A stretch of DNA of 43,981 nucleotides, from assembly GCA_018334055.1 (NCBI GenBank), contig JAGXSS010000035.1:1-43981 (forward strand). Direction: 5' to 3'. Positions within the stretch are counted from its first letter, which is position 1. Each line of letters begins with the position of its first letter. The position numbers were made by a program, and so were the translations under genes. Source of the stretch: Peptococcaceae bacterium. Its GTDB lineage: Bacteria; Bacillota; UBA994. A model generated the notes under the pieces. It was not told the origin of the DNA. It did not search any database and worked only from the letters and a program-made list of their open reading frames with translations. Shown in pieces: positions 1 through 43,981 of the stretch.

Positions 1-3
1 CTC

Positions 4-572
4 TTAAAATCGGTCATAGTCCTGCTGGCTGGCTGGCCGCGCTCTTACCGGCTCCGCGTTCCCAGCATTCGCGTGTGGAACATTCGCGTCATTATAGGTC
101 CCAATGTAGTCAACGAGCATCCCCACCGTGAGGGTCTCAAAGTCCTGCAGAGTTAATCCTCGCAGTAGCGCCCCCACCATGATGGTTTCCGTAGTAAGGG
201 CAGGACTAGCTCCAGTTTCGTGGCTCCCGCCCTCTACTTTTTTTTTGTACCCATGAGGCTGGCTGCCAGGAGGTCGACCGTCTCGCGCAGGACTTCGTCT
301 AGCGGGAACTCGCTAAACTGGTCGAGCCAGACTTCAGGCTCCGGGATGGACGGGTCCGCAGTTTTGGCCATCACCCAGACCAGGTTATAGAACAATTCGA
401 GGTCGAGCGCGTCGTAGTTTTCCAGTTCACCCGTCGTGACGTTGATCGCTTTTTCTAGCTTGAGCAGATCTTTCAACGCATCGCGCTGGAACTGGGCCTT
501 GTAGCGCAGCAAATAAGCGGCGGTACTCTTGAAACGCACCGCCCGCCCGTCAATTATGATTGTTTTCTCCAT
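4..572 (-). CDS. Tail assembly chaperone G-T fusion (made by -1 frameshift)
   Basis: Long form of the tail assembly chaperone, which in lambda-like siphoviruses binds the tape measure protein and recruits major tail protein during tail assembly. Translation starts at 572, follows the G frame to the A-run at 238-246, slips back one base and continues to a TAA at 4-6, giving about 189 residues. I translated the downstream frame by hand. It stays open from the slip site, contains a segment reading LRGLTLQDFETLTVGMLVDY and ends in QQDYDRF, typical of the T half. An in-frame ATG at 178-180 has no good ribosome binding site, which also favours the fusion. The tape measure gene expected next lies outside the window. 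That the fusion is made is an inference from the sequence and from the conserved behaviour of the family. Confidence 0.85.
191..246 (-). promoter_or_regulatory. -1 ribosomal frameshift signal (slippery A-run plus stem-loop)
   Basis: On the minus strand nine A residues occupy 246-238. In the zero frame they read as the heptamer A AAA AAA (246-240), followed by AAG and the stop TAG. About six bases after the heptamer a stem can form between AGGGCGGG (233-226) and CCTGCCCT (204-197), 8 bp with one G-U pair. It is extended by GTAG (237-234) with CTAC (194-191). A shift of one base backward joins the G frame to the open T frame. Heptamer, spacing and stem fit a programmed -1 site. Efficiency cannot be read from the sequence. 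Confidence 0.8.
234..572 (-). CDS. Tail assembly chaperone G (short form)
   Basis: Zero-frame product of the G/G-T locus, 112 residues ending in a lysine run directly before TAG. It lies just downstream of the major tail protein, the standard position for this chaperone in phi13/HK97-type tails. The protein is acidic and mostly helical in character, with no recognisable catalytic motif. The function is assigned from gene order, size, and the slippery A-run at its 3' end that opens into a T-like frame. In the family the short form is made in large excess over the fusion. Confidence 0.85.
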   Translation of the reverse strand: MEKTIIIDGRAVRFKSTAAYLLRYKAQFQRDALKDLLKLEKAINVTTGELENYDALDLELFYNLVWVMAKTADPSIPEPEVWLDQFSEFPLDEVLRETVDLLAASLMGTKKK

Positions 573-583
573 GTGGATTACCC

Positions 584-1147
584 CTACGGTGTCAGGGGCA
601 CAAAGGTATACACAGCAGTGAAAAAGTTGTTATAGCCAGTTTTGCCAGCTTGCAGTTTAGCCTTAACAAAGCCGGTGCCCGGCGCGGGGCTGGCCATCAG
701 GTTCAGCGTTTCGGTCCCAACCTCTACCGCGGCTGCTGTCGTTGTACCCGTCAGCGCGGGCCGACGCACGTGCACATAGTACAGTACATACCGCGTTGCG
801 TTAACGTCGCCGTTAAACTCGAACAAAAGCGCGATCGGCTTGGGACGGGCGTTAACGTCCTCAAACAGACCCTCGTTCTTGTCGAGCCTGTCACCCAGCA
901 CGGCGATGCGGAAGGCGTCTGGCATTAGCGCCATTTCGAGTGAGCCTTCATAGCCCTGGTTGGACTCGACACTAAAGTACAGGCCGTCATCCGCGTAAAA
1001 TTCCGCCTTTTCGCCTTTAGGCTCCAGCGTGATACTAACACCGCCGGGTATGGGCACGGGGGTCGCATACGTGAGCGTCCCGCCAGTTTCGGTTGCCACG
1101 GCGTAATGTACATTCTTCAAGCCGTACTTAACTTTGTTGGTAGACAT
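584..1147 (-). CDS. Major tail protein, phi13 type
   Basis: Structural protein that polymerises into the phage tail tube. It has 187 residues, matching the phi13-type major tail family, with a family-like N-terminus (KYGLKNVHYA) and the segment GEKAEFYADDG. The ATG is preceded by AGGGAGGTG at good spacing. It sits between the tail terminator-like gene and the G/G-T chaperones, the canonical order. Family assignment is from recognition of the sequence pattern plus position. Confidence 0.85.
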   Translation of the reverse strand: MSTNKVKYGLKNVHYAVATETGGTLTYATPVPIPGGVSITLEPKGEKAEFYADDGLYFSVESNQGYEGSLEMALMPDAFRIAVLGDRLDKNEGLFEDVNARPKPIALLFEFNGDVNATRYVLYYVHVRRPALTGTTTAAAVEVGTETLNLMASPAPGTGFVKAKLQAGKTGYNNFFTAVYTFVPLTP

Positions 1148-1158
1148 AAGGCACCTCC

Positions 1159-1470
1159 CTAGATTTGTATTTCATAAACGACTTGGTAGAGCTTTTCGCT
1201 GGGTATCCACGTCTCGCGCTTATCGTAGAATATTTCATTCGCGGTCAATGCCGCTTCAACTAAAACTTCCCTTGCGGCGTCTTTGCGCAGGGAGTATAGC
1301 TCCACCTGGTAATTAGTGCGGGGATAATAGACGGTATTGTCCGCCGCGAAGTTGTCGCTACCTTCAGCAAAATATACGAGATAGGGCAGCTCAGGCGGGG
1401 CTGCCCCAAAATTTGAATACGCCACCGGCAAGCCCGTGGCAGTGAGGATATCGTATAGTCTAGCCGCCAC
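1159..1470 (-). CDS. Tail terminator/completion-like protein
   Basis: A 103-residue protein beginning MAARLYDILTATGLPVAYSN. In this module the gene between the HK97 gp10-type protein and the major tail protein usually encodes the protein that caps the head-proximal end of the tail. The start overlaps the upstream gene by 11 bp, indicating translational coupling. No catalytic motif is visible. The role is inferred from size, position and the general alpha/beta pattern. Confidence 0.6.
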   Translation of the reverse strand: MAARLYDILTATGLPVAYSNFGAAPPELPYLVYFAEGSDNFAADNTVYYPRTNYQVELYSLRKDAAREVLVEAALTANEIFYDKRETWIPSEKLYQVVYEIQI

Positions 1471-1840
1471 GCCTGATCACCTCCTCTACCGCCGCAAAGT
1501 AACCAGCCGCTACCTTATCGCCAACAGGGTCAATGTGCGGCTGTGCCCGTGTCCTGCCACCGTCCCTGGTGGCGTGGCCGTGCTCCAACAGGTGGGTGAG
1601 CCGAGGGCGTGCCTTGTTGTGCAAAATAAACCGCATCGGGCCTCTGTAAGTGTGCGCTACCCTCACGCTCCAACCACGCCTATATCTACCTGTTCGCTTT
1701 GGGCTTGCGCTGAGGAGCTCAGCTGCACCTTCGCGCGTGACGCGTTCGCCAGCAGTGTTCATACCCTCCACGATGTCGGCGGTGTATGTGTCCAGTCGAG
1801 CCATGATCTCCTTGCTCAACTGGTCGACCTTAATTGCCAT
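1460..1840 (-). CDS. HK97 gp10-family neck/tail protein
   Basis: A 126-residue basic protein of the HK97 gp10 type, thought to act at the head-tail junction. The pattern KRTGRYRRGWSVR followed by a segment ending LLEHGHATRDGG matches the family hallmark of a K-x-T-G-x-L/Y...GW stretch and a late LE-x-GH motif. I chose the ATG at 1840 because GAGGGGGGGAGT lies directly upstream. An in-frame upstream start at 1879 would lack this site. Confidence 0.75.
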   Translation of the reverse strand: MAIKVDQLSKEIMARLDTYTADIVEGMNTAGERVTREGAAELLSASPKRTGRYRRGWSVRVAHTYRGPMRFILHNKARPRLTHLLEHGHATRDGGRTRAQPHIDPVGDKVAAGYFAAVEEVIRRGG

Positions 1841-1860
1841 TTGACTCCCCCCCTCACCCT

Positions 1861-2184
1861 CTACACGCGTTCTACACACATCAATGTTAGCTCCCGCTTT
1901 CTGCCGTCCACATCAAGCACTGAGTGGATATCAAACGTCCTGGTACCTTCCAACACGCGCATGGCGGGAACAATGCCCGGCCGGTGGCGAATACGGATGC
2001 GGTGTGTCACCTCGGCGTTGACCCGAGCGGCATCGAAAAACTCCCTGCCAGAAATAGCCTCGATTTGCGCGCAGACTGTTGCGGTATCGCTCCATGTTTC
2101 GCTCACTACGCCTAGACTGTCTTGGGTCAAAGTCGGGGCTTGCAGTGTGATCTGGTGCCGCAGTTTCCCGATCTTCATCACCAT
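1861..2184 (-). CDS. Phage head closure / head-tail joining protein
   Basis: A 107-residue protein starting with KIGKLRHQITLQAP, a pattern typical of SPP1 gp16/HK97-type head closure proteins, which seal the connector after DNA packaging. Mostly beta-strand character with a later DVDGRKRELTLMC strand. It overlaps the upstream connector gene by 7 bp. The start may be the ATG at 2184 or the second ATG two codons later. Confidence 0.75.
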   Translation of the reverse strand: MVMKIGKLRHQITLQAPTLTQDSLGVVSETWSDTATVCAQIEAISGREFFDAARVNAEVTHRIRIRHRPGIVPAMRVLEGTRTFDIHSVLDVDGRKRELTLMCVERV

Positions 2185-2462
2185 TCCACCCTCCTGTATG
2201 AAAAGAGAAGCGCCTTTAACACCTCTGTCAGCGCACTGGTATTCAACTCATTCCGCTCCTCATAGAGCTTGGAAACAGCAAAGTAAATGGCGTGTTTGAC
2301 CGGCTCCGGTACGTCTGCAAACTCAGCTAAAGGGAAACGGAGGATACCTGCTACGATATCCTCCGCTGCCACAATGAAGCTTTCGATGAGCGCATCCTCG
2401 GCATTTGACTCGACTCTTAACCAGGCCTTTGTATTTTCAAGTGTGACGACCAATGCGCCCAC
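2178..2462 (-). CDS. Head-tail connector (gp6-like)
   Basis: A 94-residue, mainly helical protein directly downstream of the capsid gene. Its opening VTLENTKAWLRVESNAEDAL and the later segment VKHAIYFAVSKLYEERNEL match the gp6/gp15-like connector family, which forms a ring under the portal. An AGGAGG-like site precedes the ATG. Coupled to the head closure gene by overlap. Confidence 0.8.
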   Translation of the reverse strand: MGALVVTLENTKAWLRVESNAEDALIESFIVAAEDIVAGILRFPLAEFADVPEPVKHAIYFAVSKLYEERNELNTSALTEVLKALLFSYRRVEW

Positions 2463-2471
2463 CTCCTTTTA

Positions 2472-3665
2472 CTACACTTTCTGCTGCAGCACCTTGATGG
2501 CTTCGGCCAGGATCAGCTTGCCGTCCACTCTCTGTGTTGCCTTAAAGCCTACCTGCCCAGTTGCCGCAAAAAGCTCGTTCAGCCGCTGGAAGGCTCTGCC
2601 CTGTCTATCTGCAACCCAGTAATAGCCGAAGTCGCCAAAGGCAATCGTCTTAGCTGACGCCGCAATGATCGGGACATAGGCCGAGGTTCTGACGGGCCGG
2701 TTAAGGATGGTGTCCGGCTGCCCCGCCTGCACCGAAGGCTGCCAGAGGTACTGGCCGGTGGCATCCTTTAGCTTTCTGATGGCCTTGACGGTGGCGTCGT
2801 TCATCACAAAGACGGCATTTTTGCGGTAAGGTGCTTTGAGCGCGTAGAATAGGTCGATCACTTCATCAACAGTTATTGCCGTTGCTGCTGCTGTGGTACC
2901 TCCAAGCTGCGCGCCGCCGGTGGCGTTAAAAATGCCGGTAGGTTTTCCGGTTCCATTCCCAATGAAGAAAGCTTCCTCTTCCTTGGCGCCGATCCGTCTG
3001 GCAAATTCCTTGGCGATATAGGACTCCAAGTTAAAAACACTATCATTAAGGAGTTCTTCTGAAACCTTAATCATAGTGGCGAGCTTGTAGGCTCCGATAG
3101 AAACCTGCCCGAAGGCGTCATCCGATTCTGGAATCGCTCCTTCTTCATCTACCCAGGAAGCCGTTCCCTTGGTGGCGACAACGGGGATTTTCTTGTCTCC
3201 GGAGGAGGTGGTGATAACCTTTGCCAGCTGCCGGAAGATGTTTTCTTCTTCGAGGCTCTTAATTAAGGTTCTTTCAAATTCGTCCGGAACCAGGAAGCCA
3301 CCCTCACTGTCAGTGCCAATCTGCAGCGCATTCTGCACATCAAAGCTATGCTTGTTTCTCATGGCTCTCCAAAAAGCTTGCTTGTACTCATCCGTAGCTC
3401 TGCCTGCCTTAAACTCACCATTCGGTGCAGGCCGACCGGTAATCGGAGAATTCACCGGCTTTGCCAGCTCCAGCTCGATGCTGTGCTGTCTTTCAAGTCT
3501 GTTGATCTCCTTTCCAAGATTCACGACTTCCGCCTCCATTTTTTCATAGGCCGCAGTGTCCTCGGCGGAGATCAGCCCATCACCGCCTCTTTTGGCATCA
3601 AGAAAGGTCTTTGCCGTTTCCCACGCTTTAGTTCTTTTTTCGCGCAGCTCTACAATTTTACTCAT
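2472..3665 (-). CDS. Major capsid protein, HK97 fold
   Basis: Structural subunit of the icosahedral head, 397 residues. Residues about 1-70 form a charged, heptad-like coiled coil (delta domain/scaffold), normally removed by the prohead protease encoded next door. The rest contains family-typical segments such as IGTDSEGGFLVPDEFE, EEEAFFIGNGTGKPTG and FGDFGYYWVADR. The order portal, ClpP-like protease, capsid is the HK97 head module. An AGGGAGGA-type site precedes the ATG. Confidence 0.93.
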   Translation of the reverse strand: MSKIVELREKRTKAWETAKTFLDAKRGGDGLISAEDTAAYEKMEAEVVNLGKEINRLERQHSIELELAKPVNSPITGRPAPNGEFKAGRATDEYKQAFWRAMRNKHSFDVQNALQIGTDSEGGFLVPDEFERTLIKSLEEENIFRQLAKVITTSSGDKKIPVVATKGTASWVDEEGAIPESDDAFGQVSIGAYKLATMIKVSEELLNDSVFNLESYIAKEFARRIGAKEEEAFFIGNGTGKPTGIFNATGGAQLGGTTAAATAITVDEVIDLFYALKAPYRKNAVFVMNDATVKAIRKLKDATGQYLWQPSVQAGQPDTILNRPVRTSAYVPIIAASAKTIAFGDFGYYWVADRQGRAFQRLNELFAATGQVGFKATQRVDGKLILAEAIKVLQQKV

Positions 3666-3679
3666 TTTTGAATTCCTCC

Positions 3680-4369
3680 CTAAGATTTTAGTAGTTCTAA
3701 TCTCCTGTCGAGATCGGTAATGGGTTTACCGGTCTGCCTTTCTTTGCGCGGCAGCTTGCTCATTAATGAGTTGACTACCGCCATTTTGCTGAAGATTGCT
3801 CCCTCGTTTATAGGGGCCGACTTATCCGCCTGCCAAAACATGATCTGGTCGGCAAAGCCAAGCTCCACAGCCTTTTTAGCGTTAAACCAACTCTCGACAT
3901 CCATCAGGTGCGACAACTTGACTCTTGATAGGCCGGTCTTTAGCTCATAGGCATTGATGATGCTTTCCTTCACCTCGCCGAGCATGCCAATGGCCTTTTC
4001 CATTTCCTCCGTATCGCCAAAGGCGATGGTCATGGGATTGTGGATCATCATCATGGACACCGGAGACATTAAAACCTCCCCGCCGGCCATAGCAATGACA
4101 GACGCCGCACTGGCGGCAATCCCGTCGATTTTCACCGTAACCTTGCCCTTGTAATCCATCAGCATGTTGTAAATCTGGCTTGCCGCAAAGACATCGCCCC
4201 CCGGGGAGTTTATCCAGATGGTGATATCTCCGTTGCCGCTTAAGAGCTCTGCCTTGAATTGCTTGGGGGTTACCTCATCGCCAAACCAGGTTTCCTCGGC
4301 GATGGCCCCGTCAAGGTAGAGGGTTCGATCATCTCCGTTTCTGACCCAGTTCCAAAATTTCTTGTTCAA
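3680..4369 (-). CDS. ClpP-like prohead maturation protease
   Basis: Serine protease of the ClpP/SppA-like phage family that processes the capsid delta domain. The segment ITIWINSPGGDVFAA and the following GIAASAASVIAMAGG carry the oxyanion and nucleophile (serine) regions. MMMIHNPM supplies the catalytic histidine. I propose the TTG at 4369 (229 residues, beginning NKKFWNWVRN) because GGAGG lies nine bases upstream and the product then begins like known members. An ATG at 4426 would extend it deeper into the portal gene. It overlaps the portal 3' end by 41 bp. Confidence 0.88.
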   Translation of the reverse strand: MNKKFWNWVRNGDDRTLYLDGAIAEETWFGDEVTPKQFKAELLSGNGDITIWINSPGGDVFAASQIYNMLMDYKGKVTVKIDGIAASAASVIAMAGGEVLMSPVSMMMIHNPMTIAFGDTEEMEKAIGMLGEVKESIINAYELKTGLSRVKLSHLMDVESWFNAKKAVELGFADQIMFWQADKSAPINEGAIFSKMAVVNSLMSKLPRKERQTGKPITDLDRRLELLKS

Positions 4370-5597
4370 GGTTCCCTGCCTCCGTTCCCATGTTGTTTTT
4401 ATTGGCGAATGCACCTGCGTCCGCAAGCTTAGTCATGTTGCCGTTGATCAAGTACAGATCACCTCCTAGCTCCTCCGGAATGCGGTTCATGTTCTCAAGC
4501 TCCCGGATGTCATTTGAGGACATCCACCCGTTTTGCCGGGCTGTAGCATAGCCGTTCATGCGGCTTTGATAGTCACCGCGAAGCAGCCCGTCCACGTTGA
4601 ACTTGATGAAGAACTCCCTCTTTTCAGCGGCGGGAAGTAGCGCCCTCTGCAGCGCCTGCTCCCAGCGGACCACCCAGGGGTCGAGGGTATATTTCACAAA
4701 CTCCAGGCTTTGCTGCTCGATATTAGAAAAGCTGGATTTCTCAAGATCGCCTATCATGTGCGGCGGTATCCTGAAAATTCTAGCTATCTCGGTGATTTGG
4801 AATTTGCGGGTGGCGATAAACTGTGCCTGTTCAGGTGGGATGCCCATGCTCTGAAACTTCATGCCTTCCTCAAGGACAGCCACACGGTGCGCATTACTAC
4901 TGCCTTGGTATACTGCGTTCCAGCTATCCCTTACCCGTTTTGGGTCCTTAACAACACCCGGATGCTCCAGTACACCGCCCGGATTGGCGCCATTGGCGAA
5001 GAACTTAGCTCCATATTCCTCTGTGGCGATGGCCATGCCGATGGCGTTTTTAGCCATGGCAATTGGCGAGTAGCCGACGAGGCCATCGAAGCCAAGGCCG
5101 GGGATATGCACGACCTCCTCTCTGCGAAGGATGGCTGTGCCTTCGTCCTTTCTGTACTCATAAAAAAGCTCACCGCCGGCTGTTCTATCCACGACCATCC
5201 TGTCAGGCAGCAGAGGATAGAGTGAAAGTACATTGCCTCTGCCATCGCGCACAATTTGGGCATAGGCATTTCCCCACAATAAAAGATGACTCATCAGTGT
5301 TTCTCTAAACACGAAGGAAGTCATCTCGGGGTTTGGCTCGTCATGGAGCAGGGAATATAGGCGATGATTTTTTGCTTTTTCTTTACCACCCGCAGTGTGC
5401 TTGTAGGTGTGTAGCGGCAAGCTCGCCAGCGTTTCAGCCAAGATTCTGACGCAAGCATAAACCGCTGTAGTCTGCATGGCGGTTCTCTCGTTGACGGTCT
5501 TGCCCGACGTGGTGCCACCAAATAGGAACGAGAGCCCGCAACATAAACGGTTCTTGGGCTTATCTCTTGAGCCGAACAATCCTTTTAGTAGGTTCAT
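4329..5597 (-). CDS. Portal protein, HK97 type
   Basis: Dodecameric portal at the unique capsid vertex through which DNA enters and leaves; about 422 residues, normal for the family. Recognisable segments include TTAVYACVRILAETLASLPL, LLWGNAYAQIVRDG and RIPPHMIGDLEKSSFSNIEQ. The ATG at 5597 has GGAGGTG upstream and is preferred over an in-frame start at 5627. The gene is separated from the large terminase gene, its usual direct neighbour, by an opposite-strand gene at 5689-6093. Confidence 0.93.
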   Translation of the reverse strand: MNLLKGLFGSRDKPKNRLCCGLSFLFGGTTSGKTVNERTAMQTTAVYACVRILAETLASLPLHTYKHTAGGKEKAKNHRLYSLLHDEPNPEMTSFVFRETLMSHLLLWGNAYAQIVRDGRGNVLSLYPLLPDRMVVDRTAGGELFYEYRKDEGTAILRREEVVHIPGLGFDGLVGYSPIAMAKNAIGMAIATEEYGAKFFANGANPGGVLEHPGVVKDPKRVRDSWNAVYQGSSNAHRVAVLEEGMKFQSMGIPPEQAQFIATRKFQITEIARIFRIPPHMIGDLEKSSFSNIEQQSLEFVKYTLDPWVVRWEQALQRALLPAAEKREFFIKFNVDGLLRGDYQSRMNGYATARQNGWMSSNDIRELENMNRIPEELGGDLYLINGNMTKLADAGAFANKNNMGTEAGNLEQEILELGQKRR

Positions 5598-5620
5598 AGG
5601 CTTCACCTCCAAAAAAAGCT

Positions 5621-5673
5621 TTGACATATTAAATCACGGGCGTTATAATGTATATGCTAATTAACGACCGTGA
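5621..5673 (+). promoter_or_regulatory. Consensus promoter with overlapping dyad (moron operator)
   Basis: TTGACA at 5621-5626 and TATAAT at 5644-5649 are separated by exactly 17 bp, a perfect sigma-A-type promoter. A 12-bp inverted repeat with one mismatch, TCACGGGCGTTA (5634-5645) and TAACGACCGTGA (5662-5673), straddles the -10 box and the expected start near 5656. The first arm lies upstream of the start site, so the dyad acts more plausibly as a DNA operator than as an mRNA hairpin. The regulator is unknown; it could be the gene product itself or a host protein. Confidence 0.8.
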
Positions 5674-5688
5674 AAAGGAGTGTTTGTA

Positions 5689-6093
5689 ATGAAAGCAACA
5701 TTTAACGATTTCCTTGTCGAAAACCCCAATTGTTCAAAGTACGACGGCAACACTGATGCTATTGCTATCTTCGACCTGTTATCGAAAGACGAAAATATCA
5801 TCGGAATGATTGATGCCTCAGAAGCAGGGAAGCCCGCTTTGTCAGCTTGTGTTGACGAAATCGAAGCATTTTTCAACAATCAGCAAAACCCGACATTCTA
5901 TTTGACTGATGACTTTACTCGGCAAGCTGTGGGGCGAATGATTAAAACAATACTCGCTCCATTCAGATACAAAGTCACAGTGCAAAAAGATCTGCCCAAA
6001 GCATTAAAATGCAAATACTTTACTTCTGCATCTTGCTATACCAAATCAGGTACCCCCACAATGAAGGTCATCAGAACAATAGCCGAGGTTTAA
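5689..6093 (+). CDS. Unknown protein, autonomous moron in the late operon
   Basis: A 134-residue protein I do not recognise, encoded against the direction of all surrounding phage genes. AGGAG at 5676-5680 sets the ATG at 5689; a GTG at 5680 would overlap this site. The protein begins MKATFNDFLVENP and contains acidic helical segments, then a basic C-terminal part with KCKYFTSASCYTKSG. It has no signal peptide, membrane segment or catalytic motif. Its composition is visibly AT-richer than the terminase and portal genes. The stop codon overlaps the terminase stop region by 4 bp and no terminator follows, so its transcript would run antisense into terminase. Own promoter, opposite strand, odd composition and an insertion point between two conserved late genes define a moron. 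An anti-defence or lysogenic-conversion role is possible but unproven. Confidence 0.85.
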   Translation: MKATFNDFLVENPNCSKYDGNTDAIAIFDLLSKDENIIGMIDASEAGKPALSACVDEIEAFFNNQQNPTFYLTDDFTRQAVGRMIKTILAPFRYKVTVQKDLPKALKCKYFTSASCYTKSGTPTMKVIRTIAEV

Positions 6094-7694
6094 AGGATCA
6101 GCAAGCCTCTCTCGTCATACACAGAATCACCGCCATTGCCGTTTCCGCAGCGGATGGCCCTATCAAGCGCCATGATGGTCGCAACCGCGCCGTCAATCCT
6201 TTCAGTGGACTTTTCCTTGTCCGGTTTTATGTTGCCGGCAGGGTCAGTTCGAATAAAGATATTATCCATCATCCAGCGCAGTACGGGTTGGCCGCCATGG
6301 GCGAGTTTCCCCTCCAAGGTCAATTTCATCAGCTCCTTGGTGGGTGGGGACATATCTTTGAAGCCTTGACCGAACGGAACGACGGTGAAGCCCTGACCCT
6401 CTAGATTCTGCGTCATTTGCACAGCACCCCAGCGATCAAAGGCGATTTCGCGGAGGTTGTATTTTTTGCTAAGCTCCTCGATAAACCGCTCGATGAAACC
6501 GTAATGCACCACGTTGCCCTCGGTGGTCAACAAGTACCCTTGTTTTTCCCAGAGGTCGTACTGCACATGGTCGCGCCGGACTCTCAGGGTCATGTTCCCC
6601 TCCGGCATCCAGAAGAACGGGAGGACGGCGTATTTCTCCGCCTCGTCCTCCGGCGGGAATACCAGCACGAAGGAAGTAATGTCCGTGGTGGAGGAGAGGT
6701 CAAGGCCGCCGTAGCAAACCCGCCCCTCAAGCGATTTTTCATCAACGGGGAAGGCACAGGCGTCCCATTTCGCCATTGGCATCCAGCGGACCGCCTGCTT
6801 GACCCACTGGTTGAGCCTAAACTGCCGGAAACTGTTCTCCTCGGCGGGGTTTTGCTTCGCGCTTTCGCAGGCTGCTCTGACTTTATCCATGCCGACCGTG
6901 ATGCCTAAGCTGGGGTTCGCTTTCTTCCACACTTTTGGGTCAGTCCAGTCGTCTTCTTCCTTCGCGCCATATATCACCGGATAGAAGGTGGGGTCACGCT
7001 TCCTGCCTTCGAGGACATCCCGCGCTTTTTGGTGCGTCTCGTAGCAGATGCTCTGGGTGTCGGTGCCTGCGGTAGTGATGAGAAAGTAAAGCGGCTGCAT
7101 CCGCGCATCGCCCGAGCCTTTGGTCATCACGTCAACCAACTTGCGGTTTGGTTGGGTGTGCAGTTCGTCAAACACCACCCCGTGGATGTTGAAGCCGTGC
7201 TTTGAATATGCTTCGGCAGAGAGCACCTGATAGAAGCTGTTCGTCGGTAGATACACCAGCCGCTTGGTGGAAGCAAGGAGCTTGACCCGCCGGGTCAGCG
7301 CCGGGCACATCCTGACCATGTCGGCCGCCACCTCAAACACGATGGAAGCCTGCTGGCGGTCGGCGGCGCAACCGTAAACCTCGGCGCGCTGCTCGCCGTC
7401 GCCGCAGGTGAGGAGCAGGGCGATAGCGGCAGCCAGCTCGCTTTTACCCATTTTTTTGGGTATCTCCACATACGCTGTGTTGAACTGCCGGTAGCCGTTG
7501 GGTTTTAGGATGCCGAACAAGTCCCGGACAATCTGCTCCTGCCAGTCAATGAGTTTAAAAGGCTTGCCCGCCCAGGTGCCTTTGGTGTGGTAAAGTTGCT
7601 CTATAAACGCCACTGCATAGTCGGCGGCATCCTTGCTGTAGTGCGAACCATCCGACATGAAGGCGGTGGGCCTGTATTTCTTCAGTGTCCTCAA
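6090..7694 (-). CDS. terL: Terminase large subunit, HK97-like
   Basis: Packaging motor ATPase and nuclease, 534 residues. The Walker A-like motif EIPKKMGKSE is at about residues 77-86 and the Walker B motif VVFDELH at about 173-179. The C-terminal nuclease contains GGLDLSSTTD and, near the end, ERIDGAVATIMAL with acidic residues expected for metal binding. The TTG start at 7694 has GGGAGGAGG upstream. It works with the small subunit at 10517-11095; the intervening accessory genes are typical of this phage group. Confidence 0.95.
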   Translation of the reverse strand: MRTLKKYRPTAFMSDGSHYSKDAADYAVAFIEQLYHTKGTWAGKPFKLIDWQEQIVRDLFGILKPNGYRQFNTAYVEIPKKMGKSELAAAIALLLTCGDGEQRAEVYGCAADRQQASIVFEVAADMVRMCPALTRRVKLLASTKRLVYLPTNSFYQVLSAEAYSKHGFNIHGVVFDELHTQPNRKLVDVMTKGSGDARMQPLYFLITTAGTDTQSICYETHQKARDVLEGRKRDPTFYPVIYGAKEEDDWTDPKVWKKANPSLGITVGMDKVRAACESAKQNPAEENSFRQFRLNQWVKQAVRWMPMAKWDACAFPVDEKSLEGRVCYGGLDLSSTTDITSFVLVFPPEDEAEKYAVLPFFWMPEGNMTLRVRRDHVQYDLWEKQGYLLTTEGNVVHYGFIERFIEELSKKYNLREIAFDRWGAVQMTQNLEGQGFTVVPFGQGFKDMSPPTKELMKLTLEGKLAHGGQPVLRWMMDNIFIRTDPAGNIKPDKEKSTERIDGAVATIMALDRAIRCGNGNGGDSVYDERGLLIL

Positions 7695-7729
7695 TGGTAC
7701 CGCCTCCTCCCGCCAAACAACGGCATAGG

Positions 7730-7752
7730 AAAAGGGCCTCCGCGGGAAGCCC
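7730..7752 (-). terminator. Possible weak rho-independent terminator
   Basis: On the minus strand GGGCTTCC and GGAGGCCC form an 8-bp stem (one G-U pair) with a 3-base CGC loop, followed by TTTT. It lies between the DUF5049 gene and the terminase gene. With only four T residues it may attenuate rather than stop transcription. Confidence 0.4.
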
Positions 7753-7779
7753 CTTGCTTTTGCCGTTTTGCTTTATGAT

Positions 7780-7968
7780 TTATTCACTGTCTTCCGCTTC
7801 TCCTGTCAGGATAAATCGGCTGTATTTGGCCCTATGGTCTTTTAGGTAGAGCACTAGTTCGTGGAAGCCGCGGTCATAGGCTTCCCGCTGAACGTGCGGC
7901 AGATCAAACATGTTGGTAACCCCGCTTGCTCGGATGGAGAGGATTTGCTCTATAATCCGCTCATTCAT
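7780..7968 (-). CDS. DUF5049-family phage protein
   Basis: A 62-residue protein beginning MNERIIEQILSIRASG, followed by TNMFDLPHVQREAYDRGF and ELVLYLKDHRAKYSRFILTG, a pattern I recognise as DUF5049, a small phage family of unknown function found beside terminase genes. The ATG at 7968 overlaps the end of the DUF4314 gene, indicating coupling. A longer in-frame start at 8076 is unlikely because it would lie inside that gene. Confidence 0.75.
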   Translation of the reverse strand: MNERIIEQILSIRASGVTNMFDLPHVQREAYDRGFHELVLYLKDHRAKYSRFILTGEAEDSE

Positions 7969-8215
7969 GGGTGTTTCCCCCCGCCTTTGTCGATAGTTTT
8001 TTAACCTCGTCCTCGCCGTACACCACACCCAATGTGGAGCCAGAGTCCCAGAGACAGAAGATGGTTCCGGTGTCATCGATGAAATCTGCCGTTCCCTTGT
8101 CGCCGGGCCTTAGCTTAGCGTAAGGGTCGTTCATCCTGACCAGTTCTACGCGGGTGCCGTGGGGATACTGCTTACGCAGCCGCTCCACGGTTTCTTTCGA
8201 AGGGAACTTATTCAC
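7961..8215 (-). CDS. DUF4314-family phage protein
   Basis: An 84-residue protein. The segments FPSKETVERLRKQYPHGTRV, MNDPYAKLRPGDKGTADFID and LWDSGSTLGVVYGED match DUF4314, a small beta-rich SH3-like domain found in Firmicute phages next to terminase. Function unknown. The start overlaps the end of the preceding gene by 8 bp. Confidence 0.8.
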   Translation of the reverse strand: MNKFPSKETVERLRKQYPHGTRVELVRMNDPYAKLRPGDKGTADFIDDTGTIFCLWDSGSTLGVVYGEDEVKKLSTKAGGNTHE

Positions 8216-9182
8216 CGTCGCTCACCTCGTTTTCCGGAGACGCGCTTTGCCCTGGCTGTAGCGGTACACCGTTTTTATAGGCGCTGTTGCCGGAGAGGTT
8301 CTCAAGCAGGATTTTCCTCGCCGCCTTGTACTCCTCGCCCACAAAGCCCAGCCGCATGAGGAACACCCGGAAAGCGTACTTCTCGTTTTGCACCGGCTTT
8401 TCTGTGGCGGTCACGCGCTTCTGCTCCTTGGCCGCCGCGCAGAGTGCGCCGATGAAGTGGGAGTAGGCGGCAACCTCGTCGCCCGCTGCGCTGAAGGAAA
8501 ACCAGGGGAACTTCAGCGTTGTCACCGTGCGTTCGACGGGGAGCGCGTCCGCGCCGATGGCCTTTTTAATGAGCGCAGCCTTGCTCGCGATTAGCCGGTC
8601 AAGGTTCTCAAGCGCCGCCTCGGTAAAGCCCGCGAGCGGCAGTTCAATGGTCAGGCTGCAAGCTTCGTGAGATTCGGGAACATCGCTCGCCCGCATACCG
8701 TTTTCACCTTGGAAATCCTCTCGTCGATCCTTTCCAAGCCCTAGTTCCTCGCCTTCGGTCATTTGCAGTTCCTCAAGGGTCGGAACGTCGTCGCCCCCGT
8801 ACTGTCCGCGATTCGAGTAGTCGGGTACATTTGCGCTTTCAAGTTTCTGGCGGCGCAGCTCGCGCTCCGCCCAAATCTCTGCTTCGTCCTTTAGCTCTTT
8901 AATGGAGGGTGTCGCGCCCATGCCACCAAGCCCGCTCTCGTAGGTATCTGGTTCGTCGTACTCGCGTTCAATTGCTACAAAGCCGTGAATGCCTTGCAGA
9001 TCAACTTCCAGGCCAAGGTTGTCCGGACCCGTTAACTCACCGTTCTTGCCGATAAGATAACCGCCCACCTCGTAAGCGAATGTAGGTGCTCCGAGGTATT
9101 TTACCGGGGCATTCAGTTCCTGGCTGATTGCGCCCACAAGCGCCCTGCGTTTTTCTCCGGTGACGTTGTATTTAATTTCCAT
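8208..9182 (-). CDS. Phage protein often labelled virulence-related; function unknown
   Basis: A 324-residue protein. The N-terminal part (about 1-75) is a small domain that reads MEIKYNVTGEKRRALVGAIS and then YLGAPTFAYEVGGY. The middle (about 80-160) is charged, acidic and probably disordered. The C-terminal part resembles a domain seen in phage proteins annotated virulence-related: FPWFSFSAAGDEVAAYSHFI and KYAFRVFLMRLGFVGEEYKA. No enzyme motif is evident and the label carries no established function. It is coupled to DUF4314 by an 8-bp overlap. Confidence 0.55.
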   Translation of the reverse strand: MEIKYNVTGEKRRALVGAISQELNAPVKYLGAPTFAYEVGGYLIGKNGELTGPDNLGLEVDLQGIHGFVAIEREYDEPDTYESGLGGMGATPSIKELKDEAEIWAERELRRQKLESANVPDYSNRGQYGGDDVPTLEELQMTEGEELGLGKDRREDFQGENGMRASDVPESHEACSLTIELPLAGFTEAALENLDRLIASKAALIKKAIGADALPVERTVTTLKFPWFSFSAAGDEVAAYSHFIGALCAAAKEQKRVTATEKPVQNEKYAFRVFLMRLGFVGEEYKAARKILLENLSGNSAYKNGVPLQPGQSASPENEVSDGE

Positions 9183-9250
9183 TTCGTAAGCCTCCTATAC
9201 TTCTCCGGTGCTTACATACATCACTCTAAAGTTGTCAAATAGCAAGTTGG

Positions 9251-10510
9251 TTAGCCGAGAAATGTGCTGCGCAACACATCTTTTGCGACGTCTTCATACG
9301 GGATAGTGATCCCGTTTCGAAGCACCGAAACCCCATCTTTGTGGCCTTTGAATTCGACATAGCGGCGGAGAATAACCGAAGCGTATTTCTCGTCAAGCTC
9401 CATCATGTAACAGATCCGGGCGGCCTGTTCGCACGCGATGAGTGTCGAACCCGAACCTCCGAATAAGTCAAGCACAACTCCGTTTGGCTGGCTGGAATTT
9501 TGGATTGGGTAGGCCAGCAGCTCCAGGGGCTTTGCGGTAGGATGATCTTGGTTTTTCTTCGGTCTGGCGAAATTCCATATGGTCTTTTCTGCACGCCCAG
9601 CGTACCATTTGTGCTTTCCATTTTTCAGCCAACCAAAGAGGATCGGCTCGTGCTGCCACTGGTAGGGCGAGCGACCCATGACGAAAGTGTCCTTGGCCCA
9701 GATGCACACTCCAGACAGATGAAAGCCCGCGTCAACAAAAGCTTTGCGGAAGTTAAGCCCCTCGGTGTCCGCGTGGAACACATAGGCCGAGCCGCCGCTT
9801 TCAATGTTTCGAGCCATATTCCGGAAGGCGTCCAGGAGGAATTTATAGAACTCCTCCTTTTTCAGGTTGTCGTTTTTAATGGATAGCCCACTGGCGCTTT
9901 TGTACGAAACCGCATAAGGGGGGTCGGTCAGCACAAGGTTTGCCTTGCACCCGCCCATAAGTAAAGCGACGTCTGCGGCCTCGGTCGCGTCGCCACAAAC
10001 GAGCCGATGCCGGCCGAGCGTCCAAACATCGCCGCGCCGAGCAAACGCCGCTTCTTCCAGAGCCGCCGAAAGGTCAAAGTCGTCGTCTTTGACATCCTCG
10101 ACGTTCCCCATCAATTGGTTCAGTTCCGCATCATCAAAGCCCAGCAGTGATACGTCGAAGTCGGATGCCTGCAAATCCGCGATTTCCACCGCCAGCATTT
10201 CCGCATCCCAGCCTGCGTTTAAGGCAAGGCGATTATCGGCGATGATGTACGCCCGTTTCTGGGCTTCGGTCAGATGCTCCGCGAACACGCAGGGGATCAC
10301 AGAGAGGCCTTCTTCCTTGGCGGCAAGGATGCGCCCGTGACCTGCGATGACGTTGTAGTGCTTGTCCACGATGACCGGGTTGACGAAGCCGAACTCCCGC
10401 AGTGAAGAACGAAGCTGGAGTATCTGCTCTTTGCTGTGAGTGCGGGCATTGCGTGCATACGGCACCAGCTTGTCGATATTCACTTTTTCAAAACGTTCAG
10501 TTGTGTTCAT
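9251..10510 (-). CDS. ParB-domain DNA methyltransferase
   Basis: A 419-residue two-domain protein. Residues about 8-90 form a ParB/Srx-like N-terminal domain with the GHGR motif at 57-60. The rest is an N6-adenine/N4-cytosine DNA methyltransferase with catalytic DPPY at 196-199 and the SAM-binding DLFGGSGST at about 348-356. This motif order (catalytic before SAM motif) is the beta class. Such enzymes are common in phage packaging modules and probably modify phage DNA to resist host restriction; target sequence unknown. An AGGAACAA-type site precedes the ATG and the terminase small subunit gene ends 7 bp upstream. Confidence 0.93.
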   Translation of the reverse strand: MNTTERFEKVNIDKLVPYARNARTHSKEQILQLRSSLREFGFVNPVIVDKHYNVIAGHGRILAAKEEGLSVIPCVFAEHLTEAQKRAYIIADNRLALNAGWDAEMLAVEIADLQASDFDVSLLGFDDAELNQLMGNVEDVKDDDFDLSAALEEAAFARRGDVWTLGRHRLVCGDATEAADVALLMGGCKANLVLTDPPYAVSYKSASGLSIKNDNLKKEEFYKFLLDAFRNMARNIESGGSAYVFHADTEGLNFRKAFVDAGFHLSGVCIWAKDTFVMGRSPYQWQHEPILFGWLKNGKHKWYAGRAEKTIWNFARPKKNQDHPTAKPLELLAYPIQNSSQPNGVVLDLFGGSGSTLIACEQAARICYMMELDEKYASVILRRYVEFKGHKDGVSVLRNGITIPYEDVAKDVLRSTFLG

Positions 10511-10516
10511 TTGTTC

Positions 10517-11095
10517 CTACCGTCCTTTCCTGCCCGACAGCAGGGCTTCCATAATGTCGTCCTGCGGATTGCCGACGAAAGCGGTGGTGCAATTTTGCTT
10601 GACGATATCAAAAATCTCATACCAAAGCAGGTTCGCCTGTTTCTGGAATGACTGGCTCATCTGCACAAAGGGGCTGGCCATCGCGCCACCTGTAGTCGGG
10701 TGCTTGCCTAAAAGACCATATGTGCTGATGGCTTCCTCGCACTGAATGTAGCGCGTGAACGCCTGCGCGTACGCTTCAAGCAGTCGTGGGTTGACGAATT
10801 TCTCGCAGCCGCGCTCTTTGAGCCATCGCCATGTTTCGATGAACAGCGCGTCCGCGCCCAGCGTCTTGCCATCTTTTTGCCTTGCGCTTAAGTAGTCGCT
10901 TGGCGTTGGCATTTCTTCGCCGTACAAGTCAGAAGCCCCGTCCAGATCCCCGGCTTCGAGCATTGGTTCCGGCTGCAGGTCCGGCACTTCGAGTACCTTT
11001 GCTGCCTTGCCTTTTGTGATTTTATCGGCGAGGGGCTGTGGTTTATCTCCTGCGCGAACGCGCCTGCCTCCCCTGTTTGTCCCGTCTTTTGCCAC
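10517..11095 (-). CDS. terS: Terminase small subunit, P27 family
   Basis: A 192-residue protein expected to recognise packaging sites and load the large subunit. The C-terminal half, RLLEAYAQAFTRYIQCEEAI and GAMASPFVQMSQSFQKQANL, carries the P27 signature. The N-terminal third is basic and low complexity (GGRRVRAGDKPQP), suiting DNA contact. AGGAGGTGAATAG lies upstream. It is the second gene of the late operon, after an HNH nuclease, as is usual in HK97-like phages. Confidence 0.85.
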   Translation of the reverse strand: MAKDGTNRGGRRVRAGDKPQPLADKITKGKAAKVLEVPDLQPEPMLEAGDLDGASDLYGEEMPTPSDYLSARQKDGKTLGADALFIETWRWLKERGCEKFVNPRLLEAYAQAFTRYIQCEEAISTYGLLGKHPTTGGAMASPFVQMSQSFQKQANLLWYEIFDIVKQNCTTAFVGNPQDDIMEALLSGRKGR

Positions 11096-11210
11096 ACCTA
11101 TTCACCTCCTTGTTGTGGCTGGGTTTAATCCCCAGTTTGAACCATGCTTTTTATGCGCGAAGCCTGCCGCCCGTTGCACAAAGGCCGGGTCACAGAGATT
11201 CTGACCGCCC

Positions 11211-11567
11211 CTAACGTCTCCAGCGCCCACCTTCGCGGGCGGTGATTTCCGAGTGGCAGGGTGTGCACAAAGCGACTAGGTTGCCGGCGTCGTTGGTTCC
11301 GCCTTGCGACAAAGGCTTGATGTGGTGTACTTCCTCAGCGGGCATGATCAGCCTGCGCTTCTGGCAATGCTCGCACAGGGGGTGCGCCGCAATGTAGCGG
11401 TCGCGAATGCGCTTCCACGTCCTGCCGTAGCGTTTCTTTGTGGCGGGATCGCGTTCATACTTTTCGTAGCGTCTTGCTTCCTGCTTGGCGTGTTCCCCGC
11501 AGAACCTTCCGTCTATCAGCGTTGGACAGCCAGGGTGGGAACACGGCCGCTTTGGTTTGTGTGGCAT
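11211..11567 (-). CDS. HNH endonuclease of the packaging module
   Basis: A 118-residue HNH nuclease. The pattern CEHCQKRRLI...EEVHHIKPLSQGGTND...NLVALCTPCHSEIT supplies the two CxxC zinc-binding pairs and the HH...N...H core. An N-terminal zinc-finger-like CSHPGCPTLIDGRFCGEH precedes it. HNH proteins next to terminase are required for DNA cleavage during packaging in HK97-like and related phages. The ATG at 11567 with GAGGTGATCC upstream is preferred over 11594. First gene of the predicted late operon. Confidence 0.9.
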   Translation of the reverse strand: MPHKPKRPCSHPGCPTLIDGRFCGEHAKQEARRYEKYERDPATKKRYGRTWKRIRDRYIAAHPLCEHCQKRRLIMPAEEVHHIKPLSQGGTNDAGNLVALCTPCHSEITAREGGRWRR

Positions 11568-11592
11568 CGGATCACCTCGCTTTTTGGGATGC

Positions 11593-11622
11593 AAAAAGCC
11601 CCCGCGGTTTTCCGCGAAGGCT
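11593..11622 (-). terminator. Rho-independent terminator at the head of the late operon
   Basis: Minus-strand AGCCTTCGCGG and CCGCGGGGGCT pair over 11 bp (two G-U pairs) with an AAAA loop, followed by TTTTTG. It follows the ArpU-like gene and would end early transcription. It also lies only about 15-45 bases downstream of the candidate late promoter start. Confidence 0.65.
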
Positions 11623-11636
11623 CTGCCCAGTAATCC

Positions 11637-11689
11637 ACAATACTATTGTAAGCTGCTATTCTGCAAAAATCGTCCACTGTTTGTCCACT
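11637..11689 (-). promoter_or_regulatory. Candidate activator-dependent late promoter
   Basis: On the minus strand a TACAAT -10 box (11650-11645) has no consensus -35 box at 17 bp. Instead AGTGGAC occurs twice as a direct repeat (11689-11683 and 11678-11672) with an 11-bp period, one helical turn, overlapping and just upstream of the -35 position. A 13-bp perfect dyad, ACAATA-C-TATTGT (11637-11649), overlaps the -10 box. This layout suits a promoter switched on by the ArpU/RinA-like protein encoded immediately upstream. Binding is inferred. Confidence 0.5.
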
Positions 11690-12145
11690 CTAAAGACCGT
11701 AGAGTAGAAGGGTCAGTTGGCGCAAGGCCTCTTCTTTTCTCTTGTACACCCAGGAACGCTCTATATGCAGCTTTTCGCTGATGTTCAGAACAGCCTCTGT
11801 CTTAGTAATGTGTCTAACGAAGAATTCATGCAGGATAAACCGCGAGGCATCATCAAGCATCTCCCAAGCTGGTTTGAACCACTCCATGTATTCTAGCGCC
11901 TGCCGGTACCGCTCCTTCAGAATATCAATTTCATCAATGCACGAGGCTAGCCGATTCTCAGAAGCTGTCCGATTATACACCTTGGGCATTCCGGTTGGCA
12001 GAGAACTCCTCGGCGATTCTACCTTTGCGTAGATGGCAGCTATACTCTCATCTGTGTGCTCAATGATAAACTCCATATTGCTGTAATCCCTAAGCGCATT
12101 AACAGCCGCCGTTTTCTTGTCTAAGTAATGCCAAACGATGTTCAC
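11690..12145 (-). CDS. ArpU/RinA-like late transcription regulator (DUF1492-type)
   Basis: A 151-residue helical protein with a sigma-factor-like C-terminal helix-turn-helix: ISEKLHIERSWVYKRKEEAL. The central helices (CIDEIDILKERYRQALEYME) fit the DUF1492/ArpU group, which activates late phage operons or controls muramidase export. The GTG start overlaps the helicase stop by 4 bp. It is the last early gene and is followed directly by the candidate late promoter, supporting a role as the late activator. Confidence 0.7.
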   Translation of the reverse strand: MNIVWHYLDKKTAAVNALRDYSNMEFIIEHTDESIAAIYAKVESPRSSLPTGMPKVYNRTASENRLASCIDEIDILKERYRQALEYMEWFKPAWEMLDDASRFILHEFFVRHITKTEAVLNISEKLHIERSWVYKRKEEALRQLTLLLYGL

Positions 12146-13500
12146 TGCAGCAAGCCTCCTTTAACAGCAACGTTGACCGCATCGATAAGCGCGGCTTGGG
12201 TATTATTCTTATCCTTCAGAGCTTTCATAACCTGCTCGTCGATTGTGTCCCTAGCGATAATGTGCTGAATAACAACAGTGTCCTTTTGCCCTTGCCGCCA
12301 GAGGCGGGCGTTGGTTTGCTGGTATAGCTCGAGGCTCCATGTCAGGCCAAACCATACCAGCGTAGACCCGCCCGCCTGCAGGTTTAGTCCGTGACCAGCC
12401 GAAGCCGGGTGAATGACGGCAAGCTGGATTTCCCCTTCATTCCATCGCCGGATGCTATCTGCGGAATCCAACTTTTCAGCCGCAAACCGTTCCATTATCC
12501 TCTCCAGGTCGTGCTTAAACCAATAGGCAACTAGCACCGGCTTGCCGTTAGCCGCCTCGATGATATCCTCCAAGGCATCCAGCTTGCGGTCATGAAGCTT
12601 TACCACGCCGCCGTCACCATCGTAAACTGCCCCGTTAGCCATTTGGAGCAGCTTGCCAGAGAGGGCTGCAGCATTGACAGCGTCAATCTCCCTATCCCTG
12701 AGAGACACCACCATCTCGGCCTTCATGGTCAGGTAGTGATTCTCTTCAGTTTCCGACATCCGTACTAAGACTTCGTTCATCACCAACTCAGGTAGTTTCA
12801 AGTAGTCGCTGCCCTTCATGCTGATGGTGATGTCTGAAATGAGGCGGTAGATGGTTTCCTCTGCACCGGGTTTTGGTTTGTAGCTGAAAACAACCTGGGC
12901 ACTGCGCTTATCCGGCGAGAAGAAGGCTTCACGGTAATTGCCAATGAAGCGCCCCAGCCGCTGCCCCATGTCCAGCAGCCTGAACTCCGCCCACAAATCG
13001 ATGAGCCCATTGCTGGACGGTGTGCCCGTCAGGCCCACTATCCGCTTAACCAGGGGCCTCACTTTGACCAGGCTTCTGAACCGCTTGGCTTGATGGGACT
13101 TGAAGGAGGACAGCTCATCGACTACCACCATATCGTAGTCAAAGGGAAGCCCACTTTTGGTGACCAACCACTCCACGTTCTCACGATTGATAAGGTAGAC
13201 CTGTACTCTTTGCAAGAGAGCTGCCTTCCGCTGCGACTCATTACCGATCGCAACTGTGTAGGTCAGGCCGCGCAGATGATCCCACTTCCCAATCTCCGCA
13301 GGCCATGTATCCCGTGCCACTCGGAGAGGGGCGATGACCAGTACTTTGCGAATCAGAAAACTGTCCAAGGTGAGGTCGAAGATGGCCGTCAGGGCTATTA
13401 GCGTTTTTCCCAAGCCACAATCAAGAAAAAGTGCTGCAACAGGATGGGAGAGGAGATAATCAATCGAATAGTTCTGGTAACCATGGAGATCAGCAGTCAC
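12142..13500 (-). CDS. SNF2-like DEAD/DEAH-box helicase
   Basis: A 452-residue superfamily 2 ATPase. Motif I is LDCGLGKT near residue 28, motif II VVDELSSF, motif III LTGTPSSN, motif V AGHGLNLQAG and motif VI QTNARLWRQGQ. DELS replaces the usual DEAH, as in many phage SNF2-like proteins. Probably remodels or unwinds DNA during phage replication or recombination. The GTG at 13500 has GGAGG-like sequence upstream and overlaps the HNH gene by 11 bp. Confidence 0.9.
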   Translation of the reverse strand: MTADLHGYQNYSIDYLLSHPVAALFLDCGLGKTLIALTAIFDLTLDSFLIRKVLVIAPLRVARDTWPAEIGKWDHLRGLTYTVAIGNESQRKAALLQRVQVYLINRENVEWLVTKSGLPFDYDMVVVDELSSFKSHQAKRFRSLVKVRPLVKRIVGLTGTPSSNGLIDLWAEFRLLDMGQRLGRFIGNYREAFFSPDKRSAQVVFSYKPKPGAEETIYRLISDITISMKGSDYLKLPELVMNEVLVRMSETEENHYLTMKAEMVVSLRDREIDAVNAAALSGKLLQMANGAVYDGDGGVVKLHDRKLDALEDIIEAANGKPVLVAYWFKHDLERIMERFAAEKLDSADSIRRWNEGEIQLAVIHPASAGHGLNLQAGGSTLVWFGLTWSLELYQQTNARLWRQGQKDTVVIQHIIARDTIDEQVMKALKDKNNTQAALIDAVNVAVKGGLLQ

Positions 13501-13990
13501 CTCCAGCGCCTCCTTTGAACCAGAACTGACGCAGACGGAGATGAAAACGTCTATGATCGCCTGCCGTCATAACCATGAGGTTTTCCGGGTCGTTGTTGCG
13601 CTTGTCGCCGTCAATATGATGGACTACCTCATAGTCTCGCAGTTTCCGTCCAAGCATTTTCTCCATTATCAGTCGATGTTGGTGACGGCCATAAAACTTA
13701 GCATAAGTTCTGCCGTTGTGTTCGATCTTCAGATGAGCTTGGCGCAACTTTGACCTCGTCATGGCAGTCATCCTTGATGGATTCAGTCTTCGGTTAATCT
13801 CCGCCATGTTCTGGCTTTGACCGGAATAGTCTTTCAGTTTGTCATATCCACCTGGGTTTTTCCCCTTATTGCTAAAATCAGCTAAGCACTGGCGGCTACA
13901 GAAATTATGCCTTTTGATGACGGATGGCCACTTTTCAATCTTTTCCCCACACCAGTCACAAGCGACTGTCACTCTGTCTTTTGCTGGCAT
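13490..13990 (-). CDS. HNH endonuclease, homing-type, with N-terminal zinc finger
   Basis: A 166-residue protein. Residues about 10-36 hold two C-x2-C-like pairs (ACDWCGEK...FCSRQC) forming a zinc finger. The C-terminal part has VVHHIDGDKRNNDPENLMVM, an HNH_3-type core, after an HQHRLIMEKMLGRKL segment. This architecture is typical of free-standing homing nucleases in phage genomes. It is wedged between VRR-NUC and the helicase, genes that usually adjoin, and overlaps both. Confidence 0.85.
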   Translation of the reverse strand: MPAKDRVTVACDWCGEKIEKWPSVIKRHNFCSRQCLADFSNKGKNPGGYDKLKDYSGQSQNMAEINRRLNPSRMTAMTRSKLRQAHLKIEHNGRTYAKFYGRHQHRLIMEKMLGRKLRDYEVVHHIDGDKRNNDPENLMVMTAGDHRRFHLRLRQFWFKGGAGGDC

Positions 13991-14280
13991 ATCCCAACAC
14001 CCCCTCCCATGATTTCCGTCAGCATCGAAGGTATCTGCCTTTCATCGTCAAGAACATACACAAGAAATCCTAGCCACCTGAGCATCCCATGCCTTCTAAC
14101 CTGCAGGGGTCTGGGTTCCATACCATGCGACTTCACTTCCACAAAAGCTATCCTTCCGCCGGGTAGTAACACAAGGCGGTCGGGCATTCCATCGTAACCA
14201 GGAGAGACAAACTTTAAGGCAATGCCGCCAGATGCCTTGACTGCTCTGACCAGTTTCTGTTCAGTCAGTTTTTCCCGCAT
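13969..14280 (-). CDS. VRR-NUC domain nuclease
   Basis: A 103-residue stand-alone VRR-NUC of the PD-(D/E)xK superfamily. The catalytic line is GMPDRLVLLPGGRIAFVEVK, with D, E and K in the expected spacing, preceded by GGIALKFVSPG. Such nucleases accompany primase and SNF2 helicase genes in phage replication modules and may resolve DNA structures. The ATG at 14280 has AAGGAGGTTCTT upstream; the earlier in-frame ATG at 14316 lacks a site. Confidence 0.9.
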   Translation of the reverse strand: MREKLTEQKLVRAVKASGGIALKFVSPGYDGMPDRLVLLPGGRIAFVEVKSHGMEPRPLQVRRHGMLRWLGFLVYVLDDERQIPSMLTEIMGGGVGICQQKTE

Positions 14281-14505
14281 AAGAACCTCCTTGTGCCGAT
14301 GTCTGTGCTCAAGCACTTCAAACTCTTACGCGCGCATACACGCTCATTCGTGCCCATTACTCCTTTATTACCTATAACTACAACATTTAGAGGGTGAATT
14401 ATTGGCACAATGGGAACAGGCAAGGCAAGGAGACTGGTACACAAGGGGCTTGCGACTGTGCCGACAGCCCGTGTTGTTGGCACAACTGGAACAATGAGCA
14501 TGTGC
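14281..14505. other. Gene-free stretch with a spaced direct repeat
   Basis: This 225-bp gap between primase and VRR-NUC has no convincing gene. It contains an imperfect 17-bp direct repeat, TTGGCACAATGGGAACA at 14402-14418 and TTGGCACAACTGGAACA at 14477-14493 (15 of 17 identical, 75-bp period). It might be a protein-binding site, an origin element or a degraded coding extension. A 30-codon minus-strand frame here has a poorly spaced ribosome binding site. Confidence 0.4.
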
Positions 14506-16839
14506 CTATACCTCCTCACCGGAACGAACGAACACTCGCTGCGGGCCATATAGCGGCAGATTCTTCTTGCCCGTTTTGTTTCCGGTGAACTTCTCCCAGC
14601 CGCCGATTTTGTTGAGAATCCCTTCAATCTCGTAGGAATCACCTTTCTTGAGGACTTCACGGTTTTTGCTGAAGCACTCGCACCAGACCTCCATAATGCA
14701 AACCTGCTCACGGCGCACGCTTCCCGTGCGGCTTTCACCGCCAAACTCGCTGCCGGAGAGGAAGTTGCGGCGCTGGTAAAGGTCCATCTTGTCCCAACCT
14801 TCGGGCAAGAGTGCATCGAGGTATTCGGCTACTAGGCCTTCCCGGTCATCGCCTTCCATGGCATCGCGCTGCTGAGTGACGGCTTCCTCGGCAAGGCTGC
14901 CTTTCAGGAATAGTTCCTCCCCGGCGTTATACCTCTCGATGGCTTCAGCCCATACTTGGTCAACTTCAGTCAGCTCCCAGGCCTGGTGCTTGCCCTGACC
15001 CATGACCCGCACCGGCCAGAAGCGGCGATTTCCCGTGATGTCGCGCAGAAAGCCGCCGTCGCTGTTGGTGGTACCGACAATAATGCAGGAACGCGGGTGG
15101 CTCTCCACAACAACGCCGTATGATTGTCGATACTTATCATCGGTGCGGGTTATGAACGATTTCACCGTCTCCACGTCTACCTTCTTGATGCCCGCCAGTT
15201 CTCCAAGCTCCAGTATCCAATAGCCCTGCAGTTTCTCCGGCGCAGTCTTGTCCCTCATGTCGGAGATAGAGAGGGAGTCTGAGTACCACTGCCTGCCCAG
15301 CCGGGCAAAAAGCGTGGATTTCCCAATGCCTTGCGCGCCGTTCAGCACGAGGATGGAGTCGAACTTTACACCCGGCTGGTAGATGCGCGCCACCGCTGCC
15401 ACCAGCGTTTTCCTCGTCACTGCCCGGACATACGGTGTATCGTCAGCCCCAAGATAGTCGATGAGCACGATATCCAGACGATCTATGCCGTCCCACGAGA
15501 GCCCCCCGAGGTACTCTTTGACAGGGTGGTAGAGTCGCTCGACAGAGATAACTCCAAGCAAAGCATCTTTGAACTTCGTCGGTGACCAGATGCCATAGGT
15601 GCGCTCAAAGTATAGCTTCGCGCAAGCAAGGTCGGTATCGCTCCAGCCGGGTTTCACTTGCGGCCAGGGAAGCTCTCCGATAACGTCGATCATGTTCTTA
15701 AACTGGTTGAACACGATCGGCTGTAGATTTGGGTCAAAGCGCAGGATGATAGAGATATTGGTGAGCGTATCTTTCACCGCGCCTGTTTTGTCTAGCTCAA
15801 GTTGGCTCTGCCAGTTGTCCTCATCAGTGAAGTCCGCTTCAGCCTGCTCCCGGCGCGCCTCGGCGAGCTGCGCCTTGACCCGCTCATCTTTAACGGCAAA
15901 GTCCGACATGGCTTTGAAGGAAGCTTTCTCATCGAGGTCGCTGAACTTATGGAGCCGCACAAGATCAAAAGCGTTAAGCAGCTTGCCACAGACCGGATCG
16001 GTGGCGTGGTGGCTGTAGGCGAACTTACCGTCGTAGATGACCACGCCTGCGGAACTGTCGGCAGGGATGTAATCGTAGCGGCCTGCCATAGCGGAAGGCT
16101 CGTACACTCCTGAGAGAAAGAATTCGATTGCTTCCTCAATGGAGTAAGCCTTGCAGAATGCGCCCACAACACCGCCTTTGGCAAGCGGGTCCTGTTGCTG
16201 CTTCAACCGGCGCTCGAGCACTTCCGACTGCCGTTTTGATGTGGGCCACATGGCTGTATCCCGCCAGTCAGCATATTTGGAGAGATACACGTCAGGATCA
16301 AGCAGCTCACCATCCTTTTCGTGAAACACGTAGTCTCCATCAGACGATGTAGATGGCCAGTACATCAAGCGCGAGGGCTCATAATTTGTGTCATCGAACA
16401 GGTCGATGCCTATTTCTTTCGCAACCATCCGTCCCAGCGCTGGATACTCGTCCTCACTGACCTCGCGGGCCAGGGGAATAACCAGCCGCAGGCGCTGGGC
16501 TTCAGGGGTGCTTTTGTGGGTGGAATAGGCGCAGCACGTCCAGTCATAAAGCGCCTCTATCTGCTCCCAGATGTCAGGGGTGGCATAGTCCATGTCCAAT
16601 GTGAGCATGGAACGGCAAAGGACGTACCCGTTACCGCGCTTCCCCTCCTTCAGTGCGCCGCCCACAAAGCCGCCGATGTCTTTGATTCCATCCTGCTGCG
16701 CTTTGTTCATCTTGCGGTACTCGGACACTGTCTCAGTGGTGCGTTTTGTAGTGCGAACGGCGTTCTTGAATTCTACCCAGGAAATGTCCTTGTTCTTCCA
16801 CCTCTTGTCCATACGGCTGTTACCGACTGCTATTCTCAT
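14506..16839 (-). CDS. Phage primase-helicase, VirE type
   Basis: A 777-residue replication protein. The N-terminal half carries an archaeo-eukaryotic primase-like region with LTLDMDY at about 79-85 and RLRLVIPLAR. The C-terminal half is a VirE-type SF3-like ATPase: Walker A NGAQGIGKST near 500-509, then LGELAGIKKVDVETVKSFIT and GTTNSDGGFLRDITGNRRFW. It primes and unwinds phage DNA alongside the family A polymerase encoded upstream. The ATG at 16839 has AGGAGG nine bases upstream and overlaps the previous gene by 20 bp; a start at 16944 would overlap much further. Confidence 0.92.
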   Translation of the reverse strand: MRIAVGNSRMDKRWKNKDISWVEFKNAVRTTKRTTETVSEYRKMNKAQQDGIKDIGGFVGGALKEGKRGNGYVLCRSMLTLDMDYATPDIWEQIEALYDWTCCAYSTHKSTPEAQRLRLVIPLAREVSEDEYPALGRMVAKEIGIDLFDDTNYEPSRLMYWPSTSSDGDYVFHEKDGELLDPDVYLSKYADWRDTAMWPTSKRQSEVLERRLKQQQDPLAKGGVVGAFCKAYSIEEAIEFFLSGVYEPSAMAGRYDYIPADSSAGVVIYDGKFAYSHHATDPVCGKLLNAFDLVRLHKFSDLDEKASFKAMSDFAVKDERVKAQLAEARREQAEADFTDEDNWQSQLELDKTGAVKDTLTNISIILRFDPNLQPIVFNQFKNMIDVIGELPWPQVKPGWSDTDLACAKLYFERTYGIWSPTKFKDALLGVISVERLYHPVKEYLGGLSWDGIDRLDIVLIDYLGADDTPYVRAVTRKTLVAAVARIYQPGVKFDSILVLNGAQGIGKSTLFARLGRQWYSDSLSISDMRDKTAPEKLQGYWILELGELAGIKKVDVETVKSFITRTDDKYRQSYGVVVESHPRSCIIVGTTNSDGGFLRDITGNRRFWPVRVMGQGKHQAWELTEVDQVWAEAIERYNAGEELFLKGSLAEEAVTQQRDAMEGDDREGLVAEYLDALLPEGWDKMDLYQRRNFLSGSEFGGESRTGSVRREQVCIMEVWCECFSKNREVLKKGDSYEIEGILNKIGGWEKFTGNKTGKKNLPLYGPQRVFVRSGEEV

Positions 16840-17260
16840 CACGCACAACCTCCTCGCATCTGTCAGTGAAGTACCGAATCGGAATCCCTTGTCTCTCCGC
16901 CTTGGAGATTTCCTGGCCCATTCCAGCCGTAATCCTGCCGCCAAATACCCACACAGCCTCGCACTTTGTTAGGAGAACCAGCGCAAAGAACAACCCGAGC
17001 TCACGGCTCTCTTTGTCATCCTCGTCCAAAAACTGTGGGAAGTAGAGATGCGGCGCGAGGGGAATACACCCCTCGCTGACCGCAAACCGGCAGTAGCCGC
17101 GGGCACGGCTAGTGTTGTAGTCAATGTCTCCGGCAAAGGGCGAGCAAATGTAGATCAGCGGTCGATACCGTTTCGCCTTAGCCTTTTCCTCAGCCATTAC
17201 TCTCGCGAGAGCCTTCGCGGCGGTGGGATCAGGATAGCCTAAACTGTTACGCCATTCCAT
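16820..17260 (-). CDS. DUF4406-like nucleoside deoxyribosyltransferase-fold protein
   Basis: A 146-residue protein. From about residue 33, RPLIYICSPFAGDIDYNTSR, then GCIPLAPHLYFPQFL, then CEAVWVFGGRITAGMGQEI follow the Rossmann-like nucleoside 2-deoxyribosyltransferase/DUF4406 pattern, with a central acidic segment (DDKESRELG). A role in phage nucleotide metabolism is possible, but activity is unproven. The N-terminal segment MEWRNSLGYPDPTAAKAL is a separate extension common in phage versions. Overlaps neighbours on both sides. Confidence 0.75.
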   Translation of the reverse strand: MEWRNSLGYPDPTAAKALARVMAEEKAKAKRYRPLIYICSPFAGDIDYNTSRARGYCRFAVSEGCIPLAPHLYFPQFLDEDDKESRELGLFFALVLLTKCEAVWVFGGRITAGMGQEISKAERQGIPIRYFTDRCEEVVRDENSSR

Positions 17261-18032
17261 GGCTAGCCGACTTCCCGCCTAGAAAGTAGTTGATAAAGTA
17301 TTGCTGCCCTTTGCCCGTGACCTTGGTAGTCTTAGAAATGGTGACATGACCGTCGGAATGGGTGATAGCGGTTTCCTTGACCCGAAACAGCCCAAGTTCC
17401 ATTGCCTTCTGGGTGGGAGCATTGTAGTCTGTGCCTTTGCGCTTGATGAGGAAGCCATCCTGACGCAGCCTTTCGAACAAGCGGTTCTGGCCGATGTCGA
17501 CTCCGTTACCCTTGAGGATTTTCGCCAGCTCGCCGATAAGGATGGTCCCTTCAGAAACCGACACGGCATCAGCAAAGATTACCTTGGGTTTGTTCTCTGC
17601 TGCCTGAAGCTGGAGCTGTTCCTTCGCCTGCCGTTCCGTCTTGAGGGTGGTTAAGAGCTTAATCCAAGAGTCGGGATCACGCATGATCTCTTCCAGCTTG
17701 GAGGTTGTGAGGTAAGCACCATACTTTCGGATTTGCGGCAGAACCTCGTGGGTGACCCAGCGTTTGAATTTCTTAGCTTCGGGCTTGTCGGAGCGCAGGA
17801 TAACATCATAAAGCCCGCTCTCGTTGACAATGTTAGTTTGCTGCTGCCGTCCCATGTTGTCGGTGACGTAAGCCAGGCTTACATCATCTCCGTCAAGCCG
17901 GTCGGCAATCATGCGGGCGTTGCTAAGTTCCAGCACGTCGCATACGTCTTTCAGCACCCACCAAGGCTCGCCGTTCCTCTGAATAGTCCTTACCTCTTTC
18001 CCCTCGTAGGAGAATGCCTGTAGTTCGTTCAT
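17247..18032 (-). CDS. BRO-N / KilAC phage antirepressor
   Basis: A 261-residue two-domain antirepressor. The BRO-N domain (about 1-110) shows GEPWWVLKDVCDVLELSNAR, NESGLYDVILRSDKPEAKKF and RWVTHEVLPQIRKYGAY. A coiled linker follows, then a KilAC/ANT domain (about 150-255) with IGELAKILKGNGVDIGQNRL. Such proteins counter phage repressors to favour lytic growth or modulate DNA transactions. Its start is preceded by a structured leader (18033-18124) homologous to that before the gene at 22149-22349, suggesting shared regulation. Confidence 0.92.
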   Translation of the reverse strand: MNELQAFSYEGKEVRTIQRNGEPWWVLKDVCDVLELSNARMIADRLDGDDVSLAYVTDNMGRQQQTNIVNESGLYDVILRSDKPEAKKFKRWVTHEVLPQIRKYGAYLTTSKLEEIMRDPDSWIKLLTTLKTERQAKEQLQLQAAENKPKVIFADAVSVSEGTILIGELAKILKGNGVDIGQNRLFERLRQDGFLIKRKGTDYNAPTQKAMELGLFRVKETAITHSDGHVTISKTTKVTGKGQQYFINYFLGGKSASHGMA

Positions 18033-18124
18033 GTGGCTCGTCCTTTCCGAAGGCTCAGTTTGTTGTGGCCTTCACTATAAAGCCAGGGGAAAGGGCGCAT
18101 TCGGACGGTCTCACCAAAAATCCC
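18033..18124 (-). promoter_or_regulatory. Structured 5' leader, copy A
   Basis: This stretch between the polymerase stop and the antirepressor ATG is homologous to the leader at 22350-22429. Shared blocks in the same order are AGACCGTCCGA (18111-18101), a TATAG/TGAAGGC block, CACAA, and AGCCTTCGGAAAGG next to the start codon. GAAGGC (18073-18068) and GCCTTC (18054-18049) can form a hairpin just before the GGAAAGG ribosome binding site. Alternatively TCCGAA near the 5' end can pair with TTCGGA, overlapping that stem and the binding site. It may be cis-regulatory RNA. Confidence 0.65.
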
Positions 18125-20059
18125 TCAATCTTTTTTGTAAAATGGGCACACGAAGCCTTCGGCACGAAGCAGAAGCCCCTCCGCCCAGGGTGGTGTTACG
18201 GCCATATAGCGGCAGACATCGTCAGGCAGCAGTTCCGGGGGCTCCTCTATGACTACCTCGTCGTGGACGCTCATGACGATGGAGAACCCCGCTGCGTCAA
18301 GCCGCCGCATAGCATGGCAGAGGATATCGCGGGAAATTGCCTGCACAATGTTCTCCACAAACTTGGGGCCGTAGCTTTCGATGCGCTCCCATTTCTTACT
18401 GATGCCTACTCCCTCGTAGGTAACCGACTCGCCTCCGAAGCGGTTCTGCCTGATCTTAGGTTTCACATAGGCAAGCCGCCTGCCGGAGGGCAGCACAATA
18501 AAGAGCATTCCACTTTTGCACTCAAAGCAAATGCCGTGGGTTTGTGTAGTGGTGCGCTCACTGACTGCGGCCATCGCTGCCTTGTCTACATCCCACCAGA
18601 GTCTCACTATTTTTGGATTGGCGGTTCTCCAAGCATTCACAAGCGGTTGGAGTTCCTCTTCGGCAAGCCCCATACCCAGGGCACCCATCGCCTTAAGAGC
18701 GCCAGCCGAGCCGCCGTAGCCAAGAGCCAGCTCCGCAATTTTGCCCTTTTGCCTAAGCGGGCTGCCCTTGGTTATTTCCTCGATTGGGACTTGGAACATC
18801 TGGCTTGCTGATGCTTCATAAATTTTGCCGTGAGTGGCAAACACCTCGTTGCGCCATGCTTCCCCCGCTAGCCACGCGATGACCCTGGCTTCAATGGCCG
18901 AGAAATCGGCCACGATGAACTGAAAGCCGGATTTAGGCACAAATGCTGTCCGTATAAGCTCGGACAGAACACTGGGGACGGAATCATATAGCGCTTCCAG
19001 CGTATCGAAGTCGCCGCTTTTCACAAGGCTTCGAGCCTGTGCCAAATCCGGCAGATGGTTCTGGGGCAGGTTTTGCACTTGAATCAGCCTGCCCGCCCAG
19101 CGCCCGGTTCGGTTCGCACCGTAGAACTGCAAAAGCCCTCTGGCCCTACCATCCTTGCATACAACGGCGTCCATGGCCGTGTACTTCTTCACACTGCTCT
19201 TGGCGAGCGATTGCCGCAGCTCCAACACTTGCCTGAGATCATCTGGCGCAGACTTAAGCAGCTCTTTGACTGCCGCTTTGCCAAGGGTATCGGTTTCAAT
19301 CCCATGCTCCGCAAGCCATGCCTTCATTTGGACAACGGAGTTGGGGTTGTCCATGGTGGTTATCTCCTTCATATGGTTGGTTAGCTCAGCCCTCGACCGC
19401 TCGTCAAATCGGATTGCTTGTGCGACCAGATCCAAGTCCAGCTGGATGCCCCGGTCGTTGATATGTTGATCGAGAATATAGTTCTGCCACTCGTCCTCCG
19501 GTACCAGGTAGTTACGGAGTCGAGCCTGTATCGCTGTCTCTGTCTCCACGTCACGGGCGTTGTAGGCTTTGAAGTGCTCCCATTTGTCAGGCTCATCGGA
19601 GGGCAGGTTACGTGTGCGGCCACCATTTGCTTTCGTAGGTTTGCAGGGAACGGAGAAGTATTTGATAAGGTCTTTACCTTGCTTGAGCTTCTGCTTTTCC
19701 AGTCCCAACACTGCGCCCGCCCCCTCCAAAGATAGCGGAAGCCCCAGGTACGCGGCCCACACCATTGTGCACCGCCATGATTCGGGCATGAGCCACTGGC
19801 CCAAGAACCTTGACAGACAGACCCGCTCAAACTGCGCATTATAGGCCCATTTTGTTACGCTTTCATCTGTCAGTGCGTCCTTGACTTCCCTCGGCAGTGT
19901 TTCACCGCCCGCCAAATCGACTACATGTACCGGGCCTCCATCAGCCGAGTAGCTGAACAGCAGAATCTCAAAACTGGGCGATTCAGCGTATTTGTAGACG
20001 CCGCACTTGGACAGGTCACGGTCGCTATATGTTTCAATATCCACACTGAGATGTCTCAT
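18125..20059 (-). CDS. Family A DNA polymerase with 3'-5' exonuclease
   Basis: Phage replicative polymerase, 644 residues. Exonuclease motif Exo I is SVDIETYSD (D7, E9), and Exo III is YNARDVETE near 166-174. Polymerase motif A is ADFSAIEARV (D385), motif B is KIAELALGYGG (K440-G450) and motif C is MSVHDEVV (H599, D600, E601). No 5'-3' exonuclease domain is present, normal for phage versions. GGAGGG precedes the ATG. It acts with the primase-helicase, DUF2815 and DUF2800 proteins of the same operon. Confidence 0.95.
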   Translation of the reverse strand: MRHLSVDIETYSDRDLSKCGVYKYAESPSFEILLFSYSADGGPVHVVDLAGGETLPREVKDALTDESVTKWAYNAQFERVCLSRFLGQWLMPESWRCTMVWAAYLGLPLSLEGAGAVLGLEKQKLKQGKDLIKYFSVPCKPTKANGGRTRNLPSDEPDKWEHFKAYNARDVETETAIQARLRNYLVPEDEWQNYILDQHINDRGIQLDLDLVAQAIRFDERSRAELTNHMKEITTMDNPNSVVQMKAWLAEHGIETDTLGKAAVKELLKSAPDDLRQVLELRQSLAKSSVKKYTAMDAVVCKDGRARGLLQFYGANRTGRWAGRLIQVQNLPQNHLPDLAQARSLVKSGDFDTLEALYDSVPSVLSELIRTAFVPKSGFQFIVADFSAIEARVIAWLAGEAWRNEVFATHGKIYEASASQMFQVPIEEITKGSPLRQKGKIAELALGYGGSAGALKAMGALGMGLAEEELQPLVNAWRTANPKIVRLWWDVDKAAMAAVSERTTTQTHGICFECKSGMLFIVLPSGRRLAYVKPKIRQNRFGGESVTYEGVGISKKWERIESYGPKFVENIVQAISRDILCHAMRRLDAAGFSIVMSVHDEVVIEEPPELLPDDVCRYMAVTPPWAEGLLLRAEGFVCPFYKKD

Positions 20060-20077
20060 AAACCCTCCATATCTGAA

Positions 20078-20105
20078 CAGGGCGGCAAGTTATTCCGCCG
20101 CCCTG
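20078..20105 (-). other. Hairpin before the polymerase gene
   Basis: A perfect 9-bp inverted repeat, CAGGGCGGC (20078-20086) and GCCGCCCTG (20097-20105), with a 10-base loop lies in the 62-bp gap before the polymerase start. No T-run follows on either strand, so it is not a standard terminator. It may protect or process the mRNA. Confidence 0.5.
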
Positions 20106-20121
20106 CTTGTCGTATATGTCC

Positions 20122-20703
20122 TTAGCCGAGGAAGTCGTCGCCATCGCTGTCAGATGTGAAGTCGTCCGCTGCACTGGCCCTGCCGCCTAACGGTTCACCG
20201 TCGCGGACTTTCTGAATGTTGCCCAGTCCGCAGGCAACGCCGCGGTTGCCGTTAGAGTTAAACGCATAGAAGTTCACGCTGACTCTTGCATAGACTCCGG
20301 AGTAGACCTCCGAGCGGCTCATGATCGGGTTCAGGGACTTGTCCACGATCTCCGGAGCAGAGTTGCTGTTGGCGTTTACGAAGTAGCTGTCGGCATAGGC
20401 CTCATCATCCGGGCGGTCAATATCTCCGTCCCGCAGAGGCAGTTTCAAAGTGGACTTGTTCGGAATCTTGCCTCCAAACTTGCCGCGCCCTTCTTCAATC
20501 GCGGCATCTACAGCCGCGTTGATGGCGGCGAGGGTCTTGGTGTCGCTCTTAGGGATAATTAGGCTGACGCTGTACTTGGGAGTTCCGCCGTTGATGCTCT
20601 TGGGTTCATGCACATTGGCATAACTGAGGCGGACGATCCCGGTGACCACCTTCGTGGGGCTCTTGGCGGGACTTGGGTTAATACGGTTTGCGTTGTTTGA
20701 CAT
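20122..20703 (-). CDS. DUF2815 protein, likely phage single-strand DNA-binding protein
   Basis: A 193-residue protein. VVTGIVRLSYANVHEPKSIN and PKYSVSLIIPKSDTKTLAAI mark DUF2815, an OB-fold-like family thought to bind single-stranded DNA. YSGVYARVSVNFYAFNSNGN is the conserved core strand region. The C-terminal tail is acidic and ends SDSDGDDFLG, reminiscent of the SSB tip that recruits replication proteins. AGGAGG lies upstream; the DUF2800 stop is only a few bases away. The SSB role is an inference. Confidence 0.85.
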   Translation of the reverse strand: MSNNANRINPSPAKSPTKVVTGIVRLSYANVHEPKSINGGTPKYSVSLIIPKSDTKTLAAINAAVDAAIEEGRGKFGGKIPNKSTLKLPLRDGDIDRPDDEAYADSYFVNANSNSAPEIVDKSLNPIMSRSEVYSGVYARVSVNFYAFNSNGNRGVACGLGNIQKVRDGEPLGGRASAADDFTSDSDGDDFLG

Positions 20704-20705
20704 GG

Positions 20706-21842
20706 TTACATTTCCTCCTTAAATTCATGTATGGCGGATGTGTTGATTGCCTGACGCTTGTCCGACAGGGGGACAAGTGTCAGCTTGCCAGGCGGCTTTT
20801 CAATAAGGCTGCCGAGGATTGCCTGAAAGTTGTCTTTGCCCATAAGCCGCTCCATCTCCGTGAGAGTGATCAGGCTCTGACGGTAAATGTCACGGTAGCC
20901 TGCACATTTTGCAGTTTCGGCCACAGCTTCCTCGTTGGCATATCTACGGTTGGAGCGCCCCTCTACCAGCTTGAAACCTTGCCACTCCTTGCCGTGTCTG
21001 ACCGCCGCCTCCAAGGCATATACCTTGATGTCGCTCGCCCAGGATATTAGGTCATCCAGTTTGCCGAGGATTTCTTCAATGTCTCCGTCCGAGAGTAGCG
21101 GTGGCAGTGCAAACTCAAACCGGGCAAGGCTAAGGTTGTCCTCCGCCCGCGCGCGGCACCTCACCGCCGCACGGCAGAACTGACACCACTCGCCGGGCAC
21201 ATGCTCACCACAACCTTCGAAGGCAAGGCTGGCAATGGGCTTGAGGACCTCGTCGGCCCACTGATAGAGAGACTCCTTGTCCACGGGAAAGGTACTGACG
21301 TTTTCACGCCGTGGCTGATAAATGGTCATGGACACCGTGTTGACATCGAAGATGCCGTCGAAAAGCTCCAGGGCACCGAGGGCGTATAGCTTCATCTGTG
21401 GGTTGCCCTCTGCGCTGACCAGAATGCCTTGACCGTACTTGAAGTCCACGACGTGAAGCGTCCCCTCGGAGATAATTACACAGTCGCCCGTGCCAAATCC
21501 GTCAGGTACGTACCTTGAGAAGTCTAGGCGTTGCTCTATAAGGACAACAGGGTCATGGCATTCCTGCTTTGCCTGAGCAATTAGTTCCTGGATAAACTCC
21601 ACATAGCCATCGGTGTGAACGTCCATTTCGTCTGAATCGTACCTAGAAATGGGCTTCTTGGAGCGCCGCTTGAGGGCTTTTCGCAGCTTGTGTTCTGCAA
21701 GCGCGTGAGCGGCTGTACCTTCGGCGGCGGCTTCTCCGCTGTTGCCCTCAAACTCCCGCTCCAGCCGTGCAGACGGAGTGCAATTAATCCAGCGATGAGC
21801 ACTGGAAGCAGAGAGTAGTGCATGTTGTTTTCCTCCACTCAT
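20706..21842 (-). CDS. DUF2800 protein, PD-(D/E)xK (Cas4/RecB-like) nuclease
   Basis: A 378-residue protein. Near the N-terminus AEGTAAHALAEHKLRKAL resembles the RecB-type opening helix. The catalytic line is TGDCVIISEGTLHVVDFKYG (D ... D-x-K). An upstream HRWINCTPS cysteine together with the cluster C-x9-WCQFCRAAVRC suggests a Cas4-like metal or Fe-S site. Phage DUF2800 proteins adjoin DUF2815 and polymerase genes and probably act in recombination or end processing. The ATG overlaps the upstream stop by 4 bp. Confidence 0.88.
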   Translation of the reverse strand: MSGGKQHALLSASSAHRWINCTPSARLEREFEGNSGEAAAEGTAAHALAEHKLRKALKRRSKKPISRYDSDEMDVHTDGYVEFIQELIAQAKQECHDPVVLIEQRLDFSRYVPDGFGTGDCVIISEGTLHVVDFKYGQGILVSAEGNPQMKLYALGALELFDGIFDVNTVSMTIYQPRRENVSTFPVDKESLYQWADEVLKPIASLAFEGCGEHVPGEWCQFCRAAVRCRARAEDNLSLARFEFALPPLLSDGDIEEILGKLDDLISWASDIKVYALEAAVRHGKEWQGFKLVEGRSNRRYANEEAVAETAKCAGYRDIYRQSLITLTEMERLMGKDNFQAILGSLIEKPPGKLTLVPLSDKRQAINTSAIHEFKEEM

Positions 21843-22162
21843 TTCAAGCCCTCTGCATCCGCCAGCAGAGCCGCGTAGTTTGCCGGTTCAATCTGACTGA
21901 GTTTTGGTGCACCGTACTTTTCCAATAGTGTCCTTACGTTTGCCGTGAACCCTAGCTGGCTCTTTTCGGCCAGTTTAGCCCGCACCTGCTCCAGCGTGAC
22001 CGCCTTTGTCGCAGGTTTTTCTGCCTTTGTCGTGGCTAACTGTTCAGGCTGGGCGCCTACGGCAGGTTCATTTGCCGCCATAGCATCCGCAACCGCCTGT
22101 ACACTATCTGCAAGGGAACGCAGATTACTGACCACATCATGCAGCAGCTTAATCTTGCTCAA
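21839..22162 (-). CDS. Small conserved phage protein of the DUF2800 operon
   Basis: A 107-residue protein. An N-terminal heptad-like helix (IKLLHDVVSNLRSLADSVQA) and an Ala/Pro-rich linker lead to a conserved C-terminal segment, VTLEQVRAKLAEKSQLGFTA and then VRTLLEKYGAPKLSQI. This C-terminal pattern recurs in Firmicute phage proteins that databases sometimes label rRNA biogenesis protein without evidence. I prefer the TTG at 22162, which has GGAGGTG upstream, over an earlier start. Function unknown. Confidence 0.7.
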   Translation of the reverse strand: MSKIKLLHDVVSNLRSLADSVQAVADAMAANEPAVGAQPEQLATTKAEKPATKAVTLEQVRAKLAEKSQLGFTANVRTLLEKYGAPKLSQIEPANYAALLADAEGLK

Positions 22163-22349
22163 GCTTTTCACCTCCCTCCTCAACGATGGACAGCTCCTTC
22201 ACGCTGTTGCCAGGGACTATGACCGTTAGCCTGCGCTTTTCGCCGAGCAGGAGACGCAGCAGCCTTTCCCGCACGGTGACATTGCGGCAGCCAACTATCC
22301 CACCGTCCTGGGGCTCCTTCGAAACACTGATCTTGAGTATGTGCTTCAT
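22149..22349 (-). CDS. Small phage protein, unknown function
   Basis: A 66-residue protein beginning MKHILKISVSKEPQDGG, predicted as a short beta-rich domain with a basic stretch (RERLLRLLLGEKRRL). I do not recognise the family. The ATG at 22349 is set by the GGAAAGGTAAGG site in the leader just upstream; the longer frame to 22394 would translate through that leader. First gene of the DUF2800 operon. Confidence 0.65.
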   Translation of the reverse strand: MKHILKISVSKEPQDGGIVGCRNVTVRERLLRLLLGEKRRLTVIVPGNSVKELSIVEEGGEKLEQD

Positions 22350-22429
22350 GTGAGCCACCTTACCTTTCCGAAGGCTGATTTTGTGCGCCTTCACTCTATA
22401 GCACCTGCGGAGGGGGAATCGGACGGTCT
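22350..22429 (-). promoter_or_regulatory. Structured 5' leader, copy B
   Basis: Homologous to copy A at 18033-18124. It carries AGACCGTCCGA (22429-22419), CTATAGAGTGAAGGC, GCACAA and AGCCTTCGGAAAGG followed by GGCTCACATG at the gene start. GAAGGC (22392-22387) and GCCTTC (22375-22370) form a hairpin; TCCGA and TCGGA can pair instead and would mask the GGAAAGG site. It heads the DUF2800/DUF2815 operon. It may belong to the DUF2800-associated RNA motif class reported from comparative genomics, which I cannot check here. Confidence 0.65.
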
Positions 22430-22820
22430 ATAGGAGAGATTTTTTAAGCCTGGCTATGGCACGGTTCACCGCATGGCGGATGGCAGATTCATCTTTCCCC
22501 TCAAGTGCGGCTAGGTCTGTATAGGACCAGCCTTCCAGAAAGCATTTACGGATTAAGTACTGCTGGCGTTCGGTCAATTGCGACATGGCACCTATGACTA
22601 CTTCATTACATATGAGGTCCGCAAGTAAGTCCGTACCATCAGAGAAGAAACGCGCGTCCTCATGGGTGAAGGTGCTTAGTTGGGTATGGCGGTCTGGGCG
22701 GCTGTTACGCCGGTCGTTGCTCTTTTCCGCTTTCACGGATTCTAGATAGAAGGTTCCAACCTCCTCGGATACCTCCAGTTCGACAACTTTGCCGTCTGCA
22801 TCTTGGTAACTGATTTTCAT
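22428..22820 (-). CDS. Sigma-70 region 4-like phage regulator
   Basis: A 130-residue protein. The C-terminal half matches sigma region 4: LTERQQYLIRKCFLEGWSYT, then a helix-turn-helix (DLAALEGKDESAIRHAVNRA) and a basic end. The N-terminal 60 residues are charged and unrelated to sigma region 2. It is probably a transcription regulator of early genes rather than a full sigma factor. Translation may be controlled by a hairpin that masks its ribosome binding site (see 22824-22959). Confidence 0.75.
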   Translation of the reverse strand: MKISYQDADGKVVELEVSEEVGTFYLESVKAEKSNDRRNSRPDRHTQLSTFTHEDARFFSDGTDLLADLICNEVVIGAMSQLTERQQYLIRKCFLEGWSYTDLAALEGKDESAIRHAVNRAIARLKKSLL

Positions 22821-22823
22821 TGT

Positions 22824-22959
22824 TTGGCTCCCTTCTTTGCAGGAGCCAAGCGTGAGATATGTAAAAGAGCCGACTGGTCACGAAATACAAAAAGCCGGAT
22901 GGGTTACGAATTTGCATTTCGTAACTCATCCGGCCATTTGGTAGCTCGCACTCGGCTCC
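22824..22959 (-). promoter_or_regulatory. Terminator plus alternative helices in the leader of the sigma-like gene
   Basis: In minus-strand order: GGAGCCGAGTGCGAG (22959-22945); a 17-bp hairpin built from GCCGGATGAGTTACGAA (22934-22918) and TTCGTAACCCATCCGGC (22910-22894), followed by TTTTTGTATTT, which looks like an intrinsic terminator; and CTCACGCTTGGCTCC (22856-22842), which pairs with the first element over 14 of 15 positions. TTGGCTCC (22849-22842) can also pair perfectly with GGAGCCAA (22831-22824), which contains the start of the ribosome binding site region of the sigma-like gene. The two helices exclude each other, an attenuator-like layout. Confidence 0.65.
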
Positions 22960-22983
22960 GTTGCTCGGTATGAATTTATTCGG

Positions 22984-23130
22984 CTATTTTTTCTTTGGAG
23001 ACGGTTTTGTCTGTGACAGTGCACTGCCCGCCACTGATTTGGTCTTCGCACTGGTTCTACCATCTCTTAACAGAGACGATGCCTTGCGGGCGACCGAAGG
23101 GGATGTTTGTTTGCTGTTACTCTTAGCCAT
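22984..23130 (-). CDS. Small basic phage protein (48 aa)
   Basis: Found by translating the minus strand: a 48-residue, very basic, Ser/Lys-rich protein beginning MAKSNSKQTSPSVARKASSL and containing LLRDGRTSAKTKSVAGSALS before a poly-lysine end. AAAGGAGGTGAT, a near-perfect match to the 16S tail, lies just before the ATG. I have the impression that short proteins with the R-x-G-x-T-S...KSVA-x-SALSQ pattern recur in mobile elements, but I know no function. Its length, strong ribosome binding site and position in the early operon support a real gene. Confidence 0.75.
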   Translation of the reverse strand: MAKSNSKQTSPSVARKASSLLRDGRTSAKTKSVAGSALSQTKPSPKKK

Positions 23131-23165
23131 ATAATCACCTCCTTTCATCTGGCTTCAGGTTTCAG

Positions 23166-23318
23166 TTAAGAAGCCTTGATCTCCGATTCCTCATTACAGG
23201 GAACCGAGACAAACCTTCCGCACTGCGGACACTTGAGATTAACTTCAACCGTTTCCTTTGGCAGTTTGGATATGTCAAAGGCTCTTCGCCCACAGTTGGG
23301 GCACTTCATTTTTTTCAC
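23166..23318 (-). CDS. Small double zinc-ribbon protein
   Basis: A 50-residue protein with two CPxCG knuckles, CPNCGRRAF and CPQCGRF, separated by about 22 residues, so it should bind one zinc. It resembles short phage Com-like zinc fingers. I chose GTG at 23318 because GGAAGGAG lies seven bases upstream; an ATG three codons later is possible. It is the first gene after the downstream ImmR-like operator. Confidence 0.7.
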   Translation of the reverse strand: MKKMKCPNCGRRAFDISKLPKETVEVNLKCPQCGRFVSVPCNEESEIKAS

Positions 23319-23349
23319 AGGCAGTCTCCTTCCATAAAATACGTAATAC

Positions 23350-23374
23350 ATTAGCGCGTTCGCTTATTTCTAAC
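23350..23374 (-). promoter_or_regulatory. Repressor operator at the lytic operon
   Basis: The plus strand reads ATTAGCGCGTTCGCTTAT followed by TTCTAAC, 23 of 25 positions identical to the element at 24554-24578 and in the same orientation. The dyad ATTAGCG/CGCTTAT has one mismatch. It lies about 30 bp upstream of the first early gene. Core promoter boxes are not clear. Confidence 0.7.
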
Positions 23375-23412
23375 TTTAGGACAAAAAAAAGGCCTTATGA
23401 CTTTGCTCTGTA

Positions 23413-24132
23413 CTAGCAACTGACTAAGACATCAACAGATATAGACCCTTCGACCAAACAAAGGTCAAACAAACGATATTTCATTGCAGTGTAAGAAACC
23501 CCAAACATGTCGGCCATCACTTCGATTTGCGTCTCAATGGCAAGTGAATATTTTACAGGGAAAGCGAGGGAAGCGGGGATCTTCATGGCTTCTCGGAAAG
23601 CGAAAACTACGGCCCTACGCGGCATTAGGAATGCAGCAGTTGCAGCGTTTGCCTGCCACTCAGTTATTTCCATACCGGTTAGCTGTGGCCTTGTCTTGCC
23701 AATCACAGCTGAAATATCTTGTGCACGGCTATATGACCGATCTCTAAGTGCTCGTTGTCTAAATACTCTCTCGTGTAAAATCTGATGAAAACACTCGTGA
23801 ATGACGGTAAAGTTTTCACGCCCTTTCACGGCATCAGGTGCAACAAGTGAATTATCTATCAAAATGGTCCCTTTGGTAACAGGATGTTTTCTTGGCAGAT
23901 CACCCTCGGCACCATCCCATACCCACCAATAACCATCGCTAAATGCAGTCACGCCGAGTATAGATTGGTTGGGGGTGAGGTTTTTCCAATCATAGGGCAC
24001 ATCGAGACAAGCCTCAATGAAGTCGTAGACATCGATATTCTTGGGGGCAACTAGCCTCTCTGAATCAAACTCACGTAGCTTATCTTCAGCGATTCTTTCA
24101 AGTTGAACCACGCTATAACTATAGAACCACAA
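23413..24132 (-). CDS. immA: ImmA/IrrE-family metalloprotease
   Basis: A 239-residue M78-type peptidase. The zinc site is HECFH at residues 112-116 in NFTVIHECFHQILHE, and WQANAATAAFLMPR supplies the later E-x-x-A-N-x-F/A region. In ICEBs1 and related phages ImmA cleaves the ImmR repressor to trigger induction. The TTG start at 24132 sits just after the repressor stop, with GGAGG inside the repressor end, so the two are coupled. A substrate role for the adjacent XRE protein is inferred. Confidence 0.88.
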   Translation of the reverse strand: MWFYSYSVVQLERIAEDKLREFDSERLVAPKNIDVYDFIEACLDVPYDWKNLTPNQSILGVTAFSDGYWWVWDGAEGDLPRKHPVTKGTILIDNSLVAPDAVKGRENFTVIHECFHQILHERVFRQRALRDRSYSRAQDISAVIGKTRPQLTGMEITEWQANAATAAFLMPRRAVVFAFREAMKIPASLAFPVKYSLAIETQIEVMADMFGVSYTAMKYRLFDLCLVEGSISVDVLVSC

Positions 24133-24135
24133 TTC

Positions 24136-24531
24136 TCAGCTGCCTCCTTTTTCATTCTCCTTCTCTTTCTCCTTAGCTTCAAGCATCTCGATGACCTTCT
24201 TCCATTCCTCATCACCGGCATTGATGTCCCTCGCTTTACGAAGCGCAGCTCGAATTGTATCGTTGCCCATAATGTAGTCTGGGAGATCAGGAGATACGGT
24301 ATGTTTCTTCGCCATTGCTGCGAGGTCAAAAAGAGTGTTCGTCTCTTCAGGTGAGAGCTCAAGAATCTCCGCAATGTTCGCTATTTTGTCCTTGTCTGGC
24401 GGATAACGGTTGCCTTTCTCTATATCACTCATATAGGCAGGTGCTATTTTAATAAGCTCTGCCAACTTGCGAAGGTTCATTTCTTTCTCTTTGCGTTTTA
24501 GCTCAACGAACTGACCAAAAGTATAATCCAT
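24136..24531 (-). CDS. immR: ImmR-like XRE phage repressor
   Basis: A 131-residue protein with an N-terminal XRE helix-turn-helix: NLRKLAELIKIAPAYMSDIE then KGNRYPP (about 19-45). A helical middle and a very charged Lys/Glu-rich C-terminus (EKEKENEKGGS) follow. Coupled to the ImmA-like protease, so together they form the lysogeny switch. Its own promoter region carries a perfect operator dyad (24554-24571), implying autoregulation, and a second copy controls the early operon. Confidence 0.88.
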   Translation of the reverse strand: MDYTFGQFVELKRKEKEMNLRKLAELIKIAPAYMSDIEKGNRYPPDKDKIANIAEILELSPEETNTLFDLAAMAKKHTVSPDLPDYIMGNDTIRAALRKARDINAGDEEWKKVIEMLEAKEKEKENEKGGS

Positions 24532-24553
24532 TATTGCTCCCCCCTTATTGACA

Positions 24554-24578
24554 ATTAGCGTGTTCGCTAATTTCTAAC
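24554..24578 (-). promoter_or_regulatory. Repressor operator at the immR promoter
   Basis: Perfect dyad ATTAGCG-TGTT-CGCTAAT (24554-24571) extended by TTCTAAC. It is located 23 bp upstream of the immR-like ATG and shared almost exactly with 23350-23374. TTGACA on the plus strand (24548-24553) abuts it. Confidence 0.75.
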
Positions 24579-24672
24579 ACCAATAATATCATGTCCTTTC
24601 TCTCTTGTCAATGATGAATAGAAACATTTTCCGGTCCCCCTGCCTCGTAGCTCTGCACTTACGCGGCCATGC

Positions 24673-24731
24673 ATTTTATATCTGCATATGCAGATATAAA
24701 ATTAAAAAATACGGTGATGTTGTGCTATAAT
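24673..24731 (+). promoter_or_regulatory. Promoter with 30-bp perfect palindrome for the XRE-hsd locus
   Basis: ATTTTATATCTGCAT (24673-24687) is followed immediately by its exact reverse complement (24688-24702). Right after it lies an extended -10 box, TGCTATAAT (TATAAT at 24726-24731), with no good -35 box at 17 bp (24703-24708). The palindrome thus ends where the -35 box should begin, a position suited to an activator or an autoregulator. The start codon of the XRE gene is 32 bp further on. Confidence 0.75.
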
Positions 24732-24762
24732 TAACCATCTAGGGGGAAAGCGAGGTGTCAAG

Positions 24763-24969
24763 ATGGCGGTCAGCTATAAGAGATTGTGGAAGATGTTAAT
24801 CGATAAGGACATGAGAAAGACAGACCTGCGCCAGGCAACAGGTATTAGTACGTCATCATTAGCGAAGCTCGGAAGAAACGAAAATATCAATACCGAGATT
24901 CTCGTGAAGATATGCAAAGTCCTTGAATGCGATATTGGCGATATCATGGAAGTTACCGAGGACGAATAG
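24763..24969 (+). CDS. Small XRE regulator, controller-like, heading the hsd locus
   Basis: A 68-residue single-domain helix-turn-helix protein: MRKTDLRQATGISTSSLAKL followed by GRNENINTEILVKICKVLEC, typical of YozG/HTH_26-type proteins. Size and position, directly upstream of and co-oriented with hsdM, resemble the controller proteins of restriction systems, although those are usually found with type II enzymes. The palindrome at its promoter is its probable target. GAGGTG precedes the ATG. Confidence 0.85.
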   Translation: MAVSYKRLWKMLIDKDMRKTDLRQATGISTSSLAKLGRNENINTEILVKICKVLECDIGDIMEVTEDE

Positions 24970-25005
24970 AGTTATCAATTAAAATCACTGAGGAGGCTTC
25001 TCACG

Positions 25006-27117
25006 ATGGATCAGCAAGTATACAACAAACTCATTTCCTTTATCTGGGGCATTGCTAATGACTGTTTGGTTGATATATATCCGAACAGCGATTATCGGAA
25101 AATCATTCTGCCTATGATGGTCATCCGCCGCTTTGATGCTGTTCTGGAACCCACGAAGGAAGCTGTAAGGAGAATGAAGGCGGATTTGGACGCAGCTGGT
25201 ATACCCGAACAGGATGATGCTCTTTGCACTGTGGCTAGGGAGGCCTTCTGTAACTATTCAGATTTTACTTTGAGGGATCTCAAATCTCGTACGAACCAGC
25301 AGCAATTGAAAACGGACTTCATCGCATACTTGGATGGTTTTACAAAAAATGTTCAGGATATCATCACCAAGTTCAAGTTCAGGGAGCAGATTGACACACT
25401 ATCTTCACATGATGTGCTGGGGCTTTTGATTTCCAAATTTATCGACCCACAGATAAATTTAAGCAGCCGCCCGGTTATGAACCCTGACGGCAGTGAACGT
25501 CTGCCCGGGCTGGACAACCATTCTATGGGCACGGCTTTTGAAGAAATCATCCGTATGTTCAATGAGCAGACAAACATCACAGATGCCGGGCGTCATTTCA
25601 CGCCTAGGGACATCGTGGAGCTCATGGCGGATTTGGCGTTTGTCCCGGTTGCAGACCGCATTAAAAGCACGACTTATCGGATATATGACGGGGCTTGCGG
25701 AACCGGCGGTATGTTGACTGTTGCTGAAGAACGCATCAGTGAGATGTCCAAGAAAGCTGGAAAAACTGTGTCCATCTACTTGTACGGGCAAGAGAATGCC
25801 GATGAAACCTATGCCATCGCTCGTGCAGATATGTTAGTTAAGGGCGAAGGTAAGCAGGCAGATAATATTAAATTTGGTTCAACCATTTCAGATGACAAGT
25901 TTCCCCGTGAGACGTTTGACTTTATGATAAGCAATCCGCCTTTTGGTACTTCGTGGAAATCTGATTTAAAGGCCTGGGGCGACATTAAGAAGGAAGAAAT
26001 AACTGACTCTCGATTTGTAGTGAGCTATGGTGGCAACAGTGATTTTTCACTGCTTCCAGATATCGGCGATCCGCAAATGCTGTTCTTAGCTAACAACGTC
26101 AGTAAGATGAAGACGAACACAACGCTTGGCAGCCGAATTGTAGAAGTACATAACAGTTCGTCACTATTTACGGGTAAAGCGGGACAAGGCCCCAGCAATT
26201 TACGCAGATATATTATCGATCAAGACTTGCTTGAGGCGATCGTTGCGCTGCCTGAAAACATGTTTTATAACACAGGCATCGGAACATTTTTGTGGATCGT
26301 CGCAAACAAGAAATCCAAGGAACGTGAAGGTAAAATTCAGCTAATAGATGCAACGTCAATGAAATCCCCGCTTCGTAAAAACCTCGGAGAGAAGAAATGC
26401 GAGATCTCAAGAAATATTCGCGAAGAAATCCTACGTTTTTATATGCAGTTTGAGAATGCCGACGAGCAGTACAGCATGGTGTTTAATAATAGTGAATTTG
26501 GTTACTGGTCGATTGATATTATGCGTCCTTTAAGGTTGGCTGTTAAGTTCACAGAGGAGAACCTCTCGGCGCTTCTCGCGGGGGAATCAAGTGATACCGC
26601 GTTGTGCAATCTGATGCGAGAAGTGAAGCAGACTATAACTGAAGAAATTGTGTTGGACTACAACGCATTCATGGAGAGACTCCTCAAAGTTGCTGAAACG
26701 AAGGGCGTGAAGATGACGTCCAAACGCATCAAGGCAATTCGAACTTATTTTACCGATGTCTGCGAAGATGCGGAGAAGGTAATTCTAAAGCAACACTCTA
26801 AGGAAAATGCCAACCCTCTCTATGGTATTTTCCCCATAGAGTTCGAAATTGACAAAGCCCTAAAAGACACCGAACTTGTGCCTTTCACTTATGATGGCGG
26901 CGTTGAAGCATTCTTCCGTGATGAGATACTTCCGTATACCCCTGACGCATGGATTGACAAAGATTCTATCACCATTGGTTATGAGTTAAGTTTTGCGAAG
27001 TATTTCTACAAGCCGGTTGAACTAAGAACTGTTGATGAAATAATTGCAGACATCGTCGCAATCGAAAAGGATACGGATGGCATTCTCGCAGGGATAATTA
27101 GCGAGGTGAAACCATGA
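25006..27117 (+). CDS. hsdM: Type I restriction-modification methyltransferase subunit
   Basis: A 703-residue N6-adenine methyltransferase subunit. An HsdM N-terminal helical domain (about 1-150) precedes the catalytic domain: HFTPRDIVELM at about 197-207, SAM motif YDGACGTGG at 227-235 and catalytic NPPF at 310-313. The C-terminal 200 residues form a helical, subunit-contacting extension, longer than in E. coli HsdM. GAGGAGG lies upstream. It modifies the site chosen by HsdS and is required for restriction with HsdR. hsdS starts within its stop (ATGA overlap). Confidence 0.95.
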   Translation: MDQQVYNKLISFIWGIANDCLVDIYPNSDYRKIILPMMVIRRFDAVLEPTKEAVRRMKADLDAAGIPEQDDALCTVAREAFCNYSDFTLRDLKSRTNQQQLKTDFIAYLDGFTKNVQDIITKFKFREQIDTLSSHDVLGLLISKFIDPQINLSSRPVMNPDGSERLPGLDNHSMGTAFEEIIRMFNEQTNITDAGRHFTPRDIVELMADLAFVPVADRIKSTTYRIYDGACGTGGMLTVAEERISEMSKKAGKTVSIYLYGQENADETYAIARADMLVKGEGKQADNIKFGSTISDDKFPRETFDFMISNPPFGTSWKSDLKAWGDIKKEEITDSRFVVSYGGNSDFSLLPDIGDPQMLFLANNVSKMKTNTTLGSRIVEVHNSSSLFTGKAGQGPSNLRRYIIDQDLLEAIVALPENMFYNTGIGTFLWIVANKKSKEREGKIQLIDATSMKSPLRKNLGEKKCEISRNIREEILRFYMQFENADEQYSMVFNNSEFGYWSIDIMRPLRLAVKFTEENLSALLAGESSDTALCNLMREVKQTITEEIVLDYNAFMERLLKVAETKGVKMTSKRIKAIRTYFTDVCEDAEKVILKQHSKENANPLYGIFPIEFEIDKALKDTELVPFTYDGGVEAFFRDEILPYTPDAWIDKDSITIGYELSFAKYFYKPVELRTVDEIIADIVAIEKDTDGILAGIISEVKP

Positions 27118-28478
27118 GCCAATACTGGTTTGGTGACCTACCATCTCACTGGAATGTACGCAAGGTTCGAGAGCTGTTCTCTGAGCGTAATGAAAAGGTA
27201 TCAGATATAGATTATCCTCCTCTTTCAGTGGGGTATATGGGAGTTGTGCCGCAACTTGAGACGGCTATGAAAACAAGCAACGGTGATAACAGAAAGTTAA
27301 TCAAGCAGGGCGATTTCGCCATTAATAGCCGTTCCGACAGAAAAGGTGCCGGTGGCATCTCAAAGTATGACGGATCCGCTTCTTTAATCATAACGGTATT
27401 AAAACCACAAGAAGATATCAACGGGTGGTATTTTCACTATTTGTTCCGAAGTAGCGGCTTTGTCGAAGAGTATTATCGTAATGGACGTGGCTTGGTTTCT
27501 GATTTATGGACAACCCGATATGATGAGATGCGAAATATCATCGTTCCCACTCCGCCCCGCGTTGAACAGGACCAGATTGTCCGTTTCCTTGATTGGAAAG
27601 TTGGCAATATTAGTCGTTTCATTCGCGAAAAAAGGAAAGAAATATCCCGACTCAATGAGCTTATAAACACACGTATTAAGAATGCCGTCTTGTATGGAAT
27701 ACACCCTGGCGTACCTCCCCAAGAGAGCGGTATTGGTTGGATTGGGAACATACCAGCCCACTGGGATGTTCGGATGCTGTCTCAAGAAGCGACAGAACAG
27801 GCCCTTTCTAACAAAACTGTCCACAACCAAAATCTACTTTCTTTGAGCTACGGTAAAATCGTTAATAAGGACATCAATAAAACGGATGGTCTACTCCCTG
27901 CTTCGTTTGACACATATCAGGTTGTGAATGACGGCAATATCATCCTTCGGCTCACGGATTTACAGAATGACAAAAAAAGCCTTCGCGTTGGGCTTGTAAC
28001 CCAAACAGGTATTATTACCTCTGCCTATACTTGCCTTAAACCGAGAGCGCATGTCTTGCCGCACTATCTGTATCTGCTTCTGCATTCATACGATGTCTGC
28101 AAGGTGTTTTACGGAATGGGTGGTGGCGTTAGGCAGAGCATTGGGTATAACGAGATCCGGCGCATGCTCCTTCCTTTGCCAGGGCGTGACGAGCAACAAG
28201 CGATTGTGGACTATTGTTATAGAATACGTGAGCAAACTGAGCAGATGATATCTGCCTTGAAACGTGAAATTGGACTAGTTACTGAGTACCGCACAAGGCT
28301 TATTTCAGACGTGGTGACAGGCAAAATTGATGTACGAGACATCGAGGTTCCGATATTCGAACCTGATGAAGCTGACACCGAAGTCGACCTCATTAACGAG
28401 GAGACGGATGATGAAGCTGACGTTGAAAAGACCGCTGATGACGTGGAGGATGATGAAAGTGCCCACGACCAACACTAG
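27114..28478 (+). CDS. hsdS: Type I restriction-modification specificity subunit
   Basis: A 454-residue subunit with two target recognition domains. Each starts with a related line (GDLPSHWNVRKVRELFSE near 7; IGNIPAHWDVRMLSQE near 210) and ends with a conserved helix (QDQIVRFLDWKVGNISRFIR and EQQAIVDYCYRIREQTEQMI). The recognised bipartite sequence cannot be predicted here. The last about 45 residues, after VVTGKIDVRDIEVP, are strongly acidic (ETDDEADVEKTADDVEDD), unusual for HsdS. This tail is encoded where hsdR begins. Confidence 0.94.
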   Translation: MSQYWFGDLPSHWNVRKVRELFSERNEKVSDIDYPPLSVGYMGVVPQLETAMKTSNGDNRKLIKQGDFAINSRSDRKGAGGISKYDGSASLIITVLKPQEDINGWYFHYLFRSSGFVEEYYRNGRGLVSDLWTTRYDEMRNIIVPTPPRVEQDQIVRFLDWKVGNISRFIREKRKEISRLNELINTRIKNAVLYGIHPGVPPQESGIGWIGNIPAHWDVRMLSQEATEQALSNKTVHNQNLLSLSYGKIVNKDINKTDGLLPASFDTYQVVNDGNIILRLTDLQNDKKSLRVGLVTQTGIITSAYTCLKPRAHVLPHYLYLLLHSYDVCKVFYGMGGGVRQSIGYNEIRRMLLPLPGRDEQQAIVDYCYRIREQTEQMISALKREIGLVTEYRTRLISDVVTGKIDVRDIEVPIFEPDEADTEVDLINEETDDEADVEKTADDVEDDESAHDQH

Positions 28479-31413
28479 GGAAAACGGTTTTGAAACCTTG
28501 ATAGTGAACTGGCTCGTATCGGAGAACAAGTACGAGCATGGTCAAAACCATGACTATAATAAAGAGTACGCCATTGATGAGACTCGCCTTTTCCGCTTTC
28601 TAGACGACACGCAGCCGGGAAAGCTGAAGGAACTCCGCATTCTAGACAGTGCCATAGAGAAGAGCAAGTTCTTCACGAGGCTCCACGAAAAACTCCGTAC
28701 CGACGGCGTCATAGAAATCCTACGGAAAGGTTTCCGCTACAAGCATTTGACGCTCGACATGTTTTTTGTAACACCTTCTAGCGGCAATGCCGTCGCTGCT
28801 GCCTTGTATGAGAAGAACATTTTCAGTGTGACGCGGCAACTTAAATATTCCAAAACCAATCCCATGCTGGCCATAGATATGGTTATCTTTCTGAATGGGT
28901 TGCCGATTATCACCTTCGAGCTTAAGAATCAATTAACAAAACAGACGGTCGACGACGCCGTCCACCAGTATAAAGCCGACAGGGACAGCAAATCAGAGCC
29001 CTTGTTCGCTTTTAAGAGGTGTATCGTCCACTTTGCTGTCGATGGTAACGAAGTGAAGATGTGTACAGAGCTTAATGGGAATAGGTCATGGTTCCTGCCA
29101 TTCAACAAGGGTTACAACAACGGCGCAGGAAACCCGCCGAATCCAAGTGGAATAAAGACAGACTATCTTTGGAAAGAAACTCTTACCAAAGGTGAAGTAT
29201 CAAATATCATTGAGAACTTCGCACAGGTTGTAGAAGAGGAAAACAGTATCACCGGAGAAAAGACGTTAAAACAAATATTCCCGCGATATCACCAACTGCA
29301 GGTGGTTAAATCGCTTCTTGCAGAGGCGCGTCATAGCGGCGTCGGTCAGCGTTACCTTATCCAGCACAGTGCAGGTAGCGGCAAGTCCAACTCAATTGCT
29401 TGGCTCTCCCATCAACTAGTAACACTGAAGAGTGGCGGTAAGGAGATATTCGACACTGTAATAGTAGTCACTGACCGCATTAACCTTGATAAGCAAATTA
29501 AGCACACCATCCGGCAGTTTATGCAAGTCTCCTCCACCGTTGGCTGGGCAAAGGACTCAACTGAACTAAAAAAGCTGCTTGCTGAGGGCAAGAAGATTAT
29601 CGTGACCATCGTTCATAAATTTCAGTTTATTCTTGATGATATCTCCAGTTTCCACCAGGATAAGAACTTCGCCATTGTGATAGACGAAGCCCATTCCAGT
29701 CAGAGTGGTAGCCTTTCAGCTAAAATGAATATCGCACTCTCGGGTAACCTCGGTGATGACGGCGACGACCTTGAGGACAAGATAAACACTATCATAGAAG
29801 GCCGTAAGATGCTTAAGAACGCCAGCTATTTTGCCTTTACCGCAACACCGAAAAACAAAACCGAAGAGATGTTTGGGCTGGAGGTGCGGCAGCCAGACAG
29901 AACCAGGCAGTACAGGCCTCACTATGTCTACACTATGAAACAGGCCATTGAAGAAGGTTTTATTATGGATGTTCTACGGTTCTACACGCCTATACAGAGT
30001 TTTTATCATATTGCCAAGACAGTTGAGGACGATCCGATGTTTGACAAGAAACGTGCCCAGAAAATGCTCAAATATTACGTTGAGTCCAACGAATACGCTA
30101 TTCAGCAGAAGGCAGAAATCATTGTGGAGCACTTTCACACAGAGGTTATCTCCAGGGGGAAAATCAGTGGGAAAGCACGTGCGATGGTTGTCACGAGCAG
30201 TATAAAACGCGCGATAGAGTATTACTTTGCTATCACCACTCTCTTAAAAACACGTAAGAGCCAGTACAAGGCGATAATCGCTTTTTCGGGCGATTGTGAG
30301 TTCAACGGGCATACGGTTAACGAGGCATCACTTAACGGTTTTCCGACCTCTAAGATTGAAGAAAACTTCAAGCAAGACCCGTATCGTATTTTGGTGGTGG
30401 CCGATAAATTTCAAACCGGCTTTGACGAGCCGCTGCTACATACAATGTATGTGGACAAACCCTTGTCGGACATCAAGGCAGTACAGACACTCTCACGCCT
30501 TAATCGGAGTCGAGCCGATAAACGGGATACGTTTATACTTGACTTCATTAACAAGCCTGAAGATATCAAGAAAGCCTTCGATAGGTACTACAAGACAACC
30601 ATCCTTTCTGGAGAAACTGATCCAAACAAGCTGAATGACCTCATCGAAACGATGGAGCCTTTACAGGTTTTCACGCAGGCTCAGGTAGATTCTTTTGTGG
30701 AACTATATCTTGGTAATGCGCCGCGCGAAACACTTGACCCGATTCTGGATAGATGTGTGGAGAATTATGAAGCCCTTGAAGTCGAAGAGCAAATTGAATT
30801 CAAGAGCTGCGCAAAGTCCTTCGTGCGCACTTATAATTTCTTGGCAGCTATCCTGCCATATGGCTCACCGGAATGGGAGAAGCTGTCCATATTTCTCAAT
30901 TTGCTTGTTGGGAAACTCCCTTCCCCTGTTGACGAAAACCTTGCCGAAGGCATCCTTGAACGTATTGATTTGGAGAGCTACAGAGCCGTTGCAAGGGAGA
31001 CGATGGCGATTGCCTTGGAAGATGCAGACGCCGAGATAGCGCCGATTCCAATAAGTACAGATGTTGGCATCCCAGTGCCTGAGCTGGACTTACTTAGTCG
31101 CATTCTGGCCACGTTCCATGATTTGTTCGGTGACATAGAATGGACGGATGAGGACAAAGTTGAAAAGCAAGTTTCGGAACTGCCTGACATTGTCAAGAAA
31201 GATGAGCGTTATCAGAATGCCATGCGTAATTCTGATGAACAGAATGCTCGTGTGGAGAGCGAGCGAGCCACTGTTGAAGCAATACTGGCAACGATGTCAT
31301 CGGGGGTAGAGCTGTTTAAGTTCTTCAATAGCAACCAGTCGCTAAGAAAGTGGATTCTCGACATGGTGTTTAACTCTACTTATGAGCCCGGTGGCGGCGA
31401 ACGGTCAGCGTAG
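28453..31413 (+). CDS. hsdR: Type I restriction subunit
   Basis: Translocase-endonuclease of the type I complex, about 986 residues. The nuclease core shows MVIFLNGLPIITFELKNQ (FELK near 155). Walker A is HSAGSGKSNS near 305, the DEAH-type motif is VIDEAHSSQSG near 410, then FTATPKNKTEEM and KFQTGFDEPLLHTMYVDKP, and the typical QTLSRLNRSR. The start is uncertain: ATG at 28450 or 28453, or GTG at 28459, which is best spaced from GTGGAGG. All overlap hsdS. A hairpin terminator lies downstream. Confidence 0.94.
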   Translation: MKVPTTNTRENGFETLIVNWLVSENKYEHGQNHDYNKEYAIDETRLFRFLDDTQPGKLKELRILDSAIEKSKFFTRLHEKLRTDGVIEILRKGFRYKHLTLDMFFVTPSSGNAVAAALYEKNIFSVTRQLKYSKTNPMLAIDMVIFLNGLPIITFELKNQLTKQTVDDAVHQYKADRDSKSEPLFAFKRCIVHFAVDGNEVKMCTELNGNRSWFLPFNKGYNNGAGNPPNPSGIKTDYLWKETLTKGEVSNIIENFAQVVEEENSITGEKTLKQIFPRYHQLQVVKSLLAEARHSGVGQRYLIQHSAGSGKSNSIAWLSHQLVTLKSGGKEIFDTVIVVTDRINLDKQIKHTIRQFMQVSSTVGWAKDSTELKKLLAEGKKIIVTIVHKFQFILDDISSFHQDKNFAIVIDEAHSSQSGSLSAKMNIALSGNLGDDGDDLEDKINTIIEGRKMLKNASYFAFTATPKNKTEEMFGLEVRQPDRTRQYRPHYVYTMKQAIEEGFIMDVLRFYTPIQSFYHIAKTVEDDPMFDKKRAQKMLKYYVESNEYAIQQKAEIIVEHFHTEVISRGKISGKARAMVVTSSIKRAIEYYFAITTLLKTRKSQYKAIIAFSGDCEFNGHTVNEASLNGFPTSKIEENFKQDPYRILVVADKFQTGFDEPLLHTMYVDKPLSDIKAVQTLSRLNRSRADKRDTFILDFINKPEDIKKAFDRYYKTTILSGETDPNKLNDLIETMEPLQVFTQAQVDSFVELYLGNAPRETLDPILDRCVENYEALEVEEQIEFKSCAKSFVRTYNFLAAILPYGSPEWEKLSIFLNLLVGKLPSPVDENLAEGILERIDLESYRAVARETMAIALEDADAEIAPIPISTDVGIPVPELDLLSRILATFHDLFGDIEWTDEDKVEKQVSELPDIVKKDERYQNAMRNSDEQNARVESERATVEAILATMSSGVELFKFFNSNQSLRKWILDMVFNSTYEPGGGERSA

Positions 31414-31544
31414 GGCAATCTTCCTCGTTTCTCCCAAAAGCCTAAACGATTCTGCCTGAGAAATGCACACTATGCTATTTCTTAACGATACCCCTTCCTG
31501 CGATAACTACTGGGATTAATCTACTCTTCTCGAACTGCAAATTT

Positions 31545-31576
31545 AAAGCCGCTCCTACAAACGCAGGAGCGGCTTT
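31545..31576 (+). terminator. Bidirectional terminator after hsdR
   Basis: A perfect 12-bp stem, AAAGCCGCTCCT and AGGAGCGGCTTT, with an 8-base loop, flanked by A and T residues on either side. It ends hsdR transcription and could back up the tmRNA terminator on the other strand. The region 31414-31544 shows no gene. Confidence 0.75.
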
Positions 31577-31594
31577 ATTACTACGCTCTTAGAC

Positions 31595-31640
31595 AAAAAT
31601 AAAACCACCTACCGATACAATCCTTTGTATCAATAGATGG
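31595..31640 (-). terminator. Terminator of the tmRNA gene
   Basis: On the minus strand a 16-bp stem (31640-31625 with 31620-31605, three G-U pairs) with an AGGA loop is followed by TTTTATTTTT. It begins 10 bases after the tmRNA 3' end. Confidence 0.85.
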
Positions 31641-31649
31641 TAGTTAATT

Positions 31650-32000
31650 TGGTGGAGGCGGGGGGAGTCGAACCCACCGTCCGAAGATATGCCTGCCAGC
31701 GCTTCTCCGAGTGCAGTCAGCGATTTGGTGATTCGCCCCTTCCTACGCCCACTGACGGGCTGAGGACCTCGCTAGTCTATTGTTTTCGGGAGACTTACTA
31801 GACGCTCAGTAACCCTACTCCTGCTTTCATGACGCCGGTGACCGCCCTCGCAGGAAAAGTGCGGGCCGACGACTGCCTAACTAGGCAGCGAACGCTAACT
31901 TGTTGTTTGCGTTTGTTTTAGTTTTCCCTGTTTTACGGGTATCAGGACCCCGACTCGCTGCACTGACCAACTCTACCCCCGTCGAAACCTTTACGCCCCC
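31650..32000 (-). ncRNA. ssrA: Transfer-messenger RNA
   Basis: The 5' end GGGGGCG (32000-31994), followed by TAAAGGTTTCGACGGGG, pairs with CGCCTCC near the 3' end to form the acceptor stem. The 3' part ends GGTTCGACTCCCCCCGCC, then TCCACCA with an encoded CCA at 31652-31650. The tag reading frame (31910-31881) encodes ANNKLAFAA then TAG, a normal hydrophobic degradation tag. It rescues stalled ribosomes with SmpB. The mature 5' end is only four bases from the smpB stop, so the two are probably co-transcribed and the RNA trimmed. The 3' end is a common integrase target. Confidence 0.96.
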
Positions 32001-32004
32001 AAAA

Positions 32005-32487
32005 TTATGCCTCGCCTTTTTGGCGAAGACGAAACGCCTGCTCGATGTCACGTTTGGCTTCTTTGTCGGCTTCGGCTTCGCGCTTATCGTGAACTTTCTT
32101 GCCGCGCGCCAAGCCAAGCGCTACTTTTATTTTACCTCTTTTTTGATAAAGTCGCAAGGCCACTAAAGTGTAGCCTTTTTGCATGGTTAGGCCGATAAGG
32201 CGGTTTATCTCACGTTTATGCAGGAGTAGCTTTCTTTGACGGCGCGGCTCGTGATTAAACTGGTTCCCTTGGTCATAGGGGCTGATATGGGCATTAATCA
32301 GGTAGCACTCGCCGTCCACAATAGCGGCATAGCTGTCCCTCAAGTTGGCTTTGCCCTTCCTGATGGACTTCACTTCGGTGCCGGCCAAAGCTAAGCCCGC
32401 TTCGTAGGTTTCGTCAATAAAGTAGTCGTGGTAGGCCTTGCGATTGTCGGCAAAAAGTTTTTCTTTGTCTTTTTCTTGTTTAGTCAT
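32005..32487 (-). CDS. smpB: SsrA-binding protein
   Basis: A 160-residue tmRNA partner. Family segments are NRKAYHDYFIDETYEAGLAL, GTEVKSIRKGKANLRDSYA and the basic C-terminal region GLARGKKVHDKREAE, which occupies the mRNA channel. It delivers tmRNA to stalled ribosomes. Located directly upstream of ssrA on the same strand; lysS ends six bases before it starts. Confidence 0.97.
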   Translation of the reverse strand: MTKQEKDKEKLFADNRKAYHDYFIDETYEAGLALAGTEVKSIRKGKANLRDSYAAIVDGECYLINAHISPYDQGNQFNHEPRRQRKLLLHKREINRLIGLTMQKGYTLVALRLYQKRGKIKVALGLARGKKVHDKREAEADKEAKRDIEQAFRLRQKGEA

Positions 32488-32492
32488 CTTAC

Positions 32493-33950
32493 TTACTCCT
32501 CAAGGGGGCGCATGGTGGGGAACAGCACCGCATCGCGTATATTGGGCAGGTCGAGCAATACTTGCAAGAGGCGGTCCACACCGAGTCCCCAGCCAGAAAT
32601 TGGCGGCATGCCGTATTCCATGGCCTTGAGGTAGTCTTTATCCATGGGCATGGCCTCGGCATCGCCCTGAGTGCGGAGCGCACTCTGCAGTTCTAGGCGC
32701 TGCTCTTGCTCTAGGGGGTCCACCAACTCGGAGTAACCATTGATAATCTCCGCCCCATCGACGACAAGCTGAAAGCGGTCAGCACGCGAGGCATCGAGGT
32801 CATTGGCACGAGCCAGTGGCGAAAGCTCGATTGGGTGCATTATGAGGAAGGTTGGATTAATGAGTTTGGGACGACTTACTTTCTTGTAGAGCAGGTCGAC
32901 CAAGTTACCCTTGCCTAGTTTTTTTAGGTTGGCGTGCTCAAGCTGAATGCCGCGCGCCAAGATGGCGCTTAAAAGCGCTGGAGCATCCTCGCATTGGTCA
33001 ATATCGATAGCACAATCCTTTAAGATGAGCTCACGAAAAGTTACCACCGGCCACTCTCCGCCAAAGTCCACCGCCTCACCCCGTATGCTCACCACCGCCG
33101 AACCAAAGAGTTTAGTCACTACATGGACAACCATCTCGCGCATGAGCCGCATATTGTCCTCATAGTCAAAGTAGGCGCTATAGCCCTCGATCATGGTAAA
33201 ATCTTGCAGATGCGTAGGGCTGATGCCTTCGTTGCGAAAACAACGGGCGACCTCAAAGACATGGGCGAAGCCCCCGACCACGAGACGCTTTAGATACATC
33301 TCGGGGGCGATGCGGAGATAGAGGTCGATATCTAGCGCATTGTGATGCGTAACAAAGGGTGCGGCCAAGGCGCCTGAGGGTTGGTTAGTGAGTATTTGGG
33401 TCTCGACCTCGATGAATTCGCGACTTTCTAAGAAGTTGCGGACTTCTCTGAGAAGGCGCGAGCGCAGGAGGAAGACCCGGCGGCTCTCCGGACTGGAGAT
33501 AAGGTCGAGGTAGCGCTGACGATAGATGGCTTCGACATCCTTGAGGCCATGCCATTTTTCGGGGAGCTCGCGGAGGGCCTTACCGAGAAAGGTATACGAG
33601 GCAGCCTGCACCGTCTTCTCTCCGGTCTTGGTGGTAAAGGTGGTGCCAGCCACGCCTAAAAAGTCCCCAATGTCGATGATGCGATGAAAAACATCGTACT
33701 GCTCGCCGAGCAAATCCTTCTTTAAGGCCACCTGAACCTTGCCGTTAATGTCCTGCAAATGCACGAAGGTGAGCTTGCCCATCTTACGAATGGCGACAAT
33801 GCGGCCTGCCACCCGCACATCTGATATCTCGTCCGGCAGATGCGCGGCCGCGGTAAGGGTGTGAGAAACCGCATAACGGGCGGGGTAGGGGTCAAGGCCG
33901 AGCTCCTGCAAGGTCCGTAGTTTCTCTAATCTGTAATCCTGTGCACCCAA
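32493..33950 (-). CDS. lysS: Lysyl-tRNA synthetase, class II
   Basis: Charges tRNA-Lys; about 485 residues. The OB-fold anticodon domain (VRVAGRIVAIRKMGKLTFVH) is followed by class II motif 2 (CFRNEGISPTHLQDFTMIEG) and motif 3 (GWGLGVDRLLQVL). Motif surroundings such as IEGYSAYFDYEDNM depart from common Bacillus-type enzymes but keep the catalytic pattern. I chose TTG at 33950, with AAGGAGG eight bases upstream. An earlier in-frame TTG at 34013 would translate through this site. No anticodon-binding T-box leader is apparent. Confidence 0.95.
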   Translation of the reverse strand: MGAQDYRLEKLRTLQELGLDPYPARYAVSHTLTAAAHLPDEISDVRVAGRIVAIRKMGKLTFVHLQDINGKVQVALKKDLLGEQYDVFHRIIDIGDFLGVAGTTFTTKTGEKTVQAASYTFLGKALRELPEKWHGLKDVEAIYRQRYLDLISSPESRRVFLLRSRLLREVRNFLESREFIEVETQILTNQPSGALAAPFVTHHNALDIDLYLRIAPEMYLKRLVVGGFAHVFEVARCFRNEGISPTHLQDFTMIEGYSAYFDYEDNMRLMREMVVHVVTKLFGSAVVSIRGEAVDFGGEWPVVTFRELILKDCAIDIDQCEDAPALLSAILARGIQLEHANLKKLGKGNLVDLLYKKVSRPKLINPTFLIMHPIELSPLARANDLDASRADRFQLVVDGAEIINGYSELVDPLEQEQRLELQSALRTQGDAEAMPMDKDYLKAMEYGMPPISGWGLGVDRLLQVLLDLPNIRDAVLFPTMRPLEE

Positions 33951-34051
33951 GACCGACGCCTCCTTATACAGCCCAAGGCCCCCAAAATGGAGGCCTCGTG
34001 GGTTGTTGCTCAATTGTACAGAGAAAGGCAGTTGTTGTCAACTAACCGCAA

Positions 34052-34711
34052 TCACTCAGCTTGGATCATGCCATCGGCTAGGCGAATGACCCTTTCGCTC
34101 CGGCGGGCTATGTCTAAGTTGTGGGTGACGAGGATTACCGTGAGCCCCTGACGGTGCAAATCGTTAAACAGGGACATGACTTTTTCGCTGTTCTTGCTAT
34201 CCAGGTTGCCGGTGGGCTCATCGGCCAGCAGGATTTTGGGGCTATTGATCAGGGCCCTGGCGATGGCCACCCGCTGCATTTCGCCTCCGCTCAATTCCCG
34301 CGGCAGATGGTTGCGACGGGGACTGAGTCCGACAGTCTCGAGTAGCTCTAGGGCGCGGCTCTTGCCGGTGGGGTTAAAGAGTAAAGGCAACTCGACATTT
34401 TCTTTGACTGTCAGGGTGGGGAGCAAGAAGAATTGCTGGAATACAAACCCAATATTCTGCTGGCGCACTTTCACGAGTTGGCTTTCTTTAAGACCGGAGA
34501 CTTCTTGCCCATTTAACAGATAGCTGCCGGAGCTCGGTGTGTCTAGACAGCCTAAAAGGTTCATAAAGGTAGTCTTGCCGGACCCGGAGGGACCGACCAA
34601 GGAGATGAGTTCTCCTTGCTTGACGGTAAGGCTGGCCCCTTGCAGGGCGTGTACGGTCTCGCTGCCCCGATGGTAGTTCTTGCTGAGTTTATCTGTAACC
34701 ACAAGGTTCAT
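34052..34711 (-). CDS. ABC transporter ATPase, MacB/LolD type
   Basis: A 219-residue ATPase. Walker A is GPSGSGKTT near 40-48, the Q-loop FVFQQFFLLP, signature LSGGEMQRVAIARAL, Walker B ILLADEPTGNLDS and H-loop VTHNLDIA. It powers the FtsX-type permease encoded directly upstream; such pairs export peptides, antibiotics or lipoproteins or act mechanically. The ATG at 34711 has AAGGAG eight bases upstream. The operon is preceded by a BlaI-like operator. Confidence 0.93.
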   Translation of the reverse strand: MNLVVTDKLSKNYHRGSETVHALQGASLTVKQGELISLVGPSGSGKTTFMNLLGCLDTPSSGSYLLNGQEVSGLKESQLVKVRQQNIGFVFQQFFLLPTLTVKENVELPLLFNPTGKSRALELLETVGLSPRRNHLPRELSGGEMQRVAIARALINSPKILLADEPTGNLDSKNSEKVMSLFNDLHRQGLTVILVTHNLDIARRSERVIRLADGMIQAE

Positions 34712-34712
34712 G

Positions 34713-35873
34713 CTATTCACTCCTTATCGCTTCCATGGGACTAAGTTGGGAGGCCCTGATAGCTGGGTATGCTCCCGCTATCAAACCGAGCAACAAGGCG
34801 CTGAAAAGACTGATAAAAACCATTTCGAGGTCGAATACTAAGAGGTCGCCCAGGGGAGCGAATGGGATTACCCCGCGGATAAGAGGCTCAATTAACCTGC
34901 CACCCCCAAGGGACGCCAAGATGCCCAGAACGCCGCCCGTAAGAGATAACAAGACGCTTTCAATCCACACGAGCGAGATGATGTCGCTCTGACTGGCTCC
35001 AACTGCCTTCATCATGCCAATTTCCCGCGTGCGCTCGAACACCGACATGAGAATGCTGTTCATGACCCCCAGCGCACTGATGACCACCGCAATGACCACG
35101 ATCGAATTGATCATGGCCTGAGCGGAGCTCATCAAGGTCTGCGCCGTGGCCAAGACCTGCGACATGGTGATAGCCTGGACGTCGGGCAACGATTCAACGC
35201 TGTCCACTACCTGTTGCACCAGGCTCAAATCTTCTAATTGAATGGCGATAGAGGTAACTTTGCCGGTGGCATTAAAGATTTCTTGCGCTGTTAGCAGCGG
35301 CAAGTAGATAAATTGGTCGTCTTGGGTGCCTGTTTTTTCGAGCAAGCCGCTGATGACAAATTCTCGCTCGACCCCGGGCAGGCGGTAAATGCCCCCTATG
35401 TCTAAACCCATCGCCGTGGCCATGACCTCAGGCAAAATTACGGAGTTGGCATCGACAAACTTTGTGCCGCGAACGGTCCACCATGGCCTCATAGCGAAAG
35501 ATTCTTCATTCATCCCAAAGATGACGATGCTCTTGCCGTGAGGGACAACTAGCAGGTTCATAAACATGCCCACAGCATTTTGCACATTGGGCATCTCTTT
35601 AATGCGCGCGACATCCTCGACGGTCAAATAGTCCTCAATGACTCCGCCGTGCATAATGAGGGCGGTGGCTTCGTAAGGGCAGCCCTTGGCGATGGCCAGC
35701 ATATGGGCGCCTAATCTATTGAGCTCTTGCCGCATCGAGGCCTCGTAGCCCTTACTAAAGGCCATAAAGCTAAAAAGCATAGATATGCCGATAGCTATCC
35801 CGAGGACGGTCAGAAAGGTGCGAAAACGTCTGCGCAAAAGATTTTTAAGCGCAACTTGTAGGTACTTGAACAC
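34713..35873 (-). CDS. MacB/FtsX-type ABC permease
   Basis: A 386-residue membrane protein. There is one N-terminal membrane helix (about 18-40, FRTFLTVLGIAIGISMLFSF), then a large extracytoplasmic MacB-like domain (about 45-255). Three C-terminal helices follow in an FtsX domain, with REIGMMKAVGASQSDIISLV between them. GTG start with AAAGGAGTTGG upstream. Probable substrate unknown; the link to a BlaI/M56 system suggests an envelope-stress or antimicrobial-response role. Confidence 0.9.
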   Translation of the reverse strand: MFKYLQVALKNLLRRRFRTFLTVLGIAIGISMLFSFMAFSKGYEASMRQELNRLGAHMLAIAKGCPYEATALIMHGGVIEDYLTVEDVARIKEMPNVQNAVGMFMNLLVVPHGKSIVIFGMNEESFAMRPWWTVRGTKFVDANSVILPEVMATAMGLDIGGIYRLPGVEREFVISGLLEKTGTQDDQFIYLPLLTAQEIFNATGKVTSIAIQLEDLSLVQQVVDSVESLPDVQAITMSQVLATAQTLMSSAQAMINSIVVIAVVISALGVMNSILMSVFERTREIGMMKAVGASQSDIISLVWIESVLLSLTGGVLGILASLGGGRLIEPLIRGVIPFAPLGDLLVFDLEMVFISLFSALLLGLIAGAYPAIRASQLSPMEAIRSE

Positions 35874-35891
35874 GAACCCAACTCCTTTTTC

Positions 35892-35908
35892 TACTACACG
35901 CTGTAGTA
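35892..35908 (-). promoter_or_regulatory. BlaI-type operator before the ABC transporter operon
   Basis: Perfect 17-bp dyad TACTACA-CGC-TGTAGTA containing the TACA/TGTA core of BlaI/MecI operators. It overlaps a TATACT -10-like box on the minus strand. It matches the operator at 37572-37588. Confidence 0.75.
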
Positions 35909-35919
35909 TAACGTTCCGG

Positions 35920-35938
35920 AAAAAAGCCCCGCGGGGCT
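35920..35938 (-). terminator. Terminator of the M56 protease operon
   Basis: Minus-strand palindrome AGCCCCGCGGGGCT followed by TTTTTT overlaps the stop codon of the M56 gene and separates it from the ABC operon. Confidence 0.7.
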
Positions 35939-36845
35939 AACAAAGGCCGAGGATGGTCGAGGATAACAGCGCCAATAACAGCCACAAGGGAACCAAAGCA
36001 ACTTGCCGGTGGTCGCTTAATATAGCCCGAATGCGCCGGGATATTGAGGACGGGCGGTAGAAGTGGCTATGTTGCCAAGCGAAAGAAGAGAGATCCTGGC
36101 CCCGTCGCGCTACCTTGAGAATGGCACCCGCGAGGTCGGTCTCAGTGCAGCGCCCGATAGAGGCATAGTCTGCGGCCATTTCTCGCTCGGCGGCATAACT
36201 CGCCCACGCCAAGTGGGCAAAGGGTGAAAAAAACGCCAAATCTCGCAGCACATGTACTAAATTATAGACGTTGTCCCCCCCGGCTATGTGCGCGAGCTCG
36301 TGCGCGAGCACTGCCTTTAGCTCTTCATCCCCGAGAAGCTCCAGCAAACCACGCGTCAAAACCAATTCCGGTCGAAACACCCCCCGAACAAAGGCCATCG
36401 GGTAGTGGCTATCGAGCACAGCCACCGTGAGTTCTTCCGTATATCTTAGCTCCAGTAACAATGCATAAACTCGACCGCTATGGAACCGGTCAGTTATCTC
36501 TCGTCCCAGCTTAGCTCTCTTAGACGCTACTTGCCAAACACGCCAAGCGACATATCCCATCATAAGCACTACGGTGAACGGCGCAAGAAATTCGCTATAG
36601 TGTGCTGATAGAGTGCAAATTCGGATGGCACCGGGGTTTCCCACCATGTCGCAACCCGCAGTCATGTGGCGCAAGTAGTAGCTGTAAGTAAACATCGGCA
36701 AGAGCAAAGCGCTGGCATAAAGCATCATCTTGCTGCGGGGTGCCAGTGGCAACAATATACTGAGGAGCATCGCCCCACTGTAAAGGATCGCTCCACTGAC
36801 GGTGACGTACAGAAGATACGGGGCCACAATTAGCGCAAAATCCAC
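35937..36845 (-). CDS. M56-family (BlaR1/MecR1-like) membrane protease, short form
   Basis: A 302-residue membrane metalloprotease. Predicted membrane helices are near 5-33, 40-58 and 85-105, and again at the C-terminus. The zinc motif is AHELAHIAGGDN (HELAH at 182-186), with a later glutamate region AAEREMAADY. BlaR1/MecR1 proteins are about twice this length because of an external penicillin-sensing domain; that domain is absent here, so the signal is unknown. In the family the protease inactivates the cognate repressor, here encoded just upstream. GTG start. Confidence 0.85.
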   Translation of the reverse strand: MDFALIVAPYLLYVTVSGAILYSGAMLLSILLPLAPRSKMMLYASALLLPMFTYSYYLRHMTAGCDMVGNPGAIRICTLSAHYSEFLAPFTVVLMMGYVAWRVWQVASKRAKLGREITDRFHSGRVYALLLELRYTEELTVAVLDSHYPMAFVRGVFRPELVLTRGLLELLGDEELKAVLAHELAHIAGGDNVYNLVHVLRDLAFFSPFAHLAWASYAAEREMAADYASIGRCTETDLAGAILKVARRGQDLSSFAWQHSHFYRPSSISRRIRAILSDHRQVALVPLWLLLALLSSTILGLC

Positions 36846-36847
36846 CC

Positions 36848-37279
36848 CTAGCCCCCCCTGCGGCGCTTGAGCATCTCCTCAAGTTGCCGCAACTCCTCGG
36901 AACTTACCCTATCAAGACAGGTCGCGAAATGCGATATGGTCTGGGCGGCGTGCGAGGAAAGCAAAGCATTGACTACCTCGCCCACGGCCTGCGACACAAA
37001 TGCCTGGCGAGTGAGGGTCGGGCGATAAAGGTAGGAGTTGCCATCAGCAACCCGTGCCAGCAAACCTTTTTCGGCCAGGCGCGTCATAACCGTCATAACG
37101 GTGGTATAGGCCAGTTCGCGCTTGGGGAGTAGGACACCATGAACCTCACGCACCGTCATCTCTCCGGCAGACCAAACAGCTTCCATAATGTCCGTCTCTA
37201 ATTCGCCGAGAACCTGCCCTAAACCCGCCCTTTGCGGCTTAAACTCGGGAGCGACCGGACGCTGCGGTCTTACCATCAC
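36848..37279 (-). CDS. BlaI/MecI/CopY-family repressor
   Basis: A 143-residue winged-helix repressor. The domain runs from about residue 25: LGELETDIMEAVWSAGEMTV, then AYTTVMTVMTRLAEKGLLAR, then YRPTLTRQAFVSQAVGEVVN and a helical dimerisation tail. The N-terminal 20 residues form a proline/arginine-rich extension. The start is GTG at 37279 or ATG at 37276. Its probable operators are 37572-37588 (own operon) and 35892-35908 (ABC operon); cleavage by the M56 protease would relieve repression. Confidence 0.9.
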   Translation of the reverse strand: MMVRPQRPVAPEFKPQRAGLGQVLGELETDIMEAVWSAGEMTVREVHGVLLPKRELAYTTVMTVMTRLAEKGLLARVADGNSYLYRPTLTRQAFVSQAVGEVVNALLSSHAAQTISHFATCLDRVSSEELRQLEEMLKRRRGG

Positions 37280-37554
37280 TACCTGCCCAGCTCATAGAAG
37301 CGTCCCTGCCCCGCCCAACCAAGGCGAGTGAGCCTTTGCCCATTTTCCCTAATTTCGATTTCAATATGGCAACCATAATCGATGACTTCAGCCGAAAGAT
37401 TTGTTAAGCCTGGGTTTGCCTGCTGATAAAAGGCTAAGGCTTCACGTTCGATCGCAGCAAAGTCCCCGCCAGAATTCATGTTTTGCCAGTAGTTGTAACC
37501 AAAAAAAGCAACCGCCACAACCAAGACACCAATGAGAATATGGATAGGTTTCAC
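37279..37554 (-). CDS. Small membrane-anchored protein of the BlaI operon
   Basis: A 91-residue protein with an N-terminal membrane helix (IHILIGVLVVAVAFFGYNYW, about 4-23) and a soluble outer domain containing DYGCHIEIEIRENGQRLTRL. No family recognised. The GTG at 37554 has AAGGAG nine bases upstream, whereas the ATG at 37563 would abut that site. It is first in an operon with the repressor and protease and might be a sensor or target, though this is speculation. Confidence 0.7.
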   Translation of the reverse strand: MKPIHILIGVLVVAVAFFGYNYWQNMNSGGDFAAIEREALAFYQQANPGLTNLSAEVIDYGCHIEIEIRENGQRLTRLGWAGQGRFYELGR

Positions 37555-37571
37555 TCGACACATCTCCTTCT

Positions 37572-37588
37572 TACTACAACACGTAGTA
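37572..37588 (-). promoter_or_regulatory. BlaI-type operator before the repressor operon
   Basis: TACTACA-ACA-CGTAGTA, a dyad with the same half-sites as 35892-35908 (one mismatch between arms), placed between the start of the small membrane protein gene and a TAAACT -10-like box on the minus strand. Confidence 0.7.
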
Positions 37589-37596
37589 GCTCTAGT

Positions 37597-39981
37597 TTAC
37601 TCCTGTACGGGTGGCTTGTAAAGGGGTGCGGTAAGGCCTAGGACCTTGGTGAGAAAAACCTGTACAATCTCCGGATCGAACTGCGTACCGGCATACTTGT
37701 TCATTTCTATGGCCGCCTCCTGCATACTCATGGCTGGGCGATAAGGTCTATCGCTGGTCATGGCATCAAATGCATCGGCCACGGCGATTACCCTCGCCAT
37801 AAAGGGCACCTCCTCGCCCTGCAACCCCTTGGGGTAACCGTTGCCATCCCACCGCTCATGGTGGGCGATGATGGCGTCGGCTAGGTTCGCAAACTCGCTG
37901 GCGGTGGACAAAATTCTGTGCCCCGTTTCGGGATGCTTTTTGATTTCTCGCCAATCGTCCCCTGTCAGCTGACTCACTTTGTCTAGTACGTGCTTATCGG
38001 TCGCAATCTTGCCGATATCATGGAGCTCGCCCGCACTGGCCAAGGTCTTGACTTGATCACAGCTTAAACCATAGGCGCTGCCAATCTGTTCGCAATACTG
38101 GCTCACTCGCTGGGCATGCTCCTCCTCGCGCGGACTTTTCTCGAGCAAGGTATTCAGGATGGACTTAATTACCAAACTTCTCTTACTTTGATGCTCGACA
38201 ATCTTCTTCTGGTACATGTAGGTCTCCGCATCACTAACAACTTGTGAAAACGAACTATCGGCATTAGTCTTGGCGTCCCAACCGATGGATACGGAAAGAT
38301 CTAAGTTCCAGACTTTCTGTTGCTCAATACTCTGCTTCAACCTTCGCGCGAGCTTCTCGGCCTCGCCAACGTCAGTCTTAGGCAGGAGTATGACAAACTC
38401 ATCCCCGCCGTACCTCGCAACGATTTCGTCGCTGCGGCATTCCTCCCGCAACGAACTGGCCACTTTCTTTATCACTTCATCTCCTACGGCATGGCCGAAG
38501 GCGTCATTAAATAACTTGAGACCGTTCACATCGATGAGCATGATGGTGATGGGGTAGTTTCTCTCACTGTCTAAACGCCTCAACTCCTCCTCGAAGAAGC
38601 GCCGATTGTAAAGCCCGGTGAGATGGTCATGGTAGCTGATGTACTCGATTTCTTTTTTCTTGGCATGCTTTTCCGTGCTGTCGCGGAAGACTACCACCGA
38701 ACCGACCATTTGCCCACTGGCATTATGAATCGGAGCCGCCGTATCCTCGATTGGCGTTTCACGGCCGTCTTGAGCGATGAGCAGGGTATGGTTGGCGAGA
38801 TCCACAATGGATTTAGTGGCAAAAACCTCCTCCACCGGGCACTGAGTCGTCTCTCTGGTGTATTCATTGATGATTTTAAATACTGTTTTAAAATCCAACC
38901 CAACTGCCTCTTCTTGGCTCCAGCCGGTAATGCTCTGCGCAATTGGGTTCATAAGCTCGATTTTGCTATCCCGGTCCGTGGTTATGACCCCATCGCCCAC
39001 CGAGATGAGCGTGGCATGGAGTTTTTCGTAGTACTCTCTAATTTTTTCTTCGCCAGCCTTCAGCCTGTCCACATCGGTTATAATCCCCTCGATGGCCTCT
39101 ACCCGGCCACGGGCCCCATATACTATCTGCCCACGTTCCGCGACCCACTTCTTAGTGCCATCCTTAGTAATGATAAGATATTCCTCGGCAAAGACCGTGC
39201 CCTGCTCGATAACCATGGCCCATCTTTCGCGCAGATAGGCTCTAAAAGGATGATCAATGAGACTCTCAAAACTCACCACCGCATTGTTGAGCAATGCCTG
39301 CGGCTCGTAGCCGGTGATTTGGCCACACCCGTCGCTGACATACTGCATAGTCCAGTGCTCGTCGAAGTTGCACCGATAAACCATGCCCGGGATATTGGCC
39401 ACCAGAGTCGCATGCTTGCGCTCGCTCTCACGCAACAAGGCATGCTCCTTGTTTACCTTTATAACGAGCCGGTACAAGTTAGCGCTAAGCAAGGCGAATA
39501 TAGCCACAAAGAGCAAGAGCGAGCCTTGATAGTAAGACCGCATCCTCGCCTTCTCTTCTGCTACCAAGACGGCCGGGGTAATGTCATTGATGATAGAGTA
39601 GAGCATGCTCCTCCCTTCCGCCAGGAAAGGATATGAAAAAACCTCGACTGTTCTATATTCCCCATTCGCTAGGCGGTGCTGAAAAATGAAGTGGTTTCTT
39701 TTTTGCGCGGTGGCCAGCGCCATTTCGGCCGCTATCTCTTCCGGAGACATGGTGTTTATTTGCTGTATAGTCATGGACTCGAGCACTACCTTGGGAAACC
39801 CGTAAAAATTTTGCGCCGCGACGTTTGAAAATTCTATGTCCCCGGTGGTAGCATCAATAACGAGCATGATCGAACCATGCTCGTTAAAAAGTCTGAAGTA
39901 GTCTAGACGCAAGGAAGCCAGAGCGGTGGCTGGCAACAAGGAAATAATTAAGATGGCGACCAAGAGGCTGAGTTTCTTCAA
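37597..39981 (-). CDS. PAS-GGDEF-HD-GYP cyclic-di-GMP signalling protein
   Basis: A 794-residue membrane sensor. An N-terminal signal/membrane segment (LLVAILIISLLPATALA) precedes an outer PAS-like domain. A second membrane helix lies near 155-175 (LLFVAIFALLSANLYRLVI), then two cytoplasmic PAS domains. The GGDEF domain has an intact RYGGDEFVILL. The HD-GYP domain has LHDIGKIATD and HHERWDGNGYPKGLQG. It could therefore make and degrade cyclic-di-GMP; which dominates is not predictable. The TTG at 39981 gives the best signal sequence start. The promoter region has repeats (40022-40093). Confidence 0.9.
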   Translation of the reverse strand: MKKLSLLVAILIISLLPATALASLRLDYFRLFNEHGSIMLVIDATTGDIEFSNVAAQNFYGFPKVVLESMTIQQINTMSPEEIAAEMALATAQKRNHFIFQHRLANGEYRTVEVFSYPFLAEGRSMLYSIINDITPAVLVAEEKARMRSYYQGSLLLFVAIFALLSANLYRLVIKVNKEHALLRESERKHATLVANIPGMVYRCNFDEHWTMQYVSDGCGQITGYEPQALLNNAVVSFESLIDHPFRAYLRERWAMVIEQGTVFAEEYLIITKDGTKKWVAERGQIVYGARGRVEAIEGIITDVDRLKAGEEKIREYYEKLHATLISVGDGVITTDRDSKIELMNPIAQSITGWSQEEAVGLDFKTVFKIINEYTRETTQCPVEEVFATKSIVDLANHTLLIAQDGRETPIEDTAAPIHNASGQMVGSVVVFRDSTEKHAKKKEIEYISYHDHLTGLYNRRFFEEELRRLDSERNYPITIMLIDVNGLKLFNDAFGHAVGDEVIKKVASSLREECRSDEIVARYGGDEFVILLPKTDVGEAEKLARRLKQSIEQQKVWNLDLSVSIGWDAKTNADSSFSQVVSDAETYMYQKKIVEHQSKRSLVIKSILNTLLEKSPREEEHAQRVSQYCEQIGSAYGLSCDQVKTLASAGELHDIGKIATDKHVLDKVSQLTGDDWREIKKHPETGHRILSTASEFANLADAIIAHHERWDGNGYPKGLQGEEVPFMARVIAVADAFDAMTSDRPYRPAMSMQEAAIEMNKYAGTQFDPEIVQVFLTKVLGLTAPLYKPPVQE

Positions 39982-40021
39982 GATGCACTCTCTCTCTAAT
40001 ATAGTTATAGTAAACATACGA

Positions 40022-40093
40022 CTCTAGCAGTCTACCTCTCTAGCAGTCTACATCTCTGCCGAGTTGTCAACCACATTAGTGATACTATATCAC
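40022..40093 (-). promoter_or_regulatory. Promoter region with tandem repeat and dyad upstream of the GGDEF gene
   Basis: CTCTAGCAGTCTAC occurs twice in tandem (40022-40035 and 40038-40051, 16-bp period). Upstream on the minus strand lies TTGACA (40070-40065), and next to it the dyad GTGATA-TAG-TATCAC (40093-40079). No good -10 box is spaced 17 bp from TTGACA. The elements suggest regulated transcription of the signalling gene. Confidence 0.5.
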
Positions 40094-40140
40094 AACAATG
40101 GCACTACACCAACAATATCTACACCGCGGAGCAACGGCCG

Positions 40141-42270
40141 TTACTCCGCTTCTACCAAGGAAAAATCAATGGTGGCCTCCTCCAGATTAACCTTCTCCAC
40201 CTTGACCAGCACCATGTCGCCCAAGCGATAGCGCTTCTTGGTGCGTCGCCCGATGAGGGCATAGTTTTCGGCATCGTGGAGGTAGTAATCGTCGTGGAGA
40301 GCGGAGACATGCACCAGACCCTCAACCGTGTTCGGTAGCTCCACAAAGAAACCAAAAGAAACAGTGCCGGAAATCATGCCTTGGAAGGTCTCGCCCACTT
40401 TATCGGCCATGAACTCGGCTTTCTTTAGGCCGTCCACAGCGCGCTCAGCCTCGGTGGCGAGACTTTCTCTGGCGGAGGAGTGCCGTGCGGCCCTATCGAC
40501 CACCTCTGTGAGCACCGGATGACGCTGCTCCGCGAGCTGGCCGACTCTTAAAACCTCTTTGATAATGCGATGGATTAGTAAGTCCGGGTAGCGCCTGATG
40601 GGCGAGGTGAAGTGGCAGTAGTACTTGGCTGCCAGACCAAAATGCCCAGAGCACAGCGGGCTGTAACGGGCGCGCATCATGGCGCGAAGCAACACACGGT
40701 TGATGAGCTTTTCTTCGGGTCGTCCCACGAGGTCTTGCATGACCTGGCGAAAAGACTGGGGATGTATCGGCCCCCGCGGGGTCTTGATGCGCAAGCCAAA
40801 ATTATTGAGCAGCAAATTGAGGTCCTCTATTTTTTCTGACAGGGGCTCTTCGTGCACTCGGTAGACAAAGGGCACTTCCATCGCAAAAAAGCGCTCGGCG
40901 ATAGTTTCGTTCGCGGCCAGCATGAACTCTTCAATGATGCTGTCGGCGACCGTAGGGTTCCGCTGGGCAATGTCGATGGCCTTACCTTGACTGTCTAGGG
41001 TGATTTTGGCTTCGGACAATTCAAAGTTGATGGCGCCGCGTCTGGCGCGCTTGGCGAGGAGTATCTGGCGCAGAGCTGCCATGTGATCTACATGGGTGAG
41101 TTGCGCGGCGTACCGCGTGCGAAGCTCCGGGTCACCCTCGAGTAATGAATTGACCTCCGTATAGGTAAACCTCTCGCACGTCCTAATGACGCTCTCAAAA
41201 AGGTCCTGACGGACTACCTGTCCGCTAGGGTCAATTTCCATCTCTAGGCTGAGAGCCAGGCGATCTACCCGCGGGTGCAGGCTACAGATGCCATTAGAGA
41301 GCTCCGGTGGTAACATCGGTATAACTTGATTGAGCAGGTAGATACTCGTGCCGCGCCAGAAAGCTTCGCGATCGAGCGCGGTGTTTTCGCGCACATAATG
41401 AGCCACGTCGGCTATATGAACCCCCAGGCGGTAGTTGCCATTCCCCTGCAGTTCCACCTCTACGGCGTCGTCGAGGTCCTTGGCATCCGCGCCATCGATG
41501 GTTACTATGTTGTTCCCACGCAAATCGCGCCTACCCACGATGTCTTGCTCGCAGATCTCGAGGTTACGACCGTGGAGTTGAGCTACCACCTCGTCAGGAA
41601 ATTCGCGCGGCAAGTTAAGTTGACGGGCCACGGCCGATATAGCGACCGAGGGTGCCGTGGCTACACCCAAAATTTCTATAACTTCGCCCTCAGGGCCATG
41701 CCGCCGCACCGGCCAGCGCGTTATGCGGACCACAACCTTATCGCCATCCTGCGCCTGCATGGTCTTGCCCTTGGGTATCAAAACCTCGACTAGTAAGCGC
41801 TTCTCGTCCGGTTTGACAAAGCCCATTTCTCCATTAAACCCGCTGAAATTGCCGACAATATGGTCGTTCCCCCGCCTGAGGACACGGATGATCTCGCCCT
41901 CGGCCCGGCGATCGGCAGTGGGTTTCTGTAGCAGTCGCGCCACCACCCGGTCATTGTGCAAAGCATCGCCTAGGGCGTGGCTGGGGATGTAGACATCGCC
42001 TTCTTTGCCGCCATTTTGCGGTATCACAAACCCATAGCCTTGTTTTTGCATCGCGAGTAGACCGACCACGAGGTTCATTTGCTCCGGCAAACCGTAGCGG
42101 TTGTAGCGCGTCTTTATAATGAAGCCTTCCTGTTCCAGCCGCGCAACTACCTCCTTCCATGGCGCATCATCCCCGTGCTCCCCGGCCAGAGCGGCCACTA
42201 ACTCCCCCTCGGTCATGGGTTTATATATTCTTTGCTTCATGAAGCCTAGTATTTTTTCTTGATCTTGCAC
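40141..42270 (-). CDS. rnr: Ribonuclease R
   Basis: A 709-residue 3'-5' exoribonuclease of the RNase II/R family that degrades structured RNA and assists tmRNA-mediated quality control. An N-terminal winged helix (FMKQRIYKPMTEGELVAALA) and cold-shock domains precede the RNB core with NIVTIDGADAKDLDDAVEVE, whose aspartates bind the metal. A C-terminal S1 domain follows (GTVSFGFFVELPNTVEGLVH). GTG start with AAGGGAG upstream. In many Bacillota rnr adjoins smpB-ssrA; here about 7.5 kb of other genes lie between. Confidence 0.96.
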   Translation of the reverse strand: MQDQEKILGFMKQRIYKPMTEGELVAALAGEHGDDAPWKEVVARLEQEGFIIKTRYNRYGLPEQMNLVVGLLAMQKQGYGFVIPQNGGKEGDVYIPSHALGDALHNDRVVARLLQKPTADRRAEGEIIRVLRRGNDHIVGNFSGFNGEMGFVKPDEKRLLVEVLIPKGKTMQAQDGDKVVVRITRWPVRRHGPEGEVIEILGVATAPSVAISAVARQLNLPREFPDEVVAQLHGRNLEICEQDIVGRRDLRGNNIVTIDGADAKDLDDAVEVELQGNGNYRLGVHIADVAHYVRENTALDREAFWRGTSIYLLNQVIPMLPPELSNGICSLHPRVDRLALSLEMEIDPSGQVVRQDLFESVIRTCERFTYTEVNSLLEGDPELRTRYAAQLTHVDHMAALRQILLAKRARRGAINFELSEAKITLDSQGKAIDIAQRNPTVADSIIEEFMLAANETIAERFFAMEVPFVYRVHEEPLSEKIEDLNLLLNNFGLRIKTPRGPIHPQSFRQVMQDLVGRPEEKLINRVLLRAMMRARYSPLCSGHFGLAAKYYCHFTSPIRRYPDLLIHRIIKEVLRVGQLAEQRHPVLTEVVDRAARHSSARESLATEAERAVDGLKKAEFMADKVGETFQGMISGTVSFGFFVELPNTVEGLVHVSALHDDYYLHDAENYALIGRRTKKRYRLGDMVLVKVEKVNLEEATIDFSLVEAE

Positions 42271-42329
42271 TTTGCTCGCTGCTCCCTTCGTCCTCGTTCT
42301 TATTATGTGCTGAGATCCCCATAGTCATT

Positions 42330-43676
42330 TTAGGCGATAAAACTGGCCAAAGCTCGGGCGAGGACCGCAGCTAATACCCTTTTGTTGTGCTCTTTTAGGT
42401 CGTCGGCAAATTTGTCCAGACCGACAACGAAAATGAAAAAGTAAAGAGGAATTTCGCGGCTCGCCTTTAACTCCAACAATGTCTCCTGCCAAGCAAAAAG
42501 AGCTTCCTCGCGTTCTTCGCTTTTTGCGAGACAAATCTTGAGCAAGTGGCGCAGGGGTTTGAAGGTAGCGGTAACAGGGGGCATTGTCTTGCTCACGGTT
42601 CGGGTCGCCAAACAACGAAGCCAGTAAAGCACTAGATGCAAGTCCTCGTTCTCGCTCTCACTCGACAAGGCCTCAAGAAAGGTGTGCAAATCCTCACCTT
42701 TTGCCCACCTGGCCAGACCACATTGCAAGATTACCACGGGGTCACGCACCGCGATCGGCATCGGCAGGTAAATTTCGGCTCCTGCTCTCCCCTCGGCTCG
42801 TGCCACCGCAAAGCGGGCGAACTCGCGGGTCAGCTCAGCCCTTTCCGCCAACGCTGAGTTACCGACCTGTGCGGCGAGAAACTCTACTTCATGAGCCGCG
42901 GCCACGAGTTTTGCTAGGCTGCCTTGCTTGGTCGCTGTGCGCAACATGTTGTGGACTAAAGTTTCCCATTTGATGTCCATGTCCTCTTGGCAGGCCCGGT
43001 ACTTGACCGCAAGAAAAATGGCCCGGCGATGCATTTTCATAGCTTGGTCATAATCCTGCTCTAGGTGGGCCGCAATAGCTAGGTAACGATAACATTCTAA
43101 GCAAAGCAAAAGATACTTCTGTGGTCGGGCCGCTACCCGCTTTTGCAGGGCGCGCTGAGCTAAACGCAACAACTCTTGCGCAAGACCCGCCTGACCCAGC
43201 AGGCAAGCGCTCTTGCCGGCAAGTAATCTAGCCTGGGCCAAGGCCATTGGCTGGAGATCATCACCGTGTAAGGCGAGTAGGTGCGTGAGCACCGCCAAAC
43301 TGCCGCGGTAATCCCCGCCCAAAAAGTGCCGCTCGGCCAGCACCACTTGTTCAACAGCGCGGGGCGGCATATCAGGTAGTGGTCTGCCTGTGTATCCCCC
43401 GAGAGGTTCAGACTCATCCATCGCGTGCCGAGGCGAGTAGAGTCTGCTGGGGTGGGCGTGCAGGAGCAAGGATAGACTCTCGATGACCTGCTCCTTGGTG
43501 CTCTGCGGCTCGCTGTCGCCGAGAATGGTCGTGAGATACTGCTTGGACGTACCGAGGAGGCGTGCCGCCTCCGCCACGGTCATATTGTTCTCGGCGAGCA
43601 AGGCTCGCACATTCTCTACCCACGTTGCCTTAAACAGATACCCGCCCCCTCGCCGTAGATCATCTTGCCGTGGCAT
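42330..43676 (-). CDS. XRE-TPR transcriptional regulator
   Basis: A 448-residue regulator. The N-terminal helix-turn-helix is NMTVAEAARLLGTSKQYLTT at about 31-50. Helical repeats fill most of the remainder (about 100-350), for example RLLAGKSACLLGQAGLAQEL and CYRYLAIAAHLEQDYDQAMK, resembling peptide-binding TPR regulators. The C-terminal part contains a hydrophobic segment IPLYFFIFVVGLDKF. It is divergent from a small secreted protein gene, which could be its target or signal. Start uncertain because no strong ribosome binding site precedes the ATG. Confidence 0.75.
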   Translation of the reverse strand: MPRQDDLRRGGGYLFKATWVENVRALLAENNMTVAEAARLLGTSKQYLTTILGDSEPQSTKEQVIESLSLLLHAHPSRLYSPRHAMDESEPLGGYTGRPLPDMPPRAVEQVVLAERHFLGGDYRGSLAVLTHLLALHGDDLQPMALAQARLLAGKSACLLGQAGLAQELLRLAQRALQKRVAARPQKYLLLCLECYRYLAIAAHLEQDYDQAMKMHRRAIFLAVKYRACQEDMDIKWETLVHNMLRTATKQGSLAKLVAAAHEVEFLAAQVGNSALAERAELTREFARFAVARAEGRAGAEIYLPMPIAVRDPVVILQCGLARWAKGEDLHTFLEALSSESENEDLHLVLYWLRCLATRTVSKTMPPVTATFKPLRHLLKICLAKSEEREEALFAWQETLLELKASREIPLYFFIFVVGLDKFADDLKEHNKRVLAAVLARALASFIA

Positions 43677-43737
43677 GGAACCTATAGCTGTTTCTCCCGT
43701 CTAACAAATTGAAACCACAATGAAGGGAGATACTTTT

Positions 43738-43981
43738 ATGAAACGCATTTTAATCCTCACCCTAATCCTCACCTTGCTCGCTCTACCGGCTTCAGGTATG
43801 CTAAAGCTTCTTGATCCCGCTATCGCCGCGGAATTAGAGCTCATCGCCCGCACCCATGTTGCTACCGAGAGGAACATCCCCCTTGCCCAAGTCGTTGTTG
43901 CTAACCCTTGGTTGCTTGAACTGCGGGGCCTCGAAATGGAGGTCTATGTGATTCCCCTCGTCATCCGCGAAGAGAAAGTCA
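43738..43981 (+). CDS. Secreted protein, N-terminal part only
   Basis: Partial gene cut by the window end (about 81 residues). A clear signal peptide, MKRILILTLILTLLALPASG, is followed by LKLLDPAIAAELELIARTHV and VVVANPWLLELRGLEMEVYV. AAGGGAG lies just before the ATG. Family not recognised. It is divergent from the XRE-TPR regulator with a 61-bp shared intergenic region. Confidence 0.75.
   Translation, partial: MKRILILTLILTLLALPASGMLKLLDPAIAAELELIARTHVATERNIPLAQVVVANPWLLELRGLEMEVYVIPLVIREEKV

Follow-up and report, generated by a model that had tools for sequence, protein, structure and literature searches.

A candidate antiterminator RNA paired with a Com-like zinc-ribbon gene at the head of a prophage early operon

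The locus raises the question of how a gene for a sigma-like protein is controlled by the strongly structured leader that precedes it on the minus strand, 4–160 nt before the ATG. The window (the whole stretch of 43,981 nucleotides analysed, from a Peptococcaceae bacterium) holds a prophage with genes for TerL, capsid, antirepressor, DNA polymerase A, ssDNA-binding protein and DUF2800; a close relative is a phage labelled Ca. Heliusvirales (PV036453). An XRE repressor, an ImmA-like peptidase, a com-like gene, a small basic protein, the RNA element described below, the sigma-like gene and the replication genes follow one another co-directionally in that order. Type I restriction-modification genes (HsdM, HsdS and HsdR) occupy 25006–31413, between the prophage early region and a tmRNA gene (31650–32000) that is likely to be the integration site. 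The minimum free energy (MFE) of the leader is −65.2 kcal/mol, compared with −38.7 kcal/mol for dinucleotide shuffles (z −7.2; 0/200). A preliminary description had placed a transcription regulator downstream, and the gene indeed encodes a sigma-70 region 4; other relatives have other sigma-like or HTH genes at the same position.

22428–22820, minus strand: regulated gene, 130-aa protein with sigma-70 region 4 (PF08281, E 1.9e-8).
22984–23148, minus strand: small, basic protein of 54 aa (phrog_5079), encoded after the com-like gene and ahead of the element; absent in several relatives.
23166–23351, minus strand: zinc-ribbon protein of Com-like type, the putative partner acting in trans; it matches phrog_6417 ('translational regulator') with E 6e-5.

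The 17-bp hairpin and T-run of the preliminary description are present on the minus strand (22889–22935), as are all the other elements that it named. The hairpin, GGCCGGATGAGTTACGAA..TTCGTAACCCATCCGGCT, has 17 pairs including one A·C mismatch and is followed by TTTTTG. A simple terminator scan of the sequence did not list it, probably because the stem carries this mismatch. A U-rich tract (at least 6 T per 8-nt window, no more than 75 nt past the core element) is found in 51 of 53 relatives; in L012, L026, L028, L029 and L073 the run of U immediately following the hairpin is broken.

22926–22973, minus strand: core element P1-J-P2-J-P1, TCATACCGAGCAACGGAGCCGAGTGCGAGCTACCAAATGGCCGGATGA (R2 covariance model, 78.4 bits, E 1.5e-23).
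22966–22973, minus strand: P1 5' strand UCAUaCCG, with a bulged A; its outer pairs covary.
22940–22959, minus strand: P2 hairpin GGAGC.C....G.a.GCU.a.CC, with two bulged A's; 99.7% of alignment cells paired, four pairs with two-sided changes.
22926–22932, minus strand: P1 3' strand CGGAUGA, identical with the lower 5' arm of the terminator and the proposed switch point; the arms change together.
22893–22935, minus strand: terminator hairpin T5:T3, −25.9 kcal/mol; 93.5% of cells paired, five pairs with two-sided changes.
22889–22893, minus strand: terminator U-tract, read from the sequence.
22877–22891, minus strand: T' segment, a proposed read-through lock, which pairs at 15 of 15 positions with 22911–22925 and takes up the U-tract.

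Relatives were collected by a search with the sigma-like protein, which gave 17 viral and 7 genome loci, and more were added by DNA patterns. About half of the viral loci carry a near-identical 5' leader, and a hyperconserved stretch, CATACCGAGCAACGGAGCC..GAGCTACCAAATRGCCGGATGA, runs across the leaders. Diverged copies, in part arranged as tandem pairs, came to light in genomes from several further families with a first covariance model (R1), and a second (R2) scored 64 copies in the collected loci; distribution beyond the sampled phylum is based on viral contigs. The R1 match in L087 and the R2 matches in L094, L096 and L108 were set aside as weakly scoring chance matches, L087 and L108 being also without an adjoining com-like gene. 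Tandem core elements, each with its own hairpin and with one com-like gene upstream, are seen in L083/L088, L086, L111, L112, L113, L120 and L148. At L151 (1069–1320), the one locus read among gut phages of Coprococcus, Dorea and Agathobacter, a com-like gene is followed by a diverged element, GTACTGAGCGAATAGGTGC..GCAACCAATGCCTGACG, that the model did not score, and by a terminator.

Comparison of about 57 distinct relatives defines a conserved 52-nt element in which helix P1 (UCAUaCCG:CGGAUGA) closes hairpin P2, with two bulged A's and the general form GGNNNC...GaN'N'N'aCC. Among 24 diverse cores, in an alignment that was not fitted to the covariance model, 96.2% of the P1 and P2 cells are paired compared with 19–37% when the strands are slid, and six pairs show two-sided changes. 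The 57 distinct copies, aligned by fitting to the model, give 95.5% compared with 23–43%, with two-sided changes in seven pairs and 87 cells; none of 500 shuffles was as high in two-sided cells or in covariation score, one control ignoring the relatedness of the copies. The outer P1 pairs run through the types UA/AU/CG/GC, CG/UA/AU/GC and AU/CG/GC, with arms such as UCAU/AUGA, CUAU/AUAG, GGCU/AGCC and AACU/AGUU. The joining segments CCGAGCAR and ACCRAAU are near-invariant, an invariance that partly reflects how the copies were selected, by patterns and models that fix parts of the core. A leader peptide within the core, ATGGCCGGATGA (M-A-G-stop), was rejected as a candidate, its ATG being lost in relatives (AAATAGCC).

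The leader and its relatives have no family match in Rfam at the gathering threshold, and at a loose threshold only weak chance matches; no description of the element was found in the open-access literature. It is apparently an undescribed RNA switch that is widespread in Firmicutes phages.

Because one stretch of RNA serves both as the 3' strand of P1 and as the lower 5' arm of the terminator, only one of the two can form at a time, which makes P1 an antiterminator. The P1 5' arm, T5 and T3 vary jointly over 22 distinct outer P1 arms (GGCU/AGCC in L131, CUAU/AUAG in L122), and such joint changes are the comparative signature expected of a terminator/antiterminator pair. This competition is present in all true relatives. 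When the window sequence is folded before T3 has been made, P1-P2 is the MFE structure at −18.5 kcal/mol, and the terminator wins once T3 is present. With P1 and P2 forced, the freed upper arm of the terminator forms the 15-bp T5:T' helix. Two-sided changes in this helix are found in 17 cells, a level reached by 0 of 500 shuffles, and it too looks to be under selection within its subgroup. The T-run was rejected as the sole conserved feature, since it is broken in several relatives whereas the T' pairing is kept.

The element nearly always has a com-like gene ahead of it. A small CxxC..CxxC ORF lies no more than 350 nt upstream in 50 of the 56 loci with enough upstream sequence, compared with 16 of 1911 random positions in the same loci (0.8%; P 4e-97). 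Conversely, 399 genomes gave 11 strong com-like genes, nine of them with the element downstream. The six exceptions are L072, in which the com gene is apparently broken, L148, in which a com-like gene is present and possibly just past the distance limit, L099, and L135, L144 and L106, which like L102 (uncounted, its upstream sequence being short) have a different small upstream protein without cysteines. These last four loci carry P2 of GGAUCC/GGGUCC and P1 of AAC/GUU types, and their protein, MKRIPIRD..PRILDYLRDDDGTEMIETK.., is possibly a cousin of the Com-like proteins. The genes downstream are diverse (sigma-like of several families, XRE and HTH), which shows that the element goes with the com-like gene and not with the gene behind it. 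In gut phages of Coprococcus, Dorea and Agathobacter the com-like gene is annotated as 'translational regulator'.

Family assignment of the protein comes from profile matches. Relatives match phrog_6417 with E-values down to 6.7e-11, and the L081 protein matches phrog_13819 (gpCom) with E 3.3e-7. Most of the proteins, that of the window included, fall below the 22.9-bit cut-off of PF10122 (Zn_ribbon_Com), the L080 homologue of the window protein scoring 15.4 and L083 alone passing, at 25.4; we therefore name them 'Com-like' and not 'Com'. An AlphaFold2 model (pLDDT 94.7) is four-stranded and zinc-ribbon-like; a fold search with it gave only weak bL33-like zinc-ribbon matches, and a PDB sequence search with the protein only generic zinc fingers. 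From the genomic association and the family, the Com-like protein is likely to be an antitermination factor.

Taken together, we consider it probable that the leader is an attenuator whose P1-P2 antiterminator is recognised by the Com-like protein, whose gene belongs to the same operon and lies shortly upstream. According to the computed folds, P1-P2 would form first during transcription; emergence of T3 would then let the terminator capture the P1 3' strand, as folding and covariation both suggest, and transcription would stop before the sigma-like and replication genes. Once accumulated, the Com-like protein would hold P1-P2, leaving the terminator incomplete so that polymerase continues, and the U-tract may be sequestered in the T5:T' helix during read-through. 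In leaders of sigma genes a hairpin that hides the ribosome binding site (RBS) would add a translational layer; the upstream arm described below might open it, or the Com-like protein might, in the way that Com acts on the mom transcript. The early operon would thus wait for the first small protein that it encodes itself.

The preliminary description had proposed a riboswitch or protein-responsive attenuator. The latter is of the right type; what decides, however, is the competition of P1-P2 with the 5' arm of the terminator. A riboswitch, with P1-J-P2 as the aptamer, a small molecule or ion that stabilises P1 and so causes antitermination, and the com-like gene as a mere fixed neighbour, seems to us unlikely. 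It would account for the near-invariant joining regions and the several tandem copies, and a P1 3' strand lying inside the terminator is the architecture of an ON-riboswitch; against this, the element is seen only in phage-like loci, where it adjoins the gene of a small protein of RNA-binding type; it controls no metabolic gene and matches no Rfam riboswitch.

We think it slightly less probable still that P1-P2, with or without the Com-like protein, loads on to RNA polymerase in the manner of put RNA or nut/N and carries it past many terminators. Processive antitermination of this kind would suit an element with invariant joining regions at the start of an early operon, with timing like that of lambda N, but would have no need for P1 to share a strand, and to covary, with the adjacent terminator.

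The attenuator recognised by the Com-like protein must also be weighed against the translational switch of the preliminary description, in which TTGGCTCC, the RBS and an upstream arm are the competitors and the hairpin serves only as a spacer.

22842–22856, minus strand: A'' segment, CTCACGCTTGGCTCC, which pairs with 22945–22959, or with the RBS via TTGGCTCC.
22824–22832, minus strand: RBS segment GGGAGCCAA, sequestered by TTGGCTCC in a hairpin of −14.6 kcal/mol.

As described, TTGGCTCC (22842–22849) can pair either with GGAGCCGAG upstream (22951–22959) or with the RBS, GGAGCCAA (22824–22831), and the upstream pairing is longer than first noted, extending over 14 of 15 positions (GGAGCCGAGTGCGAG:CTCACGCTTGGCTCC; A:A''). 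The pairings of the proposed three-way, mutually exclusive competition thus exist, but they are not the core of the element, where P1 against the terminator is decisive. Both pairings are conserved in 24 relatives, with 91.0% (A:A'') and 91.1% (A'':RBS) of cells paired compared with at most 56–59% when slid, and anti-RBS segments are kept in the unrelated class II leaders discussed below; both points favour the translational switch. Covariation, however, is not above shuffles for A:A'', A'':RBS or A:A', though 86–91% of cells are paired, a lack explained, for A:A'' and A'':RBS, by the constraint that P2, which the preliminary description had not seen, places on the upstream arm. Double changes in this layer are few; L027 differs on both sides, TTGACTCC/GGAGTCGA. 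Close relatives keep the alternative pairing, but the TTGGCTCC/RBS layer is limited to sigma-gene leaders and is missing from distant relatives with the same core, such as L081 and L082. Computation of competing folds showed P1-P2 and the terminator to alternate, but put a forced A:A'' fold about 9 kcal/mol above the MFE. Moreover, A:A'' uses sequence 3' of the terminator and so cannot prevent termination, and once P1-P2 has formed, the upstream arm is tied up in P2 and so cannot free the RBS. For want of covariation above shuffles we rejected A:A' and A:A'' as the main switch, and we regard a purely translational mechanism as very improbable. The RBS hairpin stays closed in the P1-P2 state, and translation is not yet accounted for by the model; it is plausible that this hairpin is a second layer in some relatives.

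That the hairpin is the ordinary terminator of the repressor/com transcript, as its strength and its place immediately 3' of the com gene might suggest, with the conserved upstream sequence having an unrelated role, is the most improbable reading, a plain terminator having no need for covariation in P1 and P2.

The attenuator that we favour shares features with several known systems. RAT/LicT-type antiterminators are protein-stabilised RNA hairpins whose 3' strand overlaps the 5' arm of a terminator, and the overlap here is the same; the RNA sequence and the protein family differ, and PTS-type regulation domains are absent. Lambda N is an early protein encoded before the terminator that blocks its operon, and its action, by way of nut boxes and Nus factors, is processive. 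The logic of opening an early operon by antitermination would be shared by a terminator that separates the repressor end from the replication end and yields to a product synthesised shortly ahead of it, but the antiterminator here overlaps a single terminator. The Bacillus trp leader combines terminator/antiterminator competition with an RBS-hiding hairpin after read-through, and TRAP represses it in response to tryptophan; its two layers resemble those proposed here, but RNA and protein are unrelated.

The closest parallel in the protein is with phage Mu, in which com and mom form one operon and Com activates mom by binding a hairpin that adjoins an RBS-hiding structure in its mRNA (PMC6483171). 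Common to both would be a small phage zinc-binding protein, a hairpin in the leader of the target gene and an RBS-hiding structure beside it. Mu Com, however, is known as a translational activator; the conserved target here would be an antiterminator that overlaps a terminator, in Firmicutes hosts, with sigma-like, HTH or replication genes under control in place of mom. The Com motif is GAGNNCC/CCNNGAG (mom 19-mer CUGCGAGCAUCCC); the invariant CCGAGCA of the core does not exactly match this SELEX motif and is suggestive only. Attenuators and Com are themselves known, but we know of no Com-like/antiterminator pair across Firmicutes phages.

Other leaders occupy the same site. Class II leaders (L043–L065, L002, L013, L016, L021 and L022) precede genes of the same sigma-like families there and consist of an unrelated RNA, AAATCCGC..GA.CGC.AGACGGCAG..., a terminator and an anti-RBS segment, with their own protein of about 50 aa ahead (MxEVRNLDxKRVCDISxD..EIxxKxCxTRIxANPDGT). 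We do not claim kinship of this protein with the Com-like zinc ribbons, hhalign giving a probability of only 20% and Foldseek nothing convincing. Two more unrelated leader types precede the same sigma-like gene, in L003/L020 and in L004/L014/L017, one behind a Lar-like zinc-ribbon gene and one with a long GACGGCGGGATGCA/TGCATCCCACCGTC pairing. In L022 (2000–3242) one module apparently replaces the other, the remains of a com-like gene and a weak element of class I being followed by a protein and an element of class II and then by the sigma-like gene. On a broader proposal we are evenly divided: that Com-like ribbons form a large phage antitermination family with a cognate P1-P2 behind the gene, that other phages have unrelated pairs at this position (class II, with its small all-beta protein), and that this early-operon control point is modular and repeatedly replaced.

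If the attenuator operates as proposed, it would assign both a role and a target RNA to a group of small phage zinc ribbons that is common and mostly unannotated, and would explain how early genes are kept off while the repressor operon is transcribed. The switch would be compact, a protein of about 50 aa with an RNA of about 50 nt, and the reach of the Com family, so far the translation of one gene, mom, would be extended to antitermination of transcription in the early operons of phages throughout the Firmicutes.
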